Assembly (NCBI GenBank): GCA_002696315.1
Contig: NZRR01000043.1
Span: 44,555 to 82,474 of the forward strand
Direction: 5' to 3'
Source of the DNA: Methanobacteriota archaeon
GTDB taxonomy: Archaea > Thermoplasmatota > Poseidoniia > Poseidoniales > Poseidoniaceae
DNA length: 37,920 nucleotides
How positions within the stretch are numbered: the first letter of the stretch is position 1; each line of letters opens with the position of its first letter. Made by a program: the position numbers and the translations under genes. The notes beneath the pieces were generated by a model. That model ran no database searches. It was not told the DNA's origin and was given only the letters and a program-made list of their open reading frames with translations. Shown here piece by piece: positions 1-37,920 of this stretch.

Positions 1-265
1 TTTTTTGGCTCCTTATGTTAAAAGTTCTAAAGTAAAATTAGGATGTAAATACATAAATGAATATAATATTAATGAAAATGGTACAATTTTGGTTATTGCT
101 TCTATTGAAGAATTGCATATAGAAGATGGTGTGTTAAAAGAGGATGGTTGGATTAAATTAGATGAGATTGGAACGGTTACAATAAATGGATTAGATGCAT
201 ATATGAAAACTGAATTTATTGAGAGATTTGACTATGCTAGACCTAAACTTGAAGGGGGGGATTAA
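1..265 (+). CDS. C-terminal part of an unknown protein, cut by the left edge
   Basis: The reading frame is open to the first bases of the window and ends at the TAA at 263-265, so this is most likely the 3' end of a longer gene. The visible 86 or so residues are soluble, mixed charged and beta-rich in appearance. They include a lysine-rich start and the phrase KEDGWIKLDEIGTVTINGLDAY cut into short strands. I do not recognise a family. A TTG at 5-7 could be a start but has no visible ribosome site before it. The downstream cupredoxin probably starts only a few bases after this stop, so the two may be co-transcribed. Confidence 0.55.
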   Translation, partial: FLAPYVKSSKVKLGCKYINEYNINENGTILVIASIEELHIEDGVLKEDGWIKLDEIGTVTINGLDAYMKTEFIERFDYARPKLEGGD

Positions 266-267
266 TT

Positions 268-765
268 CTGAAATTTAAAATTGTAATTTTAGTTTCTTTA
301 TCGATGATACTTTGTGGTAATATTGGATTAATAAACGATGAGGGGGTTGAGCATACCGTTATTGTTGATGGGACAAACCTAAGATTTTCGCCTGATAGTT
401 TGACTATTAATGAAGGTGATAGTGTTCGTTTTTTGTGGGAGGGGGAATTATTACCACATAATTCTGTAGAAGAAAATGGGTTATTTGATTCGGGTGATCC
501 TGAAACAGATGTTGATTATTTGTATACATTTAATTATACACAATCGGGAACTTATGATTTTTTTTGTGAACCTCATGAAGATGTTGGAATGGTAGGGGAA
601 ATAACTGTATTAAATATAGAACAAGAAGAGGTTTTGGAACAAAATATTATTGAGATTGATGAAGGAGATAATAATTTTTCATTAATTCCTATTTTTTTAT
701 TATTTTTTATAGGTTTCATTTTGTATAAATCGAGGGTTGTTCCGCCTGAAAATATATTAAAATAA
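268..765 (+). CDS. Membrane-anchored cupredoxin (plastocyanin/azurin-like blue copper protein)
   Basis: This is a small exported electron-transfer protein with a type-1 copper site. Counting from the ATG at 304, the ligands are His52 in PHNS, then Cys88, His91 and Met96 in FFCEPHEDVGM, the usual His...Cys-x2-His-x4-Met order. A cupredoxin beta-sandwich covers about residues 15-105. An acidic spacer follows, then one C-terminal membrane segment (about 125-142) and a short basic tail, so the copper domain should face outside. The ATG at 304 lies inside a hydrophobic signal sequence. Reading upstream in frame gives KFKIVILVSLSMILCG behind a CTG at 268, with a run of G at 254-260 as a possible ribosome site, so I extend the gene to 268 (165 aa). 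The redox partner is unknown. The family call is firm; the start codon is inferred. Confidence 0.8.
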   Translation: MKFKIVILVSLSMILCGNIGLINDEGVEHTVIVDGTNLRFSPDSLTINEGDSVRFLWEGELLPHNSVEENGLFDSGDPETDVDYLYTFNYTQSGTYDFFCEPHEDVGMVGEITVLNIEQEEVLEQNIIEIDEGDNNFSLIPIFLLFFIGFILYKSRVVPPENILK

Positions 766-837
766 TTTTTTAAATTAAAAATAAAATTAAAAATGTGTCA
801 AAAAAAGTAACTAGATTAGGTTCCCAATTGGTTTTGT

Positions 838-1692
838 TTATGTTTTAGTAATTAAATAGAAGGATATTCCCATTATTGGTAAACATAAACAAGAAAAAAG
901 TGTAAAAAATCCATCTTTTTTATAATTAATTTCTATTGTCAATTCTGTTGGTTCAAAACCATCTGATAATAATAACATTATTGAATTTTCAAATTGTTCT
1001 CCACCACAATTACAAAAATATCCGTATGGACTAGGTCCTTGTGAGTTTGGTTTATCATACAAATATATCCAATTTGTCTGGTGTTCATTGCAATCTCCAT
1101 TTAGACCATTACCACAATTAACAATTAATCCCCCTGCATTTGTAACATTTCCGTCTTGATTTCTAAACTGTGTTCCAATCTCTATACGAATACGATCAGC
1201 ATCATCTATTGTTTTGGGTGTTAAATTCATTTCTCGATTATCTGGATCAATAATATTTTTAAGAAATTTTAGATATTGTTCAGAATTTTCTATTTTAATT
1301 TCGTATAAATGGGATTCTTCATAGAACCCTGGGCGAGGTACGATTCCGTGGTAATATACATTAAAATTATTAATTTTCCAATCAAGATTGGGAGAGCTTG
1401 CAGAATCTATAGTGTTTGGATTATTGGTAAAAATATAAGTTTCATTATATTCATAATTTATACTTTCTTCTATTAAAAAAAAGAGAAGGGGGAAAATAAC
1501 CAATAAGAAAAAGACAATATAAGATGGTTTTTTTGGTTTTGTAAATATTTCTATCTCGTTTTCGATAGGTGTAATTATTCCAGTATTTACTGACAAATTT
1601 TTTAATTTTGTTTCTTTTGTTATTGGTAAGGGTAATGTATCCTCACCTTCATTAGATTTGATTATAATTGATTTTGGTTTTTCTTTGGACAT
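838..1692 (-). CDS. Hypothetical two-TM protein with a large extracellular domain
   Basis: A 284-residue protein of no family I recognise. A basic and polar cytoplasmic N-terminus (about 1-56) is followed by a strong membrane segment (about 57-75). A large polar domain (about 76-257) holds several cysteines, including an NCGNG...C pair and the close FCNCGG motif, which could form disulfides or bind a metal outside the cell. A second membrane segment (about 260-280) closes the protein. It follows the SDR gene on the same strand, 14 bases after that stop, so it is probably its operon partner. The gap to the convergent cupredoxin gene (766-837) is T- and A-rich and may serve as terminator for both. 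Confidence 0.7.
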   Translation of the reverse strand: MSKEKPKSIIIKSNEGEDTLPLPITKETKLKNLSVNTGIITPIENEIEIFTKPKKPSYIVFFLLVIFPLLFFLIEESINYEYNETYIFTNNPNTIDSASSPNLDWKINNFNVYYHGIVPRPGFYEESHLYEIKIENSEQYLKFLKNIIDPDNREMNLTPKTIDDADRIRIEIGTQFRNQDGNVTNAGGLIVNCGNGLNGDCNEHQTNWIYLYDKPNSQGPSPYGYFCNCGGEQFENSIMLLLSDGFEPTELTIEINYKKDGFFTLFSCLCLPIMGISFYLITKT

Positions 1693-1706
1693 AGTATCGT
1701 TTCCAT

Positions 1707-2648
1707 TTAAATTATAAATTCCTTACCAATAGCCTCACAGCTTTTTTCCCAAAGTAATGTTATCGTTTTGAAATTATTGTAACTATTTTCTAATTTGAAG
1801 GGTTTCGCTTTTCCCTTCATTGCCATCATTCCCTTACCAGGCCCCCAAAATTGGCCTGATTTGGCTTCAGGTAGGCATATACAACTTAAAATCCCGATAG
1901 AGCCATCTTCTTCACTTTGAGATCTTTTCATCATAAATCTCGTCATTTTTTTTGCCATTCCTCCATCTTTAATTGTTGTAACTTGAAGTTGTGTATTTGA
2001 AAGGCCTGGATGCGCTACTAATGCTTTTATTTTAGAACCTTTTTTCATAAGTTTTTCATGAAGTGCTGCTGTAAATGCGGCATTAGCAAGTTTTGTTTGA
2101 CCGTATCTTTTCCACCTGGCACCACCAAATATCATACTTTTACCATTACCTCCTAAATTTCCTCCATTTTTTTCAAGATATTCTTTTCGTAATTTTTTGA
2201 CTGTAAGTCTGGCAACACTAGAATGATTAACAATACGAGATTCTCCTTTTTCTTCCGCTGTTTTTTCTAATAATTTAAATAAATCACAAACTAAAAGAAA
2301 ATGAGAAAGGTGGTTTGTCTGCATTTGGATATCGAAACCGTCTTCAGTTGCAATGTCAGTTAAAGCCATTACTCCTGCATTATTACAAATAACATCTATT
2401 CCTTCTGGGCATTTTTCAATTATTTTTTCGATGGCTTTACGAACAGATGAAAAAGATTGTAAATCACAATCAATTGTATATACTTCTTTTTTGGGTGATT
2501 TTTCTATAATTTTACTTTGGGCGGTTTTCGATCTTTCGGATGGTCGATTTAACATTATTAATTTCGCTCCAAGTTCTGCGACAGTTTGAGCGGCAACAAA
2601 ACCTGTTCCTGTGGTTGTACCTGTAATTAGAATTGTTTTGTTTTCCAT
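1707..2648 (-). CDS. Short-chain dehydrogenase/reductase (SDR), retinol-dehydrogenase-like
   Basis: A 313-residue classical/extended-like SDR. The nucleotide-binding TGxxxGxG is at residues 9-16 (TGTTTGTG), NNAG at 89-92 follows, and the catalytic Ser is near 143-144. Tyr182 and Lys186 form YxxxK (YGQTK). An Arg at about 35 after the second strand favours NADP(H). The length and the SRIVNHSSVA stretch resemble the retinol dehydrogenase / WWOX-like SDR group, which reduces or oxidises hydrophobic alcohols, ketones or aldehydes; the substrate cannot be read from the sequence. It lies 81 bases after the GGGP synthase gene on the same strand, so a role in lipid metabolism is possible but only inferred. 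Confidence 0.88.
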   Translation of the reverse strand: MENKTILITGTTTGTGFVAAQTVAELGAKLIMLNRPSERSKTAQSKIIEKSPKKEVYTIDCDLQSFSSVRKAIEKIIEKCPEGIDVICNNAGVMALTDIATEDGFDIQMQTNHLSHFLLVCDLFKLLEKTAEEKGESRIVNHSSVARLTVKKLRKEYLEKNGGNLGGNGKSMIFGGARWKRYGQTKLANAAFTAALHEKLMKKGSKIKALVAHPGLSNTQLQVTTIKDGGMAKKMTRFMMKRSQSEEDGSIGILSCICLPEAKSGQFWGPGKGMMAMKGKAKPFKLENSYNNFKTITLLWEKSCEAIGKEFII

Positions 2649-2729
2649 AGATGGTAATTTTTTTTTTAAAATTATGAAAATTTTTAGATTTTATTGTTGG
2701 TTTTTTATAACTCATAGTAATTCCGCTTT

Positions 2730-3533
2730 TTATTTTTTAATTTCATCAATTAATGTTTTTAATTTTATTTTAAGTTGATTATAATCTTCAAAAGATTCTG
2801 TTAGATTTCCAGTAACTATCCAATCAGCACCAGCCAAACAAGCTTTTTTTGCTTGATCTGGAGTTTTAATCCCGCCCCCAACAAAAATTAGACCTTTAAA
2901 TTCTTTTTTCGATGATGAAATTATTTCTTCTGATATTGGTTTATTTGATCCGCTTCCGGCTTCTAGATATAATATTTTAAAATCAAAAAATTTGGCCAAT
3001 CGAGAATATGCGATTGATGTTTCTATGTCAGTTGATTTTATTAAATCTGCATTTCCGACCTCTCCTACTTTCATTCCGGGTTCAAATATTAAATAAGCTG
3101 TAGAAATTGTTTCAATATTATTTTCAAAGATATATTTTGTTGCTTTTAATTGTTCTCTAATTAAATATTTAGTAGAGTTGCTATTCAATAAAGTCATGAA
3201 TAATAAAGCATCGGCACTTTTACTCAATGTACTAGAAGCATTTGGAAACAGTATTACTGGTACAATTGATGTTTGATCTTCAAAGATTCCATTTTGTGTT
3301 GCAGCCCATTGTTGAAGTTCCATAGTCTCTTGAATAATTTCAACTGTTTTTTCAACTGATGTTTTATCTGTGGTTGATCCTCCAACTAATATCAAATCTG
3401 TACCAGATTCAATTGCTATTTGAACTATTTTTGAGGCTTCTTCTGGTGTTTGTTTTTCAGGATCTATTAAGGTTGCATGACTTGGTTTTTTTTGATTTTT
3501 TAAAAATTCAAATACACTATTATATTCATCCAA
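2730..3533 (-). CDS. Geranylgeranylglyceryl phosphate synthase (PcrB/GGGPS family)
   Basis: It makes the first ether bond of archaeal membrane lipids, joining sn-glycerol-1-phosphate to geranylgeranyl diphosphate. The 267-residue TIM barrel has the family hallmark HATLIDPEK near the N-terminus, VGGSTTDK for the first phosphate-binding loop, YLEAGSGSN in the middle, and GGGIKTPDQAKKA with WIVTGN at the C-terminal phosphate site. The frame starts at TTG 3533 with GGAGG on the minus strand at 3547-3551. That 13-base spacing is long, so an in-frame ATT or ATA slightly upstream could be the real start. It follows the ferredoxin and FAD oxidoreductase genes with a 19-base gap, forming an ether-lipid operon. 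Confidence 0.93.
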   Translation of the reverse strand: MDEYNSVFEFLKNQKKPSHATLIDPEKQTPEEASKIVQIAIESGTDLILVGGSTTDKTSVEKTVEIIQETMELQQWAATQNGIFEDQTSIVPVILFPNASSTLSKSADALLFMTLLNSNSTKYLIREQLKATKYIFENNIETISTAYLIFEPGMKVGEVGNADLIKSTDIETSIAYSRLAKFFDFKILYLEAGSGSNKPISEEIISSSKKEFKGLIFVGGGIKTPDQAKKACLAGADWIVTGNLTESFEDYNQLKIKLKTLIDEIKK

Positions 3534-3552
3534 AATTATAATATCGCCTCCA

Positions 3553-4260
3553 TTATTTAGTCGCTTTATTTGCTAAGAAAAATCCCCTGTCTATTGTATT
3601 ATTTGCTAAAATAAGTTCAGACTTAGGAGGATATGTGGATTTCATAATTTCTATAGCTTTAAATTTAATATTTTCAATTTTATCTTTACACACCCAAGTT
3701 TCATTTAATCCATCTTTTTTATTAATTGAAATATGTTTTTCTTCATTTTTAAATTCATTATTATTGGTAGATAAATAACCATACCATTTTACAGAATTAG
3801 AATAGTTAAAGCTAATTATTTTATTTTTGGTATTCATAAAGTCAGTATAATCTGCAGGAAATCCGCTACTCTTCTTTTTATTTCCAGCACAATTAATTAC
3901 AGTTATATTTTCAATTTTAAAAAATTCATTTAATTCTTTATCTGTAATTTTTGATTTTAAATTAATATTACATCCTTTTTTTGTTAATGATATTAAAATT
4001 GATTTTTCTAACCATTCTCTTCTAAAAGAAATAATGTTTTCTTCAAGATTTTCTAAGGTTAATTTTTGCATTTTAATTTTATTAAATATAAATTCGGTAT
4101 TCTTAGAATAAATAGCAATTCCTGGAGATCTAGTAGGTGATCCAATTTCTTGTCTTGCTTCATAAATTGTTATATCAGAAGCTTTAATATTATTTTCAAT
4201 TAATTTAACTGCACAAGAAAGTCCGGTTAATCCTCCACCGATTATAATAATTTCATTCAT
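3553..4260 (-). CDS. Short FAD-dependent oxidoreductase, geranylgeranyl-reductase-like N-terminal part
   Basis: A 235-residue flavoprotein with a clear dinucleotide-binding start: IIIIGGGLTGLSCA at residues 4-17 and an acidic end of the second strand (YEA). The following EIGSPTRSPGIAIYS resembles the substrate/FAD loop of archaeal geranylgeranyl reductases, which saturate isoprenoid chains with electrons from ferredoxin. The neighbours support that role: a ferredoxin overlaps its start by 8 bases and GGGP synthase follows. Odd points are the length, well short of the usual 380-460 residues, and the lack of a recognisable GD...G FAD motif in the C-terminal half. It may be a degenerate or minimal member, or a different FAD enzyme. 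The frame is intact, and I see no missing exon-like piece before the next gene. Confidence 0.7.
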   Translation of the reverse strand: MNEIIIIGGGLTGLSCAVKLIENNIKASDITIYEARQEIGSPTRSPGIAIYSKNTEFIFNKIKMQKLTLENLEENIISFRREWLEKSILISLTKKGCNINLKSKITDKELNEFFKIENITVINCAGNKKKSSGFPADYTDFMNTKNKIISFNYSNSVKWYGYLSTNNNEFKNEEKHISINKKDGLNETWVCKDKIENIKFKAIEIMKSTYPPKSELILANNTIDRGFFLANKATK

Positions 4261-4459
4261 TATTAACTACCTTTAATTCTAATGCAAATACCGGACAAGA
4301 AGGAATACATAATTTACAATGAGTACAATTTTCTTCGTCCACTACTGCTATCTGATTTTCAAGGTCTAGAACAGAAACAGGGCAAAGTCCTATACAGGCT
4401 CCACATCCATAACATAAATCTTCTATTACGTTAAAAATATGACCTTTTAATCTCGCCAT
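4253..4459 (-). CDS. 2[4Fe-4S] ferredoxin
   Basis: A 68-residue ferredoxin with two complete four-cysteine sets: Cys16, 19, 22, 26 (CYGCGACIGLCP) and Cys45, 48, 51, 55 (CTHCKLCIPSCP). It carries low-potential electrons. Its start is 8 bases upstream of the end of overlap with the FAD oxidoreductase, so it is probably the electron donor for that enzyme, as seen for archaeal geranylgeranyl reductases. On the minus strand a TATA-like GGTATAATTT (4488-4497) lies about 30 bases before the ATG and no ribosome site is visible, which fits a leaderless or nearly leaderless transcript starting this lipid operon. Confidence 0.93.
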   Translation of the reverse strand: MARLKGHIFNVIEDLCYGCGACIGLCPVSVLDLENQIAVVDEENCTHCKLCIPSCPVFALELKVVNNE

Positions 4460-4709
4460 CAGTAGGTTCCAAATGTTTTTACTTTAGAAATTATACCCTT
4501 ACCCCTTTATTTCTAGTGGAAATGATGTTGATCTTGAACAATGCAAATCATCATATCATTTCCAATGCAAATTACCTCAATCATTGATTTCGCGAGAACT
4601 AAATAGACTTTATCTTAAAATCCATAATTTATCAATACACATTAATTCCAATGGAAATAAGGGGGTAGGCCCATATGTTGAATAGTACTAATCCTTTCAC
4701 CATGGAATA
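4460..4709. promoter_or_regulatory. Divergent promoter region with four 11-bp repeats and an inverted repeat
   Basis: This is the largest gene-free stretch (250 bases), between the ferredoxin operon and the beta-CASP gene. Four related 11-mers occur on the plus strand: CTAGTGGAAAT at 4513-4523, ACAATGCAAAT at 4538-4548, CCAATGCAAAT at 4562-4572 and CCAATGGAAAT at 4648-4658. The first three are about 25 bases apart. TGGAAATGAT (4517-4526) is perfectly inverted as ATCATTTCCA (4555-4564). A minus-strand TATA-like box is at 4488-4497. The repeats may bind a regulator of one or both operons; no known site is recognised. Confidence 0.5.
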
Positions 4710-6023
4710 ATGGTAATGTATAATCCGACAAGAACAACTAGTTATCCTTCAGATCCAGTAAATAATGGTTTAAGATATCATTTTCTAGGAGGGGGCGAAG
4801 AAGTTGGGAATATAGGATGTGTAATTGAAGATAAGACAGGAACAAAACTACTCTTCGATTATGGATTATCTCCTTCAAAACCACCAAAGTATCCTGCAGC
4901 AGCCCCAAAAGTATCTGATACAATAGTTACACATGCACATATAGATCACATCGGTATGGTACCTTGGTTAAATTCTTCATTTAATACTAAATTGCATGCA
5001 ACAGGATTTACTGCAGATATTTCCAAATTAATGTGGAATGATTGTTATAAAGTTAGTAAAATCGAAGGATATCCACTAGCTTGGGATAAAATAAATGCAG
5101 AAGAGTCACAATCTGCATGGAATAGACATGAATATAATTCAATTAATGAATTAAATGATTGGAGTTGGTGTTTAAGAAGAGCAGGTCATATACCTGGAGC
5201 AGCAATGATAGATATTCAAACACCAGAAAAAAAAGTCCTAATTACAGGAGATTTTGATACTAGAAATTCAAGATTAGTTGAGGGAGCAACTCCTCAAAAA
5301 TGTGATGTTTTATTTATGGAAGGAACTTATGGTGGAAAAGATCATCCAAATAGACAAGAAGAAGAAAAAAGATTTCTTAGATCTGTAGAAAAGGTTGTTG
5401 AAAATAAAGGAACAGTCCTAATTCCATCCTTCGCTATGGGCAGGAGTCAGGATATTTTGATGATATTACAAGATTCTGATTTCGATCTAAATATTCACTA
5501 TGATGGAATGGGAAAAACCATCACTAAAACAATGCTTGAACATCCAGAAATGATTCTTAATCCATCCGCATTAAAATTAGCATTTGGAAATTCGAAAAAA
5601 GTTTCTAGCAAATCGGATCGTAAAAAAGCTCTAGAAGCCGATGTAATTGTTACTACTAGTGGTATGTTAGAAGGAGGACCTGCAATATGGTACCTTAATA
5701 GATTAAGAATGGATAGAAGAAATTCGGTATTTATTACAGGATATCAAGCTGAAGGAACTGGAGGTAGAATGTTACTGGAAAAAAGTAGATTACCTATTTA
5801 TGGTAATATAACTCAAATAGATTTAGAAACAAAAAGGTTTGATTTTTCAACACATGCAGGACATAAAGAATTAGTTGACTTTGCTAAAAAAACTCAGGCA
5901 GAAAATGTAATATTATACCATACAGATAATCAAACAGCCAGACCTCAACTTTCAAAATCTTTAGAAGATTTAGGAATTAATGTACATAGTCCTATGAATA
6001 GAAAAAGTTACATTATTGAATAA
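4710..6023 (+). CDS. Beta-CASP metallo-beta-lactamase ribonuclease, aCPSF2-like
   Basis: A 437-residue RNA-processing nuclease of the metallo-beta-lactamase/beta-CASP group, related to CPSF73 and RNase J. Zinc-site residues are visible: Asp50, the HxHxDH motif at 75-80 (HAHIDH), His160, Asp181, and the C-terminal His404 in LYHTD. The beta-CASP cap contains FAMGRSQDIL (241-250), TTSGMLEGGPA (315-325) and STHAGHKEL with His382 and His385. There are no N-terminal KH domains, so it matches archaeal aCPSF2-type rather than aCPSF1, which performs transcription termination. The likely role is mRNA 3'-end processing or 5'-3' decay in the cytoplasm. The ATG at 4710 is chosen; another ATG two codons later is possible. 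Confidence 0.92.
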   Translation: MVMYNPTRTTSYPSDPVNNGLRYHFLGGGEEVGNIGCVIEDKTGTKLLFDYGLSPSKPPKYPAAAPKVSDTIVTHAHIDHIGMVPWLNSSFNTKLHATGFTADISKLMWNDCYKVSKIEGYPLAWDKINAEESQSAWNRHEYNSINELNDWSWCLRRAGHIPGAAMIDIQTPEKKVLITGDFDTRNSRLVEGATPQKCDVLFMEGTYGGKDHPNRQEEEKRFLRSVEKVVENKGTVLIPSFAMGRSQDILMILQDSDFDLNIHYDGMGKTITKTMLEHPEMILNPSALKLAFGNSKKVSSKSDRKKALEADVIVTTSGMLEGGPAIWYLNRLRMDRRNSVFITGYQAEGTGGRMLLEKSRLPIYGNITQIDLETKRFDFSTHAGHKELVDFAKKTQAENVILYHTDNQTARPQLSKSLEDLGINVHSPMNRKSYIIE

Positions 6024-6027
6024 AAAA

Positions 6028-7614
6028 CTACACATCAGATTTACATTGATATAAATCAACATTAAAAGGATCATTGTATATTTCAATTTCATTTACAGGA
6101 ACCCCATTCGACCAAAATCCCATACTTGTTAGTTCCTCACCATCTTGGAAAAAATATTTCCCAGAAACATTAACAAGCTCTAAATTATTATTAGCAATAC
6201 CAAATAAATAACTTGCTTGAGCATCTATTCTCTTATAATAAGAAAAATCTGCTAAAACATCCCTTATAGTTGTAGCTTGTATATAATGGGAAGCAATTAA
6301 TTTAGGAAAACCCACCCTATCAGAATATATTTTAAGATATTTTACACGACTTTCATTTAAATCCCCAAATCCATCTCTTGTTTTTATTCTATTAAATTCC
6401 CAAACCCCAATACATCTTTCTACAACATTATCATCTTCATATTCAACAACATTTACTATTGTATGTTCAGGTAATAAACTCATATTTCCTCTAAAAGGTT
6501 CATAACTTGAATATACCCACGGTGCCTCTAAATTAATTATAAACGAATCATTACCCCACCCCTTACTAATCGATTCTGTAATGACATACATAGAAACTCC
6601 AGCTCCCATACTATGTCCACCGACCCAAAGATTAGAAGGGTTGAAACTTTCAAAATTATTTTCCAAATAGTCTATACCCAATTGAACACCATCCCAGGCC
6701 ATCGAATATCTCCACTCATGTTGTGGATGATTACTCCCCCCTTCAGAATAAATTAACATTTCAGGATCATATTTTGAAACATCATAATTTGATGTATATT
6801 GTGGGAATATAACTGCAACCCCACGAGAAGCAATTGTTGCTAAAGAATCTGTATAAACCCACTCTTCTTCACCTTCATATCCATGAATATAAATCGCAAG
6901 CGGCATATTTTGAGGGACAGGATCAGGAACATAAATATGAACATTCCAATCATATTCTTTCGACCAATCGGTCATATTTTCAAAAATAAAATCTGAAGGA
7001 TTAATTTTTAATTTCATTTTTTGTACTGCATAATCCCCACCGTTCCCAAAAACATTATTTTTTGTTTCTGGGGGTTCCGGTAAAAAACCAGCTACTGAAG
7101 AGAAATTAGGTAATATTAATACTAGAATAATTAAAAAATAAATACAATTAGAAAATTTCAATAAAATATTTTTTCTTTCGTTAAAAATATTCTGCATTAA
7201 ACTAGAAATTACCAATCCACAACCGATAAAAAATGGCACAGTCACCAAAGCACCAAAGAAAAACCACTCATTTAACAATAAGAAAATTATTGAAAAACAC
7301 AAAAAAATATTTGAAAGAATAGATCCCAAAAAAATAATGTAATTTTTTATTATACTATCATTGATTTTTCTAGAATAATAGAATAAAATTATTGAAAATA
7401 AAATAGTAAATATAATCATTAATTGATACATTCCTCCCCTAATAAATTTTGCAAAAATAACCATATCTTGAGCAATCCAAAATAATGATGTATAAATTGT
7501 AGAACTATCTCCACCACTACCATTAATACCTTTTAAAATTAAAATTAATATAACAATTAAAAATCCAAATATTTGTCCAAATAAAATTGGAAAATTTTGA
7601 ATTTTAAAACTCAT
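6028..7614 (-). CDS. Multi-TM membrane protein with C-terminal alpha/beta hydrolase domain
   Basis: A 528-residue fusion. About five hydrophobic segments fill residues 10-170, and a soluble alpha/beta hydrolase domain covers about 220-510. The hydrolase shows LAIYIHGYEGEE (about 239-250) for the oxyanion region and the nucleophile elbow GHSMGAG with Ser335. Asp and His of the triad should lie in the C-terminal third but cannot be fixed by eye. It could be a membrane-bound esterase, lipase-like or peptide hydrolase acting at the outer face. The stop lies 4 bases past the convergent beta-CASP stop. The substrate is unknown. Confidence 0.8.
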   Translation of the reverse strand: MSFKIQNFPILFGQIFGFLIVILILILKGINGSGGDSSTIYTSLFWIAQDMVIFAKFIRGGMYQLMIIFTILFSIILFYYSRKINDSIIKNYIIFLGSILSNIFLCFSIIFLLLNEWFFFGALVTVPFFIGCGLVISSLMQNIFNERKNILLKFSNCIYFLIILVLILPNFSSVAGFLPEPPETKNNVFGNGGDYAVQKMKLKINPSDFIFENMTDWSKEYDWNVHIYVPDPVPQNMPLAIYIHGYEGEEEWVYTDSLATIASRGVAVIFPQYTSNYDVSKYDPEMLIYSEGGSNHPQHEWRYSMAWDGVQLGIDYLENNFESFNPSNLWVGGHSMGAGVSMYVITESISKGWGNDSFIINLEAPWVYSSYEPFRGNMSLLPEHTIVNVVEYEDDNVVERCIGVWEFNRIKTRDGFGDLNESRVKYLKIYSDRVGFPKLIASHYIQATTIRDVLADFSYYKRIDAQASYLFGIANNNLELVNVSGKYFFQDGEELTSMGFWSNGVPVNEIEIYNDPFNVDLYQCKSDV

Positions 7615-7660
7615 TATTATCTTTCCAATAGTTTAATTTAAAATAGTTTTGTGTTTAAAA

Positions 7661-7894
7661 TTATGATGAACCTTTTGGGTGTATAAACCTTTTAAAAATA
7701 AATCTTGAAAATACCATAGAGAATAATAAAAATATCACAGAATATAATTTTGGCATATTTTCATTAGTAAACAACAACCAAGTAACAAACAATATGCCAG
7801 CACCATAAAAAGCTCTAAATATTGAAAAAATTAGAAAAGAATGTAAAATAGGATTTTCCAAAATAATTTTTTTTATTCTTAAAAAAAAACTCAA
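7661..7894 (-). CDS. Small two-TM membrane protein
   Basis: A 77-residue hydrophobic protein with membrane segments at about 16-40 and 46-67 and basic ends (KRFIHPKG), so both termini are probably cytoplasmic. It lies 46 bases upstream of the hydrolase gene on the same strand and may be co-transcribed with it. No family is recognised. The coding call rests on composition, membrane topology and position. Confidence 0.55.
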   Translation of the reverse strand: MSFFLRIKKIILENPILHSFLIFSIFRAFYGAGILFVTWLLFTNENMPKLYSVIFLLFSMVFSRFIFKRFIHPKGSS

Positions 7895-7951
7895 ACTACA
7901 ACCTCTAAGCAGTCGTATAATTATCTATTTTAAAAAATTAAACACCAAAAT

Positions 7952-8167
7952 TTACATTTTTGATTGATTAAATACAGAATTTGTATGTATTAAAATCCAA
8001 ATAACATTAATTATCGTAGCAGGCGCCAATATAAACAAGAAAGCGATCAACGAACTATTAACAGTTATTGCAACTACAGTGATAAAAGTCAGCAACAACA
8101 ATGTAAATAGGGTATTATTCAGGAAATTTTGCTTCTTCAAATGGTTTGAGATTATTGCTTGTTCCAT
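7952..8167 (-). CDS. Small two-TM membrane protein divergent from proteorhodopsin
   Basis: A 71-residue protein with a short polar N-terminus and two hydrophobic segments (about 18-40 and 42-62). The ATG at 8165-8167 (minus strand) is preceded by TAGGGAGATGGGAAGG, which contains good ribosome-binding purine runs. It shares the 100-base region 8168-8267 with the rhodopsin gene, so the two may be co-regulated. No family is recognised. A role linked to the rhodopsin is only a guess from position. Confidence 0.55.
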   Translation of the reverse strand: MEQAIISNHLKKQNFLNNTLFTLLLLTFITVVAITVNSSLIAFLFILAPATIINVIWILIHTNSVFNQSKM

Positions 8168-8198
8168 AACCTTCCCATCTCCCTACACTATATTAACT

Positions 8199-8234
8199 AG
8201 TGTTTTCGCGCAAAAACGCGAGGTTTTAAACACT
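8199..8234. promoter_or_regulatory. Compound dyad upstream of proteorhodopsin
   Basis: The outer arms AGTGTTT (8199-8205) and AAACACT (8228-8234) are perfectly complementary. Inside them TCGCG (8206-8210) and CGCGA (8217-8221) form a second stem with loop CAAAAA. The element ends three bases before the TATA box, where an archaeal repressor or activator could act on BRE/TATA occupancy. CGCG is rare in this AT-rich DNA. Its function is inferred. Confidence 0.5.
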
Positions 8235-8236
8235 CC

Positions 8237-8246
8237 TTTATATATG
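8237..8246 (+). promoter_or_regulatory. TATA box of the proteorhodopsin gene
   Basis: TTTATATATG lies about 26 bases before the ATG at 8268, the usual archaeal TATA-to-start-site distance. This suggests a leaderless mRNA beginning at or next to that ATG. Confidence 0.55.
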
Positions 8247-8267
8247 ATATGCAAATCGAGCAGTTTG

Positions 8268-9074
8268 ATGAATATGATGAAAAATGGGAATATTAGAATG
8301 AAAATTTTAACCATTACTAGCCTTCTATACTTAGTAACTCTAAGTGTTGTAAGTGCTGAAGGAACAATCGACCCAACAGATAATGTTGCAATGACTTTTT
8401 GGATTGCAACAGCATTGATGCTTGCATCAACGGTGTTTTTCATATTGGAAAGACAAAACGTATCTGATAAGTGGAAAACATCAATGACAGTTGCAGCCCT
8501 TGTAACTGGTGTTGCTTGGTACCACTACACATACATGAGAGATCACTGGGTTGGTACTGGTGACAGTCCTCTAGTATTGAGATATGTAGATTGGTTAATT
8601 ACTGTACCACTTCAAGTATCTGAATTTTACTTGATTTTAGCAGCTGTAGGTGTAGCTTCAGCAGCACTATTCTTTAGATTGTTTGGAGCATCAATCATTA
8701 TGCTTGTATCTGGATTTATCGGAGAATCAGGAATAATCGGCGGTAATGCATGGATGTGGTTTGTAATTGGAATGGTTGCATGGATTTACATAATTTATGA
8801 AATCTGGGCTGGAGATGCTAAAAACAAAGTATCAGAAACAAGCGAAGGAACACAATTTGCTTTCAAAGCAATGGCATTTATCCTAACTGTTGGTTGGGCC
8901 ATTTACCCAATTGGATATGTTATGGGACAAAATGCTGACTTCGGTGGTGCTGATGGACTAAACATCCTTTACAACTTGGCAGATGCAGTTAACAAAACAG
9001 CATTCGGTTTGATGGTTTGGTATGCAGCAACAATGGATACTAAAGCAGAAAAAGCAGCAGCTGCAGAAAACTAA
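8268..9074 (+). CDS. Proteorhodopsin, blue-tuned light-driven proton pump
   Basis: A 268-residue seven-helix retinal protein. Key positions, with proteorhodopsin numbers in brackets, are His86 (75), the proton acceptor Asp108 (97), Thr112 (101), tuning residue Gln116 (105), donor Glu119 (108) and the Schiff-base Lys243 (231). The DTE motif marks an outward proton pump, and Gln at 105 is the blue-absorbing state. An N-terminal signal-like segment (MKILTITSLLYLVTLSVVSA) precedes helix A. The frame is open further upstream, but ATG 8268 is favoured because it lies about 26 bases behind a TATA box; ATG 8277 or 8298 is also possible. No retinal-synthesis gene is in the window. It gives light-driven proton-motive force for ATP synthesis or transport. 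Confidence 0.96.
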   Translation: MNMMKNGNIRMKILTITSLLYLVTLSVVSAEGTIDPTDNVAMTFWIATALMLASTVFFILERQNVSDKWKTSMTVAALVTGVAWYHYTYMRDHWVGTGDSPLVLRYVDWLITVPLQVSEFYLILAAVGVASAALFFRLFGASIIMLVSGFIGESGIIGGNAWMWFVIGMVAWIYIIYEIWAGDAKNKVSETSEGTQFAFKAMAFILTVGWAIYPIGYVMGQNADFGGADGLNILYNLADAVNKTAFGLMVWYAATMDTKAEKAAAAEN

Positions 9075-9131
9075 TCTTAATTGATAGTTCATACAGAAAG
9101 CAATATCCTGCGGGGTATCGTTTTTCATTTC

Positions 9132-9177
9132 GTAGTAGTGGGGAGGTGGAACTTCTTCACCATCTTCCCACTATTAC
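9132..9177. terminator. Strong hairpin downstream of proteorhodopsin
   Basis: Bases 9132-9145 (GTAGTAGTGGGGAG) pair with 9164-9177 (CTTCCCACTATTAC) as a 14-bp stem with two G-U pairs and an 18-base loop that can add a GTG/CAC pair. It sits 58 bases after the rhodopsin stop and before the convergent gene's stop. It may act as a transcript end or mRNA stabiliser, possibly in both directions. The next downstream bases are only moderately T-rich. Confidence 0.6.
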
Positions 9178-9204
9178 ACTTTGATTTAATTTAAAAACTA
9201 TTTT

Positions 9205-9486
9205 TTACAAGTCCCTAAATAGCAATCCTTCAACAATGGGATCTAAAATAAACTCTATAATCAATAACAAAATTATAAACGGAACCCAAAACCACAATAT
9301 AATTTTAAAAATTTTTAAAATTCCAAAGAATATACTCCTGTCTTCCTCTTCTTCTTCAAGATTTAAGGAATAAAAAAACACTCCACTCTTCTTTTTATAT
9401 TTGGAGTCATCTAAATTAATTTTTTTGGGCAAACTTCCGATATGTACACTCTTCGGCACCCCCCCTTCTTCATCTAAATTTCCCAT
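9205..9486 (-). CDS. Small single-TM protein with acidic/lysine N-terminus
   Basis: A 93-residue protein. The polar N-terminal 50 residues contain a lysine patch and a run of glutamates (NLEEEEEDR). One or two long hydrophobic stretches (about 54-83) follow, then a short tail. It converges with the rhodopsin gene across the hairpin. No family is recognised. It is judged real because the composition is coding-like and a purine-rich GGGATA precedes its ATG. Confidence 0.5.
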   Translation of the reverse strand: MGNLDEEGGVPKSVHIGSLPKKINLDDSKYKKKSGVFFYSLNLEEEEEDRSIFFGILKIFKIILWFWVPFIILLLIIEFILDPIVEGLLFRDL

Positions 9487-9607
9487 TATCCCAATTTATT
9501 ACAACACTAAGTATTTTATAAAAATAATTCAAATTTATATTAATTGATATTTATTAATAGTACACAATAAAATCTAATATAACAATCATGTGAGGTTGTT
9601 TGATACC

Positions 9608-9988
9608 ATGGCAATGAAGCGTAGGAAAAAGACTCGCGTAAAAAAAGGGAGAAGGCCACAACCACTTCCAGGTATGCCTATGCCTCCACCAATGCCACAA
9701 AAACAAAAAAAGGTTAAAAAGAAAAAATTTAGATTTAAGAAAAAAATAAAATTAAGTTTAAAATCATCTTCAATAACAGAATCCGAAGAAGGCTATAATG
9801 CATCTGCAGGATGGACATCAAGTAGCAATACATCAGTATTGGAGGTTGAAGAACAAGTCAATAAAGAGCCAGAATTTATTAAACACCAATGTGGATTGTG
9901 TGGCGCTGTTATGCAGGTTCCAAAACCCAAAAGGGCGAAGTACTCAATAATCTGTCCACATTGTGAACACGAAGAAAAATTTGGTTAA
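9608..9988 (+). CDS. Basic protein with C-terminal zinc ribbon
   Basis: A 126-residue cytoplasmic protein. The N-terminus is very basic with a proline/methionine-rich loop (PGMPMPPPMP at 21-30) and then KKVKKKKFRFKKK, suited to binding nucleic acid. A serine-rich linker leads to a zinc ribbon with Cys95, Cys98 (CGLC) and Cys116, Cys119 (CPHC). The frame could begin at GTG 9590, but that GTGAGG looks like the ribosome site for ATG 9608, which gives MAMKRRKK. It could be a ribosome- or RNA polymerase-associated factor. No named family is recognised. Confidence 0.75.
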   Translation: MAMKRRKKTRVKKGRRPQPLPGMPMPPPMPQKQKKVKKKKFRFKKKIKLSLKSSSITESEEGYNASAGWTSSSNTSVLEVEEQVNKEPEFIKHQCGLCGAVMQVPKPKRAKYSIICPHCEHEEKFG

Positions 9989-10002
9989 AAATAAAATTTT
10001 TA

Positions 10003-12621
10003 TTATAATTTACCTTTAAGATAATCTTCACCATACCATTGCCATTGTTCCATTGTCCAATTTGGAGGCAATCCTTCCTTTGGTAGCGGAGGTCCTTGTG
10101 TTATTTTTTCCTCAATTTTACTTTTACGATTGTAAAATAAACCAGTTGCTAAAATTATTGTAAAAATTAATACAATTATTATTGACATATTAACCATATT
10201 ATTTGAGAAGTAATTCACAGATTTTTTTGAATCATTAGGATAAGCATCTAAATTATCACCAACACCATCTCCATCCGAATCTTTTGTTTCTGTCCCGTCT
10301 AATGGAAAAGAATCTAATTGATCATCAAGACCATCTCCATCAGAATCTAAACATCCATATCTTTCTATTGTCGAAGTGCCAAATATTTGGGGACACGAGT
10401 CAGGAAAATTACCGTTTTGCATATCACCATAAGAGTCACCATCAATATCTGTCCATTGAGTATAATCAAGTATGAACGCATCTACATCATCAGACCACCC
10501 ATCCCCATCACTATCCAAACAACCAAATTTATTAACAGTTGAATTCCCAAATATTTCTGGACATGAATCAGCTTTACTCCCTTCTAAATTATCACCAAAA
10601 CCATCTCCATCAGAATCTTCCCATTGACTTGAATCAAGCGGAAAAGCATCAGCCCCGAGGTTTAAACCCCAAGAAGAATCGACATCCGAATAACCATCAC
10701 TATCAGAATCTAAACATCCAAAACGATCTTCAGTTGAACTTCCAATAACTGTTGGACAATAATCACCATCTGTACCATATAATTCATCACCAAAACCATC
10801 CCCATCAGTATCATTCCATTGAGTTGTATCAACTGGAAATGAATCAATCTTATCTGAAAAACCATCAGAATCAGAATCAAGACAACCAATTAATAATTCT
10901 GTGCTTAAACCATTCTCAAGTGGGCAGTCATCATCAGAATCATAGTACCCATCATTGTCATCATCTAAATCTTCTGTAATATCTTCACAACCATCTCCAT
11001 CGTTATCAGTTTGTGCATTTGACATAAATTCTAGTGAAGATGTGGGACATAAATCAAATGATATTGAAGAGATATTACAATTTCCATCATAGTTATTTTC
11101 ATCACAAATCCCATCTCCATCATCATCTAAATCTTCTGTATTATCAAGACAACCATCCCCATCAAAATCTGTATAAATCCATGAAGACCATCCAGTATCT
11201 CCCAATGGACAACTATCATTTTCATCTAAAATAGAATCATCGTCATCATCTAAATCTTCTGTATTATCAATACAACCATCAGAATCATGATCCATATCTC
11301 TCTCAGAAACCCATTTCTTTTCCCCTCTTGGACAATTATCATTTTCATCTAAAATAGAATCATCATCATCATCATTATCACAAGCATCTCCAAGATTGTC
11401 ACCATCATAATCTTCCTGACTAGGGTTTGATACATACACACAATTATCTACTTCATCCATAACTTCGTCTTCATCAATATCGAAATAAGGATCTATACGT
11501 ATAACCTGGTCTCTACCATTATCTACATAGTAAAGAAAACCATCTGGACCAACTTCTATTCCCATAATTTTTTGAGCACTCGTTTGTATATTATCTAAAA
11601 ATGTACCACCTTTACCGTCTTCAAAAAGATCATATGCATTAATTTGACCATTCCCATATTCTGAAACAAATAAAGTATTATTTTCCAGAGCAATACCAGA
11701 TGGACGACTTAGTCCTGTGTCTAATATACCCCATTCTACATCTGTAATTCGCATGTATTCAGCTAAAGGCTCTAATCGAGATTGCTCATTATAAATATCC
11801 TCTGAGGTTGTAGTAGTATCATCAGTATTGATCCATAAAACTCTATTTGCACCAGTATCCGAAATATAGAGAATTCCGGTATTCTTATCAAGAATCATAT
11901 GTCCAGGCACTCCACCAAAACGACTCAACTCAATTTCAGAATATCTATGCACTATACCATCCGAGTGATCATGTTCTCCAGTATCATGATCCTCTTGAAA
12001 ATCATAACGTACTAATTCATTATAAAAACCATCATTATACCAGTAGACATTATCATAATCATGTGCAATTCCCATACCCAATGGAGATTCATGCAACATA
12101 TCTATATGGCTTCCAAGAAGACCATTTTCACCATTTTGATTTTCTACTGCAAAATGACTTAATGAAGAAGGCCAAAGAGCAGGCCCCATGAAATCATTTG
12201 GATCACCCATACCATTGTAGGTATTTCTTGACTCTTGGGCAGTTCCAAACTGATAGTCAAACTCATCATTATAAGCTCCAAAAGCTATTGCACTCACTTC
12301 TTCCATGAAATGATTTCTATATGCATCTAAACGCTCTTCACTAGTTTGACTTGAAGTACCAGTTTCATGAATAATAACCATACTATCATCAGCACGATTC
12401 ACAATCCACAATTCATCACTACGATTAATACCTGGATGAAATTCAAGATCTCTTGGTTCATCTAAACCATCTGTACTAGAAGCAATTATTACCTCATCAA
12501 AACCCGTCCCAAATTGTTGTACGATTTTCACTTCTTCAGATGCTTGTACTACTGGTATTAATGAAAATAATAAAATTCCAAAAATTAAGATGGTGTAATG
12601 TTTCACTCCCATATTCATCAA
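10003..12621 (-). CDS. Giant exported NHL-propeller / thrombospondin type-3 repeat surface protein
   Basis: An 872-residue surface protein. A signal peptide (about 1-28, ending VVQA) is followed by a beta-propeller-like region with NHL-type phrases such as GILYISDTGANRVLWI, NTLFVSEYGNGQI and DGFLYYVDNGRDQVI (about 30-390). The next 400 residues are about ten calcium-binding DxDxDGxxD thrombospondin type-3 repeats with regular cysteines (DNCP, DGCxD). A membrane helix (about 811-830) ends in a cytoplasmic tail, PPLPKEGLPPNWTMEQWQ, then WYGEDYL. That short tail is, as I recall, common on exported proteins of marine Group II archaea. The likely role is adhesion or substrate binding outside the cell. 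An alternative ATG three codons in (MGVKHY) is equally good. The repeats would rigidify with seawater calcium. Confidence 0.88.
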   Translation of the reverse strand: MMNMGVKHYTILIFGILLFSLIPVVQASEEVKIVQQFGTGFDEVIIASSTDGLDEPRDLEFHPGINRSDELWIVNRADDSMVIIHETGTSSQTSEERLDAYRNHFMEEVSAIAFGAYNDEFDYQFGTAQESRNTYNGMGDPNDFMGPALWPSSLSHFAVENQNGENGLLGSHIDMLHESPLGMGIAHDYDNVYWYNDGFYNELVRYDFQEDHDTGEHDHSDGIVHRYSEIELSRFGGVPGHMILDKNTGILYISDTGANRVLWINTDDTTTTSEDIYNEQSRLEPLAEYMRITDVEWGILDTGLSRPSGIALENNTLFVSEYGNGQINAYDLFEDGKGGTFLDNIQTSAQKIMGIEVGPDGFLYYVDNGRDQVIRIDPYFDIDEDEVMDEVDNCVYVSNPSQEDYDGDNLGDACDNDDDDDSILDENDNCPRGEKKWVSERDMDHDSDGCIDNTEDLDDDDDSILDENDSCPLGDTGWSSWIYTDFDGDGCLDNTEDLDDDGDGICDENNYDGNCNISSISFDLCPTSSLEFMSNAQTDNDGDGCEDITEDLDDDNDGYYDSDDDCPLENGLSTELLIGCLDSDSDGFSDKIDSFPVDTTQWNDTDGDGFGDELYGTDGDYCPTVIGSSTEDRFGCLDSDSDGYSDVDSSWGLNLGADAFPLDSSQWEDSDGDGFGDNLEGSKADSCPEIFGNSTVNKFGCLDSDGDGWSDDVDAFILDYTQWTDIDGDSYGDMQNGNFPDSCPQIFGTSTIERYGCLDSDGDGLDDQLDSFPLDGTETKDSDGDGVGDNLDAYPNDSKKSVNYFSNNMVNMSIIIVLIFTIILATGLFYNRKSKIEEKITQGPPLPKEGLPPNWTMEQWQWYGEDYLKGKL

Positions 12622-12756
12622 GCACTTTGAAAGTCTTTTTCATACCTTCCTATTCTTGTATTTTAGAATAAAATCAAATTGTAAGTTTAGAAAAAAACAT
12701 TCATGGTATTAAACATTCTTTCATATACTAAACAAGATTAAATTATTTTGGTCAGA

Positions 12757-12960
12757 ATGAATAATATCATATATATTCTTAGTGGGATTTTGATTTTATT
12801 ATCATTACAATTGATAATTAGAACGGTAAAAAGACAAAAGAAAAAGCCAGTTAATATTTGGGAAGATCCAATTCCTCCACAAAATGAGAATTGGCAGGGA
12901 ACATTATCTACAATACAACCCAAAGTAGCTCCTGCACCCCATATGTTTCGCCAAAGATAA
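12757..12960 (+). CDS. Small single-TM membrane protein
   Basis: A 67-residue protein: an N-terminal membrane helix (about 3-22), a basic stretch (RTVKRQKKKP), then a polar tail with WEDPIPPQNENWQG and a proline-rich end. The ATG at 12757 is chosen over the TTG at 12748 because a TATA-like CATATACTAAAC (12722-12733) would start the mRNA a few bases before it. It is divergent from the giant surface protein gene and convergent with the TauE gene. No family is recognised. Confidence 0.6.
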   Translation: MNNIIYILSGILILLSLQLIIRTVKRQKKKPVNIWEDPIPPQNENWQGTLSTIQPKVAPAPHMFRQR

Positions 12961-12981
12961 GAATTTTAATTTCAATAAAAT

Positions 12982-13746
12982 CTAAATTAAATTAATAATA
13001 ATTTCAAATATTCTTTTCATTGATGCCACTACTAAGACAAAAATTAATAGTAATTTTACAATATTTTCGTTTGATTTAGATCCAAATTTAGAACCCAAAA
13101 AACCCCCTATTAATACAGAAATAACAAATGGTAATAGAATTTTCAATTCTATATTTAATTGATTAGAGATGCCTGTTCCAAATAACCCTGCAATTGAATT
13201 AACCCAAATGAATAAAGCAGAGGTCGCAGCAACTGTTTTTGGATTTGCCCACTTTTTGAGTAGGATTATTGGCGAAAGAAAAATACCTCCTCCAACACCA
13301 ATAACCCCACTAAAAAACCCAATTCCCGCGCCAGTAGATATAGAAATTTTCAAATTAGGAATAGAACTTTTTATTTCTAAATCTTTTTTTGTTTGATATA
13401 ATTTATATGCTGCCCAAATCAATGTAATCGAAAGTAAAGAATCATAAATTACACCATCTATTCTTAAGAATCCACCAATTATTGCAAATGGGATACTGCC
13501 AATAATAAATGGAAAAGTTAATTTTTTGTTAAAATAACCCTCTAAATAATAATGATAAAATGCAATAGCGGCAACTACTAGATTTAAGCACCAAGCATAT
13601 TGCTTTAACCAACTACTTTCCATACTTCCATACAAACTTAAAGATAAAATGGCTAAATATCCAGAAGCTCCTCCATGACCAACACTTGAATATAGAATTG
13701 ACATTACAAATAATCCAAAACAGACCAAGAGAAGCTCTATCTCCAC
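12982..13746 (-). CDS. TauE/SafE family permease
   Basis: A 254-residue integral membrane protein with about seven or eight helices, of the DUF81/TauE-SafE family, which exports or imports sulfite, sulfoacetate and other small organic anions. Family marks are SSVGHGGASGYLA near residues 20-32 and the repeat-like VIGVGGGIFLSPIILL with NPKTVAATSALFIW in the second half. The start is a GTG at 13746 just after GAGAGGAT. It is divergent from moeA with a 59-base gap, but no sulfite oxidoreductase is in the window, so its substrate is unknown. Confidence 0.88.
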   Translation of the reverse strand: MEIELLLVCFGLFVMSILYSSVGHGGASGYLAILSLSLYGSMESSWLKQYAWCLNLVVAAIAFYHYYLEGYFNKKLTFPFIIGSIPFAIIGGFLRIDGVIYDSLLSITLIWAAYKLYQTKKDLEIKSSIPNLKISISTGAGIGFFSGVIGVGGGIFLSPIILLKKWANPKTVAATSALFIWVNSIAGLFGTGISNQLNIELKILLPFVISVLIGGFLGSKFGSKSNENIVKLLLIFVLVVASMKRIFEIIINLI

Positions 13747-13805
13747 ATCCTCTCGATTTAATTTTAATTAATCAATATTATTAAAATAAACTTTAACGAT
13801 AGATT

Positions 13806-15029
13806 ATGCCCCATCCTTCGATTTCAAATTATTTCATTTCCTTAGACGAAGCTAAAAAATTATCAAAATCCATTAAAATACCCATAAAAGAAGAAAAAGT
13901 CAAAATTGAAGATTCATACAATAGAATATTATCTCAAGACATCTTTAGTATGGTCAATGATCCACCATTTGATAATTCGAGTATGGATGGATATGCTGTA
14001 ATTTATTCTGATACTATCAATGCCACTGAAGAAAATCCAGTTGAACTAGAAATTATAGATTTTATTTCAGCAGGGATAGTTTCGGATAAAGAAATCAAAT
14101 CCGGATATGCTTCAAAAATTATGACAGGAGCCCCAATTCCCAAAGGAGCCGACTCAATAATAATGATCGAAAAAACAAAATCAAGTAATGGAAAAGTACT
14201 TTTATTCTGCCCCAGCTTTCCAAATTATATCCGATTAAAAGGAGAAAATCTAACAAAAAATGAATTAATTTTAGAAAAGGGGACATTTTTAACCCCTCAC
14301 GAAATTGGCCTATTGGCCACTTCAGGCCATCATATTATTTCAGTAGTTAAAAAATTAAAAATTACAATTATTTCTACAGGGGATGAATTAATTAGCCCGG
14401 GAATGGAAATTTCCACCGGGCAAATCTATGAATCCAACAGTTATGTTTTAGAAGGACTAATCAAACAAATAGGACATATTCCCCTTAGAAAAAAATCAAT
14501 CCCAGATTCTATTGAAAAATTAAGAGAAGAATTAGATCAAGCTTCATTGAATTCAGATTTGATAATTACCTCTGGAGGAGTATCGATGGGTGATTTAGAT
14601 TTAGTTAGAAAAATAATGGAAACTGAAGGTAATATTTTATTTTGGAGAATTAAAATTAAACCAGGCTCCCCCCCATTATTTGGTTTTTGGAAAGATATAC
14701 CATTATTCGGATTACCCGGGAATCCTGTAAGTTCTTCTGTAGTATTTCAAATGTTAATCGATCCATGGATAAAAAGTATAACAAATGCAAAAGGCCCAAA
14801 TAAGAAAATAATTAAGGCAAAATTAACTGAAAAAATTAAGATAAAGAAAGATTTTTTAGTATTTGTAAGAGTAATTGTTGAAAATAACGGTAAAGAAATG
14901 ATTGCATATACTAAAACACATCAAGGGTCTGGAAATTTACGGAGTTTAAGCGTCAGTAATGGTCTTGCTATAATTTATCCCGATTCAAAATATGATATTG
15001 GTTCTACAGTAGATATTTACCTCATTTGA
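13806..15029 (+). CDS. moeA: Molybdopterin molybdenumtransferase MoeA
   Basis: This enzyme inserts molybdate (or tungstate) into adenylylated molybdopterin in cofactor synthesis. The 407-residue length is typical of MoeA. Motifs are PPFDNSSMDGYA at 53-64 with the conserved Asp61, the GAPIPKGADSII loop, ISTGDEL in the MoCF-like domain, TSGGVSMGDLDLV around residue 260, and KIKPGSPP with LPGNPVSS further on. A C-terminal MoeA domain IV (about 335-407) is complete. No other cofactor genes are adjacent. Its stop is only four bases before the first metal-repressor-like box of the next operon. Confidence 0.95.
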   Translation: MPHPSISNYFISLDEAKKLSKSIKIPIKEEKVKIEDSYNRILSQDIFSMVNDPPFDNSSMDGYAVIYSDTINATEENPVELEIIDFISAGIVSDKEIKSGYASKIMTGAPIPKGADSIIMIEKTKSSNGKVLLFCPSFPNYIRLKGENLTKNELILEKGTFLTPHEIGLLATSGHHIISVVKKLKITIISTGDELISPGMEISTGQIYESNSYVLEGLIKQIGHIPLRKKSIPDSIEKLREELDQASLNSDLIITSGGVSMGDLDLVRKIMETEGNILFWRIKIKPGSPPLFGFWKDIPLFGLPGNPVSSSVVFQMLIDPWIKSITNAKGPNKKIIKAKLTEKIKIKKDFLVFVRVIVENNGKEMIAYTKTHQGSGNLRSLSVSNGLAIIYPDSKYDIGSTVDIYLI

Positions 15030-15032
15030 ATT

Positions 15033-15048
15033 TTTAGGCGTGACTAAA
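15033..15048. promoter_or_regulatory. DtxR/IdeR-like operator, upstream copy
   Basis: TTTAGGCGTGACTAAA keeps the left half-site TTTAGG and, with one change, the right half-site. It ends just before the TATA box, where it could cover the BRE. The matching downstream copy makes chance less likely. The family assignment is from the TTAGG-N4-CCTAA core known for iron-dependent DtxR/IdeR repressors. Confidence 0.65.
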
Positions 15049-15050
15049 CA

Positions 15051-15059
15051 TTATATATG
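15051..15059 (+). promoter_or_regulatory. TATA box of the transferrin-like operon
   Basis: TTATATATG predicts transcription start near 15080, which falls inside the second operator. The start codon at 15105 has its own ribosome site GGTGA (15096-15100). Confidence 0.55.
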
Positions 15060-15077
15060 TGAGGCCAACCAGATAAG

Positions 15078-15093
15078 TTTAGGCGTACCTAAA
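15078..15093. promoter_or_regulatory. DtxR/IdeR-like operator, perfect inverted repeat at the transcription start
   Basis: TTTAGGCGTACCTAAA is a perfect TTTAGG-N4-CCTAAA inverted repeat, 45 bases from the upstream copy. It would overlap the predicted transcription start, so a metal-loaded repressor bound here would block initiation. It is the main evidence that the operon answers to iron or manganese rather than to phosphorus. Confidence 0.72.
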
Positions 15094-15104
15094 AAGGTGA
15101 AAAA

Positions 15105-17282
15105 ATGAAAATTGAAAAAAGCATATTAATGATAATTTTAATCGTGTGTTCTGTTTTTGCAGGATGTACAGGAACAACGGACGAGACAACAGATACAACA
15201 GATACAACAGTTACAGATGGTAGCGATACTACAGATACAACTAACACAACTGATACTGTAACGGAACTACCTCAATTAAAAATTGCATATTCAGTACAAG
15301 ATGATTATGAAAATATTGATGAAAATCCACAACGTTTAGCAGATTATCTTGGAACTAAATTAAACATGGATGTATCATTATATCCAATAGATTCCGATGG
15401 AGCAGCATTGGAAGCTTTAAGATTTGGAAATGCACATTTAGCATTTTTAGACGGAGGTAGTGCATGGGTCGGTTGGCAACAATATGATCTTGAAGTTATG
15501 GCAGCAGATGAAAAATCAGATGGCCGTACTCATTACAGTGCACATGCATGGGTAAAAGCAGATAGTGAAATGGCCGCAGCACATCTAGATGATGATCCAA
15601 TTACTGATCCATTCTCATTACTTGAGGGCAAAACATCATGTCATACAGGCTGGTTAAAATCTGCAGGTATGTTAATGCCGATGGGATATTTGATCGGTCA
15701 TGGCTACGCTAATGTGGTTGGTGACGCAAATGATATTGAAACATTAAGAAACACAGTACTCAATTACTTTAATGATGATGCTTCAATTCCTGAATCTGGA
15801 ACACCATATTATGGATATGGTGGAGCATTAAAATGCCTATCAGATGGAACTGGTGATGTAGCATTTGCAAAAGATAGCACAGTAACTTCTTATTGTGATA
15901 ATGAAGATTCTACAGAGAACGAAGATTGGTGTTTAGCAATAGATCAATACGTTGCACTACCAGAATTCGGTAAATCTCCAAGCCACCCAGTAATGTACAA
16001 TCCTCAATTTATGGATGAAGAATTAGTAAATAAAGTTACTACAGCCTTAGTTGAAATGAAAAATGAAGCGGATGGAGAAGCAATACTATCAGATGTTCTA
16101 AGTACTACAGCAATTGTAGAAACAGATACAGAAACACACCTAGGAAGTTATTCTGCAGTATTATCTTCAATACCTGGAATTTCAGCATACTATAATGACA
16201 AATATACAATCAATGATTTAATGACGCCGACAATTGATAATGTACGTATTGCGTATGAGGTTAAGGATGATTACGAGAATCCCGATGAAAACCCACAAAT
16301 TTTAGCGGACTATTTAGCAGAAAAATTAGGAGTAGATGTCACATTATACCCAGTTACTTCTGAGGGCGCAATGATTGAAGCGTTAAGATTTGGAAATGCA
16401 GACATTGGATTTATGGATGGGGGAGCAGCTTGGATTGGTTGGAAATACTATGGATTGGCTACAATGGCAGCGGATCAAAAATCAGATGGTAGGACACATT
16501 ATGAAGCTCATGCATGGGTAAAAGCAGATAGTGAAATGGCCGCAGCACATCTAGATGATGATCCAACAACAGATCCTTTCGCACTACTAGAAGGAAAAAC
16601 TTCCTGCCATACAGGCTGGTTAAAATCTGCAGGTATGTTGTTACCAATGGGTTATTTGATTGGTAATGGGTACGCACCAGTAATTGGAGATGCGAATGAT
16701 ATAGAATCATTAAGAAATACTATTCTTAATTATTTCAGTGATGATGCTTCAATTCCTGAATCTGGAACACCATATTATGGATATGGTGGAGCATTAAAAT
16801 GTCTATCAGATGGAACTGGCGATGTTGCATTTGCAAAAGATAGTACAGTAGCTTCTTATTGTGACAATGAAGATTCAACAGAGAACGAAGATTGGTGTTT
16901 AGAGATGGATCAATATATTCCATTACCTGCATTTGGTAAGGCTCCAAGTCACCCAGTAATGTATAATCCAGAAACTCTTGATTTACAAACAAGAACAGCG
17001 ATTCTTAATGCCTTACTTTCAATGAATAATGAAATGTATGTTGAAAACTACACAGTAATGGGCAATTCGTATACAGGGTGCTATGATATCTCTGTACACG
17101 AAGTTGATTCAGAATCACCTAAGAATACTTGTGGAGATGAAATTTTGTTAAATGTATTAAACACACCGGGAATAGTACTAGCAACATCTCAACAACATCT
17201 CGGAAGTTATTCAGACTTGATATCAAATATCCCAGGAATTTCTACTTACTTTGAAAACAAGTATGAAATAATATCTAGTTAG
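15105..17282 (+). CDS. Bilobal transferrin-like lipoprotein (PhnD-related solute-binding protein)
   Basis: A 725-residue exported protein: lipoprotein signal with lipobox FAGC (Cys21), a Thr/Asp-rich linker (22-54), then two homologous lobes (about 56-370 and 378-725). Each lobe starts like PhnD but carries transferrin iron-site motifs in order. Lobe 1 has Asp116 (FLDGG), Tyr144 (HYSAHAWVK), Thr181 in SCHT, Lys185 where transferrin has Arg, Tyr238 (YYGYGGALKCL) and His294 (SPSH). Lobe 2 has Asp438, Tyr466, Thr503, Lys507, Tyr560 and His616. Cysteines 179/244 and 264/276 (501/566 and 586/598) match two conserved transferrin disulfides. Lobe 2 also has an insertion (about 641-680) with an extra pair, Cys659/Cys676. 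I infer ferric iron binding with carbonate and delivery to the ABC importer encoded next. A plain PhnD phosphonate-binding role is the alternative. Confidence 0.85.
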   Translation: MKIEKSILMIILIVCSVFAGCTGTTDETTDTTDTTVTDGSDTTDTTNTTDTVTELPQLKIAYSVQDDYENIDENPQRLADYLGTKLNMDVSLYPIDSDGAALEALRFGNAHLAFLDGGSAWVGWQQYDLEVMAADEKSDGRTHYSAHAWVKADSEMAAAHLDDDPITDPFSLLEGKTSCHTGWLKSAGMLMPMGYLIGHGYANVVGDANDIETLRNTVLNYFNDDASIPESGTPYYGYGGALKCLSDGTGDVAFAKDSTVTSYCDNEDSTENEDWCLAIDQYVALPEFGKSPSHPVMYNPQFMDEELVNKVTTALVEMKNEADGEAILSDVLSTTAIVETDTETHLGSYSAVLSSIPGISAYYNDKYTINDLMTPTIDNVRIAYEVKDDYENPDENPQILADYLAEKLGVDVTLYPVTSEGAMIEALRFGNADIGFMDGGAAWIGWKYYGLATMAADQKSDGRTHYEAHAWVKADSEMAAAHLDDDPTTDPFALLEGKTSCHTGWLKSAGMLLPMGYLIGNGYAPVIGDANDIESLRNTILNYFSDDASIPESGTPYYGYGGALKCLSDGTGDVAFAKDSTVASYCDNEDSTENEDWCLEMDQYIPLPAFGKAPSHPVMYNPETLDLQTRTAILNALLSMNNEMYVENYTVMGNSYTGCYDISVHEVDSESPKNTCGDEILLNVLNTPGIVLATSQQHLGSYSDLISNIPGISTYFENKYEIISS
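15543..15600 (+). repeat. 58-bp block identical between lobe 1 and lobe 2 (copy 1)
   Basis: This block is identical base for base to 16509-16566. It encodes AHAWVKADSEMAAAHLDDDP just after the second iron-ligand tyrosine. Perfect identity, including third codon positions, inside an otherwise diverged duplication suggests gene conversion or very recent exchange. Confidence 0.85.
15773..15835 (+). repeat. 63-bp block identical between lobe 1 and lobe 2 (copy 1)
   Basis: This block is identical base for base to 16739-16801. It encodes DDASIPESGTPYYGYGGALK and spans the third iron ligand (Tyr238 / Tyr560). Confidence 0.85.
16509..16566 (+). repeat. 58-bp block identical between lobes (copy 2)
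   Basis: Second copy of the block at 15543-15600, 966 bases downstream, in lobe 2. Confidence 0.85.
16739..16801 (+). repeat. 63-bp block identical between lobes (copy 2)
   Basis: Second copy of the block at 15773-15835. It is also 966 bases downstream, so the lobes stay in register with no net indel between the two blocks. Confidence 0.85.
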
Positions 17283-17305
17283 AAGAAGGGTTAGGGGGAT
17301 TTTCA

Positions 17306-18019
17306 ATTCAGAATACGAAAGGAAAAATTCCCCTTGTCCAACTTCATGAATTAGTGGTGGGGTATAACACCAAAGAACCACTTATTAATATAGATGAATT
17401 TCAGATATTTTCAGGTGAAGTTGTAGTACTTACTGGAGTATCGGGGATAGGTAAAACAACCTTGTTAAAAACAATCGCAGGCTTAGTCAAACCCATTAAT
17501 GGAACAGTAAACGTTTGTGATAGAAAGCTACCGTCTAAACCCAAAAGGGGAGAGATCGGGTATATCCCTCAAAGTCTGGGATTAGTTAGACATGCTAGTG
17601 TGATACATAATGTAATGATAGGTGCTAATGCAGGAATGAAAAAATTTTGGAACCCTATTCCTTCATTATTAGCCAAAGATGTGGCAGACAAGGCGATATC
17701 AGCCATGGATTTAACAAGCCATCAATATCGCTTAATTAGAAAATTATCAGGGGGCCAACAAAGAAGAGTTGCTACCGCACGAACACTTGCTCAAAGACCA
17801 AGATTAATTCTAGCGGACGAATTCTTAAGTGAATTAGATGATAATACAAAAGAGAAAGTACTTTCTGAAGTATTGAAGTATGTTCAAGAAGAAAATGCTG
17901 CTTTAGTTGTGATAGAACACGATATTAAGAGAGCAAGAGAAATGGGAGATAGAATATTTTTAATTAAGGAAAGAAAACTTATTGAAATAGATAAAAATTC
18001 AATTTCGGAGGAAGAATGA
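17306..18019 (+). CDS. ABC transporter ATPase, PhnC-like (putative iron importer)
   Basis: This is the nucleotide-binding subunit of the importer fed by the transferrin-like lipoprotein. Counting from GTG 17354, Walker A is GVSGIGKTT (28-36), the Q-loop is IPQSLGL with Gln73, the signature is LSGGQQRR (131-138), Walker B is LILADEF (151-157) and the H-loop is VIEHD. The GTG start would remove the usual first strand. The upstream frame reads NTKGKIPLVQLHELVVGYN with no ATG, GTG or TTG, but an ATT at 17306 has GGGGG (17294-17298) before it. I therefore extend to 17306 (237 aa) while treating the rare start as inferred. The gap to the lipoprotein is 23 bases, and the stop overlaps the permease start by 4. 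Confidence 0.85.
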   Translation: MQNTKGKIPLVQLHELVVGYNTKEPLINIDEFQIFSGEVVVLTGVSGIGKTTLLKTIAGLVKPINGTVNVCDRKLPSKPKRGEIGYIPQSLGLVRHASVIHNVMIGANAGMKKFWNPIPSLLAKDVADKAISAMDLTSHQYRLIRKLSGGQQRRVATARTLAQRPRLILADEFLSELDDNTKEKVLSEVLKYVQEENAALVVIEHDIKRAREMGDRIFLIKERKLIEIDKNSISEEE

Positions 18020-18933
18020 TGCCTATTTTTCAAAATTATTATTTTAAAATGAGTAAATTAATTTTATTTTTTATTTTAATAACAATATTAACGTTAACAA
18101 CATTTAGTAATTTAGTAGACGGGGATTGGGGATCATTAGAAAACAGTCTTGCAAATTTGTCTACCTTTTTTTATGAATCATTATGGCCACCAAATTGGAA
18201 AGTAATTGAGCCCCAAGCATATCCTGTTTGTACTGAGATTCCTTTGTTAGATTTTAGATGTTCTACAGCCTGGATTGGAATGACAGAAACAATAAAAATT
18301 GCCTTTGTATCAACGATATTTGGAATGATTTTATCTATGCCAATTTCATTATTGGCAGCAAGAAATTTAAATCCGATTTGGATTTCATATCCGGCCAGAA
18401 TTATTCTTGCGGCGTTTAGATCTTTACCTAGTATAATTTGGGCAATTTTATTTGTAATTTTAATTGGATTTGGACCTGTAGCAGGAACTCTCGCTATGAC
18501 ATTTTATACAGTGGGATATCTAGGAAAATTGCAATATGAATCAATTGAGGGAATCTCGAGAGAACCATTGGATGCTGCAGATGTAATGGGGCTAAATAAA
18601 ATTGAAAAGGCATATACAGTTGTAATTCCAGAATCAGCAAACAATTTAATTTCTCAATTAATTTTTATGTTTGAATATAATGTTAGACATGGTACTGTAA
18701 TCGGTATTGTTGGAGCAGGTGGAATTGGATACTACATCAATTTATATTTGAAATTTTTACAATATGATAAAGTCATTGCATATCTAATAATTATATTCAT
18801 AACTGTAGTAATTATTGATTTAATATCTATTTATGCAAGGTCATTTTTCACTGAAAAAGAAAATCTGAAACGGCCAACTTGGAAAGAAATCTTCATTCCA
18901 GAATTTTTGTTTTCAAAATATAAAAAAGAATAA
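18016..18933 (+). CDS. ABC transporter permease, PhnE-like (putative iron importer)
   Basis: A 305-residue inner membrane permease of the PhnE/BPD-type family with about six helices: an N-terminal helix at about 13-33, then a cluster from about 90 to 275. The coupling EAA loop is recognisable as EPLDAADVMGLNKIEKAY near 180-197, followed by IVGAGGIGYYI typical of PhnE proteins. It overlaps the ATPase gene by four bases (ATGA-type coupling). A periplasm-facing insert (about 35-85) with two cysteines (VCTEIP, DFRCST) precedes the core and may dock the binding protein; this is a guess. By family it would import phosphonate or phosphite; by context, iron. Confidence 0.88.
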   Translation: MMPIFQNYYFKMSKLILFFILITILTLTTFSNLVDGDWGSLENSLANLSTFFYESLWPPNWKVIEPQAYPVCTEIPLLDFRCSTAWIGMTETIKIAFVSTIFGMILSMPISLLAARNLNPIWISYPARIILAAFRSLPSIIWAILFVILIGFGPVAGTLAMTFYTVGYLGKLQYESIEGISREPLDAADVMGLNKIEKAYTVVIPESANNLISQLIFMFEYNVRHGTVIGIVGAGGIGYYINLYLKFLQYDKVIAYLIIIFITVVIIDLISIYARSFFTEKENLKRPTWKEIFIPEFLFSKYKKE

Positions 18934-18958
18934 TAAGTATATTGTGTGAAAATTACTT

Positions 18959-19174
18959 ATGGAAATAAATTATGAAACTCTAATCGCAGGAATCGGTTGT
19001 TTAACATATCTAGTTACTTGCCTAATTCGTGGTGCTTTTTGGAAACAAAATTGGACCAATAAAGGGGGCCAATGGGTGTCTCGTGAAGATGGACCGATTT
19101 TTTACATTATAATGATATTATTATTTGGAGCATTAGGCCCTTTTTTAATTTTAGAAGGGTTGAATATTATATGA
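18959..19174 (+). CDS. Small two-TM protein at the end of the transporter operon
   Basis: A 71-residue protein with hydrophobic segments at about 7-25 and 48-68 joined by a polar loop rich in Trp, Gly and charges (FWKQNWTNKGGQWVSRED). It starts 25 bases after the permease stop on the same strand and could be co-transcribed. Its last bases overlap the end of the convergent TauE gene by 8. No family is recognised. It could be an accessory subunit, but nothing in the sequence proves it. Confidence 0.6.
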   Translation: MEINYETLIAGIGCLTYLVTCLIRGAFWKQNWTNKGGQWVSREDGPIFYIIMILLFGALGPFLILEGLNII

Positions 19175-19898
19175 TAGTGGCTTCATATAAGTAGAAAAAA
19201 CCACTTCCAATAATACCTAACATTACTCCCCTTTGAATCCATTCTACTTTGAGATTTTTTAACCAACGTTTACCAATATTAACACCAAGTAAGGCCGAAA
19301 TAACCAAAATACAAGTTAATGTTAAGTGTTGTAGGATTTCTTCATGACGATAAACAAAATACACAGGAATTCTTGACAGATCTACACATAATGCAAGGAT
19401 ACTTGCAGTTGCAGCATAAGCCATCTTGTCAGGCAATCTCCGAGTAAGGAACATAGCACGAAGAGCGCCTTGGTGTCCTGAAAGGCCTCCCATAAATCCT
19501 GAACCAAACCCACCAACCCTGTCATTAGCTTCTGGAATTTTATAACCAGTCCATTTTTCACTCATAGTAAGTAATGGTAGTATGATAAGAAAAATACCAA
19601 TAATAGCTAATAGGGGCGCATCGGGAACTTGATTTTGTAAAAGAGCACCTAAAATAGCACCAATAACAAGCCAAATCCCATATTTACGAACAGCATCAAA
19701 ATCTACATACTTTTTGAGAACTACATACTTACTTCCATTATGCGCTCCATGAACGATAGCAACGATTGCTACTGCTTCATGCGGCCCCACTACTAATAGA
19801 ACCAAAGGAGTCAATATTGTTGACAGGCCAAAGCCAGCGGGAACAGTTAATATTGCCGCTAGAAATGCCCCAATAGATATGAATACAAAATCATCCAT
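19167..19898 (-). CDS. TauE/SafE family permease, second copy
   Basis: A 243-residue membrane protein with about eight helices of the TauE/SafE family. The start is MDDFVFISIGAFLAA, and VPAGFGLSTILTPLVLL corresponds to the glycine-rich first helix of the family. GSGFMGGLSGHQGALRAMFL in the second half is the matching repeat. It lies 20 bases behind the pit-type phosphate transporter on the same strand, so the two are likely one operon. That makes phosphate- or sulfur-oxyanion transport plausible, but the substrate is not readable. It differs clearly from the TauE protein at 12982-13746. Confidence 0.85.
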   Translation of the reverse strand: MDDFVFISIGAFLAAILTVPAGFGLSTILTPLVLLVVGPHEAVAIVAIVHGAHNGSKYVVLKKYVDFDAVRKYGIWLVIGAILGALLQNQVPDAPLLAIIGIFLIILPLLTMSEKWTGYKIPEANDRVGGFGSGFMGGLSGHQGALRAMFLTRRLPDKMAYAATASILALCVDLSRIPVYFVYRHEEILQHLTLTCILVISALLGVNIGKRWLKNLKVEWIQRGVMLGIIGSGFFYLYEATII

Positions 19899-19918
19899 TA
19901 TTCCAGATCCAAGTATTA

Positions 19919-22048
19919 TTAGTTGTAAACAATTGGTAAGAAGGCATTTGCAGCAGCCTCACAAGCATTTGCAACATCATCCATTCGTTGTAAGACACGA
20001 TACATATGCATTGCAGCCAATGGGTGATCCTCTCCATTACTAAACACAAATGCCGCAGCAGTAGCTTCAGAAATATCAGCCTCATGCTCTTTTAAGTTAA
20101 CTTTTCTAATCATCTCCAGGAGTTCATTTTTTCCAGATTTGGTATAACCAGATAAGGTAATATCTCTAAGGATTTCAACAGTATCTTCGTATGCAGCAAC
20201 GGTTTCAGCCACAGATAAAGCCATCTTCTTAAGCAAATCTCTGGCTTCATCATTTTCATATAACTCTCTAAAGGAAAGCTGTTCCGCAACATTTTGTGCA
20301 TAATCAGCAATCCTATCTTGACGTGTAAGCATATGTAAGAAAGCCTCACTACCAATGAGTAGTTTCCATTCACGACTACCTACTTTTTCACGTAAGGCCG
20401 ACTTTAAATTATCAGCGGCTAATTCTGCTTCAATAGTGGCTTTAATTTCTGCCGTAGCATCCTTTCCAGATGCTGCCCTATTGACTGCTTCTAACATATG
20501 ATTAACAGTAACTTCAACCGCTTCTGCGTGTTTGTGAAACAACTCAAAGACAGTTGGTGAGATTTGAGTTTTTGACTCAACACCCCCAACATCAGCTAAG
20601 GCATCTTCCACATATATTTCATCATCTTTTGTTTTCCACAATACATAAATTACTGCAACGAAAGCAAGAGGAATAATTAAACTAATTCTTGATGGATTTG
20701 AACCACTGGCAATGTATATGGCAACCGCTCCAAAAGCAGCGGCGGGTAAACTAGCGACCCAAGAAGCAGCAATCTTCCCAAATACACGGAAATCAACCGC
20801 TTTAGCTCCCCCAGCAAGCCCAACCCCAACTACGGCACCAACTAGTGTATGAGTAGTTGATACAGGCACAGCCAAAAAGGGCATTGAAAACATTAGAATT
20901 ACTGTTGCAGCCCCAAATTCAGCAGCAAACCCCCGGGTTGGCGTAATGTCTGTAATTTTTTTACCAATAGTTTCCATAACTCGATACCCCCAAGTCATTA
21001 CACCAATGGCAATACCAGCAGAACCAAGTAGAACTAGCCATAAAGGAATGTCTACTTTGGCCGACAACTCCCCCCCACTTGATAAGATATCATACACAGC
21101 AGCCATAGGCCCAATTGCATTTGATCGGTCATTTGCACCATGCGCAAAGGCTACATAGGCAGCAGTAATTATTTGTAGCCAAACAAAGATACGTTCAACC
21201 CCAGTAAAACCCCCTCTTTCATTATTGAAGTCATATTTACGTAAAACCCACCATAAAATTATACTTGATATAGTACCAATAGCCAATGCAAGTATTAAAC
21301 TGTTAATTGGAAACCAGGCATTTTCTGCCCAAGGATTAAACACCCCATTTTCTTTTACAGGCAACCAATCATACTTATTTTCAATCCAACCATTTTCTGC
21401 AGCTCTCGAAAAGAAACCTTTCAATGCTTTAAATTGTAAAGCAAGACCCAATACAAAGAATGTAGGTAGTGCTAATATTGGTGCCAACCATTTAGATCTT
21501 TCAACAGGATTATCTGCATCAAGAATGGCCATACGAACAACAGTAAATGATAGGAAAGCGATAATCCCCCCCATTAAAGGACTTGCAACCCAAGACATCA
21601 CAACCTTTTGAACTACTCCCCAATCAATTAGAGAGGTACTATGTTGTACTTCAAGAATTAAGCCAACACCAAGGATACCCCCAATTATTGAGTGGGTAGT
21701 CGATACAGGTAGCCCAAACCTTGTTGCAATCGTAAGCCAAACTGCTGCAGCCATCATTGCTGCAATAAAGGCATACATCAAATCATTGGCAAATCCATCA
21801 GGGAGGACTTCATCAAAATCTACCGATAAAATACCTTTTCGAACAGTATCTGTAACAGCATCACCGGCGAAAAATGCACCACTAAATTCGAAGATTGCTG
21901 CAATTATTACAGCCTGTTTGAGAGTTAAAGCACGACTTCCAACAGAAGTTCCCATTGCATTTGCAACATCATTCGCACCGATATTCCATGCCATATAAGC
22001 ACAAACTAATATCGATAGAGCTAGAACTAGCATCATAATTGGTTCCAT
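19919..22048 (-). CDS. Pit-type phosphate transporter fused to a PhoU-like domain
   Basis: A 709-residue protein. Residues 1 to about 490 are an inorganic phosphate permease (PHO4/PitA family) with the two inverted family signatures, NIGANDVANAMGTSVGS near 23-39 and AHGANDRSNAIGPMAA in the second half, each followed by a PVSTTHxxxG loop. After a polar linker, about 510-705 is a helical PhoU-like domain of the DUF47 kind (FELFHKHAEAVEVTVNHML...). It imports phosphate with a cation (probably Na+ in seawater), with the fused domain as a likely gate or sensor. A minus-strand TATA at about 22068-22083 suggests a leaderless mRNA. In most archaea the DUF47 protein is separate. Confidence 0.92.
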   Translation of the reverse strand: MEPIMMLVLALSILVCAYMAWNIGANDVANAMGTSVGSRALTLKQAVIIAAIFEFSGAFFAGDAVTDTVRKGILSVDFDEVLPDGFANDLMYAFIAAMMAAAVWLTIATRFGLPVSTTHSIIGGILGVGLILEVQHSTSLIDWGVVQKVVMSWVASPLMGGIIAFLSFTVVRMAILDADNPVERSKWLAPILALPTFFVLGLALQFKALKGFFSRAAENGWIENKYDWLPVKENGVFNPWAENAWFPINSLILALAIGTISSIILWWVLRKYDFNNERGGFTGVERIFVWLQIITAAYVAFAHGANDRSNAIGPMAAVYDILSSGGELSAKVDIPLWLVLLGSAGIAIGVMTWGYRVMETIGKKITDITPTRGFAAEFGAATVILMFSMPFLAVPVSTTHTLVGAVVGVGLAGGAKAVDFRVFGKIAASWVASLPAAAFGAVAIYIASGSNPSRISLIIPLAFVAVIYVLWKTKDDEIYVEDALADVGGVESKTQISPTVFELFHKHAEAVEVTVNHMLEAVNRAASGKDATAEIKATIEAELAADNLKSALREKVGSREWKLLIGSEAFLHMLTRQDRIADYAQNVAEQLSFRELYENDEARDLLKKMALSVAETVAAYEDTVEILRDITLSGYTKSGKNELLEMIRKVNLKEHEADISEATAAAFVFSNGEDHPLAAMHMYRVLQRMDDVANACEAAANAFLPIVYN

Positions 22049-22067
22049 AATTTTTCGTTAACTAATT

Positions 22068-22110
22068 TAGTATATCATATAGAACTACTATAATCTATAT
22101 AGTTATATTT
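22068..22110. promoter_or_regulatory. Divergent Pit / PhoU promoter with dyad
   Basis: An 82-base gap separates the two start codons. TATA-like stretches lie near 22068-22083 (for pit) and 22096-22110 (for the regulator), each about 26 bases from its start codon. Between and over them AACTACTATA (22083-22092) and TATATAGTT (22096-22104) form an imperfect inverted repeat. This could be the site at which the divergent AbrB-PhoU protein controls both genes; that is inference. Confidence 0.45.
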
Positions 22111-22130
22111 AGAATCATCATAGGGTATAC

Positions 22131-23177
22131 ATGGCGAAACAAAGTGGAAATAAAGACGTCAGAAAATTACAACTTACAGGAGGGGCAACTTATACCCTCA
22201 GTGTACCCAAAACTTGGGTCAAGCATCACAATCTTAAATCAAGAGACGGAATTCAGGTTGATTGGCGCCCTTCCGGAGCTCTAAGATTAACCCCTTTCAA
22301 CACCATAGAGCAGATTAAAAAAATCACATTAAGCACAAGAAAAATTCCCGAAGGGGCCCTTTTGGATCATTTAATGGGGGCATACCTTAGTGGAACTGAT
22401 CGGATAAAAATTAATTTCACATCGAAAGAGAATTCAAAAATAAAGAAAATTATTCGAATCTTTCAAAGGTCGACGCGTGGATTTGAAATTGAAGAAGAAT
22501 TAGATGAAAGTATTACATTAATTACTCTAATCAATGCTGGTGAATTACCAATGAGGAGCAGCCTTAATCAAATGTACATGCAATTAAATTCACTTATACG
22601 TGATATATTAGATGTAATTTCTGGTGAAGACAAATCACTTATTGAAGATTATGAGGAAAGAGAAAGAGAAATTGACAGCCTGAGGTTTTTTATTGAAAGA
22701 CAGGCAGGAATTGTATTAGATTCATACAAGGTTGCCGAGCGACTAAATATTGGGCGCAGACAAGCCGTAGAATATTCAAATTTAGCACGGGCATTGGAAA
22801 GGATGGCAGATCATACAAACCAGATGGCACATCTCGTGCTTGAAGATAATGGCCAGACCAAATTATCTTTTGATACTCCACCCCTCAATCAAATACCAAT
22901 TTGGCAAGGAGCATTACGAACTTTAATGATAAACATTAGAACTAATAATGGAGAAGAAATAGAAGTCGCCAGAAACTCATTGAAATCAGCACAGAAGATT
23001 CTAAAACAACACGAGAGAAGTCTTTGGTCTGGTAGAAAAGATGCGAATAAACTTTTGTTTGAGGACCATATCTCAGAATCCATCCGCCGTTTATGTGCAT
23101 ATACACGTGACTTTGGGGAAATTTTACTCAATATCCTTACTTATGATAGTATTATCTTTGATAAAAGAAATAATTAA
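22131..23177 (+). CDS. Phosphate-uptake regulator: AbrB-type DNA-binding domain plus PhoU domain
   Basis: A 348-residue archaeal PhoU-type regulator. Residues 4-55 are a SpoVT/AbrB swapped-hairpin DNA-binding domain (VRKLQLTGGATYTLSVPKTW), after which two helical PhoU-like three-helix bundles run from about 130 to 340 with repeated E/D-rich helices. In archaea this architecture goes with phosphate transport control, in contrast to bacterial PhoU, which has no DNA-binding part. It is divergent from the pit-PhoU fusion, so direct repression of that gene under phosphate excess is likely. The ATG is probably leaderless. Confidence 0.9.
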   Translation: MAKQSGNKDVRKLQLTGGATYTLSVPKTWVKHHNLKSRDGIQVDWRPSGALRLTPFNTIEQIKKITLSTRKIPEGALLDHLMGAYLSGTDRIKINFTSKENSKIKKIIRIFQRSTRGFEIEEELDESITLITLINAGELPMRSSLNQMYMQLNSLIRDILDVISGEDKSLIEDYEEREREIDSLRFFIERQAGIVLDSYKVAERLNIGRRQAVEYSNLARALERMADHTNQMAHLVLEDNGQTKLSFDTPPLNQIPIWQGALRTLMINIRTNNGEEIEVARNSLKSAQKILKQHERSLWSGRKDANKLLFEDHISESIRRLCAYTRDFGEILLNILTYDSIIFDKRNN

Positions 23178-23234
23178 GTTTTAATTAAAAAACATGACTT
23201 CAAGAACCACTGCCTTTCACAGCATTCTGTTAGC

Positions 23235-26090
23235 ATGTCACCTAAGCCAAAGTCAGATGAAAGAGTAATAGTCATCAAAGGTGCACGTACACATAATTTA
23301 AAGAATATTGATGTTGAAATTCCTCGAGGAAAATTTGTCGTAGTTTCAGGAGTATCTGGAAGTGGAAAATCAAGTTTAGCTTTTGATACATTGTATGCTG
23401 AAGGTCAGCGAAGATATGTGGAATCTCTAAGCTCTTATGCAAGGCAATTTTTAGGACAAATGAAAAAAGCAGATTGTGACAGTATCGAAGGTTTATCACC
23501 AGCAATTAGTATTGATCAAAAACAAGGATCACATAATCCACGTTCCACAGTTTCAACAGTTACAGAAATAATGGACTATCTTAGATTGATTTGGGCTAGG
23601 ATAGGCACACCCCATTGTCCAGAGTGTGGAAAAAAAGTCTCCATTCAAACAGTTCAAGAAATTGTAGATGATATATTATGGAAATTTAAAGAGAAGCCTG
23701 TAGCGATTTGGAGCCCTGCAATTAGAAATAGGAAGGGAACACATGCCGATTTATTCCGTCAAATGGTTGAAAATGGTTTTCTGAATGGTAAGGTGAATGG
23801 TAGAGAAATAATGTTTGATAATCCACCAGAATTAGAGAAAAATCTACGCCATGATGTGGACATTAGAATTGATAGAATTAAATTAAAAAAAGAAAATCGA
23901 CAAAGATTAACAGAAGCAGTAGAAACAGCATTAAAATTTGGCGGAGGAAGTGTAGGAGTTGAAGACTTAGATTCTGAAGAAATTAAAACATATAGTGAAG
24001 AATTTGCTTGTCCCGATCATGGAGCCTTTTTACCAGAAATGAGTCCAAGAATATTTTCTTTCAATTCTCCTTTAGGAGCATGCCCCGATTGTCAGGGACT
24101 AGGCGTACAGAAAAAGCTCTCACTTGACTTAGTGGTAGATGAAAATTTGAGTATTGCTGATGGATGTATTAGGCCTTTTCAAAGATCAATGTCTTCAAGT
24201 TGGTATAGAGCAATAATGGCTCAAACTGCATTACATTACGGCTATGATCCGACAATCCCTTTCAAAGAATGGGACGAGGAAGGTAAAAATATAATTTTAA
24301 ATGGCACAGGCTCGACTAATATTGATTTTAATATTCAAGGTAGAAAAGGCAGATCAAATTATACAATGAGAAAACCGTGGGAAGGTGTAATATCTAGACT
24401 TGAAAGGCAATATAGAGAAACAGATTATGACGGCACAAGAAATAGAATATCATCATTTATGGTAGATTTCCCATGTACAAGTTGTAATGGAGAACAATTG
24501 AATAAAGCATCTAGATTAGTAACTATAGGTGAAACAACATTACCACAATTATCAACGATGACGGTTTTGAATGCCAAAGATAAGGTATTTGAGTGGATAA
24601 ATAATGATATTTTATCAGAAAAAGAACTTCGAATTGCTAATGACGCTTTATTGGAAATCCAGAGTAGATTGAAGTTTTTATCCGATGTAGGATTAGGTTA
24701 TTTAACGTTGAATAGAAAGGCAAATACACTTTCTGGAGGAGAGAGTCAGAGAATAAGATTAGCAACACAAATAGGGAGTAGATTAACAGGAGTAATGTAT
24801 GTTTTAGATGAACCTTCAATAGGTTTACATCAAAGAGATAATGCTAAATTAATTGCAACGTTGAGAGAATTGGTTGATCTAGGGAATACTTTGATTGTAG
24901 TTGAACACGATGAGGAGACTTTACATCAAGCCGATTATCTAATTGACTTAGGCCCAGGAGCTGGAAGAAAAGGCGGAGAAGTAGTAGTTGCAGGTACACC
25001 TAAACAAGTAATGAAATGTAAAAAAAGTGTTACAGGACAGTACTTATCGGGATATAAACACATTCCTATTCCATCTCAAAGAACTCCCCCTAGTGACAAA
25101 TATTTACTTGTATTAGGGGCAAGTGAAAATAATTTGAAAGAAATTAATGTCTGTATTCCGTTAGGTTGCATGGTCTCAGTTACTGGGGTTTCAGGTAGCG
25201 GCAAATCAAGCTTAATTTCAAGAATTTTAGCACCCGTTTTACTCAGGGAAGTTCAAAAGGCAGATACAGCACCAGGAAAACATGTTAGCGTTCAAGGAAT
25301 TGAACATGTAGATAAAGCAATATTAATCGATCAATCTCCAATTGGGAGAACTCCTAGATCAAATCCTGCAACTTATACAAAATCATTTGATATCATAAGG
25401 AAATTATTTTCTGAAACGGCTTTATCTAAAGAAAGAGGATATACTCCTGGACATTTTTCTTTTAATGTCAAAGGTGGAAGATGTGAAGCTTGTAGTGGAG
25501 CGGGCTCTATGAAATTAGAAATGAATTTTTTACCGGATGTATGGGTAGTGTGTGATAATTGTAAAGGTAAAAAATACACTAGAGAAACATTAGAAGTTGA
25601 ATGGAAGGGCAAAAATATCTACGATGTATTAGAGTTAAGCGTAAGTGAAGCAACCAAGTTTTTTGAAAATCATAAGAAACTACATCGAATTTTAAAAACA
25701 TTAGATGATGTTGGCTTAGGTTACATAAAATTAGGACAAGCCGCAACAACTTTGTCTGGAGGGGAAGCACAGAGAGTAAAACTTGCTAGTGAATTAAGAA
25801 AACCACCAAACACACATACAGTTTATATTTTGGATGAACCCACAACAGGTTTGAGTATTTCTGATGTAAGACAATTAATTGAAGTATTACACAGATTAAG
25901 AGATCAGGGACATACAGTAATAATTATTGAACATCATTTAGATATAATAAAAACATCAGATTGGATAATTGATTTGGGTCCCGAAGGAGGAATGAATGGG
26001 GGAGAACTTGTTGCAGAAGGGACCCCAGAAGATGTTGCTAAAAATCTTAAAAGTCATACAGGAGCCTCATTAAGAGAGGTATTAAATTAG
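23235..26090 (+). CDS. uvrA: UvrA, excinuclease ABC subunit A
   Basis: The damage-recognition ATPase of nucleotide excision repair, full length at 951 residues. The first Walker A GVSGSGKSSLAFDTLYAE (about 38-55) is followed by the family hallmark QRRYVESLSSYARQF. Zinc-binding cysteine sets include CPECGKK, CPDCQGLG and, in the second half, CEACSGAG with CDNCKGKKY. Both signature motifs (LSGGESQRIRLA and LSGGEAQRVKLA), both Walker B sites and the second Walker A (GVSGSGKSSLISR) are present. uvrB and uvrC are not in this window. UvrABC is a bacterial-type system found in some mesophilic archaea, so an old transfer is likely; base composition matches the neighbours. Confidence 0.97.
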   Translation: MSPKPKSDERVIVIKGARTHNLKNIDVEIPRGKFVVVSGVSGSGKSSLAFDTLYAEGQRRYVESLSSYARQFLGQMKKADCDSIEGLSPAISIDQKQGSHNPRSTVSTVTEIMDYLRLIWARIGTPHCPECGKKVSIQTVQEIVDDILWKFKEKPVAIWSPAIRNRKGTHADLFRQMVENGFLNGKVNGREIMFDNPPELEKNLRHDVDIRIDRIKLKKENRQRLTEAVETALKFGGGSVGVEDLDSEEIKTYSEEFACPDHGAFLPEMSPRIFSFNSPLGACPDCQGLGVQKKLSLDLVVDENLSIADGCIRPFQRSMSSSWYRAIMAQTALHYGYDPTIPFKEWDEEGKNIILNGTGSTNIDFNIQGRKGRSNYTMRKPWEGVISRLERQYRETDYDGTRNRISSFMVDFPCTSCNGEQLNKASRLVTIGETTLPQLSTMTVLNAKDKVFEWINNDILSEKELRIANDALLEIQSRLKFLSDVGLGYLTLNRKANTLSGGESQRIRLATQIGSRLTGVMYVLDEPSIGLHQRDNAKLIATLRELVDLGNTLIVVEHDEETLHQADYLIDLGPGAGRKGGEVVVAGTPKQVMKCKKSVTGQYLSGYKHIPIPSQRTPPSDKYLLVLGASENNLKEINVCIPLGCMVSVTGVSGSGKSSLISRILAPVLLREVQKADTAPGKHVSVQGIEHVDKAILIDQSPIGRTPRSNPATYTKSFDIIRKLFSETALSKERGYTPGHFSFNVKGGRCEACSGAGSMKLEMNFLPDVWVVCDNCKGKKYTRETLEVEWKGKNIYDVLELSVSEATKFFENHKKLHRILKTLDDVGLGYIKLGQAATTLSGGEAQRVKLASELRKPPNTHTVYILDEPTTGLSISDVRQLIEVLHRLRDQGHTVIIIEHHLDIIKTSDWIIDLGPEGGMNGGELVAEGTPEDVAKNLKSHTGASLREVLN

Positions 26091-26163
26091 TCATTTTCAA
26101 AAATATGATTTAGCGATTCATTCATGGACGGTCCGTATTACGGGAATACTACGAGAGGGTCTT

Positions 26164-29100
26164 TTGCAATCCAATATCCAGCGAATAGAGGTAACGCCGA
26201 GAGTCGGCGGGGGGTTAAGGGATGTCCGTGGAGATACAATCAAATCACAATTAAAAACAGATCATAATTTAGAAATTACCGAGGTTAGAAGTATTTTAGG
26301 ATATCAAATAAATCAAGAATTATCTAAAGATCAGTTGACAAAAGTAGTGGATGAATTATTTACAGATCCAGTAATCGAAATAGGTTGTTTTAATTCATCG
26401 ATTTTAGATAATAAGAATGCATTTACCGATACCCCAGAAGCTGTAATTACAGTTGGATTTAAGCCCGGAGTTACAGATAATAGAGCATCTGCGGCATTGG
26501 ATGGTTTTACAACAATATTTCCGGATTTAGGTAAAGATGTTAAAATTTCAACATCTATTAGTTACGTATTTTTTGGATTAGGTGATGTGGATTTAAATTG
26601 GTTATCAGACCAATTACATAATTCACTAATTGAAATAGCATTAATTGCAGATTCAAATGATTGTGCAATTGGCGACTGGCCAGAAATACAATTTCCAGAA
26701 TTAAAAGATATTGAATATGCTGCGCCGTCAACAATAGATTTGAATGTTAGTGATGAAGAACTAATTGAAATTAGCGAAAAAGGATTATTAGCTTTAAATT
26801 TAGAAGAAATGAAAGCGATTCAACAAAATTATTTGGATAAGGATGTACAAGCCAGACGTAAGGAATTAGGTTTACCGCCTGACAAACCTACAGATGTAGA
26901 ATTAGAATGTCTTGCACAGTCTTGGTCTGAGCATTGTAAACACAAAATATTCGCTGCAAGAATAAACCACGTTGATACAGAAACAGGAGAAAATAGTGTA
27001 ATAGATTCACTTTTCAAAACATATATTATGCAACCTGCTTTAGATATGCAGCAAGAAGTAAATTGGTTACTTTCCTTATTTCATGACAATTCCGGAGTAA
27101 TTGAATGGACTCCCGAATGGAGTTTATGTATGAAAGCAGAGACACATAACTCTCCAAGCGCTTTAGATCCGTTTGGAGGTGCGATGACTGGAATAGTAGG
27201 AGTCAATAGAGATATTTTAGGTACAGGTTTAGGTGCTAGACCTATAGCAAATACAGATGTTTTTTGTTTTGGGCCTCCAGATTACGATGATCATTTACCA
27301 GAGGGGCTTTTCCATCCATCCCGTGTAATGAGGGGCGTACATGCAGGAGTTAGAGCAGGAGGTAATGAAAGTGGTATACCTACTGTAAATGGAGCAATAG
27401 TTTTCGATGAAAGATATATTGGAAAGCCTTTGGTTTATTGTGGAACTGTAGGTATTTTACCAAGGCATCTCCCCGATGGTCGTGAAAGTCACATTAAAAC
27501 TCCCGAACCTGGAAATCTAATTTACATGGTCGGTGGCAGAGTTGGCTCAGATGGGATTCATGGTGCCACATTTTCAAGTTTAGAATTAACAGACGAGAGC
27601 CCAAGTAGTGCAGTTCAAATTGGAGATCCAATTACTCAGAAAAAAATGGTTGATATGCTATTAGAAGCACGAGATTTAGGCTACATCGAAGTGATTACAG
27701 ATAATGGTGCAGGAGGACTATCATCTAGTATTGGAGAAATGGCAGAATTAACAGGAGGGGCCAATTTAGATTTATCAAAAGTCCCTCTTAAGCAATTAGG
27801 ATTAAGTCCATGGGAGATCTTAGTATCAGAATCCCAAGAAAGAATGACAGTTGGGGTTGACGAAAAAAATAAGCAAGCATTCGAAGAGTTAGCAAAACTA
27901 CACGAAGTTGAAGCTACAATAGTGGGCGAATTTACAAATTCAGGTACCTTTTTAGTCAATTATGGAAATGATGTAGTGGCGGATTTACCTATAGAATATC
28001 TTCATGACGGTTGCCCTCAATTAAATCTTGAATCAGAATGGACGCCTCCAATTCATAAATCAATTATTTTCAAGGAAAAAACTTCACCAGAAGAAATGGG
28101 AAATATTCTCCAAAGATTAATTGCAAGACCAAATATTGCTAGTAAAGAATGGTGGGTAAGATCATATGATCATGAGGTTATAGGACAATCTGTAATCAAA
28201 CCATTCGGTGGTGTAAACCATGATGCTCCTGGGGATGCAGCAGTAATAGCCCCAATTCCTGGAGAAACTAAAGGAACTGTAATTTCTTGCGGAATTGTAC
28301 CAAGATATTCAGACATTGATGCTTATGCTATGGCTGCAGCTAGTGTAGATGAAGCCGTAAGAAATGCGGTTTGTGTGGGAGTAGATTTATCCAGAATTGC
28401 AGGCTTAGATAATTTCTGTTGGCCCGATCCAGTTCAAAGTAAGAAAACTCCTGATGGGCGATTTAAACTAGCACAACTCGTTAGAGCGAATAGAGCATTA
28501 GAAGATGTCTGCAGAGCTTATTCCTTACCCTGTATTTCAGGCAAAGATTCTATGAAGAATGATGCTACATTAGATGGTGAAAAAATAAGCGTACCCCCAA
28601 CATTATTGTTTAGTTTGATGGGCAATCATGAAGATGTTAGAAAGGCAATATCTTCAGATTTCAAAAATACTGGAGATGCAATATACTTAGTTGGGGAAAC
28701 AAAGCAAGAACTTGGTGCAAGTGAATTAGCATATATGCTACAAGAAGAAACTGAGGGAGTTAGTGGAATTGGAGGAAATGTACCCAGCATAGATCCTGAA
28801 AGGAATCTTTCCGTATACAAAGCACTCACAAAAGCAATGCATGCTGGTTTAGTAGAAAGTGCTCATGATTGTTCAGACGGAGGACTATCTGTGACTATTG
28901 CCGAATCATGTTTTGGTATAGATGCAGGAGCGAAAATAGATATTTCGTCTTTAGATAGTTTTGATGATAAATTAGATTCATGGGGGGCTCTTTTTGGAGA
29001 AAGTCTCGGTCGTATTGTTGTGAGTATAAATCCAAAAAATATTCAAGCATTTGAAGAAATTATGGTTGCTGTTGCTCATCAAAATATTGGTGAAGTAGGA

Positions 29101-29211
29101 AATAATGACGATCTAGTGATTATGAAAAATGATACAAAAATATTGACAGCATCTATAACGAAATTACGTGAAGCTTGGAAAGGAACATTAGACGGAGGTT
29201 CAGCAAAATGA
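26164..29211 (+). CDS. purL: PurL with N-terminal PurS-like duplication (FGAM synthase)
   Basis: Phosphoribosylformylglycinamidine synthase, step four of purine synthesis, which uses ATP and ammonia supplied by PurQ. The 1015 residues begin with two tandem PurS-like modules (about 8-85 and 90-170), followed by the large-type PurL core: LAQSWSEHCKHK near 250, MKAETHNSPSALDPFGGA, VSESQERMTV, RIAGLDNFCWPDP and SGKDSMKNDA. The PurS part therefore need not be encoded separately. The start is a TTG at 26164 with GAGAGGG (26153-26159) before it; no in-frame ATG precedes the conserved beginning. The stop overlaps the PurQ start (ATGA). No separate PurS gene is nearby. Confidence 0.95.
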   Translation: MQSNIQRIEVTPRVGGGLRDVRGDTIKSQLKTDHNLEITEVRSILGYQINQELSKDQLTKVVDELFTDPVIEIGCFNSSILDNKNAFTDTPEAVITVGFKPGVTDNRASAALDGFTTIFPDLGKDVKISTSISYVFFGLGDVDLNWLSDQLHNSLIEIALIADSNDCAIGDWPEIQFPELKDIEYAAPSTIDLNVSDEELIEISEKGLLALNLEEMKAIQQNYLDKDVQARRKELGLPPDKPTDVELECLAQSWSEHCKHKIFAARINHVDTETGENSVIDSLFKTYIMQPALDMQQEVNWLLSLFHDNSGVIEWTPEWSLCMKAETHNSPSALDPFGGAMTGIVGVNRDILGTGLGARPIANTDVFCFGPPDYDDHLPEGLFHPSRVMRGVHAGVRAGGNESGIPTVNGAIVFDERYIGKPLVYCGTVGILPRHLPDGRESHIKTPEPGNLIYMVGGRVGSDGIHGATFSSLELTDESPSSAVQIGDPITQKKMVDMLLEARDLGYIEVITDNGAGGLSSSIGEMAELTGGANLDLSKVPLKQLGLSPWEILVSESQERMTVGVDEKNKQAFEELAKLHEVEATIVGEFTNSGTFLVNYGNDVVADLPIEYLHDGCPQLNLESEWTPPIHKSIIFKEKTSPEEMGNILQRLIARPNIASKEWWVRSYDHEVIGQSVIKPFGGVNHDAPGDAAVIAPIPGETKGTVISCGIVPRYSDIDAYAMAAASVDEAVRNAVCVGVDLSRIAGLDNFCWPDPVQSKKTPDGRFKLAQLVRANRALEDVCRAYSLPCISGKDSMKNDATLDGEKISVPPTLLFSLMGNHEDVRKAISSDFKNTGDAIYLVGETKQELGASELAYMLQEETEGVSGIGGNVPSIDPERNLSVYKALTKAMHAGLVESAHDCSDGGLSVTIAESCFGIDAGAKIDISSLDSFDDKLDSWGALFGESLGRIVVSINPKNIQAFEEIMVAVAHQNIGEVGNNDDLVIMKNDTKILTASITKLREAWKGTLDGGSAK

Positions 29212-30029
29212 GTGTTAAAGTTGCCATTCTTACAGGATTCGGGATAAATTGTGATAGGGAAACAGCAGCAGTTTTTGAAATGGCAGGCGCAACATCTGAA
29301 CGAATTCACGTAAATAGATTAGTAAATGGAGAAGTTAATCTTCAAGATTATCACATTATGGCAGTACCCGGAGGATTTTCTTTTGGTGATCATCTCGGTA
29401 GTGGAAGATTAATGGGAAATAGACTTAGATTTGGATTAAGGGAACAAGTTAGACAATTTGTAAATGATAAAAAACCGATAATCGGAATTTGTAACGGTTT
29501 CCAAGTCCTAGTAAAAATGGGCCTTTTACCTGGAGATGATGACATTTCATTTGAACAAACAGCATCTTTAACACTGAATGATAGTGGACATTATGAAGAT
29601 AGATGGGTAACATTGGAATTCGATGATAATAGCCATTGTATTTGGACTAAAGGCTTGAAAAGAATGCGAGTACCCGTCAGACATGGAGAAGGAAAATTTG
29701 TTACTAATGATAAGAAATTATTAGATAAATGGGATAAAAGTGGACAATTAGTCGTAAGATATGTGGATCCAAATCAACAATATCCTTCGAAATCAGATGA
29801 ATTACTACCATACCCACTTTCACCGAATTCTAGTTGGAGAAATATAGCAGGAGTTTGCGATCCAACAGGATTAGTATTTGGTCTAATGCCTCACCCAGAA
29901 GCAAATCATTCAACATGGTTGGGAGCGACATGGACAAGAGAAAATTTAGATCATGGAGAAGGTGAAGGCATGGCTATGTTCCACAATGCAGTTAATTATG
30001 CAAAGTCTCAATTTTCTATTAATGATTAA
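29208..30029 (+). CDS. purQ: PurQ, glutaminase subunit of FGAM synthase
   Basis: A class I glutamine amidotransferase that makes ammonia for PurL. The 273 residues start MSVKVAILTGFGINCDRE, the standard PurQ opening. VPGGFSFGDHLGSG (53-66) and the nucleophile Cys95 in GICNGFQ are followed by a C-terminal LMPHPEANH with the catalytic His and Glu. The start is ATG 29208, sharing ATGA with the purL stop; the frame is open further upstream, but that part is purL sequence. Translational coupling should keep the two subunits balanced. Confidence 0.96.
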   Translation: MSVKVAILTGFGINCDRETAAVFEMAGATSERIHVNRLVNGEVNLQDYHIMAVPGGFSFGDHLGSGRLMGNRLRFGLREQVRQFVNDKKPIIGICNGFQVLVKMGLLPGDDDISFEQTASLTLNDSGHYEDRWVTLEFDDNSHCIWTKGLKRMRVPVRHGEGKFVTNDKKLLDKWDKSGQLVVRYVDPNQQYPSKSDELLPYPLSPNSSWRNIAGVCDPTGLVFGLMPHPEANHSTWLGATWTRENLDHGEGEGMAMFHNAVNYAKSQFSIND

Positions 30030-30042
30030 ATTTAGGAACCTT

Positions 30043-31317
30043 ATGGATTGTGAGAGACTTATGGTAGAGACCAATCAAGTAGAATCTTTCCTTTCTGATA
30101 ATTGCCCTCCAATGAGTATCTATGAAACATTATATGCATTTAGAGATAGTTTTGGAAAGTTTATGGGCACAGAAGGAACACACCCTTGGTCCCAAGGATT
30201 TCCTCTTACAACGCCGCTTGAGAAATTTGATGGCCCTTCATTACCTCCTTCAATTGATGTAACTTGGGAAGATAGATTCTATCCAAAAGCTTGGGGGCAC
30301 CCTCTATTACGTGAGGCAATTACAAACTATTACAACACATATTACGATTGTAATATTACGCCTGAAAATGTAATGATTTTTGCAGGAGGTAGGCAAGGAA
30401 TTTTTTCTGTATTAGCGTTTTTGAAAAAAAATGTACAAATTAGAATTGGTAATGTAGAATGGCCCGCATATCTAGATATTATGGCAGCAAATGAAATTGA
30501 TTACAAAGTAGTGCCATTTACCAAAGAAAACAATTTCCACCCTCCAAATTCAGATTATTTTGATAGGTCAGGGGTTAGTGAAAATATTAACATAATGCCA
30601 ATAATTTCCAATCCTAGCAACCCAACAGGCCATACAAGAGCCGATGAAGAATTAAAAGAATTAATTCAAATGGCCGAGCAATCAAATAATGGAATCCTTC
30701 TTGATGAAGCTTACGAAATGTTCCACTCTCCCGCAGTAAGCGGGATGAAATATGTCACAGATTTAGAAAATAGTAATGTCTTCATTACTGGTGCTTGTAC
30801 AAAAGGACTTCAGTGTCCGGGTATACGGGTTGGTTGGGTTATTGCCAGTAAGAAAAATATTGAAACTATGGCGAATTATTCTAGTTTCGGTATGGGTGGC
30901 GTTTCACACCCATCACAATTGTATGCAGTAAAATTATTCGAACCAAAACGAATTGAGAAAGCCAGAGAAGCAGTTGAAAAACATTATGATTGGCAAAGGA
31001 AACGTTACGGCGAAGCATTTGAAAAAATGGGACTAAAAGTTTACACAGGAAATGGAGGCTTCTATCATTGGCTAGAATTGCCCGAGGGACTGAATAGCAA
31101 AGATTTCAATGAACGACTTTTCAAAAGAGGGGCGGCAATATTGTGTGCTTCTGATTGTGATATGGCTAGGCCACATTCTAAAGATCCGAATTATGTAACA
31201 CCATATTCAAGATTTTTTAGATTTTCATTTGGACCATTATTACCAGAAACATTTGAATCGGATATTCAAATATTTAGTGATGTATATGAAGAATATAAAT
31301 CTGAAATACTAAATTAA
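30043..31317 (+). CDS. Class I/II pyridoxal-phosphate aminotransferase
   Basis: A fold-type I aminotransferase of about 424 residues. Visible marks are AGGRQGIFSVL (PLP phosphate loop), SNPSNPTGHT with the Asn and Pro of the family, LLDEAYEMF for the PLP-ring Asp/Tyr, and the Schiff-base lysine in GACTKGLQCPGIRVGW. A C-terminal FRFSFGP carries the carboxylate-binding Arg. It probably transfers amino groups between an amino acid and 2-oxoglutarate; the substrate is unknown. The start is chosen at ATG 30043, after AGGA at 30034-30037; ATG 30022 (overlapping purQ) or 30061 is possible. It follows purQ by 13 bases and may be co-transcribed with the purine genes. Confidence 0.88.
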   Translation: MDCERLMVETNQVESFLSDNCPPMSIYETLYAFRDSFGKFMGTEGTHPWSQGFPLTTPLEKFDGPSLPPSIDVTWEDRFYPKAWGHPLLREAITNYYNTYYDCNITPENVMIFAGGRQGIFSVLAFLKKNVQIRIGNVEWPAYLDIMAANEIDYKVVPFTKENNFHPPNSDYFDRSGVSENINIMPIISNPSNPTGHTRADEELKELIQMAEQSNNGILLDEAYEMFHSPAVSGMKYVTDLENSNVFITGACTKGLQCPGIRVGWVIASKKNIETMANYSSFGMGGVSHPSQLYAVKLFEPKRIEKAREAVEKHYDWQRKRYGEAFEKMGLKVYTGNGGFYHWLELPEGLNSKDFNERLFKRGAAILCASDCDMARPHSKDPNYVTPYSRFFRFSFGPLLPETFESDIQIFSDVYEEYKSEILN

Positions 31318-31361
31318 CAATAAACCAAAACAGGTTTAACTCATAATTAAGTCGCTAGTTT

Positions 31362-32183
31362 ATGGATAGTAAGCCATTTTCAGCGCCAGCATCGTCCACA
31401 GATTCAAAACCAGAGACTAGCGGAGTTACTGAAATTAAACCTCCTGCAACTGTGATTGTGAACTCAACACCTAACAATGAATACCAAACCCCACAGAATT
31501 CTATATTAAATTCTACAAATCCAGCAGTTCAAACAATTAACGTATCTCAACCAGGCGGCGGGGGTAAAACTGTATCAAATGTATTTTTGATAATTGGGGC
31601 AGTAGTAATCATTATTGGATTTTTATTTATCGGCCTTGGAGCAGCTTCATTCCCAGATTTTTCTGAGGTTAAAGATGCAAAAGTAGACCTAGTAAATCCT
31701 CTTCTTGAAGATACAATTGTATTTACAAGTGATGGAGAGACAACAAATGAAACGTTTGAATTTAGTACAGATGTTTGGTACAATGTTCGAGCTGCACAAG
31801 GAATTACTATTAATTCGATTTCAATTTTAGATGAAAACAATAATACCTTATTTTCTGAAAGTGAGTGCCAGGATTCAAATTTAGGTGACGAGGTGAATGA
31901 TTGTAAGGATTATGCAAGTTATGATATTGGAAATCTAGATTGGGCGCGCCAGCAATCAACATCAGGTTTAGTAAATGCTACGATTAATATTAATGCTACT
32001 GGAGAAGTAACCATTCACAATCTAGATTGGGACGAATTCTGGGTTCCTTTAGGCGTAGCATTGGAAGACATTGACGCCCAATATTATGGCGGGCCCATTG
32101 TAATGATCATGGTTGGAGGTTGTGCAAGCTGTTGTGTAGCCCCTATAGGATTCTTAGTGGGTTTAGTTACCAGATTTGCATAA
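31362..32183 (+). CDS. Hypothetical two-TM protein with extracellular beta domain
   Basis: A 273-residue protein. A Pro/Ser/Thr/Asn-rich N-terminal 70 residues ends in QPGGGGK before a membrane helix (about 74-95). A polar domain (96-240), probably a beta sandwich, carries two cysteines, and a hydrophobic C-terminus (about 243-270) contains GGCASCCVAP. A TATA-like TTTAACTCATAATTA (31335-31349) suggests a nearly leaderless mRNA. The stop directly abuts the stop of the convergent giant membrane protein gene. No family is recognised. Confidence 0.7.
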   Translation: MDSKPFSAPASSTDSKPETSGVTEIKPPATVIVNSTPNNEYQTPQNSILNSTNPAVQTINVSQPGGGGKTVSNVFLIIGAVVIIIGFLFIGLGAASFPDFSEVKDAKVDLVNPLLEDTIVFTSDGETTNETFEFSTDVWYNVRAAQGITINSISILDENNNTLFSESECQDSNLGDEVNDCKDYASYDIGNLDWARQQSTSGLVNATININATGEVTIHNLDWDEFWVPLGVALEDIDAQYYGGPIVMIMVGGCASCCVAPIGFLVGLVTRFA

Positions 32184-35100
32184 TTATTCAAAATTAAGCA
32201 CAATTTGTCCACTAGAATCGAATTCCAACACGGGTTTAAAACCTTCATAATTGGTATTTTCTAAGGCCTGTTTAATATTATTTAGAATATCGGGAGATAA
32301 CTTGAAGAAAAATCCTTGATTTGTTTCAATTAAACTTAGTTTTTCTAAATCCTCCTCTACACTTGATTTTGTAACAGGTTCTGGAATATTTTCGTCTTCA
32401 GTAATTGCTTCCTCAATTTCCTTATTTAACAAAGGCTGTAGGACTTTTTCCTCTACAACTTCTTCGACAACCTCTTCGACAACCTCTTCGACAACTTCCT
32501 CAGTAACAGGTTCTGGAATACTTTCTTCTTCAGTAATTGGTGGAGGAATTAGTGTAGCAGGGGCCTCAACCATTTGTTCACCAACATATACATCACCATC
32601 TTCTCCAAATCTTTGCATATACATCATACCAAATCCAAACGCAACAATTCCCAAACCAAGCCAAGTTACCGCTTCATATAACGGATCATTAATTGTTGTT
32701 GAAAGCATGAATATCGCTATTAAAGAGCCGAAACCGCCAAGACCCCTTCTCCAAGCAGAATCTGTCTCTTCTTGGAAACCTTGTATTGCAACTGTACACA
32801 AATAAGCAGCAATCATTCCATACATCAGCGAATCTAAATCGGCTGTTTCCATAATCCAAACTATTCCTGTAATGATGTAAAATATTGAAATCATACCCAA
32901 TCGATCTAACCAATCAAAGTATGTACCCTCATTCTCGAATTCAAAAGTTTCCCAATTCCATGCAATTTCAGATTTACTGGATACATAGGTCATTATGGCC
33001 CCTTCTCCAATTAATATAATTCCTACAATAATATTTTGAATTGTTTCCCATCTTGTATCATCTATTTGTTCAATAAAGTTCCATAGAGCAAAAGCATGTA
33101 ATAGTGGCATTAGCAAAGCCAAATCCTTTTGTCCATTCTTTTGAACCTCCCAAGTAATCCATATTGCACCAAAAATAGTTCCAATTCCAAACAAAGCATC
33201 CCAACTTAGAAGCAAACCCCCGATAGTCCAATATTGTAAATTTGTAATTAATTGTTTTCTACCCGCAATTGAATCTAAATTAGGAATACTAATGTCAAAT
33301 AATTCATATCCTGTTTTATCGTTTTCATCTTCGTTACCTTCCTTAGCCCATTTGTATAATAATCCACTTCTTGCCAAATAATGTAAAGTTAAACTGAAAA
33401 TACCCATCCAAAATAAACTATAAGATATTAATTCACCCTCAGTTAATTCAGAAAAATTACTATCTAAGGTTAATGCAGTAAGTAGCGAAAATAACATTGC
33501 CGCAGGTGCATAAGGAATAAAGAATAACTTCCCAGTAAATATATTTTGAAATGTCATGGCAATTGTAATAGTAAATAATGCCCAAGAAGCTTCAGGTAAC
33601 ATACCCCAAACACCAACCGCTAACCAAATAGTAGCTGCAACAACAGGCATCTCTCTCACTCCTTGTTCTATCAATCCCCTTCTTTCATCGATCATTGATT
33701 TAATTAAAATTGAACTAGCAGTAATTGTAATAATAATACAAGATAGCCTTGGCATACCCAAGATAATAATTTCAGAGAAATCATAATTAGAGAAGTTTAA
33801 ATCAATCAAAATAGAACCAATTAAATCAGTTGAACCCATCATATTATCTTCAGCTGCCACTAAAATAATTGGCGCAACACACATAACGAAGAAATGACGA
33901 TATTTTATAGCATTGAAAATAACAATTCCGTAGAGAATAAACAATGCTAAACCTCCACTAGCATCCATAAGTGCGAGTACTAATAGACCCAAATATGCGA
34001 ATTTATCAGCGTTGTAAGAAAGCCCTTCTTTATTCTCTTGATTAAATCCTTTTCTTAGTATTATTATTGTTATAATTAAAGGACCTAAAATCAAAAATAA
34101 ATCGAAGATAATAGTACTAAGTAGTACCTCTCCAAGTCTAGCCAATTCAATTAATGGTTCACCAGTGTTTTCAGCATAATTACGATATTTTGTGTTAAGG
34201 TGATTTAACTCTTCAGATATTGGAAATGCAATTAATACCATTATCCAACTTGCCAAAGCTCTTTCTATGGATGAAACACCCTCTCTATCAATAATTTCCC
34301 AGAGTAAGATACCAATTGGGATTATCATTAATGAAACCCAAAAAACCTCATTTCCAGCATATTGGTTATATAATCCGTAAGCAATTGAAATTGATAATAA
34401 TATCAGAGGCCCAATTAAAGACACTCGTCCAATACTCCCCCATCCCATATTAATCCAATGAGCATCATCATCTTCTGCTATATTGTGGAGTGTCCAAGTC
34501 CCATCATTCATATCATAAGCAGGAACGCTTTTTTGTCCAGCGTCGGTGAGCCAGTAGAAAAAATGTCCAAGATCTAATTCTGTTTTTCTAAATCTAAGTG
34601 TGCTTGCCCAAATTAATATTGCCAACAGACCTACGCTCGGATCTAATCCATTAAAGAGAGAACTAATACTATCTGGAAGAGGTAGGATCAACCTTTCAGC
34701 TAGGGCTAAAACAATAGTTAAAAACAAAGCAACCAAGAGTGCAGCACTACTTTCTAAACGGTCTTTAATTTCGTTAGAAATGGAAGCCTTATACATCATT
34801 CTCCAAGAACTACCTATGACATACAGTACCAGTAGCCATGAGATAAGTACATCACCATTAATTAAAATTGAATCAGATAAAATGATTAGACCAACACCCG
34901 TAAAATGTGCCCAGTTCTTCAAAACCCCGAAGTTTCGAGAGAACTCACCAATTCCAATCAGTCCAACAACAATTATTATTTTGGGCAGTGGATCAATATA
35001 ATCAGCATCATTCCAAACATTCAGCGAGTCTTGAATAAAAAAGGAAGTCGCTGCAGCAACGAAAGTTGCATTTGCAACCCAACTTCTAGTCGCTTTGGCA

Positions 35101-36317
35101 ATAATAAACATGTATGGTAATGCCAATAGAGTAATTCCCCATGCTAAAATACTGGAACCTGGAGTTAATATCCAAATACTACCAGCTAGCCCAATTGGCA
35201 TCCAAGGAATTCTCTGTTTATGTACAGCAGGAAAATAAGCAAATAATAGTGTAATCCAAAGAACACTTTCTAAATTTACATAAATTGCAAGATCATCAAG
35301 CATAGATTCTCTTAATGGTCCTAAAATCAAATTTAAATCCTCACTTCTTGTAATTATTATAGCTAGTAAAACTTCTCCAATTAAGAATAAAGACGTCAAT
35401 TGCATGAGATCTTTTCTTACTCGTTCATCTGCTGCCAAGATACCCTGCCCGATTACTATGAAAACCAATAATGAGAGCGCACCCCCAACACCGTCTGCTG
35501 GAGCATTTTCATTGAGAATTTCATAAATTAAAGGAATTATTCCTGCAACTACAGCTACAATTGAAAAGATAAGACTATTATTAGATTCCAAGGCAAGCCA
35601 CATAGATAATATTCCAAAACCAACTATTGCGATACCTAATTCCCAAGAAACAACATCCCCAGACCAAGAAAGCCAAGCCCCTACACCTGCAACGAGCAAT
35701 GCTAACGGAGTAAATGTGATAATAGCCCAACCAAAGGAGGTAGCCCCCTTTAATCGTTTGATATATGAAAATTCAAAAAATACCAAAGCAGTACACGCAA
35801 TAGATTGTACATAAATTCCATTTGCTGAAGGAGACCAATCAGTATCAGCGTAAGGAATACCCGGTTCTAATAGCCATTCAAATCCTTGAGAGGCAAGTAC
35901 CCCCATTAGATATCTAGTCCCCCATAAAACACCGATTGCAGCGAAAAAGAAACTAATGCCTAGTAAATAATCGTGTACGGCGTGTAGTCCATCTCCCCCC
36001 TTTCTTCTTTGCATTTCAACTAAAGTTAATGCCATTCCTGCGGATAAAATACCACCAATTCCTAAGATTAGAAAATTTTGATTCGTGGCATTCTCAGAAA
36101 ATGCAATAGAAAAAATTCCACCCCAAATTGCTAAAGTTGCAATTCCATACATTATTAATTGAGCAAATTTTGCCAATGCATCAATATCATTACTTCCAGG
36201 AGGCTTTATTTTTAATTTTACATCTACAGATGCACCAGTTCCGTAAATACTTCCTTGAGTTACTGGTTGTGTTACAGCTCTTGAAGGTCTAGTAGGTTTA
36301 GATTTAATTTCAGACAT
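32184..36317 (-). CDS. Giant polytopic membrane protein (1377 aa), unknown function
   Basis: A 1377-residue membrane protein. After a basic, Pro/Thr-rich cytoplasmic start (about 1-50) come more than thirty hydrophobic segments separated by short loops through about residue 1240. The last 130 or so residues are soluble: a run of VEEVVEE-type acidic repeats (coiled-coil or disordered), the repeated phrase IPEPVT, and a final helical/beta piece ending KPVLEFDSSGQIVLNFE. I recognise no transporter motif, ATPase or glycosyltransferase signature. It could resemble the large DUF2339-like membrane proteins in overall plan, but I cannot support that. Its stop adjoins the stop of the upstream plus-strand gene, and its start is divergent from the GIDE-like gene. 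Confidence 0.78.
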   Translation of the reverse strand: MSEIKSKPTRPSRAVTQPVTQGSIYGTGASVDVKLKIKPPGSNDIDALAKFAQLIMYGIATLAIWGGIFSIAFSENATNQNFLILGIGGILSAGMALTLVEMQRRKGGDGLHAVHDYLLGISFFFAAIGVLWGTRYLMGVLASQGFEWLLEPGIPYADTDWSPSANGIYVQSIACTALVFFEFSYIKRLKGATSFGWAIITFTPLALLVAGVGAWLSWSGDVVSWELGIAIVGFGILSMWLALESNNSLIFSIVAVVAGIIPLIYEILNENAPADGVGGALSLLVFIVIGQGILAADERVRKDLMQLTSLFLIGEVLLAIIITRSEDLNLILGPLRESMLDDLAIYVNLESVLWITLLFAYFPAVHKQRIPWMPIGLAGSIWILTPGSSILAWGITLLALPYMFIIAKATRSWVANATFVAAATSFFIQDSLNVWNDADYIDPLPKIIIVVGLIGIGEFSRNFGVLKNWAHFTGVGLIILSDSILINGDVLISWLLVLYVIGSSWRMMYKASISNEIKDRLESSAALLVALFLTIVLALAERLILPLPDSISSLFNGLDPSVGLLAILIWASTLRFRKTELDLGHFFYWLTDAGQKSVPAYDMNDGTWTLHNIAEDDDAHWINMGWGSIGRVSLIGPLILLSISIAYGLYNQYAGNEVFWVSLMIIPIGILLWEIIDREGVSSIERALASWIMVLIAFPISEELNHLNTKYRNYAENTGEPLIELARLGEVLLSTIIFDLFLILGPLIITIIILRKGFNQENKEGLSYNADKFAYLGLLVLALMDASGGLALFILYGIVIFNAIKYRHFFVMCVAPIILVAAEDNMMGSTDLIGSILIDLNFSNYDFSEIIILGMPRLSCIIITITASSILIKSMIDERRGLIEQGVREMPVVAATIWLAVGVWGMLPEASWALFTITIAMTFQNIFTGKLFFIPYAPAAMLFSLLTALTLDSNFSELTEGELISYSLFWMGIFSLTLHYLARSGLLYKWAKEGNEDENDKTGYELFDISIPNLDSIAGRKQLITNLQYWTIGGLLLSWDALFGIGTIFGAIWITWEVQKNGQKDLALLMPLLHAFALWNFIEQIDDTRWETIQNIIVGIILIGEGAIMTYVSSKSEIAWNWETFEFENEGTYFDWLDRLGMISIFYIITGIVWIMETADLDSLMYGMIAAYLCTVAIQGFQEETDSAWRRGLGGFGSLIAIFMLSTTINDPLYEAVTWLGLGIVAFGFGMMYMQRFGEDGDVYVGEQMVEAPATLIPPPITEEESIPEPVTEEVVEEVVEEVVEEVVEEKVLQPLLNKEIEEAITEDENIPEPVTKSSVEEDLEKLSLIETNQGFFFKLSPDILNNIKQALENTNYEGFKPVLEFDSSGQIVLNFE
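32371..32388 (-). repeat. 18-bp direct repeat in the giant membrane protein tail (copy 1)
   Basis: GTAACAGGTTCTGGAATA occurs here and again at 32503-32520, identical on the plus strand. It encodes IPEPVT in the minus-strand gene. It brackets the acidic repeat tract, which suggests slippage or segmental duplication. Confidence 0.8.
32451..32498 (-). repeat. Four 12-bp tandem repeats encoding the EEVV tract
   Basis: On the plus strand the units are CTCTACAACTTC, TTCGACAACCTC, TTCGACAACCTC and TTCGACAACTTC. They encode repeated Glu-Glu-Val-Val in the giant membrane protein tail. The copy number could vary without shifting the frame. Confidence 0.8.
32503..32520 (-). repeat. 18-bp direct repeat in the giant membrane protein tail (copy 2)
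   Basis: Second identical copy of the 18-bp element at 32371-32388, on the other side of the acidic repeat tract. Confidence 0.8.
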
Positions 36318-36415
36318 CTAATCAAATGAATCCATTTGTTATTTTTTATTAAAATTAACTATATTTTTTAAAAAAATACAGTCATATTCAAAGAGCCTCT
36401 TCATAACCAGTATCC

Positions 36416-37744
36416 ATGACAGAAATAAATTTAGGAAGCGAACTTGATGGAGGAACTTTTGGTTTAACTCTCCCTTCAGGTTGGCAATGGTTAGGTTTTA
36501 TAATTGGTCTTTTAATTTCAGTAGCGGGAATAGTTACATTTTTCCTTGCAGATACAGATCCAATTCCTGCCTTAATTTCTATTGGAGTTCTAATAATGGG
36601 TTTTTCATCCCCAACAAAATTACAAAAAACATTGAGGGATTTACGTTCGCAAATGAATCCTGCTCAAGTTAATTGGCAAAAAGAACAAGGAGGAACCGAA
36701 TTACAATCATTCTGGAATTCAGCAACAATTCGCAAACCTACAGTAGATGATAGAGCTTGGGTTTTTCCGGCACCAGAACAAAATAAATGGCATTTGGAAA
36801 CAAGATATCATCCGGACAACCCCGAAGAACTCATTGCCGAACACCCAAATAAAATTGGAACTCCACGGCCAGCAACGATATCAAATTACGCTTTAGCAAC
36901 ATTAACAGCATACATCTTTTTTGCTCTTCAAATCCATTTTTTGACAATTAGCGAAGGAGAAGATAAAGTACCAATTTACATATTAATAGGGATATCAGTA
37001 ATTTGGCTCTTAGTTTCTGTTTTTATGTGGAAGAGGGCGCAAGCAACGATGGATACCCCCACTTCCAACATACGTTCTGCTGCAGTCGGGGGCGTGGAAT
37101 TAGTTGGACAGGTTAGACCTGGCCCACAATATCCCCCCACAGTAATCGTTGATGGAGACTCCTCAAAATCGGTAAATGATCTTGCTGCTTGGAGGTGGAC
37201 ATACGAAGTTTACAGATGTCGTCAAGTTACAACTACAGATTCTCAAGGTAACACTACGACAAGAGAGGAATGCAGTTGGCAACAAATCAGAGCAAATAGC
37301 GGAGCTACAAGTTTTACAATTCACGATGGAACTGGTGGAATAGCCGTAATGGCAGATAGTTTTAGCACACAAGAGTTTGGAGATCACTTAATTCAATGGG
37401 AATGTAGACATGATCTGAGGATGAAAGGACTTTTTACTAATATCATGCTTTCTGGAGATATAAGAAGACATAGATGGACTTTATGGGGATTAAAAATAGG
37501 AGACCCATGTTATTTATTAACTACATTAAAAAGTAGAAACGATCAAAGTTTACAAGCCGAACAAATTGATAGGACATTACAAAATGCATTATTAGAAGCA
37601 ACAGGAGAGAAGGCCCCAGGATTCAAACCAAGGTTGGAAAAGGGTACAGAACTTACTGCATTAAGTGGTGCTAGAAGTGATTTGGAATATTTAATAATTC
37701 CAACACTTGCCTTACTAGCGTCAATAATTATGTTAGGTGCCTAA
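36416..37744 (+). CDS. Membrane protein with GIDE/MULAN-like domain
   Basis: A 442-residue membrane protein. Two helices (about 26-45, 50-63), a polar stretch, two more helices (about 155-176, 185-204), a large soluble domain (about 215-405) and a C-terminal helix (about 425-442). The soluble domain reads SNIRSAAVGGVELVGQVRPG, then a WRWTYEVYR strand and ATSFTIHDGTGGIAVM. This is the order seen in GIDE domains of the mitochondrial E3 ligase MULAN and in bacterial and archaeal homologues of unknown job. There is no RING finger, so ligase activity is not expected. It is divergent from the giant membrane protein gene, and both may belong to one envelope system; that is inference. Confidence 0.72.
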   Translation: MTEINLGSELDGGTFGLTLPSGWQWLGFIIGLLISVAGIVTFFLADTDPIPALISIGVLIMGFSSPTKLQKTLRDLRSQMNPAQVNWQKEQGGTELQSFWNSATIRKPTVDDRAWVFPAPEQNKWHLETRYHPDNPEELIAEHPNKIGTPRPATISNYALATLTAYIFFALQIHFLTISEGEDKVPIYILIGISVIWLLVSVFMWKRAQATMDTPTSNIRSAAVGGVELVGQVRPGPQYPPTVIVDGDSSKSVNDLAAWRWTYEVYRCRQVTTTDSQGNTTTREECSWQQIRANSGATSFTIHDGTGGIAVMADSFSTQEFGDHLIQWECRHDLRMKGLFTNIMLSGDIRRHRWTLWGLKIGDPCYLLTTLKSRNDQSLQAEQIDRTLQNALLEATGEKAPGFKPRLEKGTELTALSGARSDLEYLIIPTLALLASIIMLGA

Positions 37745-37920
37745 TATACTAGTTGTATTTCAGATGCGGAACTTAATTCGATAACACCAGGCGGGCCACT
37801 CCATTTGATTTTATCATCAGGAACGATTAGAGCTCCATCACCTTCGTTGTGACCTAGTGTTGCTTTTACTGATGCGAATGAGCAGTATAAAGTGGCATTT
37901 GAGGTAATAACTTGCATCAT
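37741..37920 (-). CDS. Short ORF or N-terminally cut protein at the right edge
   Basis: The minus strand reads from ATGATG at the very last bases to a TAG at 37741-37743: 59 residues, MMQVITSNATLYCSFASVKA, then beta-rich text ending SASEIQLVY. It overlaps the convergent GIDE-like gene by four bases. The frame may continue beyond the window, in which case this is only the C-terminus. Composition is coding-like (GALIVPDDKIKWSG, PGVIEL). No family is recognised. Confidence 0.6.
   Translation of the reverse strand: MMQVITSNATLYCSFASVKATLGHNEGDGALIVPDDKIKWSGPPGVIELSSASEIQLVY

Follow-up and report, generated by a model that had tools for sequence, protein, structure and literature searches.

Two palindromes that bracket the promoter of a transferrin-like ABC operon in a Poseidoniales archaeon are very probably operators of the genome's own DtxR/IdeR-family metalloregulator, which would gate the operon as a transferrin-type Fe(III) uptake system. 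Since the same switch stands before many iron genes in relatives, iron is most likely both what controls this operon and what it imports, although it resembles an operon for phosphonate uptake. Judged from sequence comparison, the operator pair of the window (the whole stretch of DNA analysed, 37,920 nucleotides) is real and conserved. The type of site is familiar, whereas the lineage is new for it, as is the arrangement of single-dimer sites in pairs, and the operon that follows is an unusual transferrin-ABC one.

The probable operator pair at the operon promoter

The upstream putative operator, TTTAGGCGTGACTAAA (15033..15048, + strand), starts 4 bp past the moeA stop, carries one mismatch to the motif and ends 2 bp before the TATA-like element TTATATATG (15051..15059, + strand). 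This element lies between both operators, the downstream one being the putative site TTTAGGCGTACCTAAA (15078..15093, + strand) with perfect 6-bp arms (TTTAGG-N4-CCTAAA). The downstream operator probably overlies the transcription start, whose predicted location is placed from the distance to the TATA-like element. Two palindromes and a TATA-like stretch had been claimed in the original prediction, and all of them are present at these coordinates. The downstream site had also been called a perfect inverted repeat, which is true only for the 6-bp arms because the centre, CGTA, is not self-complementary. The attribution of the TTAGG-N4-CCTAA core to the DtxR/IdeR type stands, the core being exact in the downstream site and one mismatch away in the upstream one, and can be refined to the single-dimer form.

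In the window, one match without mismatches is found against 0.03 expected from shuffles, and a search with up to one mismatch returns exactly the two operators against 0.21 expected, a count of two being reached in 3 of 100 shuffles; with up to two mismatches there is no enrichment (5 matches, 3.2 expected). The whole assembly (1.71 Mb, 80.6% complete) holds 4 perfect sites versus 1 for the reversed pattern and 0.20 expected from base composition. With up to one mismatch, 9 genomic sites compare with 25 for the reversed control, so that the count alone gives no enrichment, and the 14-bp core is hardly enriched (6 versus 4 for the control). Because at one mismatch or with the 14-bp core the counts barely exceed or fall below those of the controls, it is position and not count that tells real sites from chance ones. 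Site counting at one or two mismatches, in window or genome, was dropped for this lack of enrichment and replaced by perfect sites and their position.

Recurrence at homologous promoters was assessed with 30 homologues of the transferrin-like protein in named genomes, 28 of which had at least 200 bp of upstream sequence. An upstream site (up to one mismatch) is present in 25 of these 28, against an expectation of 0.053 chance sites per upstream window, and 19 have two or more; the placement of the upstream operator is kept as well. The 3 homologues without an upstream site count against the main reading. This set is largely a separate sample, although some of its records are the same contigs as in the order-wide genome set.

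The pairing of sites follows preferred distances. Among 80 non-identical site pairs 17-100 bp apart, 40 are spaced at 32-35 bp and 19 at 43-47 bp, with none at 36-42 bp. A TATA-like 6-mer lies between the operators in 55 of 66 twin promoters, compared with a mean of 8 for shuffled spacers, and in 43 of the 66 it starts 0-5 bp past the upstream operator. The window promoter belongs to the 45-bp class, with its TATA element 2 bp after the first operator. The two spacing modes differ by about one DNA turn, as would be expected if the two dimers occupied the same side of the helix, an argument weakened by the shared descent of the pairs. A strict 10.5-bp periodicity is not claimed, since periods of 9-12 bp give similar vector lengths and the pairs share ancestry.

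The regulon in the genome, the order and beyond

The 4 perfect sites of the genome all precede genes: one stands 22 bp ahead of katG, which is followed on its own strand, after 28 bp, by the DtxR-family gene; one is the downstream operator of the window operon (15078..15093); one lies between the divergent sufC-sufB and a NifU-like gene (named by eye, with no Pfam or NCBIfam match); and one lies 110 bp before nrdB. Of two further sites with the 14-bp core only, one is found 23 bp before nuoA and the other inside an ORF (L009), so that 5 of the 6 core sites precede katG, the operon, suf, nrdB or nuoA. Among the 5 one-mismatch sites, one is the upstream operator of the window, one is intergenic (L005) and 3 are inside ORFs. 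The search for the motif at other iron genes that had been proposed as a check is thus answered by suf, katG, nrdB and nuoA in this genome and by further iron genes in relatives.

Across 145 genomes of the order Poseidoniales, 321 perfect sites are found versus 48 for the reversed pattern, and 124 genomes have at least one. From the order, 175 unique perfect sites were fetched, a sample biased by its collection to transferrin-like loci; to reduce this bias, 23 genomes were used for which every perfect site was fetched (102 sites), a choice that favoured site-rich genomes. In this set, 73 of the 102 sites stand before a member of the core iron set, which comprises transferrin-like, Fea1, suf/NifU-like, flavodoxin, ferredoxin, nuoA, nrdB, katG and hemA genes and the PhnC gene of the operon. 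For 87 sites a recurrent target gene lies within -95 to 250 bp, and 3 are deep within an ORF. Target identities come from Pfam or NCBIfam matches of representatives, which include Fea1 ('low iron-inducible periplasmic protein'), flavodoxin, a 4Fe-4S ferredoxin, glutamyl-tRNA reductase, the ribonucleotide reductase small chain and SufC. Ferrochelatase is a target at one site (L200), and the targets observed within the order include no feo gene.

The first protein of the operon is matched in 131 of the 145 genomes and Fea1 (PF07692) in 42, with archaeal Fea1 genes under the same operators at five loci (L147, L148, L165, L173 and L183); none was detected in the window's own genome, which is 80.6% complete. 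In some genomes Fea1 genes are in tandem with the transferrin-like gene. In at least some of the genomes that lack a site directly upstream of the transferrin-like gene (G096 and G129), this gene is preceded by a codirectional Fea1 gene with operators of its own. Elsewhere, one-lobe transferrin-like versions of about 350-370 aa carry the same operators (e.g. L034, L035 and L049).

Other kinds of genes are found at the sites as well. A family of about 430-560 aa without a Pfam match (L183:2-1672, - strand, and 11 other loci) is divergent from a Fea1 or transferrin-like gene across shared twin operators in 8 of the 23 genomes, and is a candidate unknown iron protein. An M28 peptidase-ZIP metal transporter fusion (L158:1808-4090) is preceded by a site in 7 of the 23, and a small protein rich in Cys and likewise unmatched in Pfam (L196:1361-1687, a 5-locus cluster) has a site upstream in several genomes. 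Some sites precede genes whose iron link is not obvious, such as that of an RfbA-like sugar nucleotidyltransferase (by eye; L150, L152, L154), which in 3 genomes begins 23 bp after a perfect site, and these count against the main reading.

The motif extends beyond the order. Of 5 genomes from the same class, each has perfect sites, with 10 sites versus none for the reversed pattern. At L217 and L220 they separate a DtxR gene from a transferrin-like gene (named by eye) that points the other way; those of L218 fall between DtxR and an FTR1 iron permease, and those of L219 and L221 stand before a DtxR-like gene and before FTR1, respectively. In other families of the phylum, 11 loci were picked from the listed sites, partly for recurrence of the same sequence, and their genes were identified by Pfam for L222, L228 and L231 and by eye for the others. 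Of these sites, 7 stand before feoA and/or feoB and 1 before a DtxR gene, while the remaining 3 have no clear iron gene beside them.

A transferrin-like binding protein in a phosphonate-type operon

The operon begins with a gene for a bilobal transferrin-like/PhnD-fold solute-binding lipoprotein (15105..17282, + strand; PF12974 148 bits, PF00405 141 bits; lipoprotein signal by eye). It continues with a PhnC-like ABC transporter ATPase (17354..18019, + strand; PF00005; TIGR02315 136 bits, below the cut-off of 266) and a PhnE-like ABC transporter permease (18016..18933, + strand; PF00528; TIGR01097 229 bits, above the cut-off of 216.7). Close relatives of the first protein in named genomes belong to Candidatus Poseidoniales, Thalassarchaeaceae or Marine Group II, including single-cell-style AG- isolates, and the records of two relatives bear bacterial names, apparently as mislabelled bins.

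The binding protein passes the PF00405 gathering score (141.2 versus 20.3 bits) and misses the PhnD equivalog TIGR03431 (65 of 261.1 bits) and the wider TIGR01098 (101 of 112.05). In the PDB, lactoferrins match its sequence best (1.1e-27). Both lobes contain the iron ligands of transferrins, Asp, Tyr, Tyr and His, whose positions were placed through alignments to the PDB matches and which include Asp116, Tyr144, Tyr238 and His294. Among 21 homologues they are kept in 21, 21, 20 and 21 for lobe 1 and in 18, 19, 19 and 19 for lobe 2. The anion-site Arg is replaced by Lys in both lobes (Lys185 in lobe 1, in 21 of 21; Lys507 in lobe 2, in 19 of 21), and for this reason the protein is filed as 'transferrin-like' and not as a full transferrin. 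A structure predicted from 21 sequences (pLDDT 79, pTM 0.75) has melanotransferrin as its best Foldseek match; lobe by lobe, ovotransferrin ties with the phosphite/arsenate-type binding proteins ArrX, HtxB and PtxB (Z 22-23). Because of this tie the fold cannot choose between an anion and iron, and the ligands decide.

The phosphate genes nearby are a PHO4/PiT phosphate transporter with a PhoU-type (DUF47) tail (19919-22048) and a divergent PhoU-domain gene (22131-23177), and no DtxR-like site is found at either of them (19919-23177). Since they adjoin the operon and carry no site, the neighbourhood alone would mislead towards phosphate. Excerpts of PMC6336850 list 'transport of phosphonates' in the MGII core genome. 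In 16 genomes, 33 of 33 PF12974 stretches fall within transferrin-like matches, so that this trait may rest on the present gene.

The DtxR-family regulator

A DtxR-family gene in the genome (L040:3023-3694), the presence of which had been named as a check, follows katG in the same orientation after 28 bp, and its product exceeds the cut-offs of both PF01325 (57.8 bits) and PF02742 (81.4 bits). The family occurs in 140 of the 145 genomes of the order. FUR was rejected as the regulator, no FUR-family gene being detected in the own genome, an absence that is not proof because this genome is 80.6% complete.

The residues at the DtxR-type metal-ligand positions are Met13, His84, Glu88, His102, Cys106, Glu109 and His110. 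Met13, Cys106, Glu109 and His110 match the iron-type set Met10/Cys102/Glu105/His106, and the ancillary His/Glu/His are kept too. The order contains two DtxR classes, one MntR-like with Asp/Glu ligands (L090, L092 and L094, n = 3 sequences) and one with Met-or-Glu/Cys (L010 and L096-L118), the Cys102 equivalent being kept in 14 of 14 proteins of the latter. The first ligand, equivalent to Met10, is Glu in some relatives. Since these include the congener G093, so that the genus of the window has both Met and Glu at this position, a reading in terms of iron alone is less secure for the genus as a whole. Neither NCBIfam equivalog is reached, with 74 of 290 bits for the DtxR model NF053665 and 122 of 350 bits for the MntR model NF047407; that the best score, although below cut-off, is that of MntR counts against the iron reading. 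With MntR as the nearest model and Glu in G093, the choice of iron over manganese rests mainly on the regulon. The recognition-helix contacts of IdeR are Ser37, Pro39 and Gln43 in excerpts of PMC8464063, and the own DtxR has Asp, Ser and Met at these positions, a difference that also counts against the main reading.

Autoregulation of dtxR was rejected as a rule for the order, as none of 30 DtxR loci holds a site; the site of the own gene lies beyond katG, outside its locus. The adjacency of katG and dtxR is not kept in G093 or G140, and this, like the lack of sites at the 30 DtxR loci, tells against the main reading. Autoregulation fits only the own katG-dtxR arrangement and the class-mates f3 and L231.

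Proposed mechanism and alternative explanations

Each palindrome would most likely bind one dimer, in the single-dimer TTAGG-N4-CCTAA form. The upstream site adjoins the TATA box on the BRE/TFB side and the downstream site would lie over the transcription start. With ample Fe(II), metal-loaded dimers would block TBP, TFB and RNA polymerase, the first operator closing the BRE/TATA side and the second the start. When iron is short, the dimers would leave and derepressed uptake would follow, the operon products being a transferrin-type Fe(III)-binding lipoprotein and its predicted ABC importer. The sequences themselves establish the motif, the regulon, the regulator gene, the recurrent promoter layout and the ligand residues; from these we infer that a single dimer occupies each site, that the metal is iron, that control is by repression and that the substrate is Fe(III). 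The repressive sign is proposed for the uptake operon and is not extended to the iron-using targets nuoA, katG, nrdB and suf.

The first claim about this operon was that it answers to iron or manganese and not to phosphate, and the comparison of sequences supports it, the PHO4 and PhoU genes having no site and the regulon consisting largely of iron genes. The regulon and the transferrin ligands together narrow 'iron or manganese' towards iron. An MntR-like member of the family acting on manganese-responsive operators, within a manganese or oxidative-stress regulon, is nevertheless conceivable, though improbable: it would accommodate MntR as the closest NCBIfam model, Glu at the Met10 equivalent in several relatives, katG and nrdB as parts of a manganese/peroxide regulon and the M28-ZIP fusion with sites in 7 genomes, but targets such as Fea1, flavodoxin, ferredoxin, FTR1, FeoA-FeoB, Suf, NuoA, HemA and ferrochelatase count against it. 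The Cys102 equivalent in 14 of 14 regulators of the class, next to a separate MntR-like class with Asp/Glu (n = 3), and the transferrin ligands at the window operon speak against manganese as well.

Very unlikely is a phosphonate or phosphite importer under phosphate control, with the palindromes serving something else. The cut-offs of PF12974 and PhnE are passed (the latter also counting against the main reading), PiT and PhoU genes lie 1-4 kb from the operon, 'transport of phosphonates' appears in the published MGII core genome as excerpted from PMC6336850, and the binding protein ties structurally with PtxB and HtxB. Yet the PhnD equivalog is missed (65 versus 261 bits), the best PDB sequence matches are transferrins with conserved ligands, all 33 PF12974 stretches of the 16 genomes are in transferrin-like genes, and the operators that PiT and PhoU lack are the same ones that mark iron genes. 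Chance palindromes in an AT-rich genome would explain why counts at one or two mismatches, in genome or window, do not rise above controls; this explanation has practically no probability left and is already refuted by the comparative data, with sites at 25 of 28 homologues, 321 versus 48 sites in the order and 73 of 102 before core iron genes.

Implications

Beyond the control of the operon by iron, a wider proposal can be made, to which we give about even credence. The locus would hold no genuine phosphonate importer in MGII; the transporter behind the core trait would be a bilobal archaeal transferrin with a PhnCE-type ABC importer, forming one DtxR regulon with Fea1; and paired single-dimer operators, with spacings that differ by about one helical turn, would bracket the TATA box, the promoter being shut by the joint action of two dimers on the same side of the DNA. 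If this is true, transferrin-based iron uptake would be a prokaryotic, ABC-coupled system too, besides its animal and algal forms. Apart from this wider proposal, the analysis provides an iron regulon, its probable switch and the likely main ferric importer for one of the most common uncultured archaea of the surface ocean. The data suggest that the published 'phosphonate transport' trait of MGII was misread, the transporter being recast as a probable iron importer. The operator could serve as a probe to scan any MGII genome for iron-controlled genes, and the defined gene set could be used to score field metatranscriptomes for iron stress. A full-text literature search, judged by titles and abstracts, returned no account of an MGII iron regulon or of an archaeal transferrin.

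Comparison with known systems

As set out in excerpts of PMC8464063, two IdeR dimers bind a 19-bp box (TTAGGTTAGSCTAACCTAA) and a single one binds the half-site TTAGGNNNNCCTAA, for which the nuo promoter of S. erythraea is a natural example, and the 14-bp form has been proposed as the consensus. The Poseidoniales sites are identical to the actinobacterial IdeR/DtxR operators of these excerpts in the core TTAGGNNNNCCTAA, the spacing and the kinds of targets, including nuo, but they commonly occur as pairs around an archaeal TATA box, with spacings of 32-35 or 43-47 bp. The 19-bp two-dimer box has four CCTAA repeats, whereas an extra repeat (at least 4 of 5 bases) is found in 1 of 175 Poseidoniales sites, and the sites are therefore filed as the single-dimer form only. 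In other families of the Thermoplasmatota the same palindrome stands before feoA-feoB and dtxR, whereas the Poseidoniales targets are transferrin-like genes, Fea1, suf, nuo and others.

With transferrins (PF00405), the window protein has in common the two lobes, the Asp/Tyr/Tyr/His ligands and the anion-site Thr. It differs from them in being archaeal and, by prediction, a lipoprotein of the cell surface that delivers to an ABC importer, and by the change of the lobe 1 anion-site Arg to Lys in 21 of 21 homologues. The algal Fea1/phytotransferrin family (PF07692) in turn has its archaeal counterpart in PF07692 proteins under the same operators.

Follow-up and report, generated by a model that had tools for sequence, protein, structure and literature searches.

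The window, i.e. the whole stretch of 37,920 nucleotides analysed here, carries on its plus strand a gene for a 725-residue protein consisting, as a preliminary description of this DNA had claimed, of two tandem lobes; these have approximately 325 to 345 residues each and a mutual identity of 72-73%. A signal peptide with the lipobox VFAGC precedes a Thr/Asp-rich linker (residues 22-55), and G20 and C21 are invariant in an alignment of 30 homologues, which bears out the lipid anchor proposed in the same description. The neighbouring ABC importer is also present as claimed: genes for an ATPase and a PhnE-type permease directly follow the receptor gene, and the order substrate-binding protein, ATPase, PhnE is kept in 71 of 79 homologous loci, the contigs of the other eight ending too early. 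The genes and domains concerned are the following.

15105-17282, plus strand: two-lobed transferrin-like lipid-anchored substrate-binding protein, 725 amino acids (open reading frame, Pfam, PDB matches, model)
15105-15167, plus strand: signal peptide with lipobox VFAGC, Cys21 being the lipid anchor (predicted from sequence)
15270-16244, plus strand: lobe 1, residues 56-380 (Pfam, model with pLDDT 90.3 and pTM 0.84, structural matches)
16245-17279, plus strand: lobe 2, residues 381-725, with a Cys-containing extra insert near the C-terminal end (Pfam, lobe alignment)
17354-18019, plus strand: ABC transporter ATPase, PhnC-like, 221 amino acids as called, predicted GTG start (profiles, synteny)
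18016-18933, plus strand: ABC transporter permease, PhnE type, 305 amino acids (TIGR01097, synteny)

The contig belongs to a Marine Group II (MGII, Poseidoniales) archaeon. The closest lobe in GTDB r220 is that of 'Euryarchaeota archaeon bin.111' with 90% identity, followed by lobes of named Poseidoniales, and the window also holds a PcrB-family (GGGP synthase) gene and a rhodopsin gene. Adjoining the operon (window 19167-23177) are genes for a TauE-like permease, for PhoU and for a Pit transporter carrying a fused PhoU-like part, which are probably phosphate genes. Positions 10003-12621 on the minus strand encode an 872-residue secreted protein with Asp-rich thrombospondin type 3 repeats and a C-terminal membrane helix. 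Between the window and the nearest relative, the ATPases (17354-18019 and L038:5196-5876) share only 50% identity, as compared with 86-90% for the lobes and 80% for MoeA, and a replacement of the ATPase gene in this operon is possible.

Similarity to transferrins and to phosphonate-binding proteins

The whole protein matches the Pfam family Transferrin (PF00405) with 141.2 bits, the cut-off being 20.3, and the single lobes reach 73.4 and 75.2 bits. With respect to the family Phosphonate-bd (PF12974), the whole protein scores 148.4 bits (cut-off 27) and each lobe alone also passes, so that both lobes exceed the cut-offs of both families, in support of the earlier assignment to the transferrins. 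The best sequence matches in the PDB are lactoferrins, with E ~1e-27 in a single-sequence search and 3.5e-38 in a search with the lobe profile. A Foldseek search with the AlphaFold model of the full-length protein (pLDDT 78) gave transferrins for each of the best 50 PDB matches; the first match of a single-lobe model (pLDDT 90.3, pTM 0.84) was the N-lobe of ovotransferrin, again as the assignment predicts, with the phosphite-binding PtxB and the arsenite-binding AioX close behind. Since profile scores as well as fold matches extend to both families, the bridge between the PhnD family and the transferrins, which the preliminary description had surmised from retained PhnD-like features, is therefore real, and as judged by profiles and models the protein occupies a bridging position between the two.

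On the same comparative grounds, the likeness to transferrins is confirmed to be far beyond chance, and specific rather than generic to PhnD-like proteins. Neither chance nor the fold as such explains it: 14 control genomes are without a match to PF00405, though 12 of them hold PF12974 matches, and four PhnD-like proteins from bacteria, which score 184-188 bits for PF12974, gave no PF00405 match at E<=10. In the reverse test, a bovine lactoferrin fragment barely reached Phosphonate-bd (20.2 bits).

The residues predicted to contact iron and the anion are listed below; in alignments, the iron ligands of lobe 1 correspond to D63, Y95 (Y92 in lactoferrin), Y188 and H249 of human transferrin, whose roles, like that of the human C118-C194 pair, are known in the transferrin family.

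15450-15452, plus strand: Asp116, predicted Fe ligand of lobe 1 (human D63; alignments)
15534-15536, plus strand: Tyr144, predicted Fe ligand of lobe 1 (human Y95, lactoferrin Y92; alignments)
15636-15668, plus strand: anion-site segment SCHTGWLKSAG, residues 178-188, Lys185 replacing the transferrin Arg (alignments)
15816-15818, plus strand: Tyr238, predicted Fe ligand of lobe 1 (human Y188; alignments)
15984-15986, plus strand: His294, predicted Fe ligand of lobe 1 (human H249; alignments)
16416-16418, plus strand: Asp438, predicted Fe ligand of lobe 2 (lobe alignment)
16500-16502, plus strand: Tyr466, predicted Fe ligand of lobe 2 (lobe alignment)
16602-16634, plus strand: anion-site segment of lobe 2, residues 500-510, Lys507 (alignments)
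16782-16784, plus strand: Tyr560, predicted Fe ligand of lobe 2 (lobe alignment)
16950-16952, plus strand: His616, predicted Fe ligand of lobe 2 (lobe alignment)

The motifs LDGG/MDGG, THYxAHAWVK, SCHTGWLKSAG, YYGYGGALKCL and PSH, to which attention had been drawn before, are found in both lobes, and the predicted ligands D116/Y144/Y238/H294 and D438/Y466/Y560/H616 follow each other in the Asp-Tyr-Tyr-His order of transferrin, as had likewise been stated. In a survey of 79 archaeal lobes from the order and its neighbours, the Asp ligand is kept in 76 and is Glu in the remaining 3, the Tyr144 and His294 positions are conserved in 79/79 and the Tyr238 position in 78/79 lobes, and the Thr, Ala and Gly of the anion site are each present in all 79. 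The previously noted substitution of Lys for the anion-site Arg (K185 in lobe 1, K507 in lobe 2) recurs in 78 of the 79 lobes; it may weaken the binding of carbonate, for which there are no binding data. All four cysteines, i.e. both pairs, are kept in 79/79 lobes. The claim that both pairs match conserved transferrin disulfides holds in part: the pair 179/244 is the counterpart of the human C118/C194 disulfide with both sides aligned, whereas 264/276 does not match as a pair, only C276 aligning with a transferrin cysteine. A distant homologue from the Thermoplasmatota (L031:1245-2207:+) has lost the Lys and the second Tyr and kept the Asp, the His and the promoter box, and here a change of ligand is possible.

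Instead of bare Fe3+, the lobes might bind ferric iron as Fe-phosphate, as Fe-citrate or in a complex with a siderophore, or else a different trivalent metal, given that the Lys could suit another anion and that the fold is common to the phosphite- and phosphate-binding PtxB and AioX. However, the full set of Asp-Tyr-Tyr-His, combined with the Thr and the Ala-Gly of the anion site, is how transferrins bind Fe3+ together with a small synergistic anion, and we consider this possibility unlikely.

An alignment with bacterial PhnD-like proteins and lactoferrin separates what is shared with either family. Common to the window protein and transferrin only are the Asp, the segment SCHTxxx[K/R]xAG, the motif YxGYxGAxxC and a Cys pair, ordinary PhnD-like proteins being without the Asp, the SCHT anion segment and the cysteines, and the PSH His and the Tyr are already present at the same places in ordinary PhnD-like proteins. 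Compared with serum transferrin, lactoferrin and melanotransferrin (PF00405), the protein is alike in its lobe profile scores, ligand order, fold, two lobes, SCHTxxx[R/K]xAG anion site and C118-C194 disulfide equivalent, but differs in being archaeal, lipid-anchored and encoded in an ABC operon, in the Lys for Arg, in the lack of most other disulfides and in an independent lobe duplication (see below). With PhnD/PtxB and their PhnC-PhnE importers (PF12974) it shares the fold, the profile score, the gene order with PhnE, the PSH His and the Tyr, but it adds the Asp, SCHT..K.AG, two Cys pairs and a promoter of iron type.

Phosphonate annotation, promoter and iron boxes

An alternative reading is that the operon encodes a phosphonate or phosphite importer of the PhnCDE type, whose substrate-binding protein would resemble transferrin only through the PhnD-related fold. 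It can draw on the 148 bits for PF12974, on a permease above the PhnE equivalog cut-off (TIGR01097, 229 bits against 216.7), on PtxB among the best folds of the single lobe, on the Pit and PhoU genes nearby in the window and on the listing of phosphonate transport as part of the MGII core by Tully 2019 (PMC6336850). However, the substrate-binding protein stays below the cut-offs of the PhnD equivalog (TIGR03431, 65 bits against 261.1) and of the subfamily TIGR01098 (101 bits against 112.05), the ATPase stays below that of the PhnC equivalog (136.1 bits against 266.1), and, with respect to the two degradation routes looked for, the C-P lyase PhnJ was found in 0/58 relatives and PhnX above its cut-off likewise in 0/58. 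In these scores and in genomes without C-P lyase, the system differs from the PhnD/PtxB systems. The derived transferrin features missing from ordinary PhnD-like proteins, the iron box with its regulon and the mutual exclusion with FTR1 (both described below) also speak against a phosphonate or phosphite importer, which we hold to be quite improbable. In fact, nearly all above-cut-off PF12974 matches in the order are the same transferrin-like genes; therefore, the 'phosphonate transport' of the MGII core is most likely the transferrin-like receptor system of the window.

Upstream of the receptor gene, two palindromic boxes flank a TATA box.

15033-15048, plus strand: iron box 1, TTTAGGCGTGACTAAA, differing at one position from TTTAGGN4CCTAAA (palindrome, recurrence)
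15051-15057, plus strand: TATA box TTATATA between the iron boxes (position, recurrence)
15078-15093, plus strand: iron box 2, TTTAGGCGTACCTAAA, without mismatch, spaced by 45 bp from box 1, its end 11 bp upstream of the ATG (palindrome)

Of 73 homologous promoters, 64 contain the sequence TTAGGN4CCTAA, at a density of 6.8 per kb as opposed to 0.025 per kb elsewhere in the loci. In promoters with two boxes, these are spaced by 33-35 or 43-45 bp, with one case at 49, the groups differing by one helical turn; 33 of the 36 such promoters have a TATA-like sequence between the boxes, versus 6% of random segments. The 58 genomes together contain the exact box 110 times and the reversed pattern 22 times, and in the single-contig genome G014 the exact box is found only twice, both times in the promoter of the transferrin-like gene. 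The boxes of IdeR/DtxR are made of TTAGG/CCTAA half-sites, TTAGGTTAGSCTAACCTAA (PMC10317159; PMC1382209). Such half-sites are contained in the window boxes, in a 14-bp form with two half-sites; the full 19-bp IdeR box TTAGGTTAGSCTAACCTAA is absent from the window promoter. The promoter thus appears to be DtxR/IdeR-like and of iron type, the binding of a repressor being inferred.

As derived from exact-box searches only, the box precedes the genes for the catalase-peroxidase KatG, the small chain of ribonucleotide reductase, SufC and the complex I subunit NuoA in the own or related genomes, the boxed SufC gene adjoining SufB and a NifU-like gene. Further relatives have it in front of genes for flavodoxin, an FTR1/EfeU permease and an FEA1-related lipoprotein, and some boxes precede genes without evident iron link. 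By its gene content, this set is an iron regulon. Flavodoxin genes stand behind the box at L181:1560-2012:+, L183:1565-2086:+ and in L180, as expected if ferredoxin is replaced under iron scarcity. Boxed FTR1/EfeU-like permeases (L185:1549-2412:+, L193:1548-2411:+, L197, L198) are found, within the class, only in genomes without the transferrin-like protein. The FEA1-related lipoprotein lies behind two iron boxes in Poseidoniales (L189:211-1485:-, L176:1-402:-) and matches NCBIfam NF038033 with 309 bits as well as PF07692, the domain of the algal phytotransferrins; it is a second kind of putative iron-binding protein on the surface of these archaea.

The own genome has one DtxR-family gene, which lies downstream of the boxed katG at about position 131283 of G000:C5. 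Its product aligns with DtxR and IdeR and keeps, as read by eye, the IdeR-type Met and Cys of the primary site, which raise the selectivity for Fe2+ over Mn2+ (PMC10317159). The archaeal system resembles the actinobacterial DtxR/IdeR regulons in its TTAGG/CCTAA half-sites, in the IdeR-type metal ligands of the regulator and in its targets, i.e. iron uptake, Fe-S assembly and iron enzymes, but it differs in having 14-bp boxes of two half-sites instead of 19-bp boxes of four, and in placing two boxes around the TATA box.

Distribution among Marine Group II archaea

PF00405 is matched in 41 of 58 relatives; within the phylum, 74 genomes out of 293 have a match, of which 71 are in the class. The transferrin-like protein is thus no single oddity and is spread through most of the order. 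An artefact of assembly or binning was rejected in view of the many genomes with the family, MAGs as well as single-cell genomes, and of the PcrB-family and rhodopsin genes in the window. The best 79 genome matches, with 172 weaker ones left out, are archaeal except for two records, L084 (AH-558-G13), labelled Deltaproteobacteria, and L095 (NAT90), labelled Flavobacteriaceae. Both are GTDB representatives that carry Poseidoniales-like loci and are probably mislabelled, and they were therefore not accepted as bacterial members; in view of the weaker matches left out, an absence from bacteria is not claimed. No homologue was found in viral contigs. A distant homologue, frameshifted and unannotated, is present on a plasmid of the haloarchaeon Natronococcus occultus (L136:4741-5860), between a gene for a DtxR-type metal-dependent regulator and those for an ATPase and PhnE, with an iron-sulfur repair gene close by.

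FeoB was found in 0/58 relatives. Of the 17 relatives without the transferrin-like protein, 10 have the iron permease FTR1, versus none of the 41 with it (p 3.7e-7); in the wider class sample the numbers are 10 of 17 negatives versus 0 of 71 positives (p 4.3e-9). The two samples overlap, the counts are not phylogenetically independent, and many of the genomes are incomplete MAGs. Both kinds of genome occur inside the genera g3, g14, g16 and g24, and therefore the exchange happened several times; the two systems replace each other as equal function predicts. Outside the class, one genome (G122) has both an FTR1 and a transferrin match.

The family comprises one-lobed, two-lobed and membrane-anchored single-lobed forms. 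In the last of these, found behind the box in L007, L008, L010, L018, L020 and L036, an N-terminal membrane helix replaces the lipobox (motifs VDGA and YSGYKGAMKCM), and several of the genomes concerned have a two-lobed copy a few kb away. Two-lobed and single-lobed forms are intermixed in the lobe tree, and the duplication is therefore local and independent of the animal one. A shared origin of the animal and archaeal two-lobe layouts was rejected on the basis of this intermixing and of the 72-73% identity between the archaeal lobes.

That some genomes hold the helix-anchored single-lobed form without lipobox in addition to the two-lobed one also leaves room for a role as a buffer or sensor of iron at the cell surface, independent of the adjoining ABC genes. 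However, the lipoprotein form is followed by the ATPase and PhnE wherever the contig reaches far enough, and it replaces FTR1, which is itself an importer, so that such a role is hardly credible.

Proposed mechanism and implications

We consider it very probable that the operon encodes a transferrin-family ferric receptor which feeds a PhnE-type ABC importer and is repressed by iron. The evidence for the role in iron uptake consists of sequence, the iron-type gene switch and genome distribution; against it stand the Lys of the anion site, the permease, which passes the PhnE cut-off, the lobes, which score as well with Phosphonate-bd as with Transferrin, and the presence of the His and the Tyr residues in ordinary PhnD-like proteins. 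The analysis shows the homology, the conservation of the ligands, the operon, the lipobox, the box with its regulon and the mutual exclusion with FTR1; the binding of Fe3+ and of carbonate, the delivery through the permease and the binding of the repressor are all inferred. According to the proposed mechanism, the lipid anchor would hold the two transferrin-type lobes at the outer face of the cytoplasmic membrane, where each would coordinate one Fe3+ by its four ligands (Asp, two Tyr, His); a synergistic anion, probably carbonate, would sit at the helix start of SCHT..K.AG, and the lobe would then close over the Fe3+. Once loaded, the lobe would dock on the PhnE-type permease (18016-18933), taken to be a homodimer, import being driven by the PhnC-like ATPase (17354-18019), and ATP hydrolysis would release the iron into the cell. 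Two lobes per anchor would double the capture, and the Lys may loosen anion binding and so favour release, a property that would matter more to a receptor delivering to a permease than to a blood carrier. The promoter would be shut by the Fe2+-loaded repressor of the DtxR/IdeR family through the boxes flanking the TATA box, and the system would therefore be made when iron is scarce.

In its proposed role the receptor resembles bacterial FbpA/FutA, i.e. Fe3+ would be bound outside the membrane and fed to an ABC importer, but ligand set and position are those of transferrin, and none of the FbpA-type Pfam families was matched by the window protein at E<=10. As a surface ferric receptor of marine plankton under iron starvation it is also comparable to the phytotransferrin ISIP2A/FEA1 (PF07692), for which an origin among phosphonate-binding proteins is reported by McQuaid 2018, as cited in the review PMC7676907. 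However, PF07692 was not matched by the window protein at E<=10, and a separate FEA1 lipoprotein stands under the same box in other Poseidoniales.

Iron limits large parts of the ocean, and the Marine Group II are abundant archaea of its surface. No account of how they obtain iron was found, and in open-licence texts, the only ones covered, no paper naming transferrin in Marine Group II archaea was found. It remains a tentative proposal that a prokaryotic branch of the transferrins functions as iron ABC receptor, keeps the PhnD bridge and marks the source lineage of eukaryotic transferrins, the phosphonate transport of MGII being iron transport. The finding supplies a testable receptor, operon and promoter box for iron uptake in MGII, recasts the core 'phosphonate transport' annotation of these archaea as iron uptake, and provides free-living relatives for tracing how transferrin arose from binding proteins of the PhnD type. 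Should the anion be carbonate, iron uptake by MGII would depend on seawater carbonate, as has been reported for the phytotransferrin of diatoms.
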